From contig NZ_CP025096.1 of NCBI RefSeq assembly GCF_002831565.1, positions 2,023,027 through 2,087,026 of the forward strand: a stretch of DNA of 64,000 nt. Reading direction: 5' to 3'. Numbering within the stretch: position 1 is the stretch's first letter; the number at the start of each line of letters is the position of its first letter. This stretch comes from Spirosoma pollinicola. Its GTDB lineage: Bacteria > Bacteroidota > Bacteroidia > Cytophagales > Spirosomataceae. The notes below the pieces were generated by a model. That model saw only the letters and a program-made list of their open reading frames with translations, had not been told where the DNA came from and did not search any database. The translations under genes and the position numbers were made by a program. Below, one piece after another: positions 1-64,000 of this stretch.

Positions 1-254
1 CGATTTAGATAGGCTGTCGATACAGGCTGATCCGTATCATCCAGTGGTAAATTCTGCGTCCTGCGCTGAGCAATAGCCGTTGGCGATAAAGCGGCAGGCG
101 ATACACGGTCTCTATCAGTTAGTAGAACCCAATATTTAAGGTCTCTGGCTGGCGGGGCAGGCACAACCTGGGTTTGTGCGGGCTGTGCCAATACAGGCAG
201 GACCTGCACAAAAAGCGTCAGCAGGCAAAATACTACAGATAGTCGACGTGTCAT
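1..254 (-). CDS. S8 (subtilisin-like) serine peptidase, N-terminal part only
   Basis: Only the first 84 codons are present; the gene leaves the window on the left. Reading from the ATG at 254 there is a basic start (MTRR), a hydrophobic signal segment ending near LAQ (about residue 24), then KYWVLLTDRD and IAQRRTQNLPL followed by DQPVSTAYL. This order is the usual opening of exported S8 peptidases of Bacteroidota, which normally carry a C-terminal type IX secretion domain. The catalytic Asp/His/Ser region is outside the window, so the family call is by resemblance of the pro-region only. It is divergent from the Xaa-Pro aminopeptidase gene, with a 143-bp shared upstream region. Confidence 0.6.
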   Translation of the reverse strand, partial: MTRRLSVVFCLLTLFVQVLPVLAQPAQTQVVPAPPARDLKYWVLLTDRDRVSPAALSPTAIAQRRTQNLPLDDTDQPVSTAYLN

Positions 255-397
255 GGTTAGTTTAGGAAGACAGATAAGCTGGCAATAACGTTAAATACAA
301 ACCGGATAGAGTCTAAACACAAAAACGCGCAGAAACTCTTATTGCTTTTGAGTTTCTTTGCAAACTTAAACACAAATGCGCCCTCAACAGCCACGAT

Positions 398-1690
398 ATG
401 CGTTATCTACCAATTGATAGCCAACTTTTTGTTCAAAATCGCCAGCGACTAGTTAGTCTGCTGAAGCCTAAATCGTTGGTGGTGGTGAATGCCAACGACA
501 TTATGCCCACCAATGCGGATGGCACAATGACATTTCGCCAAAATAATGACCTTTTCTACCTGACAGGAGTTGATCAGGAAGAAACCCGTCTGGTTCTTTT
601 TCCTGAACATCCAGATCCGAAATTCCGTGAGGTTCTGTTCCTGCGTGAAACGAGCGAACTTATTGAAATTTGGGAGGGCCATAAACTTACCAAAGCCGAA
701 GCCGAGCAAGTAACGGGCCTATCTCAGAAACAAGTGTACTGGATGCATCAGTTCGATCAGGTTTTTGGGCAGATGATTTTTGAAGCCGAGCACATTTATC
801 TGAACACCAATGAACACACGCGGGCCGGTGTTGAAGTCCAGAGTCGCGATGCCCGCTATATAGACGAATTCCGCAGTAAATATCCTTTGCACCAGTTAGA
901 ACGGCTTGCACCCTTAATGCACTACCTGCGAGCCATTAAACAACCACAGGAAATACCACTAATCCAGACCGCCATCGACATTACCGACAAGATGTTCCGT
1001 CGGCTATTGGGCTTCATTAAACCCGGCGTGTGGGAATACGAAATAGAAGCCGAGATGATGCACGAATTCCTGAGAAGTCGTTCGCGGGGAGCGGCTTACT
1101 CGCCCATTATCGCTTCGGGAGCCAACGCTTGTGTACTTCATTACATCGACAACAGCCAGCAATGCCAGGACGGCGACGTAATTTTACTCGACATTGGTGC
1201 CGAATATGCGAACTACAATGCTGATATGACTCGCTCGGTACCGGTAAATGGCCGCTTCACAAACCGCCAGCGGGCTGTGTATGATGCCGTTCTCCGTGTC
1301 ATGAAAGAAGCAACTCAAATGCTTCGTCCCGGCAACCTGTGGGACGAGTACCACCGCGAAGTGGGCAAGGTCATGGAATCCGAATTGATTGGCCTGGGCT
1401 TACTTGACCGCACAGACGTTGCGAATCAGGACCCTGACGCACCTTTATACAAGAAATACTTCATGCACGGCACGTCTCACTTTCTGGGTCTTGATGTACA
1501 CGATGTAGGTAATAAGTACCGACGGATGGAACCGGGTATGGTATTTACCGTTGAACCGGGCATCTACATTCGGGAGGAAAAATTAGGCATACGTTTAGAG
1601 AACAATGTGCTGATCACTGAATCAGGTAACATTGATCTGATGGCCAACATTCCACTTGAGGCTGAAGAAATCGAAGACCTGATGAATTGA
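398..1690 (+). CDS. pepP: Xaa-Pro aminopeptidase (M24B)
   Basis: Cytosolic metallopeptidase that removes an N-terminal residue preceding proline. The 430-residue product has the aminopeptidase P N-terminal domain (about 1-165) and a pita-bread M24 catalytic domain (about 180-420). The five expected metal ligands are all visible: D265 in LLDIGAEY, D276 in NADMTRS, H361 in GTSHFLGLDVHD, E386 in FTVEPGIYI and E401 in RLENNVLIT. Length is normal for the family. The start at 398 gives MRYLPIDSQLF, a sensible cytosolic N-terminus with no signal peptide. The gene ends in a hairpin shared with the convergent TetR gene. Confidence 0.93.
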   Translation: MRYLPIDSQLFVQNRQRLVSLLKPKSLVVVNANDIMPTNADGTMTFRQNNDLFYLTGVDQEETRLVLFPEHPDPKFREVLFLRETSELIEIWEGHKLTKAEAEQVTGLSQKQVYWMHQFDQVFGQMIFEAEHIYLNTNEHTRAGVEVQSRDARYIDEFRSKYPLHQLERLAPLMHYLRAIKQPQEIPLIQTAIDITDKMFRRLLGFIKPGVWEYEIEAEMMHEFLRSRSRGAAYSPIIASGANACVLHYIDNSQQCQDGDVILLDIGAEYANYNADMTRSVPVNGRFTNRQRAVYDAVLRVMKEATQMLRPGNLWDEYHREVGKVMESELIGLGLLDRTDVANQDPDAPLYKKYFMHGTSHFLGLDVHDVGNKYRRMEPGMVFTVEPGIYIREEKLGIRLENNVLITESGNIDLMANIPLEAEEIEDLMN

Positions 1691-1757
1691 TGTACGAGTT
1701 ACGATGTACGAATTACGATTTGGCAGCCACATGGCTTGTACATCGTAACTCATACAT
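1690..1757. terminator. Inverted repeat between convergent pepP and tetR-type genes
   Basis: ATGTACGAGTTACGATGTAC (1690-1709) faces an almost perfect reverse complement at 1738-1757, leaving a 28-base loop. Each arm lies in a tandem of a 14-base unit (TGTACGAGTTACGA, then TGTACGAATTACGA). It begins at the pepP stop codon and probably acts as a two-way terminator. The arm sequence has the look of a dispersed intergenic repeat rather than a unique terminator. Confidence 0.55.
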
Positions 1758-1770
1758 CGTAATTAGTAAA

Positions 1771-2448
1771 TTACTTTGTTTTGGCCTGCTCGCGCTCAAG
1801 CGCAATATTCAGACTGGAATAGATTCGGCGGATAGCCGTTTCCAGACGCTCCCAACCCGAATCGGATGTGAGGTCGATATCGCCAATGTGGTCGCGCTGT
1901 GTGCTGGTGAGCACGATGTTCGTTACAGCGGCTACCATCAGACTGGTGATTGCCAGAGGATCGAAATCTGAATAAGGCGCTAGTTTAGCGACCATATTTT
2001 TATATGATTGATCCCGGAAATCGGCTAGCCGACGGGCCAGTTCTGTTTCGCCATTGGACATTTCCCAACGAATCAGTTCCTGTGAGGACTTACGCGTTCT
2101 AAACTCACGCATAAACTGAATCGTGTATTCAGACCACGCTTTACTACGTGCTTCGGGCGGCACATTGTCCGGCACTGAGTCCAAAAATTTCTCATTGAAC
2201 ATGGATAGAAAGAAACCACGATGCACGTAGGCTTCCAGCAAACCATTCCAGCCCCCGAAGTAACGGTAAATGAGAACTTTGTTGACACCAGCGCGGTCAG
2301 CAACGGCATTAATGCCTGCTTTTTCGGTGCCTCGTTCGGCCATTACTTCTCCCATGGCACGTAAAATACGTTCCATGGTCATCTGGCGGTTTCTACGCTT
2401 GACGACTTTCATAGATTGGTCGTTGTTTTTGTTAAGAGGAGGAATCAA
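1771..2448 (-). CDS. TetR/AcrR-family transcriptional regulator
   Basis: A 225-residue DNA-binding repressor-type protein. An N-terminal helix-turn-helix is clear: RILRAMGEVMAERGTEKAGI, then AVADRAGVNKVLIYRYFGG (about residues 27-67), the standard TetR recognition-helix pattern ending in YRYF. The C-terminal ligand domain (about 80-210) matches nothing I can name. It stands alone between convergent pepP and an AT-rich gap, so its target is unknown; autoregulation of its own upstream region would be usual. The first residues (MIPPLNKNNDQ) are weakly supported and translation could begin at the internal ATG for MKVVKRRN at 2412. Confidence 0.9.
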   Translation of the reverse strand: MIPPLNKNNDQSMKVVKRRNRQMTMERILRAMGEVMAERGTEKAGINAVADRAGVNKVLIYRYFGGWNGLLEAYVHRGFFLSMFNEKFLDSVPDNVPPEARSKAWSEYTIQFMREFRTRKSSQELIRWEMSNGETELARRLADFRDQSYKNMVAKLAPYSDFDPLAITSLMVAAVTNIVLTSTQRDHIGDIDLTSDSGWERLETAIRRIYSSLNIALEREQAKTK

Positions 2449-2854
2449 TCAGTTTCTTTCCGTTTAGAAAAGAAAACCTTATTAAAAGGCTCACAAATTT
2501 ACTGTAAGCGCAAATATGGGTATTAGAGCCGATGTTTTCAAGCTACAAAGTAGAAAATCAAAAAAAACTAAAACTCCAGTTTACTTATTAGGTAACACTA
2601 TTCTGGGTATACTATATTTTTGTATGTCAACTTTACTCATTATATACTTAAATGCTTATCAGGACTTTAATCCTATAAATAAATACATAATTACTTAAGA
2701 CTAATTGAGTACAAATACTCAGTAAAAATTATTTAATTTTTAAATAAGTTATTATAGGTCAGCAAATTAAAAAACTTTAAAATATAACTTAATGAAAATC
2801 AACTCGTTTCGTCCAATAAAATAGCCGTATTTTTATAGATAAAATTTATGGACA
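2449..2854. other. AT-rich intergenic gap
   Basis: A 406-bp stretch distinctly richer in A and T than its surroundings. It contains a 60-codon open frame at 2516-2698 with one hydrophobic segment (TILGILYFCMSTLLIIY) but no ribosome-binding signal or recognisable family, so I do not call it a gene. It presumably holds the promoters of the TetR-type gene (leftward) and the CotH gene (rightward). Confidence 0.5.
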
Positions 2855-4492
2855 ATGCGTATCATTTGGCTTGTTTTATTTCTCAATATCAGTTTATTCA
2901 ACAGTACCGGTTTAGGCCAAATACTGAGCACATCAAATTTACCAATTATCATTATCAATACAAATGGGCAGTCCATACCTGACGAACCTAAACTCGTGGC
3001 TGAACTTCGTATCATTGATAACGGTGCGGGTAAACGCAACGATGTAGTAGACAAACCTGCTTTCATCAGTAAAATTGGCATTGAAATGCGGGGGGCAACA
3101 TCCCAACAGTTATTCCCCAAAAAGCCTTATGGTTTTGAACTTCGGGATAGTTCTGGTATAAATTCCATTAATGCCTCGCTGCTTGGCATGCCCTCCGAAT
3201 CAGATTGGGTCTTAAACGCAACCTACAACGACAAAACGCTTATTCGGGAAACGCTGACCTATGACTTAAATCGACAGATAAGCCCTTTTTTTACGCCCCG
3301 GTATCGCTACTGCGAGGTGATTTTAAACGGCAGTTACAATGGCGTCTACATTCTTTTCGAGAAGATCAAACGGGGCAAAAACCGGGTCAATGTTAGTAGC
3401 ATCAAACCAACTGATATATCGGGCGATGCACTGACAGGGGGCTATATTTTTAAACTAGACAAAACAGAAGGGTCGCCTTCACGGTCGTGGAACTCGCCTT
3501 ACAGAAGCTCAAATGGACAACTGATTCCCATTCAGATTGACCGACCAAAGCCCGAAGATCTTGCCGAAACCCAATTCCAGTATGCGAAACAATTCGTTAC
3601 CGATTTTGAGAATTCGTTGAAAGGCGCTCAATATCAGGATTCCACCACAGGTTACCGCAAATACATCAACGACGATTCGTTTGTCGATTATCTACTGTTA
3701 ACTGAGGTATGTAAGAATGTTGACGGTTATCGGTTAAGCAGTTATTTTTATAAAGATCGTGATAGCAAAGGAGGGAAGTTAATTATGGGTCCCATTTGGG
3801 ATTATAACCTCACCTATGGCAATGCCAATTACTGTAACGGCAACCCGTATCAGGGATGGGTCTACAGTTTCAATAGCATCTGCCCAACCGATACGTATCA
3901 AATGCCCTTTTGGTGGGACCGGTTGCTTAGTGACCGTCGCTTTGCCAACAATGTGCGTATCAAATATCAGGCACTTCGCAAGAATGTTCTCAAAACGGAG
4001 CGAATTCAGGCTTATATAGATTCGGTGGCAACCGAACTTACCGAAGCCCGAACCCGTAATTTCCAGCGTTGGCCCATTATTGGCACCTATGTCTGGCCAA
4101 ATGGCTATGTGGGACAAACCTATCAGCAGGAAGTTGACTACCTGAAATCCTGGGTTAAAAATCGGCTGGAATGGATAGACAACGCGATTATACCCTTTGG
4201 CTCAGAAGTACTGGCGACAGAACCTACTGATGACTATAAACTCACGATCAGCCCAAATCCATCGACCAGCGATGTTACTCTGTTTTATAAACTCCAGCAA
4301 CGTACTGATTTACAACTAACAATTACAGACGACAGCGGGCGAACCGTTCATAATACATCTTGGCTTGGTCAGCCAGCGGGCGAGCACAGACAAGTATTAT
4401 CTGCCGGGTCACTGCCCTCTACACCCGGAGTTTATTTCCTGCACTTGAATGCGAACGGACAACCTGTCAGCCAAAAAATGCTTCGCAATTAA
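2855..4492 (+). CDS. CotH-kinase family protein with type IX secretion C-terminal domain
   Basis: A 545-residue exported protein. Residues 1-21 form a signal peptide ending LGQ. The middle (about 70-400) is a CotH-like atypical protein kinase domain: KIGIEMRGATSQ, KKPYGFELRD, SDWVLNATYNDKTLIRETL, GVYILFEKIKRGKNRV and the metal-binding stretch MGPIWDYNLTYGN. CotH of Bacillus phosphorylates spore-coat proteins; bacterial homologues like this are presumed secreted kinases. The last 80 or so residues (YKLTISPNPSTSDVTL ... GVYFLHLNANGQPVSQKMLRN) are a type A T9SS sorting domain, so it should cross the outer membrane and be surface-anchored or released. Monocistronic. Confidence 0.88.
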   Translation: MRIIWLVLFLNISLFNSTGLGQILSTSNLPIIIINTNGQSIPDEPKLVAELRIIDNGAGKRNDVVDKPAFISKIGIEMRGATSQQLFPKKPYGFELRDSSGINSINASLLGMPSESDWVLNATYNDKTLIRETLTYDLNRQISPFFTPRYRYCEVILNGSYNGVYILFEKIKRGKNRVNVSSIKPTDISGDALTGGYIFKLDKTEGSPSRSWNSPYRSSNGQLIPIQIDRPKPEDLAETQFQYAKQFVTDFENSLKGAQYQDSTTGYRKYINDDSFVDYLLLTEVCKNVDGYRLSSYFYKDRDSKGGKLIMGPIWDYNLTYGNANYCNGNPYQGWVYSFNSICPTDTYQMPFWWDRLLSDRRFANNVRIKYQALRKNVLKTERIQAYIDSVATELTEARTRNFQRWPIIGTYVWPNGYVGQTYQQEVDYLKSWVKNRLEWIDNAIIPFGSEVLATEPTDDYKLTISPNPSTSDVTLFYKLQQRTDLQLTITDDSGRTVHNTSWLGQPAGEHRQVLSAGSLPSTPGVYFLHLNANGQPVSQKMLRN

Positions 4493-4539
4493 GTAAACAT
4501 CCCCGGCCAGGATTAAGACGGCGAATTGTGAAACGGTCT

Positions 4540-4547
4540 TATCTTTG
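4540..4547 (+). promoter_or_regulatory. Candidate -7 box TATCTTTG
   Basis: Matches the Bacteroidota -7 consensus TAnnTTTG 30 bases before the ATG of the glycosyltransferase gene. No convincing -33 TTG lies at the usual distance. Confidence 0.4.
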
Positions 4548-4576
4548 GCCTTTGTCGTCCATTCATCCTGTATCTT

Positions 4577-5449
4577 ATGAAAGTAGCCGGATTCAGTTTT
4601 ATCCGAAATGCCATCCAGTTCGATTACCCAATTATTGAGGCCATTACCTCTGTCCTGCCCCTGTGCGACGAATTTGTCATTGCCGTTGGCGATTCAGACG
4701 ATGACACAATTGGATTGATTGAGGCAATGTCGTCGGATAAAATTCGAATCATTCGAACGACATGGGATGAAAACGCGAAAGCCGGTGGTCGCGTGCTGGC
4801 AAAGGAAACAGATAAAGCGCTGGCCGCCATTTCGCCGGATGTGGACTGGGCTTTTTATATTCAGGGCGACGAGGTACTACATGAGAAATATATCCCGGTG
4901 GTTCGGGAGGCCATGCAGCGGTACGTGACGGATAAACATGTAGACGGACTACTCTTCAATTACCTACATTTTTACGGCTCATACAACTACGTAGGCGACT
5001 CCCGGCGGTGGTATAGGCGGGAAGTTCGGGTAATTCGCAATACGGGCAACATTGTGTCCTATAAGGATGCTCAGGGCTTCCGAACCCGCGACAACAAGAA
5101 ACTAAGGGTAAAATTAATTGACGCCTACATTTACCATTATGGGTGGGTAAAGCCCCCCGAAACCCAGAAAAAACGGCTTCGTAATGCTAATCACTTCTGG
5201 AATACAGGCGAAAATATAGCCAAAGCCGATGCCGGCGTTGATGCATTCGACTATGGCCACATTGATTCACTGGCACATTTCACAGACACACATCCAGCCG
5301 TAATGCAGGCCCGCGTAAATCGGCTGAACTGGCCATTCACATTCGATACCAGTCAGAAACGCTACACCCCCAGAGTTCGATTTCTGACGTTTATGGAAAA
5401 CCTGACAGGCTGGCGAATTGGGGAGTATAAGAATTATATTTTGAAGTAA
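4577..5449 (+). CDS. Glycosyltransferase, GT2-like
   Basis: A 290-residue cytosolic transferase. The N-terminus MKVAGFSFIRNAIQFDYPIIE is typical of short GT2-like proteins of Bacteroidota, with the Rossmann-type strand VIAVGDSDDDT (about residues 35-45) and a DWAFYIQGDEVLHEK segment (about 91-105) that aligns with the DxD-like metal site. The sugar and acceptor cannot be read from the sequence. It ends in a hairpin shared with the convergent TIM-barrel gene, and no cell-wall or capsule cluster lies beside it. Confidence 0.8.
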   Translation: MKVAGFSFIRNAIQFDYPIIEAITSVLPLCDEFVIAVGDSDDDTIGLIEAMSSDKIRIIRTTWDENAKAGGRVLAKETDKALAAISPDVDWAFYIQGDEVLHEKYIPVVREAMQRYVTDKHVDGLLFNYLHFYGSYNYVGDSRRWYRREVRVIRNTGNIVSYKDAQGFRTRDNKKLRVKLIDAYIYHYGWVKPPETQKKRLRNANHFWNTGENIAKADAGVDAFDYGHIDSLAHFTDTHPAVMQARVNRLNWPFTFDTSQKRYTPRVRFLTFMENLTGWRIGEYKNYILK

Positions 5450-5529
5450 TAGGAGTGAGAAGCGAGTAATAGTAGGCTCAACGACAACAACGCATCTGCA
5501 CTTCTACTACTCGCTATTCGCTCCTAATA
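5447..5529. terminator. Imperfect inverted repeat between convergent genes
   Basis: The segment at 5449-5475 (TAGGAGTGAGAAGCGAGTAA then TAGTAG) is opposed by CTACTACTCGCTATTCGCTC at 5504-5523 and on to 5529. The arms differ by a few bases and a small bulge. It starts at the stop codon of the glycosyltransferase and ends just after that of the convergent gene, which suits a bidirectional terminator. Confidence 0.5.
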
Positions 5530-5536
5530 CTACCGT

Positions 5537-6409
5537 CTACACATCACACAACATCACCGCTTCTTTCAAACTGGTGAGCGGATCACGTTTAGGGATGAAT
5601 TCCTGAGCCACAAAGCCTTTGAAACCAGTATCCACGATGGCCTTCATAATAGCTGGATAGTATAGTTCCTGCGATTCGTCGATCTCGTTACGACCGGGAT
5701 TGCCACCGGTATGATAATGACCAATGTATTTATTATGCTCCCGTATGGTGCGGATAATGTCGCCTTCCATAATCTGCATATGGTAAATATCATACAGCAG
5801 CTTGAAGTTTTCGGACCCGACGCGTTTGCATAATTCGACGCCCCAGGCCGTATGATCGCACATGTAATCTTTGTGATCGACTTTGCTGTTCAGCAATTCC
5901 ATGATCATGGTGACACCATGCTTTTCGGCACTTGGCATCAGACGTTTCAGCGCTACGGCACAGTTGTCAAGCCCCTCTTCGTTGCTCATGCCCCGCCGAT
6001 TTCCCGAAAAGCAAATAACGGTCGTTAAGCCCGCAGCTTTCAGTTTTGGAAAAATCGCTTCGTAACTGGCAACCAGCTCGTCATGAAATTTTGGATTGTT
6101 GAAGCCGTCATTGATACCCTTGCCTGCACCTTGTGGCAAAGCGACCGTTAAGCCGTGTTTTTGCACGATTGGCCATTCGTCTGGATTGAGTAGTTCAATC
6201 GACTTGATGCCAATTTCTTTAGCAGCTTTACAGAAATCCTCGAGCGGAATTTTGCTGTAACACCACTTACAAACGGAGTGATTGATGTGCCCTTTCAGCA
6301 AAGGGGCTGTTTGTTCGGATTGTGCCATAGAACTTGCAAATGAGTCAGACAGCAAGGGTAGCGTCAATGCGGTACCAGTAAGCGTTTTGAGAGCCGATCG
6401 GCGTATCAT
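5537..6409 (-). CDS. Exported TIM-barrel sugar isomerase-like protein (hydroxypyruvate isomerase family)
   Basis: A 290-residue protein from the ATG at 6409. The N-terminus MIRRSALKTLTGTALTLPLL looks like a Tat-type signal (twin Arg then hydrophobic segment). The body is an AP-endonuclease-2-like TIM barrel: IKSIELLNPDEWP, VICFSGNRRG, IMELLNSKVDHKDYMCDH, KLLYDIYHMQIMEGD, YIGHYHTGGNPGRNEID and GFVAQEFIPKRDP, with the Glu, Asp, His and Glu metal ligands of the hydroxypyruvate isomerase/xylose isomerase-like group. A longer frame to 6469 would add a Ser/His-rich stretch made of the upstream repeat, which I reject. It lies downstream of the DUF1080 gene and probably shares its transcript, suggesting periplasmic sugar or keto-sugar processing. 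Confidence 0.82.
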   Translation of the reverse strand: MIRRSALKTLTGTALTLPLLSDSFASSMAQSEQTAPLLKGHINHSVCKWCYSKIPLEDFCKAAKEIGIKSIELLNPDEWPIVQKHGLTVALPQGAGKGINDGFNNPKFHDELVASYEAIFPKLKAAGLTTVICFSGNRRGMSNEEGLDNCAVALKRLMPSAEKHGVTMIMELLNSKVDHKDYMCDHTAWGVELCKRVGSENFKLLYDIYHMQIMEGDIIRTIREHNKYIGHYHTGGNPGRNEIDESQELYYPAIMKAIVDTGFKGFVAQEFIPKRDPLTSLKEAVMLCDV

Positions 6410-6410
6410 A

Positions 6411-6494
6411 ATGAGTGAATGAAAGAATGAGTGAGTAAATGAGTGATTAGTTGGCGCAGCAGTTTTCACTCTTTCGCTCTTTCACTCTTTCACG
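6411..6494. repeat. GAGTGAA/TTCACTC low-complexity inverted repeat
   Basis: Units of GAGTGAATGAAAGAATGAGT (from 6412) are opposed by TTCACTCTTTCGCTCTTTCA (6465-6484) and CTCTTTCAC. The 84-bp gap between the two sugar genes is almost entirely this repeat. A related string, TTCGCTCTTTCGCCCTTTCA, sits before thiD at 44971-44990, so it is dispersed. Confidence 0.6.
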
Positions 6495-6498
6495 TTAG

Positions 6499-7278
6499 TT
6501 ACAGTTCGCGTATCCGAATATTGCGGTACCATACCTTATTGCCATGATCCTGCAAGGCAATATGGCCGGTAGCATATTTACCAAAGCCTTCCCACCCTTT
6601 AAATTTACTCTCCGATACCATTTTATCCCACTCGGGGCCACTGGTTGGATATTCGGCGGTTTTTTTGCCGTTCAGGTACTGCTCCGCTTTGCCATTGTTG
6701 ATGACCAAACGAGCCTTGTTCCATTCACCTGCCGGTTTAGCTGCTCCGAGTGTAACGGGCTTTTGTAGATCATAGAGCGAACCCGCCGTACGGTTACCAT
6801 CCCGCCCCTGTTTAGCATCCGGGTGACGCTCGTTATCAAGCACCTGCATTTCAGGACCCGTTTGATAAGTAGCCTTAAACTGGGGGTCCTCGTGAACGTG
6901 GAAAATAATACCACTATTTCCACCCTCGGCAATTTTCCACTCGATTTCCAGCTCAAAGTTGCCGTACTCTTTGTTTGTCACTAAATCACCAACACCACCC
7001 GCCGTAAGGTGAATAGCCCCATCATCAACAGTCCATTTCTCGGTCACAGGCTGTCCTTCTTTCAGGTAAACATGCCAACCCGACAGGGTTTTACCATCGA
7101 ACAGCGTTTCCCATTTGCCTTTCTTCAACAGATGAGTTGGTTGAGCAACAGATGGATTGTGGGGATTGATGCCCGCATCGACAGATGGAGCGTTAAGTGT
7201 CAGAGTGAGAGCCAGCAGACCAAGCGTTAGCGGTGGCCGAAATGTAATACCATTTGCTGGAAAACGCAGATAGTTCAT
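6499..7278 (-). CDS. DUF1080 (3-keto-disaccharide hydrolase family) exported protein
   Basis: A 259-residue protein with an N-terminal signal segment (LTLGLLALTLTLNAPSVDA, about 18-36) and a DUF1080 concanavalin-like fold: WETLFDGKTLSGWHVY (about 56-71), GAIHLTAGGVGDLVT, FELEIEWKIAEGGNSGIIFH, TGPEMQVLDNERHPD, NRTAGSLYDL, and HIALQDHGNKVWYRNIRIREL at the end. Members act on 3-keto-glycosides or bind glycans; which applies here is not visible. The start codon is an ATG at 7278 with weak upstream signals. The TIM-barrel isomerase follows after a repeat-filled gap, and the pair is common in Bacteroidota sugar loci. Confidence 0.88.
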   Translation of the reverse strand: MNYLRFPANGITFRPPLTLGLLALTLTLNAPSVDAGINPHNPSVAQPTHLLKKGKWETLFDGKTLSGWHVYLKEGQPVTEKWTVDDGAIHLTAGGVGDLVTNKEYGNFELEIEWKIAEGGNSGIIFHVHEDPQFKATYQTGPEMQVLDNERHPDAKQGRDGNRTAGSLYDLQKPVTLGAAKPAGEWNKARLVINNGKAEQYLNGKKTAEYPTSGPEWDKMVSESKFKGWEGFGKYATGHIALQDHGNKVWYRNIRIREL

Positions 7279-7443
7279 AGTTGAGAATCGTTAGGATTTT
7301 GTCGGGGCAATAGTACTAAAAAAATGCACACCCATAACGTTTACTAAATATTTACCCTTGGGCTTATCTACATGCAATTTTAGATAGTCTAAATCTGTTG
7401 GATTAATGCAACACTAATTTGGGTTGCCTATTATTGCAACATT

Positions 7444-8583
7444 ATGGAAGCGACAACATTGGTACCTGCCGAAAAACAACGTTATCAGAAGCATTTAAAC
7501 TTACCGGAAATTGGCACAAAGGGCCAGTTAAGGCTCAAAAATGCCCGTGTTCTGGTAGTGGGCGCGGGTGGTCTGGGTTGCCCGGTACTGCTATACTTAA
7601 CAGCGGCCGGGGTAGGTACAATTGGTGTCATTGATCCTGATGTTGTTGACCTTAGCAATCTGCAACGGCAAGTTCTTTACACGACCGATGAGGTTGGTAA
7701 ACCTAAAGTGAAGGCCGCGATAAACCATTTAAACCGACTTAATCCAGACATCACGTTCGATACATTCACAACGGCTCTGGACATCACGAACGCCCGCGCC
7801 ATTATTGACGCGTATGATATTGTAGTGGACTGCACCGATAATTTCAAGGTACGCTACTTAGTGAATGACGTATGCGTTGCGCAGGGTAAACCCTTCGTGT
7901 ATGGGGCCATTCATCGATTTGAGGGTCAGGTGGCAGTACTAAATGCCGACCTCGGCGATGGGAAACGGGGCCCTACTTACCGGTGCCTTTTCCCGGAGTA
8001 CCCAAACGACATTGAAATTCCCAATTGTAATGATACAGGTGTATTGGGCGTATTGCCTGGCGTTATTGGCACCTACCAGGCCAACGAAGTCATAAAACTT
8101 ATTACAGACATTGGTCAGTCGCTTGGTGAACACCTGCTTATGGTCGATCTGCTGAACATGAGTCAGCAAAAGATTAAAACAAAGCGCCGGGCCGACGCGG
8201 AGAAGATTGCCCGCGAAGGCTTGATTTCGGCGGGCTCCAGACCTAATCCTGCTGCTTTAGGTCCGCAAAAAATATCCGTTCAGGAATTAGCAGATCGGCT
8301 GGCATTGGGCGAAGACCTCTTCCTGCTCGATGTGCGCGAACGTCCCGAGTTCGAACTTTGCCATCTGGAAGGAGCCGTTCTGATTCCGGTGGGCATGATT
8401 CCCAACAACCGGAAACGTATTCCGACCGACAAGCCAGTTATTGTTTATTGCCATCACGGTATCCGGTCGGCCAACGTAGCTCAATACCTCTACGCACAGG
8501 GTGGCCTGACAAATCTTTTCAATTTGGATGGGGGAATTAACGCCTGGGCGCGGGATATTGAACCCGAGATGGCTATTTATTAG
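7444..8583 (+). CDS. moeB: MoeB/ThiF-type adenylyltransferase fused to rhodanese
   Basis: A 379-residue E1-like enzyme that adenylates the C-terminal glycine of a small sulfur carrier (MoaD or ThiS) for molybdopterin or thiazole synthesis. The nucleotide motif is GAGGLG at residues 40-45, followed by GVIDPDVVDLSNLQRQVLY and the substrate-loop Cys in EIPNCNDTGVLG. The C-terminal about 100 residues are a rhodanese domain (LFLLDVRERPEFELCHLEGA) with the persulfide Cys336 in IVYCHHGIRS. Neither moaD nor thiS is adjacent. The thiamine genes at 43.5-46.5 kb are salvage-type, so molybdopterin or another sulfur pathway is equally possible. panD follows 26 bp downstream. Confidence 0.88.
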   Translation: MEATTLVPAEKQRYQKHLNLPEIGTKGQLRLKNARVLVVGAGGLGCPVLLYLTAAGVGTIGVIDPDVVDLSNLQRQVLYTTDEVGKPKVKAAINHLNRLNPDITFDTFTTALDITNARAIIDAYDIVVDCTDNFKVRYLVNDVCVAQGKPFVYGAIHRFEGQVAVLNADLGDGKRGPTYRCLFPEYPNDIEIPNCNDTGVLGVLPGVIGTYQANEVIKLITDIGQSLGEHLLMVDLLNMSQQKIKTKRRADAEKIAREGLISAGSRPNPAALGPQKISVQELADRLALGEDLFLLDVRERPEFELCHLEGAVLIPVGMIPNNRKRIPTDKPVIVYCHHGIRSANVAQYLYAQGGLTNLFNLDGGINAWARDIEPEMAIY

Positions 8584-8609
8584 TTATTGATTGATATTAC
8601 TCAATTATC

Positions 8610-8963
8610 ATGTTTGTTACCGTATTAAAATCAAAATTGCACCGAGTTAAAGTCACGCAGGCTGAACTAAACTATGTTGGCAGCATCACCATTGATGAAG
8701 ACCTGATGGACGCGGCCAACTTACTCGAAAACGAACAGGTTCATATTGTTAACAATAACAACGGCGAACGGCTCATTACTTATGTTATTAAAGGCGAGCG
8801 CGGTTCCGGAATTATCTGCCTGAATGGGGCAGCCGCCCGCCGGGCACAGGTTGGCGATATTGTCATTATCATAGCATACGCCATGATGACCGCAGAAGAA
8901 GCTAGGATGCACAAGCCAACCGTAGTTTTCCCAAATGAGAATAACCAATTAGTGAACGGATAG
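8610..8963 (+). CDS. panD: Aspartate 1-decarboxylase
   Basis: Makes beta-alanine for pantothenate and coenzyme A from L-aspartate. The 117-residue proenzyme self-cleaves at Gly24-Ser25 (NYVGSITID) to form the pyruvoyl cofactor, and that motif is intact. Lys9 and the downstream [22 protein letters not shown] and [16 protein letters not shown] segments are as in the family. It lies 26 bp after moeB on the same strand and ends in a clear terminator, so the two are probably co-transcribed. Confidence 0.96.
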
Positions 8964-8995
8964 CCCTTTTACTAACCATTTACCCCAGTTTCAGC

Positions 8996-9025
8996 GAAAC
9001 TCCGTTACTTTGTAGCGGAGTTTTC
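8996..9025 (+). terminator. Hairpin terminator after panD
   Basis: GAAACTCCG (8996-9004) pairs with CGGAGTTTC-like CGGAGTTTTC (9016-9025), an 8-9 bp stem with an 11-base loop followed by a short T run. Confidence 0.6.
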
Positions 9026-9092
9026 TGTTTCGCGGTCGAATAGCCGCATTCGTAACCATCTCTGCTCGGCTTGCCAGCCGTGCCACTTCTAT

Positions 9093-10145
9093 ATGAATCT
9101 CAAAAACATTATCAAGTACATTGTCTCGCTGGCCATTGCCGGGGGGCTACTCTTGTTTACATTCCAGCAAAGTCACCTCGACGCAGCAGATTTGTGGCAA
9201 AAAATAAAGGGCGCCGATTATCGATGGGTGTTACTATCGGCGGTATTTACCATTGTAGCACACTGGAGCCGGGCAGAACGCTGGCGTATTCTATTGGAAC
9301 CGGTCGTACCGCAACGCACAAATTCGCTCGATACAACAGCCAGTGTATTAACAGGTTATCTAGCCAATTTAGCCCTGCCCCGTGCGGGCGAAGTAGCCCG
9401 TTGTGGTACGCTTTACCGGCTGTCGGGCGTGCCGATTAATGTTAGTTTCGGTACAGTTGTAGCCGAACGCTTGTTCGATCTACTGATGCTGATCCTTTTA
9501 CTAGGTACTACGTTTATTCTGGAATTTGACCGATTGAGCCAATTCTTCATGGAATTTATTGGCGGCAAGCTCCCCAAAGGCTCTAGTGGTTCCGGGGTAT
9601 TGCTGCTGGCAGTTGCCGTTGTATTGGGTCTGGCATTGCTGGGATGGTTTTTGTTTAGTCGGTACCGGGAGGCACTGGGTCGTCATCCGCTCTACCAAAA
9701 AGTTAGTGCCTTTGCAAAAGGACTACTGGAAGGCTTGTTAAGTGTTCGAAAAATTCGTCGGCCGGGGGCATTTGTATTTTATACGCTGCTGATCTGGGCG
9801 ATGTATTACCTCATGTCGTTCTCGTTATTCTTTGCCATGCCCGCAACAGCAAACTTAGGCCCACTGGCGGGTCTGACGATTTTGGTGGTTGGTTCCTTAG
9901 GTATGGCAGCTCCAACACCGGGCGGCATTGGTTCTTTCCACCTCTTGGTAGGCCAAGTAGCACTGCTGTATGGCCTTACCAGCCAGGATGGGCAAGTACT
10001 GGCTACCTTCATTCATGGTGTGTCGACAATAATGATTATTATTCTGGGCATTATTTCGCTGTTGGTGGTCCTGTTCCGAAGCAATAAAACAACCATGGCT
10101 ATGGACGTGCTGGACGACCCCAAAGCAATCAAACTTGAGCGGTAA
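9093..10145 (+). CDS. Lysylphosphatidylglycerol synthase TM region/UPF0104 membrane protein
   Basis: A 350-residue inner-membrane protein with about eight hydrophobic segments (for example IVSLAIAGGLLLFTF at 10-24, LFDLLMLILLLGTTFIL, VLLLAVAVVLGLALLGWFLF and IMIIILGIISLLVVLF). It carries the family signatures NLALPRAGEVARCGTLYRLSG (about 91-111) and AAPTPGGIGSFHLLVG (about 270-285). Such proteins are the flippase-like half of MprF or the stand-alone YbhN type; lipid transport is likely but the substrate is unknown. rfaE2 follows 14 bp later, pointing to an envelope role and one transcript. Confidence 0.85.
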   Translation: MNLKNIIKYIVSLAIAGGLLLFTFQQSHLDAADLWQKIKGADYRWVLLSAVFTIVAHWSRAERWRILLEPVVPQRTNSLDTTASVLTGYLANLALPRAGEVARCGTLYRLSGVPINVSFGTVVAERLFDLLMLILLLGTTFILEFDRLSQFFMEFIGGKLPKGSSGSGVLLLAVAVVLGLALLGWFLFSRYREALGRHPLYQKVSAFAKGLLEGLLSVRKIRRPGAFVFYTLLIWAMYYLMSFSLFFAMPATANLGPLAGLTILVVGSLGMAAPTPGGIGSFHLLVGQVALLYGLTSQDGQVLATFIHGVSTIMIIILGIISLLVVLFRSNKTTMAMDVLDDPKAIKLER

Positions 10146-10159
10146 TCCAGCTTATTTTT

Positions 10160-10639
10160 ATGACCGAATCTAAAATTTTAACGAGGGAGAAGGCAATTCA
10201 ACAAGCCGAAAAATGGCGAGCCGAAGGCCAGCAAATCGTTTTTACCAACGGCTGCTTCGACATCGTTCATCTCGGCCACATCGATTACCTCGAAAAAGCC
10301 CGCAGCCTGGGCAACCGCCTGATTCTGGGCCTGAATACCGACGAGTCTGTTAGCTGTATAAAAGGCCCATTACGCCCTGTCGTGAATGAATACGCTCGCG
10401 CCCGGCTCATGGCTGCCCTCGAATTTGTCGATGCGGTTACGCTCTTTGGCGAGCCAACACCTCTCGAACTAATTGAGGCAGTAAAACCCGATGTACTCGT
10501 GAAAGGCGATGATTATACAGTTGCCACAATTGTTGGGGCCGACTTTGTTTTAGGCCGGGGTGGCCGTGTCGAAACGGTTGCGCTTGTGCCGGGCTATTCG
10601 ACTACAAAACTCATCGACCGCATAAAGGCGAGTTACTAG
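10160..10639 (+). CDS. rfaE2: D-glycero-beta-D-manno-heptose 1-phosphate adenylyltransferase
   Basis: Adds AMP to heptose 1-phosphate to make ADP-heptose for lipopolysaccharide core. The 159-residue protein is the stand-alone C-terminal domain of HldE, a nucleotidyltransferase with FTNGCFDIVHLGHIDYLEKA (about 28-47), containing the HxGH-type HLGH, and the second motif YSTTKLIDRI near the C-terminus. The kinase half (RfaE1) is not in this window. It sits 14 bp after the flippase-like gene. The GT9 heptosyltransferase-like gene at 24770-25816 could use its product. Confidence 0.9.
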   Translation: MTESKILTREKAIQQAEKWRAEGQQIVFTNGCFDIVHLGHIDYLEKARSLGNRLILGLNTDESVSCIKGPLRPVVNEYARARLMAALEFVDAVTLFGEPTPLELIEAVKPDVLVKGDDYTVATIVGADFVLGRGGRVETVALVPGYSTTKLIDRIKASY

Positions 10640-10714
10640 GCAACTTTTCTATCTATTCACTCGGGAGCGGTTTAGCTTGTCAAAAGGCTCCCCAGCTTGA
10701 TAAATGGTGAAGCC

Positions 10715-10738
10715 ATTGGGATACTTTTTCGTCCCAAT
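10715..10738 (+). terminator. Possible hairpin after rfaE2
   Basis: ATTGGGA (10715-10721) and TCCCAAT (10732-10738) can form a 7-bp stem with a 10-base loop, about 75 bases after the rfaE2 stop. The stem is short and the T tract weak. Confidence 0.3.
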
Positions 10739-10806
10739 AGTTGTTTTACCTATAACGAGCCAATACATTGGCCGTTTAATTGAAACCACAAACCTAACGA
10801 ACAAAG

Positions 10807-11487
10807 ATGATCTGGTTAATAATGATTCTTATCTTCGGTGCCAGTGCATTCGTGAGCTGGCGGTTACGAAGCAAGTTTAATGAATACTCACAAATTGGCT
10901 TGAGCAACGGCCTGAGCGGTGCCGAAGTGGCCCAGAGAATGCTGAATGAAAACGGCATTTACGACGTTCGCGTTGTTTCTGTCGAAGGTATGCTCACCGA
11001 TAATTACAACCCACAGGAAAAAACCGTTAACCTCAGCGCCGACGTGTATTATGGCCGTAGTGTTGCTTCAGCAGCCGTAGCTGCCCACGAGTGCGGTCAC
11101 GCTGTGCAGCATCAGAAAGCCTATGCACCGCTCAAACTTCGGTCGGCAATGGTGCCGGTGTTGACGTTTTCATCACGGTATATGCAGTGGATATTGCTGG
11201 GGGGTATTCTGCTACTTCGGACAACCCCGCTTCCGCTGGCAGTGGGCGTTGGTCTGTTTGCGCTAACAACCTTTTTTAGCTTTATAACACTACCTGTTGA
11301 GTTCGACGCCAGCCGTCGGGCACTGGCCTGGATTCAAACGCGCGGTATTGTGAATGAACGCGAATATGGCTTTGCCAAAGATGCACTCTGGTGGGCCGCC
11401 ATGACTTACGTCGTAGCCGCGCTGGGTTCACTGGCAACCTTACTTTACTACGCGAGCATTTTAATGGGTGGCCGACGAAGCAACTAA
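10807..11487 (+). CDS. Membrane zinc metallopeptidase (YugP-like)
   Basis: A 226-residue inner-membrane protein. An N-terminal anchor (IWLIMILIFGASAFVSW, 2-18) precedes the zinc motif HECGH at residues 94-98 within AAVAAHECGHAVQHQKAY; a later EFDASRR (about 165) offers the third ligand seen in this family. Two or three further hydrophobic segments follow (WILLGGILLL, LAVGVGLFALTTFFSF, YVVAALGSLATLLYYAS). The family is widespread and resembles HtpX/M48 peptidases; its substrates are unknown. Length is normal. Confidence 0.88.
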   Translation: MIWLIMILIFGASAFVSWRLRSKFNEYSQIGLSNGLSGAEVAQRMLNENGIYDVRVVSVEGMLTDNYNPQEKTVNLSADVYYGRSVASAAVAAHECGHAVQHQKAYAPLKLRSAMVPVLTFSSRYMQWILLGGILLLRTTPLPLAVGVGLFALTTFFSFITLPVEFDASRRALAWIQTRGIVNEREYGFAKDALWWAAMTYVVAALGSLATLLYYASILMGGRRSN

Positions 11488-11526
11488 TTTATTCGAAAGC
11501 CAATTTAAAGTTAATAGGTTGATCTG

Positions 11527-11633
11527 AAAGGTTTTTTAACCACAGAGGCACAAAGAGCACAGAGGTTCAATAGGGTAGAAATTATCCCGTTAGATCTCTG
11601 TGCTCTTTGTGCCTCTGTGGTTAAAAAACCTTT
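11527..11633. repeat. Perfect 38-bp inverted repeat of the CACAGAG type
   Basis: The arm at 11527-11564 (containing TTAACCACAGAGGCACAAAG) is exactly reverse-complemented at 11596-11633, with a 31-base loop. It lies between the 3' ends of the convergent zinc peptidase and holin-like genes. Strings of the form CACAGAGGCACAAAGAG are known as dispersed repeats in many unrelated bacteria. Confidence 0.85.
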
Positions 11634-11663
11634 GTCGAATGCCAATAAACTATTTTATTGGCA

Positions 11664-12062
11664 TTATCCCATTCGTAAATCCGTCAATACGCTAACCACA
11701 TAGCCGGAGTTTACCATTTCCTGCGTTGGGGCGGAGCGGTCAATAAGCGTTCCGGCAACGGCTACTGCCAGCGCAATAACAAGCGCAGGCCAGAATCCAA
11801 CAATCGTGAAACTGTCCAGAAAGCTATCAATTAGCTTCAGCAAAACAGCTGTGACGATGATTCGAACGATGCCGGTCAACAAGAAAAACGTAACTAAATT
11901 AAGCGGAAACCGAATAAGCCAGCCAATAACGAAGTTGAGTAAGCCCAACAAAACAGCAATCAGAATAGCTGTTCCAAAGTTTTTAACATCAACTTGTGGC
12001 ATCAGATACGCCAGACCGAAAATGACAGCGGCATCGAGTAATAAATGTAGGATTAGATTCAT
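11664..12062 (-). CDS. Phage-holin-family-like small membrane protein
   Basis: A 132-residue protein with four hydrophobic segments (LILHLLLDAAVIFGLAYLM, FGTAILIAVLLGLLNFVIGW, LVTFFLLTGIVRIIVTAVLL, FWPALVIALAVAVAG). The pattern LNFVIGWLIRFPLNLVTF matches the four-TM 'mycobacterial phage holin superfamily IV' proteins that are common in chromosomes and have no proven lysis role. No lysin or phage gene is near, so this is a housekeeping membrane protein rather than prophage debris. Confidence 0.78.
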   Translation of the reverse strand: MNLILHLLLDAAVIFGLAYLMPQVDVKNFGTAILIAVLLGLLNFVIGWLIRFPLNLVTFFLLTGIVRIIVTAVLLKLIDSFLDSFTIVGFWPALVIALAVAVAGTLIDRSAPTQEMVNSGYVVSVLTDLRMG

Positions 12063-12140
12063 AATCAGGTTGTAATTTGTTTTTTAAACAACTGTTTTGC
12101 GTCAGGATGGTTTGATACTCTATACACGAACACGTTTGCC

Positions 12141-12869
12141 ATGCACCGTATCCCGATTTTACTTTTCACGCTGCTCTTCTCCTGTTGCCGGGGAGCCTCA
12201 CAGCAACAGCCCGCGACTGTTCAAACCGATTCGGTACCAGCTTACCGTCTTGATAGAGCCAGCCGCGACGGTATCGGCAAGTTTTATCAGGGCCGCGAAA
12301 TTGCCCAGGTCATGGGCCACCTTGGCGCATCGTGGCTCGAACGTCCGGGGCGGGAGCAGGAAGAGCGCACCGACTTATTACTGAAAGCACTCGCGCTTAA
12401 GCCAACCTACGTGGTCGCTGATATTGGCGCCGGAACAGGCTACTTTACCTTCCTGATGGCTCCGAAAGTATCAAAAGGCAAAGTTCTGGCGGTTGATATT
12501 CAGCCCGAGATGATCGATTACTTAAACGAAGGAAAAGCCAACCGAAAAATAATTAACGTAGAGCCTGTACTCGGTACAGAGTCTGACCCGAAATTAACGG
12601 CTAATAGTATTGATCTGGCCATTCTGATCGACGCCTATCACGAGTTTTCGTATCCACGCGAAATGATGTCCCACATCGCATCGGCCTTAAAACCGGGCGG
12701 GCGCATCGTACTAGTCGAATACCGCGCCGAAGACCCTAATGTTCAGATTAAAGAACTTCACAAATTGAGCGTACCGCAGGCAACCAAAGAGATGAAGGCG
12801 ATAGGCTTGAAACTATTAAAAAACGACGACCGGCTACCTCAACAGCACATTATGTTTTTTGGAAAGTAA
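12141..12869 (+). CDS. Exported class I SAM-dependent methyltransferase
   Basis: A 242-residue protein. Residues 1-16 form a lipoprotein-like signal (MHRIPILLFTLLFSCC) with a possible lipobox at LLFSC. The rest is a complete Rossmann methyltransferase: VVADIGAGTGYFTFLM (SAM-binding motif I, about 94-109), KVLAVDIQPEMIDYL (motif II), IDLAILIDAYHEFSYP and KPGGRIVLVEY. The substrate is not known. An exported SAM enzyme is odd, because SAM is cytoplasmic; an alternative is translation from a downstream start, but no suitable ATG precedes motif I except internal ones such as MGHLGAS. Confidence 0.85.
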   Translation: MHRIPILLFTLLFSCCRGASQQQPATVQTDSVPAYRLDRASRDGIGKFYQGREIAQVMGHLGASWLERPGREQEERTDLLLKALALKPTYVVADIGAGTGYFTFLMAPKVSKGKVLAVDIQPEMIDYLNEGKANRKIINVEPVLGTESDPKLTANSIDLAILIDAYHEFSYPREMMSHIASALKPGGRIVLVEYRAEDPNVQIKELHKLSVPQATKEMKAIGLKLLKNDDRLPQQHIMFFGK

Positions 12870-12879
12870 TCCCATGAAT

Positions 12880-14562
12880 TTACACCTCCAATGCCTTTTC
12901 CCGTATGGCTAATTTACTCTTTCTGAATCCGTATGAAAAGTAAATAACCAAACCAATTACTAACCAGATTCCGAAAATCTTCCAGTTGCTGGCTCCTAAT
13001 TCGGTCATAAGATAGAGGTTGGTTAGCACACCGATGACGGGCAACAACGAGAAATTGTAACGAAATCCCTGCACTGCCATAAACGCCCAAACAGCCCAGA
13101 AAACGACTAATAAAGGCTTGCTTTCTACAGTTTGCAGCAGTCCGTCTTTTGTCAGTGCATAAGCCAGTACAGCCAGCAATACCAGGCCAATGATGTATTT
13201 TCCATTTACATAAGGCACCTTGAATTTCGATTGTGCCGTGAGCCCTTTGGCGTCCAGAAACAAAATACCGGCACACACAAGAATAAAGGCAAAGAAGGTT
13301 CCAACGCTGGTAAGATCCACAAAGAACTTAAGATCCATGAACAGCGACGGAATAGCCACCAGAAAACCCGTGACGATGGTAGCGAACGAGGGCGTTTTGT
13401 AGGTAGGATGAATCTTCGAAAAACGCTTCCATAGAAGACCGTCGCGGCTCATGGTCATCCAGATGCGCGGCTGGCCAAGTTGATACACCAAAAGCGCACT
13501 GGTAATAGCAACAACGGCACTTACCGAAATCACACCCGCGACAAAATCGAGGTTCACTTTTTGGAAAACATAAGCTAGTGGATCACTCACGCCCAACTCT
13601 TTATAGTTAACCATTCCTGTCAATACGAGTGTAATCAACACATATAAAACCGTACAGATACCCAGGCAGTAAAGCATAGCGCGGGGAAGGTCGCGCTGGG
13701 GGTTTTTGCATTCTTCGGCAGTAGTTGAAATCGAGTCGAAGCCGATAAAGGCGAAAAACACCGAAGCCACCCCACTCAACACGCCAGAAATACCATTCGG
13801 TGCAAATGGCGACCAGTTAGCGGGTTTTACGTAAAAGGCCCCCACGCCAATGACCAGAGCAATGACCGCCAGTTTAAGAACAACAAGAATGTTGCTCGCT
13901 GTGCGCGATTCCTTGATGCCAATATATACCAGCGCTGTAATAAGCACGGTTATGGCCCCGGCAGGCAGATTTGCAATAAGATGGAGATTACCAACAACGG
14001 GTGCATTGGCATAGGCATCGGCAAGAAGACGTGTATTTTCGGGCAGTGTGTCGAGCGATGTTCCAGCTAGCCTGGTTTGCTCAACAAGCGTAAAGGCGCG
14101 CGACGCTGAGCCATAGTCGGTAGCAAAGTATTTGGGGAAGGTGATACCAAACCCACTGAGCATAGACGTAAAATACTCCGACCAGGATATGGCAACGACC
14201 ATGTTACTGACAGCATACTCAAGGATAAGCGCCCAGCCAATAATCCACGCAAAAATCTCACCGAAAGCGACGTAGGCGTAGGTGTAGGCGCTACCGCTTA
14301 CGGGCACCGTACTGGCGAACTGGGCGTAGCTTAATGCCGTGAATACACAGGCAATAGCCGTGAAAACAAACAGCAACGATACCGCCGGACCACCGTTATA
14401 ACTCGCCAATCCAATTGTACTGAAAATACCGGCCCCAATAATAGCGGCAATGCCAAAGGAGGTTAAATCACGGACGCCCAACGTCTTTACCAGTGTACTT
14501 GATTCACCTTCGGCGGCATCACTCAGGATTTGGGTTACGGTCTTTTTTCGTAAAAGCGACAT
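12880..14562 (-). CDS. APC-superfamily amino acid permease
   Basis: A 560-residue inner-membrane transporter from the ATG at 14562 (MSLLRKKTVTQ). About 12-14 hydrophobic helices are visible. Family signatures include the TM1 motif DLTSFGIAAIIGAGIFSTIG, GSAYTYAYVAFGEIFAWIIGW and FFAFIGFDSISTTAEECKNP, the consensus of the cationic amino acid transporter/YfnA branch. The longer frame to 14646 adds a hydrophobic stretch (RISIFIGLTSIDIVFLSLPM) not seen in the family, so I use the internal start. It is divergent from gldA and convergent with the methyltransferase gene. Confidence 0.9.
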   Translation of the reverse strand: MSLLRKKTVTQILSDAAEGESSTLVKTLGVRDLTSFGIAAIIGAGIFSTIGLASYNGGPAVSLLFVFTAIACVFTALSYAQFASTVPVSGSAYTYAYVAFGEIFAWIIGWALILEYAVSNMVVAISWSEYFTSMLSGFGITFPKYFATDYGSASRAFTLVEQTRLAGTSLDTLPENTRLLADAYANAPVVGNLHLIANLPAGAITVLITALVYIGIKESRTASNILVVLKLAVIALVIGVGAFYVKPANWSPFAPNGISGVLSGVASVFFAFIGFDSISTTAEECKNPQRDLPRAMLYCLGICTVLYVLITLVLTGMVNYKELGVSDPLAYVFQKVNLDFVAGVISVSAVVAITSALLVYQLGQPRIWMTMSRDGLLWKRFSKIHPTYKTPSFATIVTGFLVAIPSLFMDLKFFVDLTSVGTFFAFILVCAGILFLDAKGLTAQSKFKVPYVNGKYIIGLVLLAVLAYALTKDGLLQTVESKPLLVVFWAVWAFMAVQGFRYNFSLLPVIGVLTNLYLMTELGASNWKIFGIWLVIGLVIYFSYGFRKSKLAIREKALEV

Positions 14563-14706
14563 AGGCAGAGAAAGAAAAACGATGTCTATTGATGTTAAAC
14601 CGATAAAAATAGAAATTCTTTCCGGTTTTTTGTACGTTACTTTCACATAGCGTACATGCCAGTCGTACGCTGTTTGTCGTTTATCCTTTATTAGTCAACA
14701 GTCAGC

Positions 14707-15624
14707 ATGTCTATCCGAGTCCAGAATCTTACGAAAGAATACAATCACCAACGGGCTGTGAATCAAATTTCACTTACTGTGCAGGCGGGTGAAATCGTCG
14801 GTTTTCTGGGACCAAACGGTGCGGGCAAGTCCACGACTATGAAGATTGCAACAGGCTACCTCCCTCCTACCGATGGCACAGTGGAGGTAAATGGCTTCGA
14901 CGTCAGGACTCAGTCTATGGACGTTCGGCGGAGTGTAGGCTATCTGCCCGAACACAACCCACTTTATCTGGATCTGTACGTAAAAGAATATTTGCGTTTT
15001 GCCGGGTCACTGCATGGCATGCGCGGAACCGACCTGAGTCGACGCATATCAGATATGATCGAGCTGGTAGGTCTGGGCCGCGAACAGCACAAGCGTATCG
15101 GACAGCTTTCCAAAGGCTACCGCCAACGCGTTGGACTGGCGCAGGCTTTGCTGCATAATCCGCCTGTTTTGATTCTGGATGAACCAACAACGGGCCTCGA
15201 CCCGAATCAACTCGCCGAAATCCGTCAGGTTATTCGGGAAGCCGGACGCGACAAAACGGTGTTGTTCTCTACCCACATCATGCAGGAAGTAGAAGCCATT
15301 TGCGACCGTGTCATTATTATTAATCGGGGGGTTATTGTAGCCGATCAACCTTTAAGCCAGCTAAGAAGTGCCTCGGCAAATGCCAGCCTTGTTGTTGTCG
15401 CTGAGTTTGAAGGCCCATTAGCCAACCCGGATGTATTGACCTCCATACCGGGCGTTGAACGTGTGGAACCTATAGAGCGCGGACAATACCGGATAACCGC
15501 CATGCCGAACACTGACCTGCGGGTAGCTATTTTCCGGCTTGCCGCCGACCAGAACCTAACACTTGTCGGCCTGCGTCAACAGGAAAACTCACTGGAAGGA
15601 ATTTTTAAAGAGTTGACGAAGTAA
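14707..15624 (+). CDS. gldA: Gliding-motility ABC transporter ATP-binding protein
   Basis: A 305-residue ATPase subunit. Walker A GPNGAGKST is at residues 35-43, the signature LSKGYRQR at 134-141, Walker B VLILDEPTTGLDP at 154-166 and the switch His in LFSTHIMQEVEAICDR. The sequence follows GldA of Flavobacterium (needed for gliding in some species) and close relatives of the ABC-2 drug/nodulation type; the partners GldF and GldG are not beside it here. The final ACG AAG TAA runs into a GTAACGCGG palindrome, so the stop codon is part of that repeat. Confidence 0.82.
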   Translation: MSIRVQNLTKEYNHQRAVNQISLTVQAGEIVGFLGPNGAGKSTTMKIATGYLPPTDGTVEVNGFDVRTQSMDVRRSVGYLPEHNPLYLDLYVKEYLRFAGSLHGMRGTDLSRRISDMIELVGLGREQHKRIGQLSKGYRQRVGLAQALLHNPPVLILDEPTTGLDPNQLAEIRQVIREAGRDKTVLFSTHIMQEVEAICDRVIIINRGVIVADQPLSQLRSASANASLVVVAEFEGPLANPDVLTSIPGVERVEPIERGQYRITAMPNTDLRVAIFRLAADQNLTLVGLRQQENSLEGIFKELTK

Positions 15625-15696
15625 CGCGGACATCCTGTCCGCAGTGTAAGCGAGTTGCTCATCATTTTTACACTGCGGACAGGATGTCCGCGTTAC
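15621..15696. repeat. REP-type palindrome pair, copy A
   Basis: Two perfect 29-bp inverted arms (15621-15649 and 15668-15696) with an 18-base loop. Each arm is GTAACGCGGACATCCTGTCC plus GCAGTGTAA, and its core GCGGACATCCTGTCCGC is itself a small hairpin. It lies between convergent gldA and the RAYT gene and contains both of their stop codons. Confidence 0.92.
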
Positions 15697-16304
15697 TCGT
15701 GTCTACAGTATGTATGCGGCCAGTCCTCCCAATTGTCAACCAGACCGGATTTAACTGGATTGTTCAAGATGTAGGCAATTATCCGCTCGAATGATTTCGC
15801 ATTCCTTACAGAGTGATCATAACTCTCAGGTTGCCAAAATGGTTGGCCTACACGATTTAGTATCCGGTTTGCCCGAACAGCCATATACGTTTTTAAACGT
15901 TGTAGTATTTTATAAAACGGCACGCCTTCGCATAAATTCGTTAACAGCACATGAACGTGGTTATGCATAATGCAAAAGGCATGTAGATCATAGGAGGTGC
16001 CATCTCCGAAAAATAAACTACCCTTAACCAGTTCAGCAATTTCAGCATTCTGCAACCAGTTTATAGAACCCATACAGCTATCTATGTACTGATCAAACAG
16101 CACAAAGTATCTACCTTCCAGCCGTTTTTTAACAGCTTCTATCGACTCATTTTCTTTGATATGTTGTTGAACAAGCCGACTGTGTTCCTCCTGCATTTGA
16201 CGTAACACAGTGTAAGGAACAGTACCATTAAGCCTAAATGTGATAAAAAGCGTTTCGCCAGGCGGCATGATATGTGGCAAACGTCGGCGGTACGGTTCGT
16301 GCAT
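15693..16304 (-). CDS. REP-associated tyrosine transposase (RAYT, IS200-like Y1)
   Basis: A 203-residue single-strand DNA transposase from the ATG at 16304 (MHEPYRRRLPH). The HUH metal motif is in FCIMHNHVHVLL (His116 and His118), and a Tyr at 140 in LKTYMAVRANRILNR is the likely nucleophile; GQPFWQPESYDHSVRN and YILNNPVKSGLV complete the RAYT signature. RAYTs are single-copy domesticated relatives of IS200 transposases that act on REP palindromes. The gene is flanked on both sides by palindromes of one family. A longer frame to 16457 is rejected because its first 51 codons are repeat sequence. The stop codon TAA lies in the right arm of copy A. Confidence 0.9.
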   Translation of the reverse strand: MHEPYRRRLPHIMPPGETLFITFRLNGTVPYTVLRQMQEEHSRLVQQHIKENESIEAVKKRLEGRYFVLFDQYIDSCMGSINWLQNAEIAELVKGSLFFGDGTSYDLHAFCIMHNHVHVLLTNLCEGVPFYKILQRLKTYMAVRANRILNRVGQPFWQPESYDHSVRNAKSFERIIAYILNNPVKSGLVDNWEDWPHTYCRHE

Positions 16305-16332
16305 ATACAGTATACGCAGACCGTCGTAAAAA

Positions 16333-16404
16333 GTAACGCGGACATCCTGTCCGCAGTGTAGAAAGACGTTTAAGTTCATACACTGCGGACAAGATGTCCG
16401 CCCT
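16333..16404. repeat. REP-type palindrome pair, copy B
   Basis: The left arm GTAACGCGGACATCCTGTCC plus GCAGTGTA (16333-16360) faces TACACTGCGGACAAGATGTC plus CGC (16379-16401). One base differs from copy A (CCTGT against CTTGT). It lies immediately upstream of the RAYT start codon and may carry its promoter region. Confidence 0.88.
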
Positions 16405-16426
16405 AGATTATCTGTATTAGTCGAAA

Positions 16427-16502
16427 GTAACGCGGACATCCTGCCCGCAGTATACAAAAGCCATTCAAGCCTCTTACACTGCGGACAAGATGTCCGCCCT
16501 AC
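16427..16502. repeat. REP-type palindrome pair, copy C
   Basis: The left arm GTAACGCGGACATCCTGCCC plus GCAGTA (16427-16452) faces TACACTGCGGACAAGATGTC plus CGCCCTAC (16475-16502). It is a tandem neighbour of copy B, separated by 22 bases, and the two share the TGTCCGCCCTA-to-TATCTG flank. It ends just after the stop codon of the DUF4136 gene. Confidence 0.88.
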
Positions 16503-16503
16503 A

Positions 16504-17037
16504 CTATCTGGCTGTAGCCATTAAGGGGTACTGATCGAAAATAGATCGGACGATGCCTTTGAAATAGTTGTTCTTGAAGTTCTGGTTTCGCATCATTTTC
16601 GATGCGTATCCTTTCCAGATAACCTGATACGATTCGGCGTCGATGAGCGAGATCATCAACGTACCTTCATCGAGATTGTAGTCAATTCGTTTGTAGGTAG
16701 CGTCGTCATCTTCACGTACCACCCAGTCTTTAATGACCGGTTGCTGGTAGCCCCGGAAGCGCAGGTCAGACCGGAATATATTGTAGGATATCAACAGATT
16801 TGGGCTGCGGTTACTAACCCGATAACCCCGAGCTTCCATCTGGTGTCGAATTGCATCCTGAATATCGGAGCAGAGAAGTGTTGAATCGACGAATTCACAT
16901 TCTAAAAAATTAAACGATTCGTAGTTTTTGAAGTGCCCTTCGTAGCTGTAGTCATGCTCGACAAACAACCTACTCGGCGAGCAACCCGCCACCACAATTA
17001 CAGCCAGCGTAAACAGAATTCCGATGCACTTTTTCAT
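16504..17037 (-). CDS. DUF4136 lipoprotein
   Basis: A 177-residue envelope lipoprotein. The signal peptide ends in the lipobox VVAGC (Cys19). The body has the DUF4136 pattern: an early FKNYESFNFLE, a DIQDAIRHQMEARGYRVSNRSPNLLISYNI stretch (variable-length repeat of AI...L..KGY.....PDLLV) and a late MISLIDAESYQVIWKGYASKMM. The function is unknown; members are outer-membrane-associated lipoproteins. The stop codon is followed within three bases by REP copy C. Confidence 0.85.
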   Translation of the reverse strand: MKKCIGILFTLAVIVVAGCSPSRLFVEHDYSYEGHFKNYESFNFLECEFVDSTLLCSDIQDAIRHQMEARGYRVSNRSPNLLISYNIFRSDLRFRGYQQPVIKDWVVREDDDATYKRIDYNLDEGTLMISLIDAESYQVIWKGYASKMMRNQNFKNNYFKGIVRSIFDQYPLMATAR

Positions 17038-17160
17038 ACTCCCGTTTGTAAAAAGTTTTCAATAGATAACTGAGATTAAATAAACTGCGATGACAACATT
17101 TGAACAAACCCAAATATAGACGTAAATGTTTCTTAAACAATACTATACGTCCACATTTAT

Positions 17161-18198
17161 CTACTTATTTATGCCTCGGTAAAACTCAAGTCCCTTGCGC
17201 ATTTCAGAGGCCGTTACGGCAATATCGAATGCACAGCTTCCGGCCCCATCCAGTAAGGACATTCGTACTTCACGACCCCTGTTTTTCTTGTCCTGCAAGG
17301 TTAGCGACAATATTGGTTCGATGTCCTCCTCGACTAACCGCACATTGCCATATACGGCAAATATATATTCTTCGATTTGCGTCAATAGCGATTGGTCGAT
17401 CATTTTTTTGTGATGCGCTATAAACGCTTCGGCAACCATACCAACAGCAATGGCTTCGCCATGTAAAAGGCGTTTGCGCGGTTGTGTCAGGTAATAAGTC
17501 TCGACAGCATGACCCAGCGTATGACCGAAGTTCAGAATTTTACGAAGCCCTTTTTCGGTTGGGTCCTGCGCGACAACGTTTTCTTTAACGGCTACAGAAT
17601 GCGCTACCAGCGCCGACCAATCCTGCTCCTCAAGATCGCGCCGACGAATTTCGTCCCACTTAGCGGCATCGGCAATGAGACAATGTTTAATCACCTCGGC
17701 AAATCCCGACCGAAGTTCGCGCTCCGGCAAGGTGGTCAGAAAGGTTGTATCAATAAGTACCGCGTTGGGTTGCTGGAACACCCCAATGTGATTTTTGAAG
17801 CCCCGAAAATCAATACCGAGTTTGCCGCCCACACTGGCATCTACCTGAGAAAGTAAGGTAGTGGGTATTTGAGCAAAGGCAATACCGCGTTTGTAGGTAG
17901 CCGCACAAAAACCACCCATATCACCAATGACGCCACCACCGAGATTCAGCACCAGCGCATGACGGTCGAAATTAGCGCGGGTCAGCGCATCCCAGATCAT
18001 TTCGCAGGTAGCCAGATGCTTCTGCTCTTCGCCCGATTTGATCCGAACGAGCGTGTGCTTTGGCAAAAGCGCTTTCAACTCAGGGTAGCAGAAACGAAAT
18101 GTATGGTTATCGGCAATGACGGCGATGGCCGAAAAATCGTAGGAATCGAGGAAAGCGGGAAGGCTTTCGGCAAGTGGAGCAATGGTTACGGTCGACAT
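17161..18198 (-). CDS. aroB: 3-dehydroquinate synthase
   Basis: Second step of the shikimate pathway, turning DAHP into 3-dehydroquinate with NAD and a divalent metal. The 345-residue protein has SGEEQKHLATCEMIWDAL (NAD region), the glycine loop NLGGGVIGDMGGFCAATYKRG (about 82-102), the PTTLLSQVDASVGGK substrate loop, and metal ligands in EVIKHCLIADA, ILNFGHTLGHAVE and LLHGEAIAVGM. Length is normal. It is a lone shikimate gene here, divergent from the MFS transporter. Confidence 0.95.
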   Translation of the reverse strand: MSTVTIAPLAESLPAFLDSYDFSAIAVIADNHTFRFCYPELKALLPKHTLVRIKSGEEQKHLATCEMIWDALTRANFDRHALVLNLGGGVIGDMGGFCAATYKRGIAFAQIPTTLLSQVDASVGGKLGIDFRGFKNHIGVFQQPNAVLIDTTFLTTLPERELRSGFAEVIKHCLIADAAKWDEIRRRDLEEQDWSALVAHSVAVKENVVAQDPTEKGLRKILNFGHTLGHAVETYYLTQPRKRLLHGEAIAVGMVAEAFIAHHKKMIDQSLLTQIEEYIFAVYGNVRLVEEDIEPILSLTLQDKKNRGREVRMSLLDGAGSCAFDIAVTASEMRKGLEFYRGINK

Positions 18199-18345
18199 AC
18201 TGTAAAAGTACGGCGGTCAACGGTTGGTGGAACGAGAGTGACCGAGTTTATTTTTCCGTCTAGGATGTCAGAAGCGTTTGGGCTGATTTAACGAATTCCT
18301 CAATACAAATTGATCAGATCAGGCAATCCTACCAAATAAAATATA

Positions 18346-18372
18346 TGTCACTTACTGACAATCAGTGACATC
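18346..18372. promoter_or_regulatory. Possible operator-like inverted repeat upstream of MFS gene
   Basis: ATGTCACT and AGTGACAT (8-bp arms, 11-base gap) lie about 70 bp upstream of the transporter start in the region divergent from aroB. No regulator in the window is obviously linked to it. Confidence 0.35.
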
Positions 18373-18442
18373 TGTTGCTTTTCCGATCAGCCAACTTATC
18401 TTTACCCTACTCCTTTTTTTTACACACTTCATCATCTCCTTT

Positions 18443-19690
18443 ATGAAGGTTCGCTACCGCGTTCTGGCGGGTTTATTTCTGCTCTCGACCATTACCTACC
18501 TCGACCGCGTTTGCATGAACGTAGTGAGCAAATATGTTAAAGCCGACCTCCATCTCGACAATGAACAATTTGGCTGGATTCTCGGCGCGTTCTCGCTGGC
18601 CTACGCTCTGTTTGAAATCCCCACCGGCTCCCTCGGCGACAAAATTGGCCCCCGGCGTATTCTGACGCGGGTGGTACTTTGGTGGTCCGGCTTCACGATG
18701 CTTACGGGCACTGCCTTTAATTTTATTTACCTGTTGGTGGTCCGGTTCCTGTTTGGGGCTGGCGAAGCGGGGGCTTATCCAAATGCGTCTATTGTTATTG
18801 CCCGATGGTTTCCGGCGGTTGAGGTAGGCCGGGCACAGTCCGTTATCTGGGCTGCTGGTCGGCTGGGTGGTGCCTTAACGCCTTTACTGGTTATTCCGCT
18901 GGTGCATTACGCGGGGTGGCGTTGGGCGTTTGGCGCTTTAGGCCTGCTGGGAGTTGTGTGGGCTATAGGCTGGTACATCTGGTTTCGCGACGAACCCGCG
19001 GCCCATTCGAGTATTGATCTCGACGAGGTTCGGGAGATTGAACGGGGTCGAAAAATCAAAGATTCGGATCACCTGATTCCGTGGAAAACCATTCTCCGCA
19101 ACCCCGACTTATGGGCGCTGATGTTGATGTGCCACCTATTCTTTTATGGGTCCTATTTCTTCACCAACTGGTCGTCGGTGTATTTTCAGGAAGGGCGCGG
19201 TATGACCGAAGACCAGACGAAAAACTTTATCTCACTCTCTTATTTCCTGGGAGCCGTTGGCTGTCTGGTGGGCGGAGTGTTAAGTGATGCGCTCAGCAAG
19301 CGCTATGGCCTTAAAATAGGTCGTCGGGCGGTGGGCGTGGGCGGACTGGGTTTGTCGAGTCTGTTCTTCCTGCTGGCCGGTCTCACCACCGACAATCAGT
19401 TGGCGGGCTACTTTCTGGCGATCTGCGTTTTAGCTAAAGATCTGGCCTTACCTGTTGCCTTTGCGGTATGCGTAGATATTGGGCAGCGGAACGCGGGTTC
19501 GGTAACGGGTGCCATGAATTTTGCCGGGCAGTTGGGTGGCTTTTTCATCACCATCCTATTTGGCATCATCGTCAAACACACCAATAACTTCAATTACCCA
19601 TTGTTTATGATTGCGGGTTGCCTGCTGGTTAGCGCGTTGCTATGGCTGCGAATTGACCCAACTAAACCGGTGACGATAAAAGGCGTGTGA
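18443..19690 (+). CDS. MFS transporter, ACS (anion:cation symporter) type
   Basis: A 415-residue inner-membrane symporter with 12 predicted helices. The start at 18443 gives MKVRYRVLAGLFLLSTITYLDR, the usual opening of the ACS branch (hexuronate, glucarate, tartrate and related organic anions), followed by NVVSKYVKADLHLDNEQFGWILGAFSLAYALFEIP, and the MFS motif GDKIGPRRILTRVVLWW. The mid-loop GAGEAGAYPNASIVIARWFP is also typical. The longer frame to 18365 adds an extra hydrophobic segment and is less likely. The substrate is not determinable. Confidence 0.88.
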   Translation: MKVRYRVLAGLFLLSTITYLDRVCMNVVSKYVKADLHLDNEQFGWILGAFSLAYALFEIPTGSLGDKIGPRRILTRVVLWWSGFTMLTGTAFNFIYLLVVRFLFGAGEAGAYPNASIVIARWFPAVEVGRAQSVIWAAGRLGGALTPLLVIPLVHYAGWRWAFGALGLLGVVWAIGWYIWFRDEPAAHSSIDLDEVREIERGRKIKDSDHLIPWKTILRNPDLWALMLMCHLFFYGSYFFTNWSSVYFQEGRGMTEDQTKNFISLSYFLGAVGCLVGGVLSDALSKRYGLKIGRRAVGVGGLGLSSLFFLLAGLTTDNQLAGYFLAICVLAKDLALPVAFAVCVDIGQRNAGSVTGAMNFAGQLGGFFITILFGIIVKHTNNFNYPLFMIAGCLLVSALLWLRIDPTKPVTIKGV

Positions 19691-20082
19691 TTGAAATATA
19701 TAGGATAGAAATACCATATAATGTTGAAATTATTTTATAAATTGATTAAAATTTTAAACTAATCAGTATAATGCTGATTGTGTAACAACTTTAGCGTACC
19801 CTTCCTGTTTATGGAAATCATAAGAAATGTTCGTTTTATACTGTCATTTATACTTATGTAGGACAGATAAGCAAGGGCCATAATCGGTTATGCTGGTTCA
19901 CCAGGCGGTTATCTAAACAACATAATTTTACTCTATTTGGGCGAAGCAGTCGGCTTTCCGGGATTGAGCTGGCTTACAAGGATAGTACAGTCAAAAGGCC
20001 CATATAAGCGAGATTATAGAACTAATAGCAGGGTTTCCAACCAGCTTCATACAAATAAGGTCTTCTCTCAAAGAACACGACA
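19691..20082. other. AT-rich intergenic stretch
   Basis: A 392-bp gap, AT-rich at its left end. I see no open frame with a recognisable family, no clear palindrome and no RNA structure. Base composition changes here, marking the left side of the accessory patch with the IS and MITE. Confidence 0.5.
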
Positions 20083-20694
20083 ATGCGGACACATATTATT
20101 ACCTCACTAGTGATGATTAGTTGCGCTCTATTCCCTTTAACCAGTAACGCACAATCCGATTTGACCTCACCATTGCTTAGAAAATCGCTCTGGCGAGTAA
20201 GCTTGTTCAACTTGGTTAGACCTGGAATCAGCCATGAACTACGAGTCACTCGTAATGTTTCAGTACTCTCAGTGGCCAGTTTACGTACTGGTTACATTAG
20301 CCACAGCGAACAAAATAAGCCCACAATCTGGTATCGATCATTGGCAGCTCAAGCCAGCTTAAGTGCGCGTTATTACTACAATTTAGACCGTCGTCTAGCG
20401 GCTGGTAAGAGTATCCAGTATAACAGTGGAAATTACTGGAGTTTAGGCGCTTACTATACCTCACCAGTTATTACTCACTGGGGAGAGCAAAGTCTTTTTA
20501 ATACTACCTACCCCTTAGGGTCAGGCAATTCCGTAAATATCCGATTGTTATGGGGCATGCAACGGCAGTTACCCACTAAGCGCTTTTACTACGATTTTTC
20601 GGCAGGTCTCCAAGTGAATACTAACAAACCAGACAGCCGTTTGCACGGTTCATTTACGGCTCAACTGGCTGTTGGCTATTGCTTGACCAAGTGA
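20083..20694 (+). CDS. Predicted small outer-membrane beta-barrel protein
   Basis: A 203-residue exported protein that I cannot place in a family. A signal peptide ends near TSNAQ (about residue 24). Alternating aromatic/polar strands follow (ISHELRVTRNVSVLSVASLRTGYIS, LSARYYYNLDRR, YWSLGAYYTSPVI, SVNIRLLWGMQRQL, YYDFSAGLQVNT, FTAQLAVGYCLTK), and the N-terminal RPGISHELRV motif resembles small Bacteroidota barrel proteins. It stands in the accessory patch, upstream of the MITE. Confidence 0.6.
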   Translation: MRTHIITSLVMISCALFPLTSNAQSDLTSPLLRKSLWRVSLFNLVRPGISHELRVTRNVSVLSVASLRTGYISHSEQNKPTIWYRSLAAQASLSARYYYNLDRRLAAGKSIQYNSGNYWSLGAYYTSPVITHWGEQSLFNTTYPLGSGNSVNIRLLWGMQRQLPTKRFYYDFSAGLQVNTNKPDSRLHGSFTAQLAVGYCLTK

Positions 20695-20718
20695 GTTTGA
20701 CAGATTACTATAATCGTT

Positions 20719-20848
20719 GTGGCTGTTGCAAAAGTCAACAGAGCTATGAACCCAGCGGCTAGATAAGCAATTTCTTGCCTTGTGAACGGGTGAAATTGGC
20801 GACTGATCCAGGACAATCACACCCCTTTTAGACTTTTGCAACAACCAC
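20719..20848. mobile_element. 130-bp MITE with IS1182-like ends
   Basis: GTGGCTGTTGCAAAAGTC (20719-20736) and GACTTTTGCAACAACCAC (20831-20848) are inverted terminal repeats with one mismatch. The ends match those of the IS1182-like element at 21200-22736. The interior is not part of that IS and encodes no transposase. No target duplication is evident. The sequence CTTATACAACAG follows four bases after the right end, as it does after the IS. Confidence 0.78.
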
Positions 20849-20892
20849 TGCACTTATACAACAGCATTTTTAACTACTATCAAATTATACAT

Positions 20893-21144
20893 ATGAAGAA
20901 TAAAAATCTGAGCGAAATGGATAGTGAAGCTTTGCTCAAACAAGAGAAATCAATAAAGTTCTTAACCGGCATACTAATTGGAGCACTGATAGCATTACTT
21001 GCGATTGGTATTATATCGGCTTATAAGAATGGTCAATACACATTCATTATTCTGCCTCTAGCTCTACTGCCCATCGTATTTTTAAACATCAACAATTTAA
21101 AAGAAATAAAAAAGGAGATTACTTCTAGAAGAAATATGCTTTAA
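20893..21144 (+). CDS. Small two-helix membrane protein
   Basis: An 83-residue product starting at 20893 (MKNKNLSEMDSEALLKQEKS). Two hydrophobic segments (ILIGALIALLAIGIISAY and FIILPLALLPIVFLNI) are linked by a short NGQYT loop, with a charged, lysine-rich C-terminus (NNLKEIKKEITSRR). This shape resembles small 'redox-active disulfide' or FUN14-like Bacteroidota proteins, but no family can be named. Its promoter probably lies at or beside the right end of the MITE, only 45 bp upstream. AT-rich composition fits the accessory patch. Confidence 0.6.
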   Translation: MKNKNLSEMDSEALLKQEKSIKFLTGILIGALIALLAIGIISAYKNGQYTFIILPLALLPIVFLNINNLKEIKKEITSRRNML

Positions 21145-21199
21145 GTATAATGTTTGAAAACAGTATCTATTCTAGATTTTATCCCTTAACATAAAGTTA

Positions 21200-22736
21200 G
21201 TGGCTGTTGCAAAATTAACTCATTGAGGGTTAGATTAGTTATGAGCTCATGCTAGGCTATCACACGATCCAAACTTCGTTGGTCAAACTGGTACCCGCTC
21301 ACCATCTTTACCAGCAATTGCTAAAAGCGGTCGACTTTCGCTTTGTCAGGCCGCTTTTTGAGCCCTTTTATAGCACCACGGGGCGGCCTTCGCTGGACCC
21401 AATCGTGTTTATTAAGCTGCAACTAGTAGCACATCTGGAGAATATTACCTCGGATCGGAAGCTCCTGGAACTGGCCAACCTGCATCTAGGCATCCGTGCG
21501 TTTTTAGGCTATGCACTAGAGCAGCCCTTGCCCTGGCATAGCACGCTGTCACGAACCCGCCAACGCGTCCCGGTCTCCGTCTTTGAAACCGCACCGGCGG
21601 CCCGGGTGCTTTACCCACATCGTAGGCTTATGCATCCACAAGGGGCTCGTCAGTGGCCATACCCAGGTGATTGACCGCGGCAGCGGACCGCTCTGCCTAC
21701 ATCAAAGCGAATGCGTCGATGAGTCGGCTGAAGCGAAAGCCGGCCATCTGGTCATCTGAGACGACTTCTTCGTTAAGTAAGCTTAACGCCCCTCGGCTAA
21801 CCGCTTCGGCGGATCGCTTACAGCACATCCACCGGTTTCATAAAAACATCAAAAAAGCTGCCCCTAACAAAACGGGCCAACTTTTCAGCAATCTCACTCA
21901 TTATAGCCCCACAGACCCAGATGCCCGTATTGCGTTCAAAACCGGTAAGCCTCGCCAACTGGCGTACATGACCAGCGTGAGCGTGGATGCCTCCCAACAT
22001 GTGATCACGCATATTAAGGCGGGTTCAGCCGACCGGCGCGATAGTCGCAATCTACTACCAATCGTCGATACCACTCAAACCCGCTTGACGAGTTTTGGTG
22101 TGTCCATAAGCAACATAGTGGCCGATGCGGCCGGGCCGCCGGTGCGGCTATAGTTCCGGGGAAAACTATGAGCACTTAGAAGATCGGGGATTGACCGGTT
22201 ATATACCTCCTCATGGCAAGTACAAAAAGGAGCGGCCAGGCTTCCGCTGTGATCCTACGAGTGACAGTTACACCTGTAGTCAGGGGAAACGTTTGGCTTT
22301 TGATCGACTGGTGGTTGATAAACAGGGAAATCCTAAGAAACGCTATATGGCCAAGGGGTCCGATTGTAAAGACTGCAACCTTTGTGAGCCCTGTAAGGGC
22401 AAGAAGGCTAGCGAAAAGCGCTTACATCATACTTACTTTAAAGCTCAATACGAGCGAATGGTGGAGCGGTTATCGAGTCGATTCGGCAAGCGCATGATGC
22501 GGATACGATCAGCGACGGTCGAGCCGGTCTTAGGTAGCCTGATCAATTACTTTGGGCTCCGCCAAATCAATACTCGGAGCCGAGAAGCTGCGGCAAAGGT
22601 GATGTATGTGGCAGCCATGGCCTACAATCTGAAGAAGTACCTGCGCTTTACCCCCGTTGAACAAAGTGGAATGGTAATCGCTCTGCCAATACCTGATCAG
22701 TTTTATTATATACTGTTCTACTTTTGCAACAGCCAC
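21200..22736 (+). mobile_element. IS1182-family-like insertion sequence, decayed
   Basis: Terminal inverted repeats GTGGCTGTTGCAAAA (21200-21214) and CTTTTGCAACAGCCAC (22721-22736) bound a 1,537-bp element, a normal size for IS1182. It carries a single transposase gene broken by frameshifts. No flanking direct repeat is clear. It separates the small membrane protein gene from the lipoprotein gene. Confidence 0.85.
21249..22736 (+). pseudogene. IS1182-family transposase (DUF772/DDE), frameshifted
   Basis: The N-terminal part MLGYHTIQTSLVKLVP ... STTGRPSLDPIVFIKLQL and LHLGIRAFLGYAL is a typical IS1182 DUF772 domain. After VFETA the frame shifts to GLCIHKGLVSGHTQVID, then near 21690 to DRSAYIKANASMSRLKRK, and near 22150 to GYSSGENYEHLEDRGLTGYIPP, which carries the C-terminal DDE part (TVEPVLGSLINYFGLRQINT). 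At least three frameshifts make it inactive. The last frame stays open through the right terminal repeat and into the following lipoprotein gene. Confidence 0.88.
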
Positions 22737-22817
22737 CGTTCTTATACAACAGTCGTGAAATCCAACCTTATTACTCTTTTTAGAATCACGGTTAAAGATA
22801 AATTAATCGATTGGGGT

Positions 22818-23237
22818 ATGAGAAGTATTGTATTAAGTATACTAGTGTACGTGACCTTGGGTTTGGCAGGTTGTCACCAAGAGGTTGATCCTATCAATGA
22901 ACACACTCAAAATGTGCAACAAGCAAAGAAATGGTTTCTTGGTCGGTGGAAACTCGTCAATGTAGTTGTCCAGTTACCTAATCCTGTGATACCGAGTGTA
23001 AACTTGGTAGTAGACGATAATCAAATTAAACTTTTACAAGATGGTAGCCAGATTGACAGAGTTGACTATGAAATAATCAGCGTAAATAATGGTCTGAAGA
23101 TTACGACCAATGCTCAACCCAGAACTGATAATTGGTATGTACGCAATCCTAGTTTGTACCTCAATAAAAAGCGAATGTTTCTAGATTTAGGCGTGGCTTC
23201 GGATGGGCCAGGTTTTGAATTTATTAAAGTAGATTAG
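22818..23237 (+). CDS. Hypothetical lipoprotein
   Basis: A 139-residue product from the ATG at 22818. The signal peptide MRSIVLSILVYVTLGLAGC has a clear lipobox (LAGC, Cys19), so it is exported and lipidated. The mature part begins HQEVDPINEHTQN and then KWFLGRWKLVNVVVQLP, which resembles the opening of lipocalin-like proteins, but I cannot assign a family. It is the first gene after the IS. The transposase remnant's last frame is continuous with it, so a fusion frame exists, but the internal start with its own signal peptide is the sensible one. Confidence 0.65.
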   Translation: MRSIVLSILVYVTLGLAGCHQEVDPINEHTQNVQQAKKWFLGRWKLVNVVVQLPNPVIPSVNLVVDDNQIKLLQDGSQIDRVDYEIISVNNGLKITTNAQPRTDNWYVRNPSLYLNKKRMFLDLGVASDGPGFEFIKVD

Positions 23238-23297
23238 CTTGGGCCATTTGTAAATAACGAGGATTGGCATTCATCAAGAAATCTTTCTGGAACAGGC

Positions 23298-23334
23298 AAA
23301 AAAAGTGGTGCCAACGTAGGGCACCACTTTTTTA
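23298..23334. terminator. Strong bidirectional terminator
   Basis: AAAAAAAGTGGTGCC pairs with GGGCACCACTTTTTT around a short AACGTA loop. The stem is flanked by A and T tracts, so it works for both convergent neighbours (lipoprotein rightward, aminotransferase leftward). Confidence 0.88.
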
Positions 23335-23350
23335 TAAGGTTTATGTCTGC

Positions 23351-23369
23351 GTAGCGGTTTTCCAGCCGC
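23351..23369. repeat. Solitary REP-like hairpin with GTAG foot
   Basis: GTAGCGGTTTTCCAGCCGC forms a GCGG/CCGC hairpin preceded by a GTA(G) foot, and the outer bases CGTA/TACG extend the stem. It lies 11 bases beyond the aminotransferase stop codon. The shape matches the REP palindromes elsewhere in the window but the sequence family differs. Confidence 0.45.
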
Positions 23370-23380
23370 ATTACGTTTAT

Positions 23381-24520
23381 TTACGAAATCAGTTTCAGTC
23401 CATCGGCAAAGGCCTGCATCTGCGGCATAGTGCCCAGGCTAACGCGGCACCAGTATTGACCGTCGAATTTCCACTGGCGGATGCTCACACCCTGATCCAT
23501 CATTCGGGTTACGAAATCTTCACCCTTCATCCGAATCGGGAACATCACGAAGTTTGCGCCCGATGGAAGCGGCTCATAGTTGGTTTGTTTTAGCACTTTA
23601 TACAGATAGTCTTTTGATTCCTGCGCCTTACCCAGCGAGTACTTCACGAACTCTTTATCCTGCAAACTGACAATGGCAGCCCGCAGTGTGGTCATGCTCA
23701 TCGAACTGCCGCCGGTTGCGAATTTGGAAATTTGCTCCAGTAACTCCGGCTTGGCAATCATGTAGCCCGCCCGCAAACCGGCGAAACCATGTACTTTCGA
23801 GAACGTTCTGGTAATGATAACGTTGCTGCCTTTCTTCACCAGATCGACCATTGAGTAGGCTTTTGGATCGGGCGTGTAATCAATGTAGGCTTCATCGACC
23901 AGAATGGGCGTTTTGGCCCCTACCGCTTCGCAAAAAGCACGCAGTTTGGTTGGATCAACGGTTATGGCGGTTGGGTTGTTGGGGTTGCATAGATAGACCA
24001 TGCCCGTCTGACTACCAACGCGCTCGTTGAGTTTATTCAGGTTGATATCATAACCATCAGCTGCCACCAGTGGAACTTTGTCCATCGTGATGCCGTGTTT
24101 AACCGCCGTGCGGGGCAATGCGTCGAAGGTTGGGTCTGGCGCGACAATCGTGCGACCAGCATCAGGCCGGTAAGCCGCCCAAAGTGAAGCCGCCGTTAGC
24201 AACTCGCCCGAACCAGCACCCAGCAACACGTGATCTTCAGGCACGCCTTCGGTGTCGGCAACGAGTTTGCGGAATTGCTTGGCATACTCCATAGCGTACA
24301 AATAGCCATCGGGCGCAGCCTCCGTAATGGTTTTAATCGCCTTAGGCGAGGGGCCATAGGGGTTTTCGTTGGCTGACAAACGAGCTTTCAACGCTCCTTT
24401 CGGAATTTTGTAGCCCTTGGGCATTTCTGGTTCTGGTTCACAGAATGCCGCAGGAGCAGCCGCTAGCGTCAGGCCAGATAACATACTGGCCCGTAGCCAG
24501 TCACGACGATTGATAGACAT
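23381..24520 (-). CDS. Exported PLP-dependent aminotransferase (HisC-like, fold type I)
   Basis: A 379-residue class I/II aminotransferase similar to histidinol-phosphate aminotransferase. Visible PLP features are LSANENPYGPSPKAIKTI (about 47-64), LLGAGSGELL (phosphate-binding loop), YLCNPNNPTAI, ILVDEAYIDYTPD (the Asp/Tyr pair) and the catalytic Lys in ITRTFSKVHGFAGLRAGY (about 233-250). The N-terminus MSINRRDWLRASMLSGLTLA is a Tat signal (NRRDWLR followed by a hydrophobic segment), so the folded PLP enzyme is probably exported. The substrate is unknown; no histidine gene is near. Confidence 0.88.
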   Translation of the reverse strand: MSINRRDWLRASMLSGLTLAAAPAAFCEPEPEMPKGYKIPKGALKARLSANENPYGPSPKAIKTITEAAPDGYLYAMEYAKQFRKLVADTEGVPEDHVLLGAGSGELLTAASLWAAYRPDAGRTIVAPDPTFDALPRTAVKHGITMDKVPLVAADGYDINLNKLNERVGSQTGMVYLCNPNNPTAITVDPTKLRAFCEAVGAKTPILVDEAYIDYTPDPKAYSMVDLVKKGSNVIITRTFSKVHGFAGLRAGYMIAKPELLEQISKFATGGSSMSMTTLRAAIVSLQDKEFVKYSLGKAQESKDYLYKVLKQTNYEPLPSGANFVMFPIRMKGEDFVTRMMDQGVSIRQWKFDGQYWCRVSLGTMPQMQAFADGLKLIS

Positions 24521-24664
24521 AGCAGAACATGGATCTTACGTACAGACCAAATATATCCCTTTTACCTATATCTATCAAATAATATTCTGGCAATTAACCT
24601 TTTTGTAATTATAAAATTCTAATAAGTAAATATACTCCAAATAAACTGCAAATAAATGCAACAG

Positions 24665-24797
24665 CGTAGCGTGGACGGTCGGCCGTTGCGGTGGAAACCC
24701 GCGACTGATGCGTCAGCAGTAATTCGTCAGTAATGATGTACAATTTGATACTACCCCATTGCTAACGCATCAATCGCGGGTTTCCGCCCGCGCTACG
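24665..24797. repeat. REP-like inverted repeat, GCGGGTTTCC family
   Basis: The right arm (24761-24797), read on the minus strand, is GTAGCGCGGGCGGAAACCCG then CGATTGATGCGTTAGC: a GTAG foot plus a CGCGGG/CCCGCG hairpin. The left arm (24665-24717) has the same parts with about 16 extra bases inserted after CGTAGCG. The last eight codons and the stop codon of the GT9 gene lie in the right arm. Confidence 0.7.
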
Positions 24798-25816
24798 TCC
24801 TCTAGCCGAATGCCCCAGGCACAACGGAAATGACCAAGCGGACAGGACTTTTGGCCATGTAAGCTACAGGGCTTGCAATCCAGCCGTTCGGGGGTTTGTA
24901 CCACGCGGGATACATCGGCCAGGGGGCCAAAGCCAAATTCGGGAACCGTCGAACAAAAGATTGCCGTTGTTGGCGCGTTCATTGCCGAACAGAGATGCAA
25001 CGGAGCCGAGTCATTCACGTAGTTCATGATAGCCCCCTGTTGCAAGGCAGCCGACTGAAGCAAGCTTAACGTACCGGCCAGATTGACAATTTTCATTCGG
25101 GGTGCAGCTAATGTTTTGATCGTTTCGCAGGCAGATACATCGGTTGGCGCTCCCAGCAAATACACCGTCATGTCTTCTGGCAAGGCCTGAATCAGTTCAA
25201 CCCATCGTTTGGTCGGGTACTGCTTCGTAAACCAAACCGACATGGGTGCCATACAAACATAAGGATGAGCTTTGTAAACGTTGACAGCCTCATAATCGGC
25301 AATCGATGGGTACAGTTTGGGCCGACGCGCAAACCCGCCTTTGATGCCCATTGCCCGCAATAAGCTTGTATTTCGATCTACCTCATGTACACCCGGCTCA
25401 AACCGATGCTCTACCCGGTGCGTAAAAAAGCGGGCCAATGGGTTTTTATCATAACCAATCGTTGTTTTTGCTTCCGACAAAACCGTTAGCAAGCCCATCG
25501 TACCATATCGCTGAAGATTCAGCACCGTATCGTACTGGCGGGCGCGGATGATTTTTAGCAGACGCCAAAAATCAGTGTATTTGGCAAATGCACCACCGGC
25601 CCCTTTTTTATGCCAGATCAGGACTTCGTTCAGAAAGGGATGATTCGCCAGTAAACCCTCGTTACCTTTGCGAACCAGTATATCCAGCATCGCGTTAGGA
25701 TATGCCTCGTGTACTTGTTCGAGCATAGCCGTAGCCAAAATTACATCACCAATAAAGGCAGTTTGGATAATCAGGAACCGGGGCGGATTGGTAGCGGTTA
25801 TCATTAGTACGCTCAA
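24770..25816 (-). CDS. Glycosyltransferase family 9 (heptosyltransferase-like)
   Basis: A 348-residue GT-B enzyme of the ADP-heptose:LPS heptosyltransferase family. It has RFLIIQTAFIGDVILATAMLE (about 13-33), ILVRKGNEGLLANHP, the interdomain VCMAPMSVWFTKQYPTKRW (about 207-225), and the C-terminal donor-binding stretch VNDSAPLHLCSAMNAPTTAIFCSTVPEFGFGP. It probably adds a sugar to lipopolysaccharide, and rfaE2 in the same window makes ADP-heptose. The C-terminal residues VARAETRD come from a dispersed palindrome, so the native end may have differed. It is divergent from the M16 peptidase gene with only 16 bp between the starts. Confidence 0.9.
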   Translation of the reverse strand: MSVLMITATNPPRFLIIQTAFIGDVILATAMLEQVHEAYPNAMLDILVRKGNEGLLANHPFLNEVLIWHKKGAGGAFAKYTDFWRLLKIIRARQYDTVLNLQRYGTMGLLTVLSEAKTTIGYDKNPLARFFTHRVEHRFEPGVHEVDRNTSLLRAMGIKGGFARRPKLYPSIADYEAVNVYKAHPYVCMAPMSVWFTKQYPTKRWVELIQALPEDMTVYLLGAPTDVSACETIKTLAAPRMKIVNLAGTLSLLQSAALQQGAIMNYVNDSAPLHLCSAMNAPTTAIFCSTVPEFGFGPLADVSRVVQTPERLDCKPCSLHGQKSCPLGHFRCAWGIRLEDVARAETRD

Positions 25817-25832
25817 TGCGTAAAAGCTAAGA

Positions 25833-27068
25833 ATGGAAGATTACGAAGTTTATACTTTGCCCAACGGAATTCGGATTGCGCACAAACAAATACCGCATAC
25901 GCAGATTGCCCACTGTGGCATTATGCTCGACATTGGTAGCCGCGACGAACAACCGCATCAGCAGGGACTGGCCCATTTCTGGGAACACATGGCATTCAAA
26001 GGTACGGAGAAACGAAAATCCTACCACATAATTACTCGCTTAGAAAACATTGGTGGTGAGCTTAATGCCTACACAACTAAAGAAAAAGTGTGTTTTCATG
26101 CTTCTGTGCTAAATGCTCATTTCGAGAAAGCTACGGAGTTATTGGCAGATATCACCTTTCATTCGATTTTTCCCGAAAAACAAATCGAACGGGAACGTAG
26201 CGTTATCCTCGAGGAAATGGCGATGTACTACGATTCGCCGGAAGATGCGATTCAGGATGATTTTGATGAATTGGTATTTCCGAACCATGCGCTCGGTGGC
26301 AATATTCTCGGCACCATCGAGACGGTGGGATCGTTTACCCGCGAAGATCTTCAGCAATTTATTGCCGAGAACTACGATACAAGCCGAATCGTGTTTGCCT
26401 CGGTGAGTAATCTGTCGTTCAAACAGGTCGTCAAGGTAGCAGAAAAATATTTTCGGGATGTACCAGCGCAGCATTCGGCTCGTGCGCGAAACAAGCCGAC
26501 AAACTACATGCCGCGTCAAACACGGGTAGAACGGCCCATTACGCAGGCGCAGTGCGCTCTTGGCCGACCAGCCTATGGCCTGACCGACCCAAAGCGGCTC
26601 CCGTTTTTTATGCTTGTCAACCTTCTTGGCGGGCCGGGCATGAACTCGCGGCTAAATTTGAACCTGCGCGAAAAGTATGGTCTCGTTTATTCAATTGATG
26701 CCAGTTATACCCCCTATCTGGACACGGGTTTTCTAGGCATCTACTTTGGTACGGACCCTAAAAAGGTAGATAAAGCGCAGGCGCTCATTGTCAAAGAGCT
26801 GAAGCGACTACGCGAACAACCGCTGACAACCCTGCAGTTGCACCAAACAAAAGAGCAATTGATTGGGCAGTTGGCAATGGCCGAAGAAAGCAATAACAGT
26901 TTTATGCTGATGATGGCGAAAAGCTTGCTCGACATTGATCGGGTCGAAGCATTGAACGACATCTTCAGCGATATAAAAGCCGTGACCGCCGAGCAATTGC
27001 AATCGCTCGCTCAGGAGGTTTTTGATGAAGATCAATTCAGCTTCCTGACGTTTGTACCAGAGAAGTAA
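25833..27068 (+). CDS. M16 family zinc metallopeptidase (pitrilysin-like)
   Basis: A 411-residue processing-peptidase-like protease. The inverted zinc motif HxxEH is HFWEH (about residues 48-52, in GLAHFWEHMAFKGTEKR), with the distal Glu in ERSVILEEMAMYYDSPED (about 120-137). Two M16 half domains are present, with GGPGMNSRLNLNLREKYGLVYSI typical of the second. No signal peptide, so probably cytosolic. The MazG-like gene starts 26 bp after its stop and probably shares the transcript. Confidence 0.93.
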   Translation: MEDYEVYTLPNGIRIAHKQIPHTQIAHCGIMLDIGSRDEQPHQQGLAHFWEHMAFKGTEKRKSYHIITRLENIGGELNAYTTKEKVCFHASVLNAHFEKATELLADITFHSIFPEKQIERERSVILEEMAMYYDSPEDAIQDDFDELVFPNHALGGNILGTIETVGSFTREDLQQFIAENYDTSRIVFASVSNLSFKQVVKVAEKYFRDVPAQHSARARNKPTNYMPRQTRVERPITQAQCALGRPAYGLTDPKRLPFFMLVNLLGGPGMNSRLNLNLREKYGLVYSIDASYTPYLDTGFLGIYFGTDPKKVDKAQALIVKELKRLREQPLTTLQLHQTKEQLIGQLAMAEESNNSFMLMMAKSLLDIDRVEALNDIFSDIKAVTAEQLQSLAQEVFDEDQFSFLTFVPEK

Positions 27069-27093
27069 TGTTTTGTCGGGCTGGCGATCCAGC

Positions 27094-27432
27094 ATGCCAA
27101 AAATAATGACTATTAAAGACGCCCAAACTACCGTCGACGACTGGATCAAGACGGTTGGTGTTCGTTACTTCAATGAACTTACCAATATGGCCCAACTGAC
27201 CGAAGAGGTTGGGGAGGTAGCTCGTATCATTGCCCGGCGGTATGGCGAGCAGTCCGAAAAAGAATCCGATAAGAACAAAGACCTTGGCGACGAACTGGCT
27301 GATGTACTCTGGGTAGTCATTTGCCTAGCCAATCAAACCGGCGTCGATCTGACAGAAGCATTCCAGAAGAATCTGGACAAAAAAAACATCCGAGACGCCA
27401 CCCGGCATCTTGACAATGAGAAACTTAAGTAG
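27094..27432 (+). CDS. MazG-like nucleotide pyrophosphohydrolase
   Basis: A 112-residue all-helical protein from 27094 (MPKIMTIKDAQTTVDDWI); 27106 is an alternative start. The dimetal motif is LTEEVGEVARIIARRYGEQS (ExxE) with GDELADVLWVVICLAN (ExxD), the MazG/RS21-C6 signature. Members hydrolyse non-canonical or damaged NTPs. It follows the M16 gene. The stop codon TAG is the foot of a GTAGCGCGG palindrome, so the C-terminus abuts a REP element exactly. Confidence 0.88.
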   Translation: MPKIMTIKDAQTTVDDWIKTVGVRYFNELTNMAQLTEEVGEVARIIARRYGEQSEKESDKNKDLGDELADVLWVVICLANQTGVDLTEAFQKNLDKKNIRDATRHLDNEKLK

Positions 27433-27500
27433 CGCGGACATCCTGTCCGCAATGCTATATGTTAAATTAAATAGCATTGCGGACAGGATGTCCGCGCTAC
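27429..27500. repeat. REP-type palindrome pair, copy D
   Basis: Perfect 30-bp arms (27429-27458 and 27471-27500) with a 12-base loop: GTAGCGCGGACATCCTGTCC plus GCAATGCTAT. The distal part (AATGCTAT/ATAGCATT) differs from copy A but stays fully paired. The foot is GTAG on both strands. Confidence 0.92.
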
Positions 27501-27502
27501 AC

Positions 27503-27539
27503 AAAAAAATCCCCGCTGGAGGCCAGCAGGGATTTTTTT
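27503..27539. terminator. Bidirectional intrinsic terminator
   Basis: AAAAAAATCCCCGCTGG (27503-27519) pairs with CCAGCAGGGATTTTTTT (27523-27539) around an AGG loop, with A and T tracts on either side. It separates the MazG-like gene from the convergent hydroxylase gene, right after REP copy D. Confidence 0.9.
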
Positions 27540-27558
27540 GTTTTAATGCAGGCGAACT

Positions 27559-28206
27559 CTATTTCTGAAACGATCCAAAAATATAGTCCCAGAACGGCGA
27601 CGATACACCGTAATTACTTTCGGGATTTTTGTAGTGGTGAACGCTATGGTTTATCCACAAAACCTTGAAGAAATTCTTGGGTGGCGCATACGCATGAACA
27701 ATGAAATGCACAGCTAAATAGCCGGAATAACCGACCAGAAATCCGGGGAAGAACGCATAAGCCGCTTCGCCCATGACCAGAAAGAATAACCCAAAAAACG
27801 CACCTGCCACAAATATCGCCAGTGCCGGAGGCATTGCCAGCCGAGTCTTGTCTTTCGGATATTCGTGGTGAATACCGTGGAAGGTGTACTGGATTTTAGC
27901 GCGTTGGGGCGTCGATGGAGTTAAGTGGTACAGATATCGATGCAATACGTATTCAAACAGCGAGAACACCAATAAGCCCGTTACAAATAGCGTTGCGATG
28001 GTACTGGTACCCATATCGGTGTATGTGAACGCGTACCAACCTAAAAATACCGATAAAACAAGCCACATAGAAATGGGCACCATAATGTGTGTCCGCGAGA
28101 GGGCTTCCAGAATCGGGTTATCAAATAGCTTTTTACTACCGCTATTTTTAGGCCGGGTTTTACCGTGACCGGCCATAGTATGGAGCTTTTCAGTAGTTGA
28201 TTCCAT
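27559..28206 (-). CDS. Sterol desaturase/fatty acid hydroxylase superfamily protein
   Basis: A 215-residue membrane di-iron enzyme. Four hydrophobic helices are visible (VPISMWLVLSVFLGWYAF, IATLFVTGLLVFSLFEYVLH, ALAIFVAGAFFGLFFLVMG, FLVGYSGYLAVHFIV). The histidine clusters are present: FEYVLHRYLYH (HxxxH-like), HGIHHEYP (HxxHH), HFIVHAYAPP and NHSVHHYKNPESNYG (HxxHH). It hydroxylates or desaturates a lipid such as a fatty acid or carotenoid; the substrate is unknown. The N-terminal 30 residues are polar and variable. Divergent neighbours are absent; NDH-2 lies upstream. Confidence 0.88.
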   Translation of the reverse strand: MESTTEKLHTMAGHGKTRPKNSGSKKLFDNPILEALSRTHIMVPISMWLVLSVFLGWYAFTYTDMGTSTIATLFVTGLLVFSLFEYVLHRYLYHLTPSTPQRAKIQYTFHGIHHEYPKDKTRLAMPPALAIFVAGAFFGLFFLVMGEAAYAFFPGFLVGYSGYLAVHFIVHAYAPPKNFFKVLWINHSVHHYKNPESNYGVSSPFWDYIFGSFQK

Positions 28207-28301
28207 AGAGAAAGATCATTAACAAAGAGTATTACAGGCACAAAATTAAAACGAAATCAAATTAATTAGTCTAGATAGTAAACTAAATTTACTATCTGAG
28301 C

Positions 28302-29639
28302 TTATGTTTTACTAACCTCCAGCTGATCGGATAGTTTTTCCTGCATGGCAGCCATATTGCCTTTAGGCATTTTCTGACGAATAATTAACCGAAGGGAATT
28401 ATTGTAAGTCAGATAGTTAAACATCCAGTTCAGAAAAATAGCCAGACGATTTTTAACGCCAACGATGGACATCAGGTGAACAAATAACCACGTTATCCAG
28501 GCAAAAAATCCCTGAAACTTCAAAAATGGCAAATCGACGACAGCTAATCCACGACCAATGGTAGCCATTGTGCCCAAATCACGATAGGTGAATACGACAG
28601 GTTGTTCATTACGCTCCCATCGAATCATATTTTTCGCCAAATGCCGACCTTGCTGAATTGCGGGTTGCGCTATCTGCGGATGACCATTGGGCCATTTCTC
28701 TTCGGTCATCAGGGCTACGTCGCCAATGGCAAATACATCCGTGAAACCCTGTACTTTACTGTACTGATCGACTAGCACGCGACCACCCCGGCCAATTACT
28801 TCTGGTGGCAAACCGGCCAACGGGTTAGCTTTAACGCCAGCCGCCCAAATAAGGTTATTGGTGCGAAGCGTGGAGCCATCGTTCATCGTTACCGTACGAC
28901 CGTCAAAATCCTTCACACGCGTGTTGAGCCGCACATGCACCCCTAACTTCTGCAAATAAGCGAGCGAATGTTCCTGCGACTGTACCGACATAGGTCCCAG
29001 TAATTCGGCTCCCGATTCGATAAGGAAAATATCCATCATCTTGAAATCCAGCTCCGGATAATCTTTGGGCAACACCGTTTTTCGCATTTCGGCCAGTGTA
29101 CCGCAAAGCTCCACACCCGTTGGTCCACCGCCTACCACCACCACATCCATTAAGCCTTCCCGTTCGTCGAGCGTTTCCACACTCAGCGCATCCTCAAAAT
29201 TTTGAAGCATCCGGTTTCGCAAGGCAATAGCCTCGGCTACCGATTTCATCGGCAACGCTTTTTCGATAATGTTTTGCTGATTAAAATAATTTGTATCAGC
29301 CCCCGTCGCCATCACCAGGTAATCGTATGTAATTGGCCCTAATTCGGTATCAACTGTTTTATCATCCGGACGAATACCAGTTACGTTGGTTACCCGAATA
29401 TGCACATTCTTGCAATCACCAAACACGGCCCGTAACGGAAACAAAATCGAATTTGCCTCTAACCCGGCTGTGGCCACCTGATAATAGAGCGGTTGGAACT
29501 CATGGTAGTTCTGTTTGTTGATCAGCACTACCTGAAACTCTTTCCGATGCGACAGATGGCGAGCCAGCTTCAGGCCACCAAAACCAGCACCAACAACAAC
29601 GACGCGTCTGCGATCCGTTTGAGGTATGTTTGGGTTCAT
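28302..29639 (-). CDS. Type II NADH:quinone oxidoreductase-like flavoprotein
   Basis: A 445-residue membrane-associated enzyme moving electrons from NADH to quinone without proton pumping. FAD motif VVVVGAGFGGLKLARHL (about 13-29), NAD motif VVVVGGGPTGVELCGTLAEM (about 168-187), the second FAD motif FTDVFAIGDVALM and the C-terminal amphipathic/hydrophobic region (FFAWITWLFVHLMSIVG, NRLAIFLNWMFNYLTY) fit NDH-2. Length is normal. It is upstream of the hydroxylase gene, 95 bp apart, and could be co-transcribed. Confidence 0.92.
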   Translation of the reverse strand: MNPNIPQTDRRRVVVVGAGFGGLKLARHLSHRKEFQVVLINKQNYHEFQPLYYQVATAGLEANSILFPLRAVFGDCKNVHIRVTNVTGIRPDDKTVDTELGPITYDYLVMATGADTNYFNQQNIIEKALPMKSVAEAIALRNRMLQNFEDALSVETLDEREGLMDVVVVGGGPTGVELCGTLAEMRKTVLPKDYPELDFKMMDIFLIESGAELLGPMSVQSQEHSLAYLQKLGVHVRLNTRVKDFDGRTVTMNDGSTLRTNNLIWAAGVKANPLAGLPPEVIGRGGRVLVDQYSKVQGFTDVFAIGDVALMTEEKWPNGHPQIAQPAIQQGRHLAKNMIRWERNEQPVVFTYRDLGTMATIGRGLAVVDLPFLKFQGFFAWITWLFVHLMSIVGVKNRLAIFLNWMFNYLTYNNSLRLIIRQKMPKGNMAAMQEKLSDQLEVSKT

Positions 29640-29789
29640 TCAAATTTGCGGTTTACACCGGGCCGTCGAAAATAGGCCGCTGTCGTGCGGTTTGCATTTA
29701 AGGTTCTGAACCGATGGCAAGATTCGCTAAAAATTGACCACCGGTAACTGACCATTGTAACGTCAAAGATTGATATTTGTTAGGCTCAC

Positions 29790-30929
29790 TTACAACGCTA
29801 AAGGCTGGACAGCTTGCAGCACGCGTTCATAGTGGGCCTCATAAAGCGGCAAAATCTGCGAAATCTCGAATTCCTTTGCACGTGCCAACGCGTTTTCTTT
29901 GAAGGTTGGCAGATGGTCATCATCCAGGATGTAGAGCGCATTTTTAACCATGTCGGCCACATCACCCAGGTTGCTGAGGAAGCCCGTAACACCCTGTACG
30001 TTCAGTTCAGGCAAGCCGCCTACATTGGTCGTAATGAGCGGGACTTCGCAGGCGAGTGCTTCCAGACCGGCCAGACCAAAGCTCTCATTTTCAGATGGCA
30101 TCAGAAACAGGTCGGCCACAGACAGCACCTCTTCAACGGCATCGAGTTTTCCCAGAAAACGAACCTGATCATAGATGCCCAGATCACGCACAAGCCGCTC
30201 AATTCGGGCGCGTTCGGGGCCATCGCCTACCAATAGAAGTTTGGCGGGTGTTTGCTGCTGAACGTGGTAAAAGATCATTACGGCATCGTCGATACGTTTG
30301 ACCCGACGAAAGTTTGACGTGTGCACAATCAGTTTTTCGCCGTTGGGACAGATCGCTTTTTTAAAATGTTCTTTTTGCTGGCGCTTAAACCGACTCAAGT
30401 CAATGAAATTGGGGATAACCTCAATTTCACGATGAACGTTGAAATGCTTGTACGTATCCTGCCGCAAATTTTCTGACACTGCCGTTACGCCATCCGACTC
30501 GTTGATACTGAATGTTACCACAGGCGCGTATGATTCATCTTTACCAACCAGTGTAATATCGGTACCGTGGAGTGTTGTCACAACGGGTACGTTGCGTCCC
30601 TGCGACCGTAAAATCATTTTAGCCATATAAGCAGCCGACGCATGCGGAATAGCGTAGTGAACGTGCAGTAAATCAACGTTTTCGTTCGTTACTACATTAA
30701 CCATAGCACTTGCCAGCGCCGACTCATAAGGCGCGTACTGAAAGAGTGGATAGGCGGGTATATTTACTTCGTGGTAGAAGACATTTTCGTTAAAAAAATC
30801 AAGCCGCGGTGGTTGCTGGTAGGTAATAAAATGAATCTGGTGGCCTTTTTTGGCCAATCCTTTGCCAAGTTCGGTGGCGACAACACCACTGCCACCAAAG
30901 GTTGGGTAACACACAATGCCAATTTTCAT
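29790..30929 (-). CDS. bshA: N-acetyl-alpha-D-glucosaminyl L-malate synthase
   Basis: First step of bacillithiol synthesis: joins GlcNAc from UDP-GlcNAc to L-malate. The 379-residue GT4 enzyme starts at 30929 (MKIGIVCYPTFGGSGVVATE), the classic BshA opening, with HFITYQQPPRLD, HVHYAIPHASAAYMAK, VTTLHGTDITLVGKDESY, VIPNFIDLSRF and the donor-site SENESFGLAGLEALACEVP. The open frame to 31247 is out of family and overlaps the divergent prenyltransferase gene, so I reject the extension. bshB and bshC are not in the window. Confidence 0.93.
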   Translation of the reverse strand: MKIGIVCYPTFGGSGVVATELGKGLAKKGHQIHFITYQQPPRLDFFNENVFYHEVNIPAYPLFQYAPYESALASAMVNVVTNENVDLLHVHYAIPHASAAYMAKMILRSQGRNVPVVTTLHGTDITLVGKDESYAPVVTFSINESDGVTAVSENLRQDTYKHFNVHREIEVIPNFIDLSRFKRQQKEHFKKAICPNGEKLIVHTSNFRRVKRIDDAVMIFYHVQQQTPAKLLLVGDGPERARIERLVRDLGIYDQVRFLGKLDAVEEVLSVADLFLMPSENESFGLAGLEALACEVPLITTNVGGLPELNVQGVTGFLSNLGDVADMVKNALYILDDDHLPTFKENALARAKEFEISQILPLYEAHYERVLQAVQPLAL

Positions 30930-31107
30930 GCGTGATAGAACGAGTTTGTCTTTCAACAACAAACGGGAGTAAAAAGAATCCCTAACAATAGAAGAAAGGG
31001 ACAAGAGGCAAGATGAACTACTTTTTTGTTGTTTCTTTGCGTGTTGGCCGTCATTAGGCCATGCTCCTCCTGCTTCCCATAAGTTTGGTTTCATAAAAAC
31101 AATTGTC

Positions 31108-31983
31108 ATGGTTGCGCGGCAGTCCATTCCTTTCTCGGCGTTCACACTCGGCTTTCTGCGGCTTATACGGGTGCAAAACCTGTTGATTGTTGTCTTGACG
31201 CAGTTTCTGGCACGGCTGTTTCTGATTGGTCCAAAATCTGAAATCATTCAATCCCTCACCGATCCTAAACTCTGGATTCTGGCGGTATCGACAAGTTGTA
31301 TTGCAGCCGCCGGATACATTATCAATGACTATTTTGACATTAAGATCGACCTGATCAATAAACCTCAACGGGTTGTTATCGGACGCTATCTTAAACGTCG
31401 TGTAGCCATGGGCGTGCATCAGATTCTCAATGTAATCGGGTGTTTACTTGGCCTTTACCTGAGCCGATGGGTTTTTGTGGTGGATGTACTATCGGTATCC
31501 TTATTGTGGTTTTATTCGGCACAATTCAAACGCCAACCGCTTATCGGCAATGTGGTTATCTCGCTCTTAACCGCTTTTTCGTTGATTGTGATGGCCGTTT
31601 TTTATCGCCAGAACACCGCAATAATCCTTATCTACGCCTTATTTTCGTTTGGCATTTCGCTGATTCGGGAGATCATCAAAGATATGCAGGATATTCGGGG
31701 AGACGCTCGTTTTGGTTGCCGGACATTGCCCATTGTGTGGGGCCTCCGCCGAACAAAATACCTGCTTTATGTACTAATCGGGGCGTTTCTTATCAGCCTC
31801 TTTCTTATTGCCAACTCGTTACAGAACGTTCGGCTCGCCTTTATTTTCGGGTTATTACTCTTTCCTATTGCCTGGCTCATTTACCGGCTCATCATTGCCG
31901 ACACCCGACGCGATTTCGGTTACCTCAGCAATCTCTGCAAACTGATTATGCTCATGGGTATCGTGAGTATGATATGGGCTTAG
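31108..31983 (+). CDS. UbiA-family prenyltransferase
   Basis: A 291-residue integral membrane enzyme with about nine helices. The first Asp-rich motif is NDYFDIKIDLINKPQR (N73, D77, D81) and the second is DMQDIRGDARFGCRTLPIVWG (about 191-211), both needed for Mg-prenyl diphosphate binding. Among UbiA proteins this sequence is closest to the geranylgeranylglycerol-phosphate geranylgeranyltransferase-like group of Bacteroidota; the real substrate is unproven. Divergent from bshA with about 180 bp between them. Confidence 0.85.
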   Translation: MVARQSIPFSAFTLGFLRLIRVQNLLIVVLTQFLARLFLIGPKSEIIQSLTDPKLWILAVSTSCIAAAGYIINDYFDIKIDLINKPQRVVIGRYLKRRVAMGVHQILNVIGCLLGLYLSRWVFVVDVLSVSLLWFYSAQFKRQPLIGNVVISLLTAFSLIVMAVFYRQNTAIILIYALFSFGISLIREIIKDMQDIRGDARFGCRTLPIVWGLRRTKYLLYVLIGAFLISLFLIANSLQNVRLAFIFGLLLFPIAWLIYRLIIADTRRDFGYLSNLCKLIMLMGIVSMIWA

Positions 31984-31986
31984 AAA

Positions 31987-32061
31987 GATGTAAGATATAG
32001 GATGCATTATCTATCAGGAAGTTGCCGCTAAAGCAATACATCCTACATCTAATATTTTCTT
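31987..32061. repeat. Weak GATGTA-type inverted repeat
   Basis: GATGTAAGATATAGGATGCA (31987-32006) is opposed by an imperfect complement within CAATACATCCTACATCTAAT (32035-32054). It lies after the prenyltransferase stop and may be its terminator. Confidence 0.35.
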
Positions 32062-32067
32062 TACGCA

Positions 32068-32085
32068 ACTTTGTTGCAACAAAGT
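32068..32085. promoter_or_regulatory. Candidate operator, perfect 18-bp palindrome
   Basis: ACTTTGTTGCAACAAAGT is a perfect palindrome 52 bp before the merC start codon and just upstream of a TACATTTG -7 box. A second symmetric site, GCAACTTTGTTGC (32066-32078), overlaps it. The position suits a metal-responsive (Fur/Zur-type) repressor, which is an inference. Confidence 0.5.
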
Positions 32086-32099
32086 CAGTTAAAAGGAAG

Positions 32100-32107
32100 T
32101 ACATTTG
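32100..32107 (+). promoter_or_regulatory. -7 box TACATTTG of merC
   Basis: Exact match to TAnnTTTG, 30 bases before the start codon at 32137. The palindrome at 32068-32085 overlaps the -33 region. Confidence 0.5.
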
Positions 32108-32136
32108 CCCAAAGCATCGTATTTTTGTGCGTGCTC

Positions 32137-32517
32137 ATGAAAACAGATATTTTCTCCCGCAAGGCTGATTACATAGGTATCACAGGCTCCGTGCTGTGCA
32201 TTATTCACTGCCTTATTACGCCTGTGCTGCTACTAACGAGTTCTGTATTTCAGAATTCAGCTTTGCGTGTTGGGTACCTTAGTCTGGATTATGTTTTTAT
32301 TGGGGTAAATATCGTAGCCGTTTATTTTGCCACTCGACATTACGCGCCCCACATTATTAAACGGAGCCTCTGGGGATTTCTGGGCCTGTTTTCCATTTCG
32401 CTCCTGCTAGAGGATGCGTCTCCTGTTTTCCAATATATCGCATACGCTGCATCGGCTGGTTTGGTGATTACCCACTTGCTTAATATCCGGCAGCATAAGG
32501 TTAGTCATACGCATTAG
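32137..32517 (+). CDS. MerC domain membrane protein
   Basis: A 126-residue protein from 32137 (MKTDIFSRKADYIGITGS). It has the MerC pattern: a first helix with a paired cysteine VLCIIHCLITPVLLL (Cys-x4-His-Cys, Cys22 and Cys26 or nearby), then three more helices (VFIGVNIVAVYFA, WGFLGLFSISLLLE, YAASAGLVITHLL) and a His-containing tail (HKVSHTH). MerC carries mercuric ions in Tn21, but in Bacteroidota the gene is often under zinc/Fur-type control and is more likely linked to another metal. The stop overlaps by four bases the convergent peroxidase gene. Confidence 0.85.
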   Translation: MKTDIFSRKADYIGITGSVLCIIHCLITPVLLLTSSVFQNSALRVGYLSLDYVFIGVNIVAVYFATRHYAPHIIKRSLWGFLGLFSISLLLEDASPVFQYIAYAASAGLVITHLLNIRQHKVSHTH

Positions 32518-33701
32518 TTTGCGCTGAATGACCTATTGCTAATAAACGCATCGTCAGTCAAGGTTTTCAGGAAGGCGATGACCTGCTTCTTTTCGGTGTC
32601 GGTCAGGGCAATGCCGAGTTGCCCGTTAACTTTCAGAGCGGGGTCTAGTGTAGGGCTATCTTTTACGCCACTGGTGTAGTGGTTGAGTACCTGGTCTAGT
32701 GTGGCAAATCGGCCATCATGCATATACGGAAACGTTTTCTCCACATTTCGAAGACTGGGTACCCTGAATTTTAATCGGTCTGATTCATTCAAGGTGATGG
32801 CGTGGCGGCCCTGGTCATTAATTGCACCTACAGACAAGCCATTATTACGATAACTCCGGTCTGTAAATAAATCGGTCGCATGACAGGTCGTGCATTTCTG
32901 CTGAAACACCGTTAGTCCGGCCAGTTCGTCCGGGCTTAAATCGCCCCCGGCCTCTTTCCGTACGTATTTGTCATACCGCGAATCGGCGGAAACTAGCGTC
33001 AATAAAAATTGCGAAATAGCTTTCAGAAACCGGGCAGTCGTAACGGTATCGGAACCGAATGCCGCGTTGAACAGAGCCGGATATTTAGGGTTTTTCTGAA
33101 CCCGGTTCAGGGCTTCCGAAAATTTCAAATCCATCTCAACCGCATTTTGAATGGGCGATATGGGCAGTTCGTCCAAGCTAGTCACGCCCCCATCCCAGAA
33201 AAATTCGCGTCCCCAGGCCAGATTTTCCAAACCGGGCACATTGCGCGTTCCGAACTTGCCCCCAATGCCGTGGCTTAACGGATGATCGGAATGGCCAAAC
33301 CCAGCAAACTGCTGGTGGCAAAATCCGCAGCTGATGCTCGTATCGCGGGATAACAGCGGATCGTAAAACAACGTCTTGCCTAACGCCACTCCCTCGACCG
33401 TCAGCGGATTTTTGGTCAGGTCATAGGCCATCTCTGGGAAGTTCGCGGGTTTCCGAAGTGTAACGGGCGTCGTTTGGTAGGTAATCCCGCCACCGGGCGT
33501 TACGGGAGTAGGATCGACACTTTTGCCAGATTGGCAGGCAACTGCTACCGCAAACAGGAGTACACTTAAGCCCAACCCTACCCGTGTTGTAAGGCTGATA
33601 GCAGGCGGATATGTTAAACGCCATATCTCCAAGACATGGCGTTTAACATATCCGCCTGCTATCAGCCGCCACCAGGTCAATATGGTATTTTTAAGCCTCA
33701 T
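32514..33701 (-). CDS. Di-heme cytochrome c peroxidase, MbnH-like
   Basis: A 395-residue exported di-heme protein of the CcpA/MauG family. Two heme c sites are visible: CGFCH (125-129) and CTTCH (270-274), with FGTRNVPGLEN and PYMHDGRFATLDQVLNHY late in the protein. A lipobox AVAVAC (Cys56) makes it a lipoprotein. The ATG overlaps the stop of the MbnP-like gene (ATGA), so the start is fixed by translational coupling. MbnH oxidises a Trp of MbnP to kynurenine; the gene pair suggests that role. Residues 12-36 are encoded by an inserted 75-bp palindrome, so the signal peptide has an unusual extra 25 residues. Confidence 0.9.
   Translation of the reverse strand: MRLKNTILTWWRLIAGGYVKRHVLEIWRLTYPPAISLTTRVGLGLSVLLFAVAVACQSGKSVDPTPVTPGGGITYQTTPVTLRKPANFPEMAYDLTKNPLTVEGVALGKTLFYDPLLSRDTSISCGFCHQQFAGFGHSDHPLSHGIGGKFGTRNVPGLENLAWGREFFWDGGVTSLDELPISPIQNAVEMDLKFSEALNRVQKNPKYPALFNAAFGSDTVTTARFLKAISQFLLTLVSADSRYDKYVRKEAGGDLSPDELAGLTVFQQKCTTCHATDLFTDRSYRNNGLSVGAINDQGRHAITLNESDRLKFRVPSLRNVEKTFPYMHDGRFATLDQVLNHYTSGVKDSPTLDPALKVNGQLGIALTDTEKKQVIAFLKTLTDDAFISNRSFSAN
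33593..33667. repeat. 75-bp palindrome inside the peroxidase signal peptide
   Basis: Two 36-base arms (33593-33628 and 33632-33667) with one mismatch and a 3-base loop. The element begins GGCTGATAGCAGGCGGATAT. It is exactly 25 codons long and keeps the reading frame. No second copy is visible in the window. Confidence 0.9.
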
Positions 33702-34510
33702 TGGTTAGCCTGAATACGATCATAGCTGAACATCTGTCCGTAATTGTCAGCAATATTTGTAGAGAATGGATCAAACATAACCGACGAATTCTGGGCGATA
33801 CTCAGTTTCGTTGTGCCATTAAATAACGATAGAACGTTTGTTTTTAATTGAATAGATGGCGTGGCATTGTTTTGTACTTTAGCGACATCAGTCTTGAAAG
33901 GAACTGTAATAGTACGAAGATTATTGATCGTTTTTTTACCGTTATAGCCTCCGCCAAAACCACCTATATGATAGAAAAAGGCGTTGTTCTGAGCCGCTGG
34001 TGCCACATTGGATATACCTTCGAGTTTCAGGAAAATATAGCCCGAATTCCACTCCCAATACATGCCGTCGTTTAGTCCCGGATCGAGCACGCCCGTTCGT
34101 TTACTGATATCGGCCAGACTACGAGTGCTATCGACCCCAACAACAAAGGTCATCCCGGTATAATTACCCGTTGGCACATTGGAAAGCGTAATCGTTTGAG
34201 AAGCTGGCTTTTCTTCCTGAATCAGGAAATAGCAGCTATCCTGCGGCACAACATAGTCGCTGCCATCATCCTTACGAAGGTGAATATTGCTGACGAAGTA
34301 ATTGAATTTCGTAACTGTAAACGACTCGCCAACGGCGTTTTGGTAGGTGCCCGAATTCAACGCCAAATCCGATGTACCAGCTACATTATCGAACGCGATC
34401 CGCATCCGGCCTGTGATAGTCGGGTTTGGCGTATCGTTGGTGTGACACGAAAAAACGGCTAACCCCAGCCCTATACTGGCCAGTAATCCAACAATAATGG
34501 TCTTTTTCAT
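33698..34510 (-). CDS. MbnP-like copper-binding lipoprotein
   Basis: A 270-residue periplasmic or outer-membrane lipoprotein. The signal peptide ends in a lipobox AVFSC (Cys22). The body has the MbnP pattern RMRIAFDNVAGTSDLAL, VTKFNYFVSNIHLRKDDGS, GNYTGMTFVVGVDS and above all DGMYWEWNSGYIFLKLEG (about 148-165), where Trp152 or Trp154 is the candidate for conversion to kynurenine by the partner peroxidase. The gene is immediately upstream of and translationally coupled to the MbnH-like gene. In Methylosinus the kynurenine form binds Cu(I); copper binding here is inferred. Confidence 0.88.
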   Translation of the reverse strand: MKKTIIVGLLASIGLGLAVFSCHTNDTPNPTITGRMRIAFDNVAGTSDLALNSGTYQNAVGESFTVTKFNYFVSNIHLRKDDGSDYVVPQDSCYFLIQEEKPASQTITLSNVPTGNYTGMTFVVGVDSTRSLADISKRTGVLDPGLNDGMYWEWNSGYIFLKLEGISNVAPAAQNNAFFYHIGGFGGGYNGKKTINNLRTITVPFKTDVAKVQNNATPSIQLKTNVLSLFNGTTKLSIAQNSSVMFDPFSTNIADNYGQMFSYDRIQANQ

Positions 34511-34631
34511 GGCGTACGTATTGACAATCCATTCAGTTTACAACAGATGGGCAGGCAAATAACTAACGACAATAGACCTAAAATCATGCAGGATATTGGA
34601 TTAAATATGAGTTAGATAGACAGAGCGTAGT

Positions 34632-35387
34632 TCATTTATTCTCTGTACGGTGGCTGGTACGCTGCCATTCGGTGAGCACAATGCCCAAAATCAGCCAGCA
34701 GGACCCCAATAGATAGCCGCCCAGCACATCGCTCAGATAATGAACACCCAGATAAATTCGGCTGAAGCCAACAACCAAAATCAAAAAAACGGTACTTATG
34801 GCAACCAGCCATCGGTTTCGGATACGACGTCGCCCCCGAACCAGCCAGTAGCCGAGTAAGCCATACAGTGTCATGGCCGTAGCCGCATGACCACTGGGAA
34901 ATGAATAGCCCGTTTCAGGATAATAAGCAACCTGAGTTGGCCGTGCCCGGTAAAAAGTTCGTTTGCCAATTTGTACAAATACCCCTACACCTGCCATTAG
35001 CAGGCATAGAATAAGTATGTTCCGTTTCTTTTTCTGCCGAAACAAAACGTATGATCCAAGTAGGGTTAAACCAACTGTTACGTATGCGGACCCTAACCAC
35101 GTAAGCACATACAGTCCCTGGCTAATCGAGGTAACTCGCCCCTGAAACAGAAAGTGGGTAAACCATACATCAACTTGAACCATCGGCTCGGCATTGACCA
35201 CGTTTTCAGCAATTTCCGATAAAATCAACGTATTGGCGATTAATAAGCCGATCAGCATCGTAAGGGGTAAACCCCGGAAGTGTTCCGTTGACAAACGCTC
35301 GGCCAACCAATGGACAAAGCCTGTGTATCGGGCAGCAGAATGACCCATGTACTGACGAATTCGCTGCTGAATCTGGATTGACGTCAT
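34632..35387 (-). CDS. PAP2-family phosphatase
   Basis: A 251-residue integral membrane phosphatase. The three catalytic motifs are visible: KRTFYRARPTQ (KxxxxxxRP, about 142-152), YSFPSGHAATAM (PSGH, about 160-171) and SRIYLGVHYLSDVLGGYLLG (SRxxxxxHxxxD, about 209-228). About six helices. Substrates are likely undecaprenyl diphosphate or a phospholipid phosphate, as for PgpB relatives. It is upstream of the MbnP gene but separated by 121 bp, and divergent from the outer-membrane protein gene. Confidence 0.92.
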   Translation of the reverse strand: MTSIQIQQRIRQYMGHSAARYTGFVHWLAERLSTEHFRGLPLTMLIGLLIANTLILSEIAENVVNAEPMVQVDVWFTHFLFQGRVTSISQGLYVLTWLGSAYVTVGLTLLGSYVLFRQKKKRNILILCLLMAGVGVFVQIGKRTFYRARPTQVAYYPETGYSFPSGHAATAMTLYGLLGYWLVRGRRRIRNRWLVAISTVFLILVVGFSRIYLGVHYLSDVLGGYLLGSCWLILGIVLTEWQRTSHRTENK

Positions 35388-35618
35388 AATTTCCCCGTCG
35401 AGTAAAAGCGGTAATTCCGAAGTAAACTTCGATAAAGAATCTGAAGAAATATTGATGTCTCCTTAATGCAACGACCTATCTAAAACACGTTTATCAACCA
35501 TCTCCTGTTCCTGATTCTGTAACTAATAGAAGGATAAACTGTATTGTTCATAGAGCCTGATCTATTCTGTCAAAGCTTCAGATTTACTTCAAGTTTAGCA
35601 GCCAGTTTTGTTGCTATT

Positions 35619-38075
35619 ATGAAATCAGTAATCTACCCTTCCTTTCTGCTCTTTCTTCTTTTATTGGCACAATCTACCTCTGCGCAACAGGTGGTGCCGA
35701 GCAACACGAATCGACTGACAGGTAAGATTTTGGATGTAGGCACCAATAAAGCCTTATCGTTTGCGTCGGTTGCTGTTTTCGAGCAACGAAATGGCAAAGA
35801 CAGTCTACTGACAGGTAGTCAGGCAAATGGTGAGGGGGTGTTTGTCGTTTCGAATTTACCTTCGGGTTCGCTGACAATGCGGGTGACCTTTGTTGGATAT
35901 CAAACCCTTGAGCAAACCATTCGAATCAATCAGGCGCAGACAGATGTGGGAACGCTGGCCCTGAAACCTGACGCCAGTATGCTAAAAGAGGTGAACGTAA
36001 CGGGCGAGAAAAGCGCAATTTCTATGACGATGGAAAAGCGAACGTTCAACGTGGCCAAGAATCTGACCACTATTGGCGGAACAGCCGAAAACGTCCTTAA
36101 AAATGTGCCGTCGATTACCCTTGACGAAAGTGGCAATCCCAGCCTGCGCAACATGGCGACAACCATTTATGTCAACGGTAAACCTACCCAGTTGACGCTG
36201 TCCCAAATACCGGCCAACCAGATCGAGTCGGTAGAAGTAATATCTAATCCCTCGGCCCGCTATGATGCCTCTACATCGGGTGGTATTGTCAATCTGGTGC
36301 TGAAAAAAAACCGGCTTCCTGGCTACAACGGGCTCGTTAGCGCGGGTATCGGTAATAACTCGCGTTTCGACGGTACAGTTAACATTGACTGGCGCAAGGG
36401 CAAATGGAATCTGACCAGTTTTTACTCCATCAATGCCACCAGGAACCCGATAACAGGCTACGTGAATCGAACGAACCGAAAGGCCGATGGCAGTCCATTA
36501 AATTACTTTACACAGACTACCAGTATTAGCCTCAACAACACATTCCAGAGTGGGAGAATTGCCGCCGATTATGCGCTGAATAATAGAAATACGTTATCGC
36601 TGGCGGGCACAGTGGTGGGAGGGGCATTCAACACCGTTAGCGCACAGCCATACACCTATCTCGATCTGAATCAGACAGTTACCAGTTCGGGCAATCGAAC
36701 AACGGTGCCTCAAAATGCCTTCACTAACATGGGCCTGGAGTTCGACTGGAAACATCAGTTTGCTCGCAAAGGCCGGGAGTTGAGCCTAGTTACTTCCTAT
36801 AGCCGCAACCACTTTTCCAACGCGGCCGATTGGTTGACAACGGCCCTGGATGCCGGCGGAAATTCGCAATCAGGCTTCCCGGAACGGGACAAAATTACGG
36901 GCCGCACCAATGGCAATCAGATTATTGCCCAGTTAGATTATACGCATCCGCTGGGCGACTCGGCCAAGCTTGAAATGGGACTTCGAAGTTACACCTTCGT
37001 TCGCGACCAGCAGTATTTCTTCAATAAACTTAACAACGATACACAAGCGTATCAACTGCTCCCGAGTTACTCGCAGGATGCGCGGATTGCCGAAACCGTC
37101 AATGCGATTTATGCGCTGTACACGCGTCAGTTTCGCCGGAATATTAGTTTACAGGCAGGTCTGCGGTTGGAACAATCGAGTTTGCACGGTACCTCCCGGC
37201 TCGATACAACGACCTTTGGCTATAACTACCCGTCTGCCAACGGCCAGAATCTGTTTCAGTCGCTGTTTCCTTCATTCGCGCTCTCCAAAAAGCTGAACGA
37301 AACCGATGAGATCGGTATTAATTTAAGTCGTAAAGTAGGTAGACCAAATTTCCGGCAACTATTTATTGGCATTCAGTCCAACGACCGTCAGAACATCACG
37401 ATTGGTAACCCTGCCCTTCGTCCCGAGTTCGTCAATACTGCTGAAGTTAATTACAACAAGAGTTTCGGGAGCGTAAGCTGGCTGGCCACAGCCTACTATA
37501 TTTACGAAGATCACACCATAAAACCCTTCACTCAGCCATCATCAACCGACTCGTCGGTACTGGTAACCACGTTCGTTAACGTAAAAGCCGACATTCGCTA
37601 TGGTTTTGACAACACGCTGAAGTTCAACATCGGGCCAAATCTGAGTGCAGTAGCGAACATCAATGTATTCAATGTAATTCTGCAATCAGTCAATTTACAG
37701 AACCAGTTGGTCTCTTACAATGCCAAGCTGAATTTAACCTACCGCTTACCGGCCAACATATCAGCGCAACTAACAGGTACCAACGACGGCAAGGCTCCGT
37801 CGTTGCAAGGGTATCGTCAGGCAGTACGGGGTGTTGACTTTGCTATTCGGAAAGGTTTCTGGGCCAATCGGGCCAGTCTTACCTTCAGCGTCAATGACAT
37901 GTTCAATTCGCGCCGATTTATCAGTATTTACGACCAACCGGGTGCCTATCAGGTGTCGATGAATCGCCGGGAAGTACGATTTTACAAACTGTCTCTCCAG
38001 TTGCCGCTTGGCAGTGATACCGCCAAACGAAATCAGCGTAAAATGGACCGCCCCGACGTAGATTTCAGCAACTAA
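35619..38075 (+). CDS. TonB-receptor-like outer-membrane beta-barrel protein
   Basis: An 818-residue outer-membrane protein from 35619 (MKSVIYPSFLLFLLLLAQST; signal peptide ends near SAQ). An N-terminal carboxypeptidase-regulatory-like domain (RLTGKILDVGTNKALSFASV ... VTFVGYQTLEQTIRINQA, about 30-115) is followed by a plug-like segment (VLKNVPSITLDESGNPSLRN, VEVISNPSARYDASTSGGIVNLVLKK) and a long beta-barrel region. It belongs to the 'outer membrane beta-barrel family protein' group that lacks a clear TonB box. The ligand is unknown, with no SusD partner nearby. Confidence 0.88.
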   Translation: MKSVIYPSFLLFLLLLAQSTSAQQVVPSNTNRLTGKILDVGTNKALSFASVAVFEQRNGKDSLLTGSQANGEGVFVVSNLPSGSLTMRVTFVGYQTLEQTIRINQAQTDVGTLALKPDASMLKEVNVTGEKSAISMTMEKRTFNVAKNLTTIGGTAENVLKNVPSITLDESGNPSLRNMATTIYVNGKPTQLTLSQIPANQIESVEVISNPSARYDASTSGGIVNLVLKKNRLPGYNGLVSAGIGNNSRFDGTVNIDWRKGKWNLTSFYSINATRNPITGYVNRTNRKADGSPLNYFTQTTSISLNNTFQSGRIAADYALNNRNTLSLAGTVVGGAFNTVSAQPYTYLDLNQTVTSSGNRTTVPQNAFTNMGLEFDWKHQFARKGRELSLVTSYSRNHFSNAADWLTTALDAGGNSQSGFPERDKITGRTNGNQIIAQLDYTHPLGDSAKLEMGLRSYTFVRDQQYFFNKLNNDTQAYQLLPSYSQDARIAETVNAIYALYTRQFRRNISLQAGLRLEQSSLHGTSRLDTTTFGYNYPSANGQNLFQSLFPSFALSKKLNETDEIGINLSRKVGRPNFRQLFIGIQSNDRQNITIGNPALRPEFVNTAEVNYNKSFGSVSWLATAYYIYEDHTIKPFTQPSSTDSSVLVTTFVNVKADIRYGFDNTLKFNIGPNLSAVANINVFNVILQSVNLQNQLVSYNAKLNLTYRLPANISAQLTGTNDGKAPSLQGYRQAVRGVDFAIRKGFWANRASLTFSVNDMFNSRRFISIYDQPGAYQVSMNRREVRFYKLSLQLPLGSDTAKRNQRKMDRPDVDFSN

Positions 38076-38106
38076 GCGAAGCCTGGTGCCATCAGATTAT
38101 TTCTCG

Positions 38107-38583
38107 TTATTTCATGTTCATAATTCGTTCTGCTTCCTTTTTCAGGTCGGCAGCAAATTGGTTGAAAGACTGGTCGAATGGGGGAATCATTTTGGCAAAC
38201 AGAGGAAACAACGGGCCGCCAATTTTTTCAGTCATCGAAAACCGCGTAGAGCCTTTTCCGCTACTGGTTAGTGCATAAATACGGTTGCCCATTGAGTCTC
38301 CCCAGACGAGTTTTTTTTCCGGATCAACTTGTTTTATCTGTAAGGTAAAAACTCGCTTGGGATCGAGGGTTGAGGTAAGTTTAATTTTTTCGTTTGGGCT
38401 AATCGTGCCTTCTATTGACACGATGGTCGAATTCCATCGGGGATAATCAGACGCCGTGGTCAATAGTGCCCAGATGATGGATGGATCGGCATCAATTGTA
38501 ATGCTCACGGATGTTTCGCGGCTGAATAGTTTTTTTACCGTGTTGGCTTTACCGTCTTGAGTGAGATATGGAGTGTTTGCCAT
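38107..38583 (-). CDS. SRPBCC-family protein (polyketide cyclase/START-like)
   Basis: A 158-residue protein with the SRPBCC pattern: SVSITIDADPSIIWALLTTASDYPRWNSTIVSIEG near the N-terminus (ligand-pocket entry, WALLTTASDYPRWN), LTSTLDPKRVFTLQIKQVDPEKKLVW and MTEKIGGPLFPLFAKMIP. Small hydrophobic-ligand binding is expected. It lies just after the sigma factor gene, 59 bp apart; this sigma-SRPBCC pairing recurs in Bacteroidota and suggests a common function. Confidence 0.85.
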   Translation of the reverse strand: MANTPYLTQDGKANTVKKLFSRETSVSITIDADPSIIWALLTTASDYPRWNSTIVSIEGTISPNEKIKLTSTLDPKRVFTLQIKQVDPEKKLVWGDSMGNRIYALTSSGKGSTRFSMTEKIGGPLFPLFAKMIPPFDQSFNQFAADLKKEAERIMNMK

Positions 38584-38642
38584 TATCGTTAGTTTGTCTG
38601 CTTAGTTTACCGTTTGACGGTTGGGCAGAACGAAACGATAGG

Positions 38643-39443
38643 TTAACTGGCATTTTTCTCCAGATAGTTTTCAATAACCTGCCTATTGTGCTCTAAATGA
38701 TGAAGTTGTAATTCGGCCGCGTTCGATTCAAAGGGGTCTATACCCTGTATCACCTTCATTCGAAGATCAAAAAGGTGTTCTCTATCGGCAGTAGCCGCTT
38801 TTCTGACCAGATCAATTTTAACCGCTTCTTCCTGAAATTTCTGTTTTGGGTTGAATAATCCATTCAATTCCGAGCATTGATGGCAAACACCCTGTTTGTT
38901 AATTAGGGCGCATCTACCTTCAAAAACATGAATCATTTTTGCCCGGCCCGTATGCAAATAATACTTCACCATGGCTTCGGTGCTATCAAGAATCTGCGCG
39001 ATTTCGTTGATCCTGAAATCATACACTTCTTTCAGCAAAAGGCTGAGCTGTTGTTCCAGAGGTAATGATTTGGCAATACAGGTAAAACAAAACGCAATAT
39101 GTTCTCTTATTTCGAATTGCCCCTGAAGTGAAGTGGCCTGAATGTGCATCGCCTGCTGAAAGAACGTCGGATTAGCTAAAGCGGCTTTTTTCGCAATGTC
39201 GGTCACGTTATCCACCCAGCGTTTTCTGGCTCTGAGATTATCTTGGGCCAAATTTGATGCGATGGCAAACAGCCAGGTTTTCAGCGACGATTGCCCCCTG
39301 AAGGACTCCAGTTTTTCAGTAGCTTTAATAAAGGTGTCATGGACAATATCCTCTGCGTCTGCTACGCTTGCCGTTATTCGCAGGATATAGGACTTCAGTT
39401 GTCCTTTTGATCGCTCAAATTCATCTACCAGTTCCTCTGACAT
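38643..39443 (-). CDS. Sigma-70 family RNA polymerase sigma factor
   Basis: A 266-residue sigma factor (region 2 ITASVADAEDIVHDTFIKAT ... FRGQSSLKTWLFAIASNLAQDNLRARKR; region 4 LPLEQQLSLLLKEVYDFRINEIAQILDSTEAMVKYYLHTGRAKM). The C-terminal tail carries CALINKQGVCHQC, a cysteine cluster seen in a subgroup of sigma factors paired with SRPBCC proteins. I use the ATG at 39443; a TTG in frame at 39455 is possible. The start codon lies inside a 33-bp inverted repeat, so translation may be limited by mRNA folding. The SRPBCC gene follows and is probably co-transcribed. Confidence 0.9.
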   Translation of the reverse strand: MSEELVDEFERSKGQLKSYILRITASVADAEDIVHDTFIKATEKLESFRGQSSLKTWLFAIASNLAQDNLRARKRWVDNVTDIAKKAALANPTFFQQAMHIQATSLQGQFEIREHIAFCFTCIAKSLPLEQQLSLLLKEVYDFRINEIAQILDSTEAMVKYYLHTGRAKMIHVFEGRCALINKQGVCHQCSELNGLFNPKQKFQEEAVKIDLVRKAATADREHLFDLRMKVIQGIDPFESNAAELQLHHLEHNRQVIENYLEKNAS

Positions 39444-39516
39444 GGGTCGAATCAATTACAGGAATACAGGCAATTTAGGTCGTTTTCCGTAATTGATTCG
39501 ACCCATGTCAGAAGAA
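39431..39516. repeat. Inverted repeat covering the sigma factor start codon
   Basis: The segment at 39431-39463 (GTTCCTCTGACATGGGTCGA then ATCAATTACAGGAA) is reverse-complemented at 39485-39516 (TTCCGTAATTGATTCGACCC then ATGTCAGAAGAAC) with two differences. It sits between the sigma factor gene and the epimerase gene and duplicates the first codons of the sigma factor in the opposite orientation. Confidence 0.85.
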
Positions 39517-39521
39517 CTTGT

Positions 39522-40367
39522 TCATAAACTTTTCAGATACGCCAGACTTTTGGGCACTTGCTGCTCGGCGGCTTTACTTTCGTCCTCAATGTACAGGTGC
39601 TCTATCGACGACTTGTTCACGGCTTTGAGAACAGAAGGCCAGTCAATTTGACCCGTTCCCAATACAACACATTCCTCATTGGCCATGCTCCCCTTATCAT
39701 TACGGGCAACTCCTTTTTGCACGTCTTTCAGGTGAATGAGCCGGAACCGTTTAGGGTATTTCATCAGAAGTGCAGCCGGGTCCTGACCGGGCAAGTACGT
39801 CCAGGTTACGTCCATTTCGTAGCCTACGTATTCGGGGTTCGTTTGCTTTACTAAATAATCAAACAGCGTACCATTTTCGTAGGGCTGAAACTCGAACCCG
39901 TGATTATGGTAACAGAACATAACACCCTGTTCGTGGGCCTGTTTGCCGAAACGGTTGAACACCTCGGCGGCCTGCTGCATCATTTCCAGCGTGGCTGCGC
40001 TCTTGTGTGGTATAGAACCGATACGGATGTATTTCACACCAAGTGCTTTTGCATTTTGCAGAATAGAGTCCGGTTTGTTGGCGATGGCATCGTAACTCAC
40101 GCCGTAGCTGCTACATGTGAGCCCGCGCTGGTCGAGGAGGGCTCGCAGTTCAGGGGCGGTTTTACCGAACAGGCCCGAAAACTCAATGTCGGTGATGCCC
40201 CAGGCTTTCACTTTATCCAGTGTACCGGGCACATCTTTCGAAAAGCTTTCGCGCAGGGTATAGGAAACCATGCCGGGCATTTTCTTCACCAGTTTTCCAA
40301 AGGGCTGTGCCTGAGTGGCTGATGCGCCAGCCAGCCATAAACCTACAAGTAATGTTAAACGTATCAT
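39522..40367 (-). CDS. Exported sugar phosphate isomerase/epimerase (TIM barrel)
   Basis: A 281-residue protein with a signal peptide (LTLLVGLWLAGASATQAQP). The barrel matches the xylose-isomerase-like AP endonuclease 2 family: WGITDIEFSGLFGKTAPELRALLDQRG, VMFCYHNHGFEFQPYENGT (Tyr/His metal region), VGYEMDVTWTYLPGQDP, RLIHLKDVQKGV and EHLYIEDESKAAEQ. Export plus this fold recalls the 5537-6409 gene, but the two share only the fold. It is likely involved in periplasmic keto-sugar turnover. No transporter is next to it. Confidence 0.88.
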   Translation of the reverse strand: MIRLTLLVGLWLAGASATQAQPFGKLVKKMPGMVSYTLRESFSKDVPGTLDKVKAWGITDIEFSGLFGKTAPELRALLDQRGLTCSSYGVSYDAIANKPDSILQNAKALGVKYIRIGSIPHKSAATLEMMQQAAEVFNRFGKQAHEQGVMFCYHNHGFEFQPYENGTLFDYLVKQTNPEYVGYEMDVTWTYLPGQDPAALLMKYPKRFRLIHLKDVQKGVARNDKGSMANEECVVLGTGQIDWPSVLKAVNKSSIEHLYIEDESKAAEQQVPKSLAYLKSL

Positions 40368-40635
40368 TTGGGATAAGTCAATGTAATTGAATCCGATTAA
40401 TCAATACGGATAAGGCGTACGGATCAACATTTCTACTATATACATAAGCGTTAGCTATTCCTGCTTAAAGGCAAGCAGCCAAAACAAAATCATGACTGAT
40501 TTGCCGAATAATAAAATACATAAACCGTTGACTCAAAAGATTTTACAGAAACCATCCAAATCTATAAGTTTGAACCAGGCTATCATTAAATGGACCGTCA
40601 ATCAAATTTTTCATTACTTCTTTCCACAATCAGTT

Positions 40636-41646
40636 ATGAATTACAAACTCCCTCTTTTATGCTCTCTGTTAACCGGTGCTCTGGTTATAAGCTGTCAGGA
40701 CCACCGGATTCCGGCCCCTGAAACAGTTAAGGTTTCCACTTTTGCAACGGGATTGGCCTCACCTATCGGCCTCGAAACAGACGCTAGCGGGCGAGTCTGG
40801 GTAACCGAAGCAGGTACCGGCAAAAATGATGGGAAAGTCTCCGTTATTACACCAGACGGTAAAGTCTATCCTGTCATTACTGGTTTTGATTCAGAAGTAT
40901 TTCAGGGGAGCGAACTGGATGGCTTAAATCACCTGCTGTTTGCAGATGGACTGTTGTATGTGCTAGGGTCTAAAAGTCGATTATATAGCGTCAACATAGC
41001 TTCGTTCAAACCCGGTGACACCCCGCTTTCAGCAACGTCGCTTCCCGTTGAGGATGTGAGTAAGTTTATTATCGACTTTCCATTTCCAGCTGATCAGGAT
41101 ACCGGTGAGTCTCATTTGTACAACATGACCGTTGGGCCAAACGGGGACCTTTTCTTTAGCGATGCGGCTGCCAACGCCATTATCCGCCGAACAAAAGCAG
41201 GTGTGTGGAGTGTGTTTGCCAATATACCCCGGCTCAAGAACCCAACGCCCGTTGGCCCGCCCTTTATTGACTCAGTGCCCACGGGTATTGTTTTCGACGG
41301 CAAGAATTTGCTGGTTACCACACTGGTTGGCTTTCCATTCCCTAAGGGAGCATCTATCGTTTACCAGGTAGACCAGTCAGCAGCAATCTCTGTTTTCAAA
41401 CAGGGTTTTACCAGTTTAGTCGATCTAAATCTGGACACAGATCTGGGGCTGTTACTGATTCAGCATGGCGTATTTGGCCAGCAAGGTTTTGGGGCTAAAA
41501 CAGGTCAGGTGATTCAGGTAACGGCTAGCGGTAGCTCGGTTCTGGTCGATGGGTTAAATCTGCCAACAGACCTTCGGCAAATTGACGCACATACGGCTTA
41601 CGTATCCAGTCTGGGCGATGGGTCTGTGTTAAAAGTGACGTATTAA
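40636..41646 (+). CDS. ScyD/ScyE-like NHL beta-propeller lipoprotein
   Basis: A 336-residue lipoprotein from 40636 (MNYKLPLLCSLLTGALVISC; lipobox VISC). The body has repeated propeller-like blades, for example VSTFATGLASPIGLETDASGRVWVTEAGTGKNDGKVSVITPDGKV, HLYNMTVGPNGDLFFSDAAANAIIRR and QIDAHTAYVSSLGDGSVLKVTY. The family is named after scytonemin cluster proteins of cyanobacteria, but in Bacteroidota its role is unknown. The longer open frame upstream (from 40492) is polar and rejected in favour of the signal peptide. DUF1059 follows 72 bp later. Confidence 0.82.
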   Translation: MNYKLPLLCSLLTGALVISCQDHRIPAPETVKVSTFATGLASPIGLETDASGRVWVTEAGTGKNDGKVSVITPDGKVYPVITGFDSEVFQGSELDGLNHLLFADGLLYVLGSKSRLYSVNIASFKPGDTPLSATSLPVEDVSKFIIDFPFPADQDTGESHLYNMTVGPNGDLFFSDAAANAIIRRTKAGVWSVFANIPRLKNPTPVGPPFIDSVPTGIVFDGKNLLVTTLVGFPFPKGASIVYQVDQSAAISVFKQGFTSLVDLNLDTDLGLLLIQHGVFGQQGFGAKTGQVIQVTASGSSVLVDGLNLPTDLRQIDAHTAYVSSLGDGSVLKVTY

Positions 41647-41718
41647 CATAAAGTTGTCCGTGTTGCGCTGCTCTACAATGCGGTCATAACCTTTCTTACT
41701 TAAACCAAACCAATACAA

Positions 41719-41892
41719 ATGAAAACGCTACATTGTAGAGATGCCGGATTTGATTGCGAGGCCGTTGTTCGGGCCGATACAGAAGAGGAAGTGCTGGCCC
41801 AGGCTGCCGAACACGCCCAACATGTTCATGGTGTAACGGTAACGCCCGAACTAGCCATAGGCATGAAGAGCCTGATCCACGATGAAGCATAA
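41719..41892 (+). CDS. DUF1059 small protein
   Basis: A 57-residue protein too short for many gene finders. MKTLHCRDAGFDCEAVVRAD is the standard DUF1059 opening: two cysteines (Cys6 and Cys13) with a C-x6-C spacing, then EEEVLAQAAEHAQHVHGVT and a C-terminal helix (ELAIGMKSLIHDEA). Function unknown. It follows the ScyD-like gene on the same strand and ends in a hairpin. Confidence 0.88.
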   Translation: MKTLHCRDAGFDCEAVVRADTEEEVLAQAAEHAQHVHGVTVTPELAIGMKSLIHDEA

Positions 41893-41907
41893 GTAGATGA
41901 ATGTATG

Positions 41908-41951
41908 GTGTTTCACGCCAACTCCCGAAGTAAGAGATTGTCGTGAAACAC
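41908..41951. terminator. Hairpin between DUF1059 and the convergent hydrolase gene
   Basis: GTGTTTCACG (41908-41917) pairs with CGTGAAACAC (41942-41951), a 10-bp perfect stem with a 24-base loop, between the two convergent stop codons. Confidence 0.6.
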
Positions 41952-41976
41952 TACACTACTCAACCAATTAACAACC

Positions 41977-43278
41977 CTACGGCTTTGCATGGCGCATTTC
42001 CAGCCCCACCGACATGCGGGGCTTGAAACCGGTCCACGTTCCGGCAGCGTCTGTTTCGGGTACGTCCAGGTATTTGGCGTACTCCATCTTCTTGAGGTGA
42101 ATACCCAGAAAAGCCGTAACGAAGTGCTGGTTGATGTTATTGATCCGGCGCTCGTTCCAGGCGGGTTCAGCGTAATGCATGTATTCATCGACAGACACAC
42201 CGGGTTGTAATGAAGCGGCTGGTGGTGGATTTGGCGCTACGTTGTGCCGGGCGTTCACATAGGTCAGCATATAGCGGTCGGCGTTGACGGCTCCGTCATA
42301 AATGGCTTTGATGCCTTTTTCGTAGCCCGACACGTCGTCTTTGCTACCCGCCACAAACAGCGTTGGCAAGGTCAGACCCGCCAGTCCTTTGGCATCCCAC
42401 ATACCCCGTTCCATACCCCAGGGCGCAAAAGCAACGACCGCTTTAATACGGGGATCAAGTGTGGCTTTGTAGGCGGGCGAATCCATCGAACGAACGTCGA
42501 GGGCAGTACTGCCCTGCGCCAATTGACCAAACGCCTTAACGGCCTGCGGGCTATACCCCGCCCCTGTGGCATTCAGTGCGCCATAGCCACCCATCGAGTA
42601 ACCAATAAGGGCTGCATTCTCAGCGTTGAGCAACCCCGACAGGAATGATTTACTCCCTTTAGCACTTAGCCCGGCCATTTCGTTTAGTACAAACAGGTCA
42701 TCGAGAGCCCGGTTCAGGAGCGTACTGGGAAATCCGGCCGCATCGCTGTAGGTCGACTCCATATGGTCGATGGCCACGACAACGTAGCCTTTCGACGCCA
42801 GATTTTCGGTCAGGTAAGTTAGCAGCAGACGAGAACCGAGATACCCGTGCGACACAATAACCAATGGATAAGCACCCGCACTGGCATCCGGCTCGGCATC
42901 ACGACTGGCCCGGCCTGCGAAGGTGAATGGAACCAGGGGGCGTTTAGGGTCGTTGGCGCGGCCAAGCACAGATTCGTACGTTACGCTAGACGCTTTATCG
43001 GCAGGAATATTGGCCGGATACCAGACTTCAAGGGTTAGCTGACGGTCGTACAAAGGGTGCTTTCCATCTTTCATATGCAGCACATCGACCTGATCCTTGT
43101 GGACTACTTTGAGCGTTCGTACGCCAACGCCATAGGTACCGCGCGGGGATAGATCGGGTGAATTAGGCATAAGATCGCCATTGACGAACGTATCATTGAG
43201 CGTTTGGGCGATAGTCTGCCAGGACGTTCCCAGCGTGAGAACCAGAAGAATCAGGTAACGAACAGAGGTTGATTTCAC
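41977..43278 (-). CDS. Exported alpha/beta hydrolase (PAF-acetylhydrolase/dienelactone-hydrolase-like)
   Basis: A 433-residue protein. A signal peptide (MKSTSVRYLILLVLTLGTSWQTIAQ) precedes the alpha/beta hydrolase core: VIVSHGYLGSRLLLTYLTENLASKG (about 145-169, His-Gly oxyanion region), the nucleophile elbow ALIGYSMGGYGALNATG (GYSMGG, Ser near residue 228), PTLFVAGSKDDVSGYE (catalytic Asp) and the late His in YVNARHNVAPNP. It resembles platelet-activating-factor acetylhydrolase-like esterases. The substrate is unknown. Transcribed toward DUF1059, away from the thiamine operon. Confidence 0.85.
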   Translation of the reverse strand: MKSTSVRYLILLVLTLGTSWQTIAQTLNDTFVNGDLMPNSPDLSPRGTYGVGVRTLKVVHKDQVDVLHMKDGKHPLYDRQLTLEVWYPANIPADKASSVTYESVLGRANDPKRPLVPFTFAGRASRDAEPDASAGAYPLVIVSHGYLGSRLLLTYLTENLASKGYVVVAIDHMESTYSDAAGFPSTLLNRALDDLFVLNEMAGLSAKGSKSFLSGLLNAENAALIGYSMGGYGALNATGAGYSPQAVKAFGQLAQGSTALDVRSMDSPAYKATLDPRIKAVVAFAPWGMERGMWDAKGLAGLTLPTLFVAGSKDDVSGYEKGIKAIYDGAVNADRYMLTYVNARHNVAPNPPPAASLQPGVSVDEYMHYAEPAWNERRINNINQHFVTAFLGIHLKKMEYAKYLDVPETDAAGTWTGFKPRMSVGLEMRHAKP

Positions 43279-43379
43279 AGAATTTGAGGAATAGGAATGT
43301 TGGCTGTAAAGCTATCGTAAACTTTCTAAAGTCAGCAGACAGCTATGTATTTTTTACAATTATGTAATTCATTATCCCC

Positions 43380-43387
43380 TACCTTTG
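43380..43387 (+). promoter_or_regulatory. -7 box TACCTTTG of the thiamine operon
   Basis: Exact TAnnTTTG box, a few bases upstream of the riboswitch; a start about 7 bases downstream would begin the transcript at its 5' end. Confidence 0.5.
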
Positions 43388-43392
43388 CCCCA

Positions 43393-43485
43393 CAACTTTA
43401 GGGGTGTCAGTGCCAAACCGGACTGACTGAGAGGATACCCTCATTACCTGATGCAGCTTGTACTGCCGTAGGAAAAAGTTAACGA
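43393..43485 (+). ncRNA. TPP riboswitch
   Basis: The classic thi-box order is present: AGGGGTGTC, then CTGAGAGGATACCCTCATTA, ACCTGATGCAGCTTGTACTG and CCGTAGGAAAAAGTT. CTGAGA and the CCTGAT...GTAGGAA segments are the pyrimidine- and pyrophosphate-sensing cores. It precedes thiM by about 50 bases, so TPP binding would lower expression of the thi operon. The 5' strand of P1 (CAACTTTAGG) can also pair with CCTAAAGTTG at 43501-43510, suggesting the expression platform. Confidence 0.95.
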
Positions 43486-43537
43486 GACGCGCTCTGCTCT
43501 CCTAAAGTTGCTGTCCAATAAACTTAGTAGCAGCAAC

Positions 43538-44344
43538 ATGAACCCATCTCCGCAATCCATCTGGACCGACATTGAGCGTATTCGCGCTCAGGCACCGCTT
43601 GTCCATAACATCACCAACTTCGTGGTCATGAACAACACGGCCAACGCACTGCTGGCCTTGGGGGCATCGCCCGCTATGGTTCATGCCCCCGACGAGGTCG
43701 AAGATTTTGTTTCGATTTCGTCTGCGCTTGTCGTCAATATCGGTACGCTCGATGAAACGTTCGTGGCGGGTATGCGGCTAGCCATGCAGAAAGCCAAAAC
43801 GTTAAGCAAACCCATTATTTTCGATCCGGTGGGCGTGGGCGCCACCGCCTATCGGAATCAGGTAAGTGCTGAGTTACTGGAATTAGCGGCACCCGATGTG
43901 ATTCGGGGAAATGCGTCCGAAATTATGGCACTGGCGGGTCTGAACGCCCAAACCAAAGGTGTCGACAGCCTGTACGGTTCCGAAGCCGCCAGTGACGCAG
44001 CCCGACGGTTGAGTGCTTCGCTGGGTAGCGTGGTCGTGATTAGTGGGGCAACCGATTACATCATTCAGGGCGAGCGAACAGCCACCATCAAAAACGGGCA
44101 TTCACTCATGGCCAAAGTTACCGGCATGGGCTGCACCGCTACGGCCCTGACCGGTGCCTTTGCCGCCGTCAATTCAGATTACTTCCTGGCCGCCACGCAC
44201 GCGATGGCCGTTATGAGTATTGCGGGTGAACTGGCCGTTGAGAAAAAACCAGCTCCCGGCAGCCTGCAACTCAACTTCCTCGACGCCCTCTACGAACTAA
44301 CCGAGGCCACTATTACGGATCGACTCCAACTGACCTACGCGTGA
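43538..44344 (+). CDS. thiM: Hydroxyethylthiazole kinase
   Basis: Phosphorylates 4-methyl-5-(2-hydroxyethyl)thiazole, a salvage step. The 268-residue protein starts at 43538 (MNPSPQSIWTDIERIRAQAP). It has the ribokinase-like ThiM pattern: VHNITNFVVMNNTANALLAL (about 22-41), GASPAMVHAPDEVEDF, PIIFDPVGVGATAYRNQ, IRGNASEIMAL and the catalytic GMGCTATALTGAF with Cys. A TTG start at 43508 would place the start in the riboswitch expression platform and is rejected. The stop overlaps the thiE start (GTGA). Confidence 0.95.
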   Translation: MNPSPQSIWTDIERIRAQAPLVHNITNFVVMNNTANALLALGASPAMVHAPDEVEDFVSISSALVVNIGTLDETFVAGMRLAMQKAKTLSKPIIFDPVGVGATAYRNQVSAELLELAAPDVIRGNASEIMALAGLNAQTKGVDSLYGSEAASDAARRLSASLGSVVVISGATDYIIQGERTATIKNGHSLMAKVTGMGCTATALTGAFAAVNSDYFLAATHAMAVMSIAGELAVEKKPAPGSLQLNFLDALYELTEATITDRLQLTYA

Positions 44345-44964
44345 ACGGACTGTATTTAGTAACCGATAGCGGCATTGCCCATCAGGCGGGCCATACGTTG
44401 CCTTTCGTAGTCGAAGAAGCCTGTCGGGCAGGTGTTCGATGGGTGCAACTGCGCGAAAAAGACCTGACTACGCGTGCCTTTCTGGAACTGGGCGTTGCGC
44501 TGAAACACATTACCCAACACTACGGGGCGAAGCTCATTATCAATGACCGTGTCGACATTGCCCTTGCCGTTGATGCCGATGGCGTTCACGTCGGTCAGGA
44601 CGATATGCCGCACCAACTCGTTCGGTCGCTCATCGGGCCAGGCAAGATCATTGGCCTGTCTATCAACAATATGGACGAATTGAAAGCCGCTCAGGGTGCC
44701 GATCTGGATTACCTTGGGATCGCCACCATTTTCCAGACCGGCACCAAGCAGGACACTTCGAGCCTGCTTGGATTAGACGGTTTGACTGCCATTTGCCAGC
44801 AAACCAGCTTACCCACCTTTGCCATTGGCGGGATAAATGCGACCAATAGTCAATCTGTAGTAAAGGCTGGAGCCTCAGGAGTGGCTGTTGTATCAGCCAT
44901 TTGTGGGCAAACGTCGCCATATGCGGCTAGCCGGGAGTTAATTAAGCTATTCAACGGCGTGTAA
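44341..44964 (+). CDS. thiE: Thiamine-phosphate synthase
   Basis: Condenses hydroxyethylthiazole phosphate with HMP pyrophosphate to make thiamine phosphate. The 207-residue TIM barrel begins with GTG at 44341 overlapping the thiM stop. Motifs: LYLVTDSGIA, WVQLREKDLTTRAFLELG, LIINDRVDIALAVDADGVHVGQDD (diphosphate-binding core), YLGIATIFQTGTK and FAIGGINATNSQSVVKAGASGVAVVSAI. Length is usual. It is translationally coupled to thiM. Confidence 0.95.
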   Translation: MNGLYLVTDSGIAHQAGHTLPFVVEEACRAGVRWVQLREKDLTTRAFLELGVALKHITQHYGAKLIINDRVDIALAVDADGVHVGQDDMPHQLVRSLIGPGKIIGLSINNMDELKAAQGADLDYLGIATIFQTGTKQDTSSLLGLDGLTAICQQTSLPTFAIGGINATNSQSVVKAGASGVAVVSAICGQTSPYAASRELIKLFNGV

Positions 44965-44965
44965 G

Positions 44966-45004
44966 TTGAGATTCGCTCTTTCGCCCTTTCACTCTTTTAA
45001 CTCC
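44966..45004 (+). repeat. TTCGCTCTTTCGCCCTTTCA dispersed repeat
   Basis: The gap between thiE and thiD is filled by TTCGCTCTTTCGCCCTTTCA (44971-44990) and CTCTTT, matching the repeat at 6411-6494. Confidence 0.55.
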
Positions 45005-45811
45005 ATGAAAACATACGCACGTGCCCTTACCATTGCAGGCTCGGATAGTGGCGGAGGAGCCGGTATTCAAGCCGACCTCAAAACGTTTGCCGCACTAGGC
45101 TGCTACGGCATGTCGGTGATTACCGCGCTGACCGCCCAGAATACGAAGGCCGTTACGGGTATTATGCCGGTATCCCCAGCGTTCATTGACGAACAGATGA
45201 AAGCGGTATTGAGCGACATTGGTGTCGATGCCGTAAAGATTGGCATGCTGCACTCGGCCGAAGTCATTGAACAGGTGGCCAAAACACTGGTCGAGTTTGG
45301 GGTAAAAACCATCGTGCTCGACCCCGTTATGGTGGCTAAAAGTGGGGATAAACTTTTGCTGGACGAGGCCGTCGACGCGCTCAAGACGCACCTTTTGCCC
45401 ATCGCGTCCATGATTACGCCTAATCTGCCCGAAGCCAGCGTATTGCTCGGTCGCCCGGTCGAGACACTGGCCGATATGCAGCAGGCCGCCATTGATTTGG
45501 CAATGCTCTGTCCGGGGGCCATACTCATGAAAGGCGGTCACTTAACGACAGACGAAAGCACCGATTTGCTCTATATATCTGCGCGTGAACAGCACTCGTT
45601 TCCAACAGTCCGTATACAGACGGGTAACTCGCATGGAACGGGCTGTACGCTCTCATCGGCTATTGCCGCCGGGCTGGCTCGGGGGTTATCGGTTGTCGAT
45701 GCCGTGACGGAGGCTAAAGACTATTTGACTCAGGCCCTTCGCACAGGTGCTGTTTATAAACTCGGGCACGGACACGGACCGGTCCACCATTTTTTCAACG
45801 TCTGGCAGTAA
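45005..45811 (+). CDS. thiD: Bifunctional hydroxymethylpyrimidine kinase/phosphomethylpyrimidine kinase
   Basis: Phosphorylates HMP twice to give HMP-PP for ThiE. The 268-residue ribokinase-like enzyme starts at 45005 (MKTYARALTIAGSDSGGGAG); the upstream 13 codons are repeat sequence. Motifs: TIAGSDSGGGAGIQADLKTF, VITALTAQNTKAVTG, VLDPVMVAKSGDKLL, PNLPEASVLLGRP and the catalytic GNSHGTGCTLSSAIAA. Follows thiE and precedes tenA by 6 bp. Confidence 0.95.
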   Translation: MKTYARALTIAGSDSGGGAGIQADLKTFAALGCYGMSVITALTAQNTKAVTGIMPVSPAFIDEQMKAVLSDIGVDAVKIGMLHSAEVIEQVAKTLVEFGVKTIVLDPVMVAKSGDKLLLDEAVDALKTHLLPIASMITPNLPEASVLLGRPVETLADMQQAAIDLAMLCPGAILMKGGHLTTDESTDLLYISAREQHSFPTVRIQTGNSHGTGCTLSSAIAAGLARGLSVVDAVTEAKDYLTQALRTGAVYKLGHGHGPVHHFFNVWQ

Positions 45812-45817
45812 ATCAAT

Positions 45818-46468
45818 ATGACATTCACAGACCAACTCTGGCAGGACATCAGCCCCACCTACGAGGCTATCCTGACTCACGGTTTTGTAAACGAACTACA
45901 AACTGGTAATCTGCCCTCGCCCACCTTTCAGTATTACATTCAGCAGGACGCACTTTATTTGACGGACTTCAGCCGGGCACTGAATCAACTAGCCGCGCGG
46001 GCCACCACGCCCGACGATATGCTGACTTTCACGCTCTTTGCCCAGAATGCCATTCTGGTAGAGCGAGCTCTGCACGAGACGTATTTTTCGCTGTATGATA
46101 TCCAGCCCGAAACGGCGAAAATGCCCGCCTGTTTCGCCTATACAAACTACTTGTTAGCGACCACCTCGCTTCAATCCATTGCAGTAGGTGCGGCTGCGGT
46201 GCTGCCCTGTTTCTGGATCTATCGGCAGGTGGGCAAACACATTTACGAGCGGGCCATTCAGGAAAATCCCTACCGAAGCTGGATCGATACCTACGCGGGC
46301 GACGCCTTCGACCAGTCGGTGAATCAAATGCTGGCCCTGACCGATAAATATGCCGAAACAGCAGGTGCGCTGGAGTTAGCCCAGATGCGGGAAGCATTTA
46401 GGGTGTCGAGTAGGCTGGAATGGTATTTCTGGAATGACGCTTACACACAAAATCGCTGGCTTGTCTGA
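45818..46468 (+). CDS. tenA: Thiaminase II (TenA)
   Basis: Hydrolyses aminopyrimidine breakdown products of thiamine to HMP for salvage. The 216-residue all-helical protein has MTFTDQLWQDISPTYEAILTH, the pyrimidine-site stretch TFQYYIQQDALYLTDFSRAL, LHETYFSLYDI, ACFAYTNYLLATTSLQSIAVG and DQSVNQMLALTDKYAETA. Last gene of the riboswitch-controlled operon. With thiM, thiE and thiD and without thiC/thiG here, the operon is a salvage set. Confidence 0.93.
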   Translation: MTFTDQLWQDISPTYEAILTHGFVNELQTGNLPSPTFQYYIQQDALYLTDFSRALNQLAARATTPDDMLTFTLFAQNAILVERALHETYFSLYDIQPETAKMPACFAYTNYLLATTSLQSIAVGAAAVLPCFWIYRQVGKHIYERAIQENPYRSWIDTYAGDAFDQSVNQMLALTDKYAETAGALELAQMREAFRVSSRLEWYFWNDAYTQNRWLV

Positions 46469-46666
46469 GCTTTCTAACAACGGATAGTACACAGAGCGAC
46501 ACACCCCGACTGGTCATCCGTTCATAATCCTCATCGACAGCATGGCGCTGGTTTGTTCTAACCATTCAATAAGGAAAGACATTTTCCAGACATCATAAAA
46601 AGAGGTTTACCCAAACAGGTTGTTAGCCATTAACAAGTTACCATCTAACAACTCAACTCAATCGGT

Positions 46667-47203
46667 ATGGACAGTATCAATCGGCAGCAACCCGAAAAGA
46701 ATCATGAAGACTTGATCGGCAGCGAGGCCGGGAAGAAAATAAAAGAACTGGTCGACAAGAACAGTACCTGCTTTTTCTGCACAAAAATCACCGCTGGAGA
46801 ACCCTTGACAACAAGGCCTATGTCGGTACAGAAGGTCGATGAAATGGGAAACTTCTGGTTTTTGAGCGCCAATGACAGCCATAAAAATGCAGCCATTCAG
46901 ACCGACAACAAGGTTCAGCTCCTGTTTCAGGGATCAGAGTATTCCGATTTTCTGAGTGTATACGGTGAGGCTACCATATCGACAGATAAGGCGCTCATCA
47001 AAGAGCTTTGGGAGCCTATTTTGAAAACATGGTTTACTGAAGGTGAGGATGACCCACGTATCACGGTCATAAAAGTAGATACCCTCGAAGCCTATTATTG
47101 GGACAACAAACACGGCGATGCGGTGGCGTTCGTCAAAATGGCCGCTGGTGCCATTCTGGGAAAAACGCTGGACGATTCTATTGAAGGCAAGCTGATTGTA
47201 TAA
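46667..47203 (+). CDS. Pyridoxamine 5'-phosphate oxidase family protein (general stress protein-like)
   Basis: A 178-residue split-barrel flavin-binding protein. The pattern STCFFCTKITAGEPLTTRPMSVQKVDEMGNFWFLSAND and NKVQLLFQGSEYSDFLSVYGEATISTDKALIKELWEPILKTWF is that of the general-stress PPOX group (GSP26-like). It probably binds FMN or F420-type cofactors; the reaction is unknown. Monocistronic and closed by a clear terminator. Confidence 0.87.
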   Translation: MDSINRQQPEKNHEDLIGSEAGKKIKELVDKNSTCFFCTKITAGEPLTTRPMSVQKVDEMGNFWFLSANDSHKNAAIQTDNKVQLLFQGSEYSDFLSVYGEATISTDKALIKELWEPILKTWFTEGEDDPRITVIKVDTLEAYYWDNKHGDAVAFVKMAAGAILGKTLDDSIEGKLIV

Positions 47204-47208
47204 AAGGG

Positions 47209-47252
47209 CAATACGGATACGAACCCAGGCCGTCAGGTTCGTATCCGTATTG
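47209..47252. terminator. Bidirectional hairpin after the PPOX gene
   Basis: CAATACGGATACGAACC (47209-47225) and GGTTCGTATCCGTATTG (47236-47252) form a perfect 17-bp stem with a 10-base loop between convergent genes. Confidence 0.85.
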
Positions 47253-47261
47253 ATACCAGCT

Positions 47262-48503
47262 CTACTCGCGCCGAATGGCTTCGACAGGATCAAGACGGGC
47301 GGCTCGCATAGCCGGGTAAGTTCCGAAAACAACACCGATCAGCATGGCGATGACCATAATGATGATGAATGTATTCCAGGTATAGGCCATCTGAAAAGGG
47401 ACATCGATGAGCGCTTTTACAATGGGTACGAACGCGAGCGTACTTAATAGTCCCAGCCCCAATCCAAGCAAACTGCCGAAGGTCGAAATTGTGATGGACT
47501 CCGACAGGAACTGCCACAAAATATCCTGCCGTTTTGCGCCGAGGGCTTTGCGCACGCCGATTTCAACCGTACGTTCCGATACGGAAATCAGCAGTACGTT
47601 CATGACGCCAATGCCGCCAACCAGCACCGAAATACCGACGATCATGCCCATGATCAGACGAAACAGAAGGAACCCTTTGGCCACCTGACTAACGCGCTGT
47701 TCGTTGGTAATAATTGAGAAATCGGCCAGTTTGGTTTTCATATTGACAGTCAGCCAGTTCTCAATCTGCTTTTTCAGCTCCGGTACATCTTCAACGTTCC
47801 CGGCCTCAATGATGCCCATGGGTGGAGTAGCTTTTAACACACTATCGGGCAATAAAGTGATTGGCATCAGCAACTGACCAACTTTAGCATCTTTGTCAGC
47901 TGAAATTCCGATGACGGTCAGTACCATGCCTTTATAAACAATCTGCTGATTAATCGCCGTTTTCTCCGGCTTCTTCCCAACCAACTGCTTCGCCAGTCGT
48001 TGATTGATAAAGGCGACATTTCGTCTGGCTGTCAGGTCCGCTTCACTAAAGGCAGTGCCGTAGATAATGGTTATGTCTGGGTGAGTTGGCAGGCCCAGAC
48101 CGGTAACGATCGTGCCAATGGGGCGGTTATCGGCTTTTTTGGTAATCTCCGCATTCTGCCGACTGTATAGATAGCCCGCTGCCGGTTTTGTCAGGGCCGA
48201 CCGCAGTTTCACAAAGGAGTCGTAGTTTAAATAGGCGTAGGTCTGTTTTTTTACCCCTACATCGTTCACGGATTTGTACAGATTGGGCTGCAATAAAATA
48301 GCTTTCAGTGACGTCGTTTTCGTGATTTGCTCCTGAGCATATTGCTCCATGCCATCAATCAACGACAGCATGGCCACCAACGCAGCCACGCCAATCACGA
48401 TACCTAGTATTGACAAAATGGTATGGAAGAAGCGCGACCGAATATTTTGTAAAGCTGTCGCAAACGAAATCAGGATTTTCTTGCCCATAACCAGTGTAGT
48501 CAT
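47262..48503 (-). CDS. MacB/FtsX-type ABC transporter permease
   Basis: A 413-residue inner-membrane permease. The N-terminal helix (IRSRFFHTILSILGIVIGVAALVAMLSLIDG), a large periplasmic MacB-PCD domain (about 50-270), and three C-terminal helices (LIMGMIVGISVLVGGIGVMNVLLISVSERTVEIG, FGSLLGLGLGLLSTLAFV, FIIIMVIAMLIGVVFGTYPAMRAARLDPVEAIR) are typical. It exports an unknown substrate, with the ATPase absent from the window. Translation may begin at 48503 or at 48488 (MGKKILISF). Confidence 0.9.
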   Translation of the reverse strand: MTTLVMGKKILISFATALQNIRSRFFHTILSILGIVIGVAALVAMLSLIDGMEQYAQEQITKTTSLKAILLQPNLYKSVNDVGVKKQTYAYLNYDSFVKLRSALTKPAAGYLYSRQNAEITKKADNRPIGTIVTGLGLPTHPDITIIYGTAFSEADLTARRNVAFINQRLAKQLVGKKPEKTAINQQIVYKGMVLTVIGISADKDAKVGQLLMPITLLPDSVLKATPPMGIIEAGNVEDVPELKKQIENWLTVNMKTKLADFSIITNEQRVSQVAKGFLLFRLIMGMIVGISVLVGGIGVMNVLLISVSERTVEIGVRKALGAKRQDILWQFLSESITISTFGSLLGLGLGLLSTLAFVPIVKALIDVPFQMAYTWNTFIIIMVIAMLIGVVFGTYPAMRAARLDPVEAIRRE

Positions 48504-48592
48504 CGTGTAGAACGGGCAAAATAAGACGCTTTCCCAACTGAATGCGACACTTATGTGATAAGAGGTTTACCGTGTTACCGTTCTACGCCAAA

Positions 48593-49030
48593 CTACGAAA
48601 GCTGTCTGACAAAGTCAGTATGATCCCAGTTGATGTTCAGGTGTGTAATCCGGTCGGCATTATCAAATTGAAACACGAAGACATGGTCGCTGTTAAAGGT
48701 TTTTCCTTTGCTGACAAGCCCCATAAACTCTTTCTCCTGCGTACCATAAATAGCCACCCGGCACAAAACCGTATCGCCCTCGGCAGTCAGGGTATCAACG
48801 GTGTTGTCGAGATTCGGAAAGCAATCGATAAGCAACTGCCAGACAGCCTTACCAAACTCCCAGAAAGTCCCCTTACCATCGTTGCCCAATGGCTGGAAGT
48901 GAACCGTTGCATCGGCAGTAGCCAGGCCAATCATCCGGGCCGTGTCGAGGTCGCTGTATGCGTCAAAAAAAGCAAGGCAAGCGCCCTTACGGGTTACTTC
49001 GGATACGGATTCCTGATTGATCGTTTTCAT
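48593..49030 (-). CDS. SnoaL/ester cyclase-like (NTF2-fold) protein
   Basis: A 145-residue protein with an NTF2-like pattern: GACLAFFDAYSDLDTARMIGLATADATVHFQPLG, KAVWQLLIDCFPNLDNTVDTLTAEGDTVLCRVAIYGTQEKEFMG, and a late VFVFQFDNADRITHLNINWD. Probably an enzyme or ligand-binding protein acting on a small molecule; the substrate is unknown. It is downstream of the DinB gene with 13 bp between them, so they are probably co-transcribed. Confidence 0.78.
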   Translation of the reverse strand: MKTINQESVSEVTRKGACLAFFDAYSDLDTARMIGLATADATVHFQPLGNDGKGTFWEFGKAVWQLLIDCFPNLDNTVDTLTAEGDTVLCRVAIYGTQEKEFMGLVSKGKTFNSDHVFVFQFDNADRITHLNINWDHTDFVRQLS

Positions 49031-49043
49031 ATGTTTAGCGAGA

Positions 49044-49664
49044 TTAATGAGAAGAAGTAGGATAACCGGAATCGGCTTTTACCTTGCGAATCTGCCGTAG
49101 ATGGCGGTCGACGTGGCCCCACTGAAAAATATAGACCTGATGCATGTTTCTGGGGCTATCGGTGCCGGCAAGCTCAAATTGCGCCCGCATATCGGCCCCT
49201 GTTTTTCCGACAAAGGCGATGGTTTGTTCACGTAGTTTAAGAAAAAAAGCCAGGTTATTTTTCCCCTCGATAAAGCCGGTTGGCCGCGAAAAATCAGGCG
49301 ATACGTGTGGACTATCTTCCATAATCCAGGTAGCGTAAAAGCTATCGGGCTTGCTGGTCTGGTTGAGTTCGGGCTGTGGCTTACTGCGGCTGCCCATGCT
49401 TACTTCCCGCGCCCAGATAATTTCCCAGAGGGCAAGGTGTTCAACAATTTCGCCAATGTTCCAGCGGTCGGGTGACTCTTTGAATTTCCACTGGGCAGGT
49501 GTCAGGTTTTGCGTTTCCTGCACAATCAAATCGCGGGTTCGGCGCAGGTTGTCGAGGGTGTACTGTCGGTCGGTTTCGGTCCAGAGTTTAGCCAGGCTTG
49601 TTGTTTGGGCCAGTAAAGGGCTGGTTAGCAGCCATAATAGACAGAGGGTGTGATAGCGTTGCAT
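49044..49664 (-). CDS. Exported DinB-family protein
   Basis: A 206-residue four-helix DinB-like protein. A signal peptide (LCLLWLLTSPLLAQ) precedes TLDNLRRTRDLIVQETQNLTPAQWKFKESPDRWNIGEIVEHLALWE (His of the metal triad in VEHL) and a late VYIFQWGHVDRHLRQI (H..HL..I). Many DinB proteins are bacillithiol- or mycothiol-dependent transferases, and bshA in this window makes that possible, though an exported form is unlikely to use bacillithiol. Function open. Confidence 0.82.
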   Translation of the reverse strand: MQRYHTLCLLWLLTSPLLAQTTSLAKLWTETDRQYTLDNLRRTRDLIVQETQNLTPAQWKFKESPDRWNIGEIVEHLALWEIIWAREVSMGSRSKPQPELNQTSKPDSFYATWIMEDSPHVSPDFSRPTGFIEGKNNLAFFLKLREQTIAFVGKTGADMRAQFELAGTDSPRNMHQVYIFQWGHVDRHLRQIRKVKADSGYPTSSH

Positions 49665-49746
49665 AAGAGTTTGATTAGTAAGCCAAAACTATCTCCTCAT
49701 CAGCAGTACTACTTGTAAAAATGCGACATTTTCAACCTATCAGCGC

Positions 49747-50583
49747 TCAGGTGGTCAGATAATTAGCCAGTTCGACATTATTCCGCACGTAAGCCGATGG
49801 ATTCTTGCCGGTAAACTCCGTGAACTCTTTGATAAAATGGGATTGATCGTAGTAACCACAGCGAAAAACGAGATCCTGCCAATCGGCAATTTGCCAGGAT
49901 TGTGAGGCCAGTTGCGCGCATAAATAGCTAATACGTCGAATTCGGGCGTAGTATTTAGGGCTTACGCCAACCCGTTGTAGAAACTTACGCTCAAACTGCC
50001 GCCGACAAAGAAAGGCGTCATCAACCAGCGCATTTATGTTGATAATACCCCGGTGAGCCACAATCTGATTGGCCGAATGGTCGATGCGGTCGGGAAGTAG
50101 ATTCCGTTTAAGTAGCTGGAACGACAGAAACTGATCCAGAATAGCCACACGGGCCGGGTAGTCGGGGGCTTCGGCAAGCTGCTCGGTCAGAAACTGCACC
50201 GAGTTCCCCAGTGCATCGGCAAGTGCCACGCGTTCATTGGCAAACTCAACCATGGGCAACCCGAACAAACTGCTGATCCCCGCTGGCTGAAACACGATAC
50301 CGACCATATGAATCGCTCCGGACAGATACAGCCGGTACTGGCGAGTAGCCTGACCCGTCAGAAACGCTTCCGGTACGACCTGGAAGGGATTCCGCAGGCT
50401 GGCTTCAACTCTGTAAGGGGTTCCTAGATTAAACACGAACGAGCCAAATCCAGTTGGCGGTGATTCGATCTGGAGGGAATCGCTAGCTGATCCCGATGAA
50501 GGATCGACGCTATGTTCCCAAACATAATAACAGGCCACATACGGGGTCAGGTGAGCACTGGGTTGATATTTTTTGTAGAACAT
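49747..50583 (-). CDS. AraC-family transcriptional regulator
   Basis: A 278-residue regulator from the ATG at 50583 (MFYKKYQPSAHLTPYVACYY). The N-terminal part (about 1-155) resembles the DUF6597 sensor region (AHLTPYVACYYVWEH), and the C-terminal part holds a tandem helix-turn-helix: NINALVDDAFLCRRQFERKFLQRVGVSPKYYARIRRISY and IADWQDLVFRCGYYDQSHFIKEFTEFTGKNPSAYVR. Its targets are unknown; the divergent and flanking genes (DinB, NTF2-like) are candidates. Confidence 0.87.
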   Translation of the reverse strand: MFYKKYQPSAHLTPYVACYYVWEHSVDPSSGSASDSLQIESPPTGFGSFVFNLGTPYRVEASLRNPFQVVPEAFLTGQATRQYRLYLSGAIHMVGIVFQPAGISSLFGLPMVEFANERVALADALGNSVQFLTEQLAEAPDYPARVAILDQFLSFQLLKRNLLPDRIDHSANQIVAHRGIININALVDDAFLCRRQFERKFLQRVGVSPKYYARIRRISYLCAQLASQSWQIADWQDLVFRCGYYDQSHFIKEFTEFTGKNPSAYVRNNVELANYLTT

Positions 50584-50841
50584 AACAGCGTCTGCATTGA
50601 TCGAACAAATAGGCTTGTCCCCTTTCAAAACCTAAACCATAGTTTCCCGGAGTAGCTTTTAAAATAACCAATATAGCGGATACTTACCTGTAGGTCAACT
50701 TAGATTAGCCACCGGTATACGTTCGGCCGTTTAACCGCTCAGACACGACTAGTTCAATCTGGTAGTCAAACAAGCGGGCTGGTTTCCGGAACGCAGTTGC
50801 GACACTACATGCTCACCCAAAACACAGTTCCCAGAGCGCGT

Positions 50842-51027
50842 TCAGCGTAGCTTACCGAACAAAAACAAACAGAGCAGTGGAATGAACAGTCCAAGAAAAT
50901 GATGAGCCGTAGTCAACCCTTCAGACACAGGAAATTTTTATAGATAGGTTGGATAAAAACCCATCGTAGTGATGATCAGGAGAGCGACGAAGAAGTAGCC
51001 AACGCGGTTTTGGAGCGCTTTTTCCAT
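50842..51027 (-). pseudogene. Fragment of a membrane protein paralogous to 51134-51835
   Basis: From the ATG at 51027 the frame reads MEKALQNRVGYFFVALLIIT and TMGFYPTYL, stops at a TAA (50938-50940), and continues in frame as KFPVSEGLTTAHHFLGLFIP to a TGA at 50842-50844. The neighbouring intact protein starts MENSYKNIGYFFILIWIFAL and goes on GFHQTYTVFFPSFKGFRWEQHVHG, the same pattern. The fragment therefore covers about the first 60 codons of a decayed duplicate, with a nonsense mutation (probably AAA to TAA). Confidence 0.75.
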
Positions 51028-51133
51028 GAGCTATTTTATTTGGAGACTAGTGGAGCCGTATGCACAGACCAGAACCTGCCAGCCATCGAAGCGCGGGCAG
51101 TTACTACCAGTTCGTATAAAAGCAGACTTGTCC

Positions 51134-51835
51134 TTAAAAAAAGATACTGGCAAAGGTTTTGGCGAATGAGAGCCACCAGCCCGATGTCTGGAATAGCCAG
51201 CAGAGCAGGTTCAGGCCGATGACGAGAAAAATGACCAAAAATGGAATTGGGCTTTTCCGATTCCGGATATCCAGCAACAGAAATACCAATGCGATCAGCG
51301 TAGACAGGGCGAGGACGAACATAACAGAGATCGGAAAGGGAACACCGCCAAAAATGATTAACGCCCGGCCCAAACCCGGTCCAATCATAAGCAGTGACGT
51401 AGCAATCATGTACCGCATATGCGCGGCTGCCTGTTTTTGATACACGAAGGCAAGTAAAGCAAACAGGGCGAAGGTTAAAATAGTCGGGATGTCCAACGAC
51501 AATTGCGCCAACACCTCGTTTTCGGGACGATGGGCGGTTTCGCGGAGATACACCATCCGGCTTACTTCCAGAATGGAAAAGCAAACCAGCGGGGCCAGCA
51601 CGTAACCTATTTTACCAAGAGCCCGGTGCCAGTCATACTTCCCGTATTTTATGAGAAAAGGCTGCACGATGAGCATAAAAAACCAGGCCATGAGCGTGGC
51701 CCCATGAACGTGCTGCTCCCAGCGAAATCCCTTGAATGAAGGAAAGAAAACTGTGTAGGTTTGATGAAATCCGATGAGGGCAAATATCCAGATCAGGATG
51801 AAAAAATAGCCGATATTTTTGTACGAATTCTCCAT
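51134..51835 (-). CDS. Integral membrane protein, unknown family
   Basis: A 233-residue protein from 51835 with seven hydrophobic segments (NIGYFFILIWIFALIGF, ATLMAWFFMLIVQPFLI, IGYVLAPLVCFSILEVSR, ILTFALFALLAFVYQ, YMIATSLLMIGPGLG, ISVMFVLALSTLIALVFLLL, FLVIFLVIGLNLLCWLF). Conserved-looking His in EQHVHGATLMAWF and HMRYMIATS hint at a cofactor or metal site. I cannot name the family, though a paralog fragment lies just downstream (50842-51027). Confidence 0.6.
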   Translation of the reverse strand: MENSYKNIGYFFILIWIFALIGFHQTYTVFFPSFKGFRWEQHVHGATLMAWFFMLIVQPFLIKYGKYDWHRALGKIGYVLAPLVCFSILEVSRMVYLRETAHRPENEVLAQLSLDIPTILTFALFALLAFVYQKQAAAHMRYMIATSLLMIGPGLGRALIIFGGVPFPISVMFVLALSTLIALVFLLLDIRNRKSPIPFLVIFLVIGLNLLCWLFQTSGWWLSFAKTFASIFF

Positions 51836-52240
51836 GATTGACAATGAGTTGGATGTGAATGATGGGTTGATTTGATCGAGAAAGACCAATTCGTGGGGTA
51901 GCTATCAGCTCAAGATTGCAAGAGCAACAGTCAGGAATGGGTATCTCACCGAACGATCTATTTTGTTCATATCTGGTTTGTCGTACAAACCTGCGAGTAA
52001 GGAAACGGCCTTGCAACCAGCCTTGCGTGAACGGTAGGTTTTTTGAGTGAACGGCAAGTTATATTGAGCAACTGAGCAACCGAGCGTACCGATAAAGGCA
52101 TTGTCGTCAAAGCCGGGCAAAGTCCGCTTCGGGGAGAAGACTGAACTCGGTGGCACCAGCCCAAACTACTCTCCGTGAACTTTCCCGGCAGGAAAGTCAG
52201 GCACCCAAACGGATATTCGGCATTGTGTAGACGTAATTGA
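51836..52240. other. Intergenic stretch without a convincing gene
   Basis: A 405-bp gap between a membrane protein gene and a VOC gene, both on the minus strand. Minus-strand frames of 83 and 108 codons exist (51905-52156 and 51967-52293) but overlap each other and have no family resemblance. GTGAACGG appears twice in its middle. I see no promoter or palindrome to report. Confidence 0.5.
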
Positions 52241-52627
52241 TTACAGCATTTGCACCAGTTGGATATGATTACCGCATGTATCGTCCAGGACAACGAGTTT
52301 AACCGGGCCCATTTGAGTAGGCGGCATACTGAACGAAACCCCCAGCGTTGTCAGTCGTTCGTACTCTTTATCCACATCCCCGACTGTAAACATAGTCAGG
52401 GGGATGCCAGCGTCAAAAAGGGCTTTCTGATAGGTTTGAGCCGGAGCAAAACTCATGGGCTCCAATAGTAGCTCAACACCGTCCTGTTCGTCTTTTGATA
52501 CAACCGTCAGCCATTTATGTTCGCCCATCGGAATGTCGGTCTTCTTTACGAAGCCCAGAATCGTTGTGTAAAAGGCAAGGGCTTTGGCCTGGTCATCGAC
52601 CATGACGCTGGTGAGTTTAATTTTCAT
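52241..52627 (-). CDS. VOC-family (glyoxalase-like) protein
   Basis: A 128-residue metal-dependent fold protein: IKLTSVMVDDQAKALAFYTTILGFVKKTDIPMG (first beta-alpha-beta unit), HKWLTVVSKDEQDGVELLLEP, VDKEYERLTTLGVSFSMPPTQMG and VVLDDTCGNHIQLVQM. The expected glyoxalase ligands (His/Glu) are partly present (HKW, NHIQL). The substrate is unknown. The 3-base-overlapping ATGA with the upstream AraC gene makes this the second gene of a two-gene operon. Confidence 0.88.
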   Translation of the reverse strand: MKIKLTSVMVDDQAKALAFYTTILGFVKKTDIPMGEHKWLTVVSKDEQDGVELLLEPMSFAPAQTYQKALFDAGIPLTMFTVGDVDKEYERLTTLGVSFSMPPTQMGPVKLVVLDDTCGNHIQLVQML

Positions 52628-53070
52628 TCGATGTTGTTTAGCCGATTGGACAACAAATCTCCGAACGGATTCCCGATTCCACGTCTCGAAAATTGCTTTT
52701 TTCGACTTCTGTAACCGGAGGGTGTCATTCCTGTCGACTTTTTAAAGAGCGCACTAAACGATGTAACGCTGTCAAATCCAACAGCATAACATACACCGGT
52801 TACGCTATCGTCGGTTTGCAGAAGTTGTTTGGCCTTTTCAATCCGCACCGTCGTCAGGTATTGATTTGGCGTTCGGCCGTAAAGCGATTTAAAACACCGA
52901 ATGAAGTGAAATTTTGAATAGAAGGCCACTTCGGCAATTCTGTCAAGATCAATAGATTCGGCAAAATTGCTATCAATGAATTGTTTTGACTTGATTATCT
53001 GCCGGGTCAACTGCTCCTTTGGATAATGATCCTGCTTGATTTGCCGTACTGTTTCAGCGTAAAAAGTCAT
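52624..53070 (-). CDS. Short AraC-family regulator (HTH only)
   Basis: A 148-residue protein consisting almost only of the AraC double helix-turn-helix: RQIIKSKQFIDSNFAESIDLDRIAEVAFYSKFHFIRCFKSLYGRTPNQYLTTVRIEKAKQLLQ and VTGVCYAVGFDSVTSFSALFKKSTGMTPSGYR. There is no ligand domain, like MarA/SoxS. It overlaps the VOC gene start (ATGA) and probably regulates that operon. A GTCATGCTGACG repeat lies just upstream of it. Confidence 0.88.
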   Translation of the reverse strand: MTFYAETVRQIKQDHYPKEQLTRQIIKSKQFIDSNFAESIDLDRIAEVAFYSKFHFIRCFKSLYGRTPNQYLTTVRIEKAKQLLQTDDSVTGVCYAVGFDSVTSFSALFKKSTGMTPSGYRSRKKQFSRRGIGNPFGDLLSNRLNNIE

Positions 53071-53097
53071 GGTTAATCAACGGATATACATTTGATT

Positions 53098-53147
53098 TTT
53101 TTGTCATGCTGACGCAGCCGGGCGGCCGGAGCCGAAGCATGACAAAA
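53098..53147. repeat. GTCATnCTGACG-family palindrome
   Basis: TTTTTGTCATGCT (53098-53110) faces AGCATGACAAAA (53136-53147) with a GC-rich loop (GACGCAGCCGGGCGGCCGGA) between. The outer bases match the larger copy at 54228-54316. It lies in the upstream region of the AraC gene. Confidence 0.7.
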
Positions 53148-53248
53148 GCAACTATTCTTAATACTCTAGACTATTTGTACTTGAGTATTTATTTGAATAA
53201 GGCCGATGTGACGTTAACAGGTACGTGAATTAGGTAATAAAAACTAGC

Positions 53249-53599
53249 CTATTCATACCGATCTCCTTTGGCAATAGCCGCCAATTTTTTAGGAGCAACC
53301 TCACAATAAGCCATTGTCAGGGCGTCGATTAGGGTCTCATCAAGCACATTGACCAAATTAATGAGTGTCCACCCCTGCTTACCCCACTTGTTGGGAACAG
53401 GATAAATAACAGAGCTATCGAAGCTGCAAAAAGCATCCTGATCAAGTTCTGACAACTTCACACACACCCGATTATACGGCCCGTTATAGGTCGCAAATAC
53501 CTTTTTGCCGACTTTAAACGACCGCTTTTCAAAATGAGGTTGCTCGGTCGTTTCAGGAAACGATAAGGCGATTTGTCGGATTCTTTCTAAATCGACCAT
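53249..53599 (-). CDS. MmcQ/YjbR-family protein
   Basis: A 116-residue double-wing DNA-binding-like domain: DLERIRQIALSFPETTEQPHFEKRSFKVGKKVFATYN (N-terminal half) and NKWGKQGWTLINLVNVLDETLIDALTMAYCEVAPKKL. The fold is a helix-turn-helix-like one of unknown function; in some bacteria it is linked to stress. It stands alone; the nearest neighbour is divergent. Confidence 0.87.
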   Translation of the reverse strand: MVDLERIRQIALSFPETTEQPHFEKRSFKVGKKVFATYNGPYNRVCVKLSELDQDAFCSFDSSVIYPVPNKWGKQGWTLINLVNVLDETLIDALTMAYCEVAPKKLAAIAKGDRYE

Positions 53600-53813
53600 A
53601 TTGGTTTATTACAAATTCTACTGCTAACGCTCGTATATAGGCGGATGAGACCGCCCCATAGGCGAATTAGGCGCTGCATTGTTAGACTACGGATACGCGG
53701 AGGACCATCCCACGCTACATCCAACAAAATCTCAACTTTCACCGATGCTATCTTTCGCCAGCATCTGTTTTTTTTGGGAAGCAAAACTCAACCCTATTCT
53801 TTCAGCAAAAGCG

Positions 53814-54155
53814 ATGGACAATCAAGACCTAATCAACCGAGCCTACAACGCCTTCAACACCCGGGATATTGACGGCGTATTAGAACTCATGCATTCGGAT
53901 GTACAATGGCCCAACGGCTGGGAGGGCGGTTATGTACATGGACATGATGAAGTTCGAACCTACTGGACCCGGCAATGGCAGGAAATTGATCCGGAAGTAA
54001 CGCCCGTTTCGGTTCGGTCAATGCCCACTGGCCAAATCGAAGTGATCGTTCATCAACTGATCCACGACAAAAAAGGAAATATCGTGACAGATGGTCTTAT
54101 CAAACACGTATACACATTCGATGCAGGTAAAATCAAACGGATGGATATCCAATGA
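53814..54155 (+). CDS. SnoaL-like NTF2-fold protein
   Basis: A 113-residue protein starting at 53814 (MDNQDLINRAYNAFNTRDID). The pattern FNTRDIDGVLELMHSDVQWPNGWEGGYVHGHDEVRTYWTRQWQEIDP and IEVIVHQLIHDKKGNIVTDGLIKHVYTFDAGKIKRMDI is the nuclear-transport-factor-2-like (SnoaL) group. Role unknown. The longer frame to 53679 is shadow. The stop is followed by a 33-bp-armed palindrome. Confidence 0.82.
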   Translation: MDNQDLINRAYNAFNTRDIDGVLELMHSDVQWPNGWEGGYVHGHDEVRTYWTRQWQEIDPEVTPVSVRSMPTGQIEVIVHQLIHDKKGNIVTDGLIKHVYTFDAGKIKRMDIQ

Positions 54156-54227
54156 CCAGACCACATATTTTTGACGTAACAATAAAATAGACACAACACC
54201 CTTACAATCAATTGTTTACAATTAATC

Positions 54228-54316
54228 TTTTGTCATCCTGACGGCAGGAGGGATCTTCGGCAAGTTGGAGCACTTCGTCTCGTCCGAAGATCCCTCCTGC
54301 CGTCAGGATGACAAAA
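54228..54316. repeat. GTCATCCTGACGG palindrome with 33-bp perfect arms
   Basis: TTTTGTCATCCTGACGGCAG then GAGGGATCTTCGG (54228-54260) is exactly reverse-complemented at 54284-54316, with a 23-base loop. It sits between the convergent SnoaL and serine hydrolase genes. Strings such as GTCATCCTGACGnnnGGAGGGATCT are a well-known dispersed intergenic repeat in many Bacteroidota genomes. Confidence 0.88.
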
Positions 54317-54389
54317 AATATGCCTTTTCAGGACAGAGTATAGCCATAATTTACACCACATAAGGCGTAAGCATAACAGCAGACCTGCT

Positions 54390-55484
54390 TTATTTTTCCA
54401 GCAAAGCCTGTATCGCTTTTATGATGTCGGCCTTTTTCTCGTGGGCATTGTTGCAGAGCACAATAATTGTTTTATCGGCGTCGATGTAGCGCATGATCTG
54501 GGTTTTGTAGCCGGGATTGTCGCCGTCGTGCCAGACAAGACGGCCGAGCTTAGGGCTTTGTGCCAACTCCCACCCAAAGCCGTATTGTGACAAGGAGCCA
54601 TCGTTGAGTTTGGCCGGGGTAAAAGCGTCTCTCAACGTTTGCTGACTAACCAGTTGATCGGAGTAAAGTGCGCGGTCCCACTTCAACAAATCCTCGACGG
54701 TGGAGCTGATTCGACCAGGGCCTTTGCGGTTGCCCAGCCAGATGGCATAGTTAAATTCGGGAAAGGAATCGGCCTGGACGTAGCGTTTTTTCTCAGGTAC
54801 ATAAATATGACCCCAGGCCACGTCGGGTAGTTTTAGTTTCTCCTCGCGGGTACGGATGCCCGTATGCGTCATGCCGACGGAGTTAAAAATGTGCGTCTGG
54901 CAAAACTGGATAAAATCCTGTCCTGATGCCCGTTCGGCAATGCTCGCCAGCAACATATAGCCTGTGTTGCTGTAAGTGTATTTTGCTCCCGGCTCAAATA
55001 GTTTAGCAGGATGATACTTGATGAGATAAGCAATGTTGTCGGCGTTGTTCGCGACTTTGCTTTTGTCCCAATGCTGGTCCATTACGTCCTGATAATCGGG
55101 CAGACCCGATGTGTGGTTGAGCAGGTGCCGGATGGTAATACCCGGATAGGGCAAGTTGGAAATGTATTTATCAATCCGATCATCGTATGCCAGTTTACCC
55201 GCCTGTTTCAGCATCATAATCGTCATGGCCGTAAACTGTTTTGATACGGATGCCAGTTCGAAAATAGAGGACGTTGTTAGGGGCGTTTTTGTCTCGAAAC
55301 GTTTGTAGCCAAATGCCTTTTCGTAGACGGGCTTGCCCCCTTCGGCGATGAGCACCACACCACTGAAGTCGGGGGTTTGGGCAATGAGTTTGTCGAGTTC
55401 AGCGGGTAGTGATTGCTGGGCGCTGGTGGGTAGAGGAATTAACAAGACAGCAAGAAATAAGTAGACAAGCAAATGGATTTTCAT
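54390..55484 (-). CDS. Serine hydrolase, class C beta-lactamase-like
   Basis: A 364-residue exported enzyme. A signal peptide (LLVYLFLAVLLIPLPTSAQ) precedes the catalytic motif FELASVSKQFTAM (Ser79-V-S-Lys82), Tyr171 in KYTYSNTGYML (YxN), and a late LVWHDGDNPGY (HxG in the KTG position). This is the beta-lactamase/penicillin-binding protein-like family, probably an esterase or D-Ala-D-Ala peptidase; no lactamase activity can be claimed. It is one of three serine hydrolases within 6 kb. Confidence 0.9.
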   Translation of the reverse strand: MKIHLLVYLFLAVLLIPLPTSAQQSLPAELDKLIAQTPDFSGVVLIAEGGKPVYEKAFGYKRFETKTPLTTSSIFELASVSKQFTAMTIMMLKQAGKLAYDDRIDKYISNLPYPGITIRHLLNHTSGLPDYQDVMDQHWDKSKVANNADNIAYLIKYHPAKLFEPGAKYTYSNTGYMLLASIAERASGQDFIQFCQTHIFNSVGMTHTGIRTREEKLKLPDVAWGHIYVPEKKRYVQADSFPEFNYAIWLGNRKGPGRISSTVEDLLKWDRALYSDQLVSQQTLRDAFTPAKLNDGSLSQYGFGWELAQSPKLGRLVWHDGDNPGYKTQIMRYIDADKTIIVLCNNAHEKKADIIKAIQALLEK

Positions 55485-55631
55485 ATAGGAGTAGGTTGTG
55501 CTCAGTTTATTCAGGTTGAATTATTTCACAATGCGATTTAAGCTGAATGTAGTAAAAGTACCGAATGCCCCATAAATTTAGGCGATTGAAAGTCCTGTAG
55601 CAGCTAAATCTGTATTTCCCGTTCACTATTT

Positions 55632-56429
55632 GTGCCTACTCATCAACCAGAACTCCGAACCGTCAATGTAACGCGCTATGCTAAACCTTTGCGGGAAGGT
55701 GGCTCGTTGCCCGCTCTTGTGGAGGCCGACGACGATTTTTTATACGTTCTCAAGTTTCGCGGGGCCGGGCAAGGTGCCAAAGCCCTGATTGCCGAGTTGA
55801 TAGCCGGTGAAATTGCCCGTTTGCTGGGTCTGCGAATACCCGAAATCGTGTTCGTTACACTCGATGAAGCCTTTGGCCGCACTGAGCCCGACGAAGAAAT
55901 CCAGGATTTACTCCGCGCCAGCGAAGGGCTGAATCTGGGTCTGCACTACCTGTCGGGCTCGATTACGTTCGACCCACTGGTAACCACCGTCGAGGCCAAA
56001 CTTGCCTCGCAAATCGTGTGGCTGGATTGCCTCGTAACGAATGTAGACCGCACGGCCCGCAACACAAATATGCTCATCTGGCATAAAGAATTGTGGCTGA
56101 TCGACCACGGCGCGTCGCTCTATTTTCATCACTCCTGGGATAATTGGGAAGCGCAGAGCCAGCGACCATTCGTACAGGTCAAAGACCACGTATTGCTGCC
56201 TCAGGCATCTGAACTTAGAGCAGTCGATACCGAGTATCACGCGATTCTCACACCCGAACGAATCCAGGCTATTGTGTCGCTAATTCCCGACGAATGGCTG
56301 ACGAACGAATCGACCCCGGAGTCGGCCGATGAGCAGCGACAGGTGTACGCCCGGTTTTTAGAGGCCCGGTTGGCCTCGTCAGAAATTTTCGTAAACGCAG
56401 CAATCGACGCCCGACATGCACTTATTTGA
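55632..56429 (+). CDS. HipA-family serine/threonine kinase-like protein
   Basis: A 265-residue protein beginning with GTG at 55632. The kinase core is complete: Lys41 in FLYVLKFRG (ATP-binding lysine), the glycine loop GAGQGAKALIAE, catalytic Asp139 in CLVTNVDRTARNTNMLI with Asn144, and the metal-binding Asp158 in LWLIDHGASLY. It lacks the N-subdomain of E. coli HipA and no HipB-like antitoxin precedes it. Together with the overlapping DUF3037 gene it forms a known widespread two-gene unit of unknown function. Kinase activity is inferred. Confidence 0.8.
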   Translation: MPTHQPELRTVNVTRYAKPLREGGSLPALVEADDDFLYVLKFRGAGQGAKALIAELIAGEIARLLGLRIPEIVFVTLDEAFGRTEPDEEIQDLLRASEGLNLGLHYLSGSITFDPLVTTVEAKLASQIVWLDCLVTNVDRTARNTNMLIWHKELWLIDHGASLYFHHSWDNWEAQSQRPFVQVKDHVLLPQASELRAVDTEYHAILTPERIQAIVSLIPDEWLTNESTPESADEQRQVYARFLEARLASSEIFVNAAIDARHALI

Positions 56430-56790
56430 ATACGCTGTTATCCGCGTCATGCCACGTGTCGAACGCGAAGAGTTTCTTAACGTCGGCGTCATCTTGTACT
56501 GTGCATCGCAGGGCTTTTTGAAAACGATGTATACCCTGAACGAGAGTCGATTGTGTTCATTTTCAAGCGAAATCGACTGTCAGGAATTACAGGAACGTCT
56601 GCTTGCCTTCGAGCGAATTTGTGCGGGGCGTAAAGAAGGCGGCACCATTGGCCAATTGCCCATTTCGGGTCGTTTCCGCTGGCTCACGGCCACCCGAAGC
56701 ACCGTCGTGCAAACGTCGCCCGTTCATCCGGGTTTGTGCAACGATCCCGAAGAAACGCTCAGAAAATTGTTTGAGCAGTTGGTTCTGTAG
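56416..56790 (+). CDS. DUF3037 protein
   Basis: A 124-residue protein: MHLFEYAVIRVMPRVEREEF, LNVGVILYCASQGFLKTMYTLNESRL and then EIDCQELQERLLAFERICAG are the DUF3037 signature (EYAVIRVxPxxxREEFxNVGV). The C-terminal FEQLV is typical. It overlaps the HipA-like kinase by 14 bases, so it is translated together with it; a regulator or substrate role is possible. Its stop is six bases before REP copy E. Confidence 0.9.
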   Translation: MHLFEYAVIRVMPRVEREEFLNVGVILYCASQGFLKTMYTLNESRLCSFSSEIDCQELQERLLAFERICAGRKEGGTIGQLPISGRFRWLTATRSTVVQTSPVHPGLCNDPEETLRKLFEQLVL

Positions 56791-56795
56791 CTTAT

Positions 56796-56874
56796 GTAAC
56801 GCGGACATCCTGTCCGCATAGCCATCAGCTAACCTGTAACAATTTTGGCTATGCGGACAGGATGTCCGCGCTAC
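56796..56874. repeat. REP-type palindrome pair, copy E
   Basis: GTAACGCGGACATCCTGTCC plus GCATAGCC (56796-56823) faces GGCTATGCGGACAGGATGTC plus CGCGCTAC (56847-56874) with one G/U-type mismatch and a 23-base loop. The distal bases (ATAGCC/GGCTAT) differ again from copies A and D but pair perfectly. Confidence 0.92.
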
Positions 56875-56887
56875 TTACTGTACGACT

Positions 56888-58183
56888 ATGCACCCATTCA
56901 CAAAGTATCTGCTCAATCTTCTCCTATTACTTTCAGCAACCGCCTTTGCTCAACCGCGAACGGACGATTTTCTCAAAAACTTACTTTCTAAAAATACCCA
57001 CCCCGTTTTTCAGCAGGTTGTCAATCACCCGGACGCGTATCGGTTGCAGATTATTTACACGAAAATTGATCGGGACAAGAACAACACGCCCTCCTTCACG
57101 AACTACTATTTTAATGTCGACAGCACCAACTACTTCAACCCGGCATCGACGGTGAAGCTGCCGCTGGCACTGCTATCACTGGATAAACTGAACAGCCTGA
57201 AAAATCCGAAGCTGACGAAGTTTACGGCTATGCAGTTCGACAGTGCGTATAGCGGGCAAACGAAAGAGTGGACAGATAAGACCGCGCAGAGTGGCTATCC
57301 TTCCATAGCTCACCTCATCAAAAAAGCTTTTCTGGTGAGCGAGAATGACCCTTACAGCCGTATGTATGAGTTTGTCGGTCAGGAAAACATCAACCGAAAT
57401 TTGCATGCCAAAGGCTATCTGGATACGCGTATTACACACCGGTTTGTGCGAATGACAGGCGAAGAAAATCGCCATACCAATCCGGTGCGCTTTATTCAGG
57501 AAGATGGAAAATTGATTTATGCACAGGCTGCAGCTTACAACAAAGACCCGTTTGATTTCTCCCGGACAGCCAGACTCGGCAACGGGTATTACACCAAAGA
57601 CAGCCTGATTCATGAGCCGTTCAACTTCACCGAACGGAATAAATTTCCACTGGAAAGCTTTCAGCAGGTACTGCAGTCGGTGATGTTTCCGCTCTCGGTT
57701 CCGGCGAAACAACGGTTCAACCTCACCACTGACGATTATCAGTTTCTGCGTCAATACCTGTCGCAATTGCCCGGCGAAACCAATTTCCCTAAATACGATG
57801 CCAGCCAGTATTACGACACTTATGTAAAGTTCTTTTTCATGGATAGCCTGCACCACCAATTACCCAAAGGTGTTCGGGTATTCAATAAAGTGGGATGGGC
57901 GTATGGCTTTCTGACGGATGCCTCATACGTGGTCGACTTCACCAACAAAGTCGAGTATATGCTAACCGCAACACTTTATGCGAATAGTGATGGTATCCTG
58001 AATGACGACAAGTACGAATATGAATCGGTAGGGCACCCATTTCTATACCAGCTGGGCCAAACCATTTATCAGCACGAATTGAAACGCAAACGCACGTACA
58101 CACCCAACCTGAGTCAATTCAAAATCTCCTACGAAAAACGAGTGAATGACAACCGGCCAATAGTAAAAGATGTCGATAATTGA
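56888..58183 (+). CDS. Exported serine hydrolase, class A beta-lactamase-like
   Basis: A 431-residue protein. The signal peptide LLNLLLLLSATAFAQ is followed by the class A-like active-site stretch FNPASTVKLPLALLSLDKLN (Ser87-T-V-Lys90), an SDN-like motif FLVSENDPYSRMYEF (SEN at about 155), and a late KTG-like region not clearly seen. It resembles the peptidoglycan/beta-lactam-type hydrolases of Bacteroidota, with an unusually long extra segment. Resistance cannot be inferred. It starts 14 bp after REP copy E. Confidence 0.85.
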   Translation: MHPFTKYLLNLLLLLSATAFAQPRTDDFLKNLLSKNTHPVFQQVVNHPDAYRLQIIYTKIDRDKNNTPSFTNYYFNVDSTNYFNPASTVKLPLALLSLDKLNSLKNPKLTKFTAMQFDSAYSGQTKEWTDKTAQSGYPSIAHLIKKAFLVSENDPYSRMYEFVGQENINRNLHAKGYLDTRITHRFVRMTGEENRHTNPVRFIQEDGKLIYAQAAAYNKDPFDFSRTARLGNGYYTKDSLIHEPFNFTERNKFPLESFQQVLQSVMFPLSVPAKQRFNLTTDDYQFLRQYLSQLPGETNFPKYDASQYYDTYVKFFFMDSLHHQLPKGVRVFNKVGWAYGFLTDASYVVDFTNKVEYMLTATLYANSDGILNDDKYEYESVGHPFLYQLGQTIYQHELKRKRTYTPNLSQFKISYEKRVNDNRPIVKDVDN

Positions 58184-58198
58184 GATCTGATTACACTG

Positions 58199-58347
58199 GC
58201 GCGGGTTGGTTCAGGCTGGCGCGGGTATTTACCCGTGCCTGTTTATAAAGTCAGTATTCACTGACGCAAGCGAACCGGGGCGCCGGACCGGCTTGCTATA
58301 TAAATAGGCACGGGTAAATACCCGCGCCAGCCTGAATCAACCCGCAC
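58199..58347. repeat. CGCGGGTATTTACCCG palindrome, about 47-bp arms
   Basis: GGCGCGGGTTGGTTCAGGCT, GGCGCGGGTATTTACCCGTG and CCT (58199-58241) face AGGCACGGGTAAATACCCGC and GCCAGCCTGAATCAACCCGC (58307-58346) with two mismatches. The loop has its own hairpin (AAGCGAACCGGGGCGCCGGA and so on). Each arm contains a small internal palindrome (CGGGTATTTACCCG), so the design is like the REP family. It separates the two serine hydrolases. Confidence 0.82.
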
Positions 58348-58411
58348 CATTTTACTAAAAAATCCGCTAATTTACAGGCAACAAATTCCTTATCCTCAAA
58401 CCTTTAGCTGT

Positions 58412-59764
58412 ATGACGTTTATCTCTAAATTCAGGGCGACGGTTTTACTGTTTGCACTCACTATCGTTTCGCTATATGCGCAAACAGGCACCAGACAAGC
58501 GCCCCCGCTACTGGCTGCAGCCGCTCCCGAAACCGTTGGATTTTCATCTGAACGACTCAACCGTATCGACGGACTAATTCAATCGTACATCGACAAAAAA
58601 GCGTTTCCCGGTGTAACCGCTATCGTGGTGCGCAATGGCAAGATCGTTTATCATAAAGCCTTCGGCACGTCAGATCTGGCGGTAAACAAACCGTTGGCGA
58701 AAGATGCGATTTACCGCATTGCCTCCATGACAAAGGCCATTACATCGCTGGCCGTTATGATGCTCCACGAAGAAGGTAAAATCATGCTCGATGACCCGAT
58801 CAGCAAATACATTCCCGAGTTTGCCAAGCCAGTGGTTCTCGACAAGTTCAACGACAAAGACAGCACCTATACCACCATTCCGGCCAAGCGGGAAATTACC
58901 ATTCGGCATTTACTGACCCACATGTCGGGACTCAATTACAACGTCATTGCCAGCGATCCACACATGCGGATCATTTATACAAAAGCTGGCATTATCGATG
59001 CCTTCACGACCCAGAATGTCAAAATTGGGGATGCGGTGAAGATATTGGCCAAACTTCCTCTCAATCACCAGCCCGGCGAAAAATGGACCTATGGATTGAG
59101 TATTGACGTGTTGGGCGCTTTAGTGGAAGTCGTTTCGGGTATGCCGCTGGACCAGTTTTTCCAGAAACGCATCTTCGAGCCGCTGGGTATGAAAGATACC
59201 TATTTCTATTTGCCTGACTCGAAAAAAGAACGTTTGGTAGCCTTGTATTCCGAAGACAAAGACAAAAATCTGGTCAAAACGGCAACAATAAAAAGCCTGC
59301 CTACCGATCCTGATTTCCCGATTGTTGGGGCAAAAGCTTATTTCTCCGGTGGGGGTGGTTTGTCGAGTACGGCTTATGATTACGCTATTTTTTTGCAGAT
59401 GTTGCTCAATGACGGCGTCTATAATGGCAAGCGTTTCCTCAGCCGTAAAAGCGTTGATCTGTTCACTAACTCGAACCAGACCGGCACACTTTTCCCCGAT
59501 CCACACGGTTATTTTAGCCTGGGGTTTGCGGTCACTAATGAAAAGGGACATACGAAAGACCTGAGTAGTGTAGGTACGTTTTCGTGGGGTGGCGCCTTCA
59601 GCACGGATTACTTCGCCGACCCGAAAGAAAAAATCTGTGCTGTCCTGATGAAGCAAATGTGGGGAACAAGCTATGGTGGAGAGCTTGACGATAAATTCGG
59701 CATGATGATCTATCAGGCACTGGACGATCAGGAAGCCGTTGAAACAGAACCTGTACGTCCGTAG
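58412..59764 (+). CDS. Exported serine hydrolase, class C beta-lactamase-like
   Basis: A 450-residue protein. The signal peptide FRATVLLFALTIVSLYAQ is followed by YRIASMTKAITSLAVMML (Ser105-M-T-Lys108), WTYGLSIDVLGALVEV in the position of the YxN motif, and a late FSWGGAFSTDYFADPKEKI. It is the transpeptidase-like esterase type that Bacteroidota carry in many copies. The substrate is unknown. It is downstream of the 58.2-kb palindrome, so it is a separate unit from 56888-58183. Confidence 0.88.
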   Translation: MTFISKFRATVLLFALTIVSLYAQTGTRQAPPLLAAAAPETVGFSSERLNRIDGLIQSYIDKKAFPGVTAIVVRNGKIVYHKAFGTSDLAVNKPLAKDAIYRIASMTKAITSLAVMMLHEEGKIMLDDPISKYIPEFAKPVVLDKFNDKDSTYTTIPAKREITIRHLLTHMSGLNYNVIASDPHMRIIYTKAGIIDAFTTQNVKIGDAVKILAKLPLNHQPGEKWTYGLSIDVLGALVEVVSGMPLDQFFQKRIFEPLGMKDTYFYLPDSKKERLVALYSEDKDKNLVKTATIKSLPTDPDFPIVGAKAYFSGGGGLSSTAYDYAIFLQMLLNDGVYNGKRFLSRKSVDLFTNSNQTGTLFPDPHGYFSLGFAVTNEKGHTKDLSSVGTFSWGGAFSTDYFADPKEKICAVLMKQMWGTSYGGELDDKFGMMIYQALDDQEAVETEPVRP

Positions 59765-59776
59765 TAACGCCAACCA

Positions 59777-59826
59777 AAAAAGCTGCGGGGCAATCTGACT
59801 AACATCAGATTGCCCCGCAGCTTTTT
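59777..59826. terminator. Strong bidirectional terminator
   Basis: AAAAAGCTGCGGGGCAATCT plus GA (59777-59798) is fully reverse-complemented at 59805-59826 around a 6-base loop, with A and T tracts at the ends. It separates two convergent genes. Confidence 0.92.
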
Positions 59827-59846
59827 ATAAATCGTGTAGTTGACTT

Positions 59847-60287
59847 TTACCGTTCAGGAAACGTTTCTACCTGACCCGACAAATCCTGTATAGCTTCCTG
59901 CAATTGATTCCGACTCAGCATAATATCCATTTCCAACGGAAAATCAGGGTATTCGTGCCAGGATGGCGTCAAATCGTGTCCTAACTGAATCTGTAACCGA
60001 TACTTATCATTAGGCAATGCCTTGGCATCCATACTTAAACCCGGCTCCGAAAACGTCAGGGCAACATGATTAGTGGCCTTATTCCAGAGTGACCGTAATC
60101 CAACAAGCAACCGTTTAACTTCCCACGTATGCAAGCGCGCTAGCTGTGTATCAGCCTTCTGTCCCCAAAGCGTGGAAAACTGGCATTGAAGCCGGTTTCG
60201 ATCCCGCCAGGTAGTTGTAGTCTTACCATACCCCAAAATGGCTAGTTCGAATGAGCCAGGTGAATCGGAAGAGGATACAAATTTCAT
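59847..60287 (-). CDS. WapI-like (immunity-protein-like) conserved protein
   Basis: A 146-residue cytosolic protein. FELAILGYGKTTTTWRDRNRLQCQ, the ARLHTWEVKRLLVGLRSLW middle and a late MDIMLSRNQLQEAIQDLSGQ, VETFPER follow the layout of WapI-type proteins (immunity to the WapA toxin of Bacillus): an opening with GYxxP-like and WL/V..V, a middle LTT.EL..L..WL and an ending LS...L..A...L..QL..FP.R. The resemblance is by pattern only. No WapA-like toxin is present nearby, so if it is an immunity protein it is an orphan. Confidence 0.45.
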   Translation of the reverse strand: MKFVSSSDSPGSFELAILGYGKTTTTWRDRNRLQCQFSTLWGQKADTQLARLHTWEVKRLLVGLRSLWNKATNHVALTFSEPGLSMDAKALPNDKYRLQIQLGHDLTPSWHEYPDFPLEMDIMLSRNQLQEAIQDLSGQVETFPER

Positions 60288-60466
60288 AGTATGTATAATT
60301 TAGGGAGCTATTGTATTGTCTACTTAACAAATATACTAAATATGTTGTTTATTTTTTCCAACAAAATCCGTTATTTACTATGTAACCTTGGGATTCTATG
60401 CAATGGGAAAACAAAGCATCATCGTAAGTTCATAGTCCACAAACCTATTGGCTTAGTCACTTTCCT

Positions 60467-60474
60467 TATCTTTG
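60467..60474 (+). promoter_or_regulatory. Candidate -7 box TATCTTTG
   Basis: Exact TAnnTTTG box 37 bases before the start of the saccharopine dehydrogenase-family gene, with a TTG at 60448-60450 somewhat closer than the usual -33 position. Confidence 0.5.
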
Positions 60475-60511
60475 CGCCAGAAAGAACACTCAAACTAATC
60501 ATTTCAGATAA

Positions 60512-61729
60512 ATGGCAAACGTGCTCATTATTGGAGCCGGTGGAGTTGGCAGCGTTGTCGCGCATAAATGCGCCATGAACAGCGATGTCTTCACAACGAT
60601 TATGCTGGCCAGCCGCACTAAATCCAAGTGCGACCGTATTGCGGCCGAAATTCAGGAAATGCACGGTATAACCGTTCAAACCGCGCAGGTAGATGCCGAT
60701 GTTGTGGCCGAAATGGTCGCGCTTATCCGGGCATTCAAGCCCGTGCTGGTTATAAACGTTGCCCTCCCCTACCAGGATTTACCCATTATGGACGCCTGCC
60801 TAGAAGCCGGTGTACACTATATGGATACGGCTAACTACGAACCTAAAGATGTAGCCAAGTTTGAGTATAGCTGGCAGTGGGCCTATAAAGAGCGCTTTGA
60901 ACAAGCGGGTTTGATGGCTCTCCTGGGTTGCGGTTTCGATCCGGGGGCTACGCAGGTCTTTACAGCCTACGCTAATAGGCACTACTTCGACCGGATGGAC
61001 TACCTGGATATCGTAGACTGTAATGCAGGGAATCACGGCAAAGCATTTGCCACGAACTTCAACCCGGAAATCAACATTCGCGAAATTACCCAACCCGGCC
61101 GCTATTGGGAAAATGGCGAATGGATTGAAATTCCGGCCATGAGCATTCATAAACCGATTGCCTACCCGGAAATCGGCGAGCGCGAATCGTATGTGCTTTA
61201 CCACGAAGAACTGGAATCCCTCGTTAAAAACTTTCCAACGCTGAAGCGTGCCAGATTCTGGATGACCTTCGGGCAGGCCTATCTGACTCACTTAGAAGTG
61301 CTTCAGAATGTGGGCATGACGCGTATCGACAAGGTTAAATTTCAGGGCATGGACGTTATCCCGCTCGAATTCCTGAAAGCGGTGCTCCCCGCTCCCGATT
61401 CGCTCGGCGAGAATTACACGGGGCAAACCAGTATCGGCTGTCAGATCAAAGGCGTGAAAGACGGCGAAGAACGTACCTATTTCATCTGGAATAACTGTGA
61501 CCACGCCGAAACCTATCGCGAAGTGCGCGGACAGGCGGTTAGCTACACAACGGGCGTTCCGGCCATGATTGGCGCTATGCTGATGCTTACAGGCGTTTGG
61601 ATGAAACCCGGTGTGTGGAATTGCGAAGAACTGGACCCCGATCCATTTATCGTACAGATGAACAAGCAGGGTTTAACCGTTCAGGAACGTATTAACATTC
61701 CATTACCCCACGACTATCCAGAGGCTTAA
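60512..61729 (+). CDS. Saccharopine dehydrogenase-family protein (carboxynorspermidine dehydrogenase-like)
   Basis: A 405-residue NAD(P) enzyme. The Rossmann opening VLIIGAGGVGSVVAHKCAMN (4-23) is followed by LASRTKSKCDRIAAEIQE, the substrate-side YMDTANYEPKD, LLGCGFDPGATQVFTAY, and IDIVDCNAGNHGKAFATNFNPEINIREITQP. This is the group that includes LYS9-type and carboxynorspermidine dehydrogenases; in Bacteroidota carboxynorspermidine is a step in spermidine synthesis. The decarboxylase partner NspC is not in the window, so polyamine function is likely but unproven. Confidence 0.85.
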   Translation: MANVLIIGAGGVGSVVAHKCAMNSDVFTTIMLASRTKSKCDRIAAEIQEMHGITVQTAQVDADVVAEMVALIRAFKPVLVINVALPYQDLPIMDACLEAGVHYMDTANYEPKDVAKFEYSWQWAYKERFEQAGLMALLGCGFDPGATQVFTAYANRHYFDRMDYLDIVDCNAGNHGKAFATNFNPEINIREITQPGRYWENGEWIEIPAMSIHKPIAYPEIGERESYVLYHEELESLVKNFPTLKRARFWMTFGQAYLTHLEVLQNVGMTRIDKVKFQGMDVIPLEFLKAVLPAPDSLGENYTGQTSIGCQIKGVKDGEERTYFIWNNCDHAETYREVRGQAVSYTTGVPAMIGAMLMLTGVWMKPGVWNCEELDPDPFIVQMNKQGLTVQERINIPLPHDYPEA

Positions 61730-61746
61730 CTATAATTTGTTAAAAT

Positions 61747-61780
61747 TGAAATCCCGCTAACGTAAGACGGCGGGATTTCA
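61747..61780. terminator. Hairpin terminator after the dehydrogenase gene
   Basis: TGAAATCCCGC (61747-61757) and GCGGGATTTCA (61770-61780) pair perfectly with a 12-base loop, just after the stop codon at 61729. Confidence 0.8.
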
Positions 61781-62028
61781 GTTAGTTAGCCAACCAGTAA
61801 GATCCACCGAACCTTATTAGTATTGTTGCAACGGGTCAGCTTTGCCAGATGAAGTTTTGTATCAAGGATAAGGCAGCCATCCTGATTAATGCCATGTTGA
61901 ACAGACCACAGGGCAGGCGTGCACCTAAGGTTAATTCACACGAGTTATTTCTTATTGTTTTTGTAAGTATTCGAAATTTTCAATTAACTAAGTAGCTGAT
62001 AATCAGAAGCTAAACAACTCTACTGGAG

Positions 62029-62610
62029 CTAGTCCGGGAAAATAGAGCCAATTAACTGTTCCATTTTTTGGTACTCCTTGCCAGCAGATGCCTGAACGGC
62101 TTGCACATATTCGTCAAACCGACCATCCGCAATTTCACCATATAACAGAGGTGCAAACCCCTGTTATATGGCCATAAGGTTTGCCAGAACCCGAGCGGTT
62201 CGTCCATTCCCCTCCCTGAACGGATGAATAAACAGGAATTCGCCATGAACACTCGCCACATCCTTAATCAGGCTGTTTTTATCAGCGTAGCTATTGGGTA
62301 AAGCCGCGAGAATTTCCTCCTCAAAGGCTTTCATAGTTTCGGGTAAAAATCGAGCCGAAGCAAACGGAAACCCTCCCTTTGAGATATTGACATCCCTATA
62401 TTTACCGGCAAAAGCATACAGGTGAGCTAACGACAACTTATGTAGTTTGAGAATATAGGCAGTATTGAATTTGGTTCGGTTCGTTAGCCGCTCGGTTAGG
62501 TATATTTCTGCCCGTAAAAACCCATCAAACTCAGCCAGACCAATTTCTTCAGCCGATTTTAACCCAAGAAGGTTTGGTAATACTTCGTTGTGGTTTCCTG
62601 CGGGAGTCAT
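62029..62610 (-). pseudogene. Fic-family protein interrupted by an in-frame stop
   Basis: From the ATG at 62610 the frame gives MTPAGNHNEVLPNLLGLKSA, helices with RTKFNTAYILKLHKLSLAHL and the complete Fic catalytic motif HPFREGNGRTAR (about residues 129-140). After VLANLMAI a TAA (62164-62166) stops translation. The same frame then continues for 44 codons as QGFAPLLYGEIADGRFDEYV, QAVQASAGKEYQKMEQ and LIGSIFPD to a TAG at 62029-62031, an intact C-terminal half. The ancestral gene would be 193 codons. The TAA lies in a perfect hairpin. AMPylation or a similar transfer is expected of the intact form. Confidence 0.85.
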
Positions 62611-62662
62611 AGTTCATAAAGGGATAGAGGCTAAACTGTAAATAATTCTTGAGCGACCCCAC

Positions 62663-64000
62663 TTACATCAACACACCCTGGAATACTTCATCAAGTCGGG
62701 ATACGGGTTTGATATTAATTTTATAGCCTTTCGTATCCAGCCCTTTTAAATTATACTTGGAGATAAACATTTGTTTGAAACCCAGTTTTTCGGCTTCGGC
62801 AATGCGGGATTCGATCCGGCTTACTGCCCGCACCTCGCCCCCTAGCCCAACCTCGGCAGCAAAAACGATGGATGGCGGAATGGCAATGTCTTCGTAACTA
62901 GACACAATGGCAGCACAAACGGCTAAGTCGATGGCCGGGTCTTCGACACGCAAACCACCAGCAATGTTCAGAAATACATCCTGCTGACCAAGCCGGAAGC
63001 CCCCGCGTTTCTCTAATACGGCAAGCAACATATTCAGCCGCTTGGCATCGAAACCGGTGCTGCTTCGTTGGGGTGTACCATAGGTAGCCACGCTCACTAA
63101 AGCCTGACTCTCAATCAATAGCGGCCGGTTTCCTTCCAGCATCGATCCGATAGTAACGCCACTCAGGGCTTCGTCGCGCTGAGAGATCAGGATTTCGGAA
63201 GGGTTAGTTACCTGCCGGAGTCCCGAACCGAGCATTTCGTAAATACCGAGCTCGTCGGTACTGCCAAAACGGTTTTTGTTGGTTCGTAGAATCCGGTAAG
63301 TCGTATGCCGATCACCTTCAAACGTCAGCACCGTATCGACCATGTGTTCCAGCACTTTAGGACCCGCCAGTGTGCCCTCTTTGGTGATGTGGCCAATCAT
63401 GAACACAGGTACGCCACTTTCTTTGGCATACTTCATAAACTCGGCCGCACATTCGCGCACTTGCGAAACACTGCCCGCTCCCGATTCCACCAATGACGAC
63501 TGCATGGTTTGAATCGAGTCGATGATCAGGATTTCCGGCTCGAAATGTTCCACTACCCGAAAGATGTTCTGGGTAGATGTTTCGGTCATAACGTGGCAAT
63601 CGCTGGTGGGGGCATCCAGACGTTCGGCCCGCATTTTAATCTGCTGCTCACTTTCTTCGCCAGACACATAGAGCACACGCATACCAGCCAGGCTGAGGGC
63701 AATTTGCAGGAGGAGTGTCGATTTGCCAATACCCGGCTCACCGCCAATCAGGACAAGTGAACCGGCAACAATGCCGCCACCCAGTACCCGGTTCAATTCA
63801 CCATCTACGGTGTAAATTCGGGGTTGTTCTTCGTAATTGATCGCGTGGAGCGCCTTAGGTTTGGCGGCTACTTTCAGGCTACCCGGCCCGGCCGATGGGC
63901 TACGCCAGCCGCCTTTTTCGGGCTCATCCTTTTGAACAACTTCTTCTACGATCGTATTCCATTCTCCACACGACGCGCAGCGGCCCATCCATTTAGCAGA
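62663..64000 (-). CDS. radA: DNA repair protein RadA, 3' part
   Basis: ATPase that helps branch migration in recombination. The window holds 445 codons and the gene runs off the right edge; the frame is open to the end (SAKW before MGRCASCGEWNTIVEE). Only the second CxxC of the zinc finger (CASCGEW) is visible. Walker A is GGEPGIGKSTLL, followed by VLYVSGEESEQQIKMRAERL, the RadA-specific NKNRFGSTDELGIYEM and, at the end, a Lon-like domain (SSTGFDAKRLNMLLAVLEKRGG, FAAEVGLGGEVRAVSRIESRIAEAEKLGF). Confidence 0.95.
   Translation of the reverse strand, partial: SAKWMGRCASCGEWNTIVEEVVQKDEPEKGGWRSPSAGPGSLKVAAKPKALHAINYEEQPRIYTVDGELNRVLGGGIVAGSLVLIGGEPGIGKSTLLLQIALSLAGMRVLYVSGEESEQQIKMRAERLDAPTSDCHVMTETSTQNIFRVVEHFEPEILIIDSIQTMQSSLVESGAGSVSQVRECAAEFMKYAKESGVPVFMIGHITKEGTLAGPKVLEHMVDTVLTFEGDRHTTYRILRTNKNRFGSTDELGIYEMLGSGLRQVTNPSEILISQRDEALSGVTIGSMLEGNRPLLIESQALVSVATYGTPQRSSTGFDAKRLNMLLAVLEKRGGFRLGQQDVFLNIAGGLRVEDPAIDLAVCAAIVSSYEDIAIPPSIVFAAEVGLGGEVRAVSRIESRIAEAEKLGFKQMFISKYNLKGLDTKGYKINIKPVSRLDEVFQGVLM

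Follow-up and report, generated by a model that had tools for sequence, protein, structure and literature searches.

A single-copy RAYT (TnpA-REP) gene of Spirosoma lies between its own inverted REP pairs (REPINs), and the other copies of these REPINs, which mostly stand against stop codons, have probably been spread by the RAYT, a predicted cutter of single-stranded DNA at a hairpin tagged with GTAA or GTAG. All support for this reading is comparative, and it makes RAYT-driven movement of the REPINs likely. Judging from published TnpA-REP enzymes, the HUH tyrosine would act on the folded single-stranded REP, the tetranucleotide foot would guide cleavage, and the freed or copied hairpin would be joined elsewhere. 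Under the published guide model, GTAA would go with a different cleavage dinucleotide from GTAG. The gene is located in a window of 64,000 nucleotides (i.e., the whole stretch of DNA that was analysed), which corresponds to positions 2023027-2087026 of a genome of 8.79 Mb in a single contig (G000).

The RAYT gene and its REPINs

The RAYT coding sequence spans positions 15693-16304 on the minus strand and encodes 203 amino acids; a longer open reading frame (ORF) extending to 16457 results from read-through of REPIN B. The protein had been named a RAYT in the sequence-only reading, and the searches agree with this identity: the Y1_Tnp domain (PF01797) scores 30.5 bits against a cut-off of 23, the closest solved structure is E. 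coli TnpA-REP (4ER8, E=1.3e-7), and the NCBIfam model for REP-associated tyrosine transposases (NF047646) gives 77 bits, just below its cut-off of 80 (E=1.3e-21). The HUH motif (NHVH) and one catalytic tyrosine (in YILNNP), both read from the translation, can be aligned to 4ER8. The gene occupies a slot between two genes that face each other, i.e., an ABC transporter ATPase gene (14707-15624, plus strand) and a gene that we named lipoprotein-like from our own reading (16504-17037, minus strand).

The coordinates confirm the earlier claim that REPINs bracket the RAYT. REPIN A (15621-15696) lies between the 3' ends of the ABC and RAYT genes, and REPINs B (16333-16406) and C (16427-16502) lie between the start of the RAYT and the end of the lipoprotein-like gene. 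REPIN A consists of two exact cores in inverted orientation with GTAAC feet (GTAA on both sides), the left of which contains the stop codon of the ABC ATPase gene (15622-15624) and the right that of the RAYT (15693-15695). REPIN B lies 28 nt upstream of the RAYT start and has one mismatch in its right half, while REPIN C abuts the stop codon of the lipoprotein-like gene and has one mismatch per half; both carry GTAA as left foot and a less regular right foot, irregular in B. The statement that every copy has the core is exact for both halves of A but needs the mismatches just given for B and C. Two further elements, D (27429-27500) and E (56796-56874), lie 11 and 40 kb from the RAYT locus, at the coordinates reported before. 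The GTAG foot noticed in D was borne out, and D is the only element of the five with GTAG at both feet; its left foot contains the stop codon (27430-27432) of a 126-codon ORF, and it adjoins a separate terminator-like hairpin. E combines a left GTAA with a right GTAG foot. A lone tagged palindrome of another type, GTAGCGGTTTTCCAGCCGCATTAC, is found at 23351-23374 of the window, and a related-looking one stands in a G016 slot (L199).

The core, GCGGACATCCTGTCCGC (core I), was matched 20 times in the window with up to three mismatches, compared to 0.13 expected. As most half-sites score on both strands, these matches correspond to ten REP half-sites and one match at 4455. The whole genome contains 29 exact cores and 56 with up to two mismatches, versus 4 for the reversed pattern; chance palindromes are ruled out by these counts. 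The genomic matches fall into 30 places, so that dispersal beyond the RAYT locus is confirmed, and 26 of the 30 are outward-facing inverted pairs (79 of 109 places over all genomes), as expected from the BIME-like build of two inverted cores per element described earlier. The RAYT is flanked by inverted REPs which recur across the genome, and our data support its initial interpretation as a putative REP-associated transposase with inverted REP pairs of its own. Another reading would be an ordinary IS200/IS605-family insertion sequence with end repeats that recur by coincidence; the Pfam family is the same. G000 holds seven PF01797 matches, with the core nearby at this RAYT only; the best match of the RAYT is itself (100%) and the next 43%, and the other relatives are 36-43% identical and go with other REPs. 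Unlike an insertion sequence, the RAYT is present as one copy in the genome at a locus common to six species, REPINs are dispersed without the gene, and the nearest solved relative is TnpA-REP. An insertion sequence is thus a highly improbable explanation, and a free-standing one was rejected because of the single copy at a shared locus.

A full element is composed of GTARC, a core (GCGGACA, TCC, TGTCCGC), an inner arm, a loop, the opposite inner arm, the opposite core and GYTAC. Every core is able to form a hairpin with a 7-bp stem and a 3-nt loop, and pairing between the two cores of an element is possible as well. Over 192 core I sides, the foot reads GTAAC in 104 and GTAGC in 56. The two feet of one copy agree, as 65 pairs with plain feet comprise 35 GTAAC/GTAAC, 18 GTAGC/GTAGC and 12 mixed cases (orthologues included). 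Five single elements show the double-foot form GTARC-core-GYTAC; GTAA is found in one of the five and in most feet overall. The inner arms vary between copies, yet match within a copy, with 4.1 over all 20 distinct pairs versus 2.33 on swapping. Mere descent was considered as the source of this complementarity and is partly true, in that ATAGC and GTAGCC arms recur; the match holds in the 15 other distinct arm pairs of G000 as well (3.67 of 6 versus 2.15 on swapping, 0/5000). Pairs with short spacers (<20 nt, 29 of 79) have hardly any inner arm (mean 0.76 nt versus 4.54).

Several elements show other arrangements. An inner module like GTAGCCGAAGGCTAA recurs under different outer cores (L032, L033 and L077 in G000, L218 in G026, L219 in G032 and L199 in G016), as if the outer REP and the inner hairpin were exchangeable parts. 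At six places (L001, L012, L124, L139, L143 and L144), the core is reversed relative to the left foot (GCGGACAGGATGTCCGC beside GTARC), as if the hairpin had been flipped in place. Moreover, mosaic elements join a longer-type left REP with GGGCTGGCG..CCAGC(A)TC to a core I right half (L013, L104, L111, L137, L146 and L151).

REP cores and RAYT groups across the genus

Exact core I was found in 13 of the 59 genomes searched, all of them among the 36 genomes of the same genus, and in 0 of the 23 genomes outside it. The two genomes with a close RAYT hold 29 (G000) and 49 (G032) exact copies, while the other 34 show a median of 0 and a maximum of 15; core I is thus not equally abundant where the RAYT is lacking, which is the comparison that the sequence-only reading had proposed as a check. 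In G032, 51 exact cores were found, two of which were left out as a presumed overlap of contig ends. The same element stands at 39242 and 8848381 (L083, L114), near both contig ends, probably through an untrimmed circular contig overlap, and as the 300 bases about it recur, the two occurrences were treated as a single element. Core I does not need a resident RAYT, since 11 of the 34 genomes without a close one hold 1-15 exact copies (up to 15 in G016).

A search with this RAYT gave 33 matches, which are spread over 20 of the 36 genomes and include several pieces of one and the same gene. Tagged hairpins with a group-specific core were present in the flanks of 23 of the 30 RAYT loci fetched. 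Specific cores could be assigned to RAYT groups I, II, III, IV, V and VI: core I belongs to the RAYTs in G000 and G032, core II of the group II RAYTs is GCGGGTGGAAACCCGC, core IV of group IV is CCGACCGTCCCGGTCGG, group V goes with ACAGCATCTTGCTGT, and group VI goes with ACGGGCTTCAGCCCGT-like or CGGACTTTAGTCCG cores. A tree of 27 RAYT proteins needs 8 changes of REP label (minimum 7), whereas shuffled labels change 18.7 times on average and were as low in 0 of 200 shuffles. Groups I, II, IV and VI each form one branch of this tree, while V and III do not. Furthermore, core copy number is higher in genomes with the cognate RAYT than in those without (one-sided Mann-Whitney; p=0.0035 for I, 0.0003 for II, 1e-6 for IV, 4e-6 for V and 1e-5 for VI). 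In this comparison, G035 was scored as having a group V RAYT from broken pieces, and G016 as V despite a one-base difference in its core; G009 and G013, where a different core accompanies the group VI RAYTs, were scored as lacking VI.

Cores also occur without their RAYT. Core II is present in 14 of 32 genomes that lack a group II RAYT, with up to 18 copies. In G016, no group IV RAYT was found, yet exact core IV is present 35 times, which exceeds the count in two of the five genomes with such a RAYT; because this genome is 94% complete, the gene might have been missed. Decay after loss of the RAYT would explain cores without a cognate RAYT. Taken together, our comparison of protein groups with flanking repeats shows that RAYT group and REP core are matched across the genus, with exceptions. 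Exact core IV copies number 75 in G026 and 79 in G035. At G000:C1:2791500-2797500 (L274), two further RAYTs, one of group V and one of group IV, are direct neighbours, and each is accompanied by a REP core of its own. One RAYT branch (L061 in G021, L069 in G004 and L070 in G027) has intact frames and, by eye, the same neighbour gene; no REP-like hairpin was found in its flanks in these three genomes.

Of the 16 species compared, 6 have a RAYT in the slot that separates the ABC gene from the lipoprotein-like gene, and 10 have none there. It is a core I RAYT in G000 and G032, which are 73% identical, and a core II RAYT in G004, G017, G023 and G027, which are 45-60% identical to the G000 RAYT over the aligned parts; the gene of G004 is broken by a stop. 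As one locus carries a core I RAYT in two species and a core II RAYT in four, the same locus goes with different REPs and, judging from its occupants, is an 'orthoswitch' as in Pseudomonas and Stenotrophomonas. With respect to the ABC gene, the RAYT has the opposite direction in G000, G032, G027 and G004 but the same direction in G023 and G017, i.e., it is inverted within the slot between species (RAYT slot, L045-L049, L055). Recombination between the flanking inverted REPINs could allow such an inversion. Several RAYT groups with their own cores in one genus, with I and II switched at one locus, provide a set for finding the residues that read the hairpin, and the same set is suited to studying how REP specificity changes.

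Stop codons and palindromes between convergent genes

For each side of a pair, ORFs of 120 codons or more that ended no further than 400 nt before or 120 nt after the foot were considered, and the longest was used. Such an ORF exists on 42 of 52 sides in G000, and 28 of these 42 stops lie within -8 to +1 of the foot, and in 8 cases the TAA or TAG of the foot is itself the stop; without stops inside the foot, the count is 20 of 34 sides. Over all genomes, 109 of 158 sides have an ORF (49 have no incoming ORF of 120 codons), and 73 of the 109 stops (67%) are at the foot, 27 of them inside it, where gene ends are crude ORF calls and the sides of orthologous elements are not independent. For core II, 9 of 16 sides in G004 dock in this way as well. 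Core-less GTARC pentamers in the G000 loci are equally close to a stop in 8 of 83 cases. E. coli REPs were reportedly placed close to stop codons by Liang and others in 2015.

The position at stops need not reflect targeting: elements may insert anywhere, and the survivors would be those that leave both genes whole. We hold this to be a real possibility, if somewhat short of an even chance. In its favour, the offsets fall off from the stop without a single preferred distance (over 137 sides, the stop is inside the foot on 29, separated from it by 0 nt on 16 and by 1 nt on 14, and the next counts are 7, 7 and 6), and the sequence upstream of the feet shows A/T richness and little G adjoining the foot, with no fixed target word. 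No obvious cleavage-site signature was seen in the element flanks split by foot type. Intergenic space that is harmless but distant from stops is, however, far larger, as 319 of 7311 intergenic side-positions in the window (4.4%, from crude ORF calls) lie at most 5 nt after a stop, compared to 67% of the sides.

Orthologous genes allow the stop to be followed across species. The ABC protein ends with K and a stop (TAA, TAG or TGA) at the same codon in 16 of 16 species; the foot forms this stop in five of the six RAYT-bearing species, and the foot of the G004 core lies 7 nt further on. At D and L021, the ends of the orthologous genes differ by no more than one codon, as judged by eye. At the empty site for L075, the two stops of G026 abut (AAGTAGTTAGG, 2 nt), where G000 has a 61-nt REPIN. 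Our comparison of orthologues shows that the feet dock on stops whose position is shared by species that lack the REPIN. Insertions would survive best between or just after stops, and between convergent genes a REPIN would replace a long palindrome of the kind typical of the genus there, with neither gene harmed.

Orthologous sites were sought for 11 of the 30 G000 places and for the RAYT slot in 14 of the 35 congeners. Slots with one flank aligned only, longer than 400 nt, with N, or at a second locus of the same genome were dropped, as was site E (L019), since its two flanks were not found together in any congener. The resulting 89 slots stem from ten G000 REPIN sites, which were chosen for core I in G000, and the RAYT slot. 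An inverted repeat reached by at most 1 of 100 dinucleotide shuffles is present in 70 of the 89, and in 60 of 77 without the sites L017 and L035 (slots include terminator-like hairpins). Allowing two mismatches (one for short cores), 11 slots contain core I, 10 core II, 6 core VI and 1 core IV, and the remaining 61 match none of the eight core patterns tried, of which 61 a further 44 are palindromic all the same. The slot thus persists as a palindrome while its sequence changes. At L021, slots were obtained from twelve congeners, eleven of them palindromic: two with core I, one core II-like and the rest other. Within the window, palindromes occupy 9 of 10 gaps between convergent genes (25-260 nt; 7 of 8 without A and D), 4 of 22 tandem gaps and 1 of 12 divergent gaps. 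Window and slots together indicate that palindromes between convergent genes are general here, with REPINs as the multi-copy kind among them, and these palindromes are probably bidirectional 3'-end hairpins, which may act as terminators. Unrelated long inverted repeats without a core I REPIN stand in convergent gaps of the window at 1691-1770, 5450-5536, 11488-11663, 47204-47261, 54156-54389 and 59765-59846; the longest inverted repeat in the window's gaps (51 nt) lies between same-direction genes at 58184-58411.

The palindromes might be primarily host 3'-end hairpins (bidirectional terminators or RNA stabilisers) under selection, with the RAYT as one source among others and any hairpin sufficient. 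The contrast between convergent, tandem and divergent gaps speaks for this, as do the many palindromic slots, 44 of which lack every core pattern tried. In alignable orthologous palindromes, mirrored changes that keep pairing make up 56 of 143 changed pairs (28 comparisons with shared sequences, which are not independent), and these likewise favour it, although they could reflect selection for the hairpin as well as correction of one arm with the other as template. Host function leaves unexplained, however, that one exact 17-mer core with a GTAR foot recurs 56 times and that core copy number tracks the cognate RAYT group; moreover, D stands beside a separate terminator-like hairpin, and the REPINs are without the T run of an intrinsic terminator. 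We thus regard host hairpins as a somewhat unlikely primary explanation and retain spread by the RAYT as the preferred one.

A bolder extension of RAYT-driven spread, which we consider rather unlikely, is that of a fixed slot with exchangeable content: REPINs would dock on stops and overwrite the resident hairpin, and cores would be converted in place after a change in RAYT specificity. Exact core II was found in 3 of the 89 slots versus 0.42 expected at 2000 slots per genome (p=0.009; p=0.053 at 1000), exact core VI in 2 versus 0.30 expected (p=0.036; 0.12 at 1000 slots), and exact core IV in 0 versus 1.09 expected, with the number of slots per genome being our estimate from the window; this amounts to a weak excess of other REP families in core I slots. 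At L011, the core I element of G000 has the foot GTAGA, found on this very side only among 192 core I sides and on none of the 24 core II sides examined in G004. In G031, G027 and G004, the orthologous sites carry core II elements that also read GTAGAGCGG, i.e., they share this rare foot. L036 and L075 have core I in G000 and core II in G004, and among the 20 G004 core II sites fetched (out of 32 exact cores), 2 correspond by orthology to core I places of G000. These cases, noticed after the fact, are no more than suggestive of in-place conversion. If true, a mobile element that rewrites host 3'-end hairpins and leaves the coding sequence untouched would be new; no description of palindrome turnover in fixed slots was found among the open-licence papers listed. 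Stop docking and palindrome exchange make it testable how REPs settle harmlessly and whether they serve the host as 3'-end hairpins.

Comparison with known RAYT/REP systems

A search of GTDB genomes gave 42 loci that encode relatives. Their hosts include Spirosoma itself as well as Hymenobacter, Larkinella, Fodinibius, Planctomycetes, Verrucomicrobia, Chloroflexi, Betaproteobacteria and others. GT[AG][AG]-tagged hairpins flank 15 of the 27 loci tested on both sides within 300 nt (chance level not estimated). The RAYT type is, as judged from these relatives, widespread. No report of a RAYT/REP system in Spirosoma was found among the open-licence papers listed. The judgement that such a system is fairly little described is fair for Spirosoma, but RAYT subclasses of Bacteroidetes are in print (PMC6006769).

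Among these subclasses, the Spirosoma RAYT shares NHVH, WQ and YIxNNP motifs with TnpA-REP subclass 2.4 (RAYT group 4); its NHVH, WQ and YILNNP fit subclass 2.4 (NH[IFV]H, WQ, YIxNNP) and also 2.7, whereas they do not fit 2.6 (YIH[QN]NP) (PMC6006769). Subclass 2.4 is known from Bacteroidetes and has long REPs with a 'double foot', i.e., a 5' tag and its reverse complement at the 3' end, a form matched by the five single Spirosoma elements (PMC6006769). In contrast to subclass 2.4, the fourth foot base in Spirosoma is mostly A (GTAA versus GT[AG]G), and there is no REP inside the RAYT gene (PMC6006769).

With the REPINs and BIMEs of Pseudomonas and Stenotrophomonas, the Spirosoma system has in common the REP-rayt-REP order, inverted REP doublets, coevolution of RAYT and REP, copy number following the RAYT, and the 'orthoswitch' (PMC2817692, PMC3686654); different REPs at orthologous RAYTs are described for both genera (PMC3686654). 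It differs in its Bacteroidota host, in having tens rather than hundreds of copies, and in clear evidence of other palindromes in the same slots of relatives (PMC2817692, PMC3686654). The GTAG REP families share with it the location between convergent ORFs, GTAG ends that give a stop codon, and head-to-head dimers (PMC3733652). According to that survey, GTAG ends often supply the stop of flanking ORFs, REPs of convergent ORFs are mostly at most 20 bp from both, and some dimers have complementary spacer ends (PMC3733652). Its GTAG repeats come from Proteobacteria, Cyanobacteria, Chloroflexi and the PVC group, with Bacteroidetes listed for CGTC repeats only, and a comparison of orthologous slots, as made here for Spirosoma, does not appear in its accessible part (PMC3733652).

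E. coli TnpA-REP (4ER8; PMC8266576) has in common with the Spirosoma system the enzyme family, a tagged hairpin and inverted REP pairs. E. coli REPs are bulged with a strict GTAG, and the enzyme tolerates no change of GTAG, whereas Spirosoma cores have a perfect 7-bp stem with a 3-nt loop and GTAA as the commonest foot (PMC8266576). Feet that give stop codons, convergent location, complementary spacers and coevolution of RAYT and REP have already been published, chiefly for Proteobacteria. Taken together, the Spirosoma system is one of a known type in a little-studied bacterial group.
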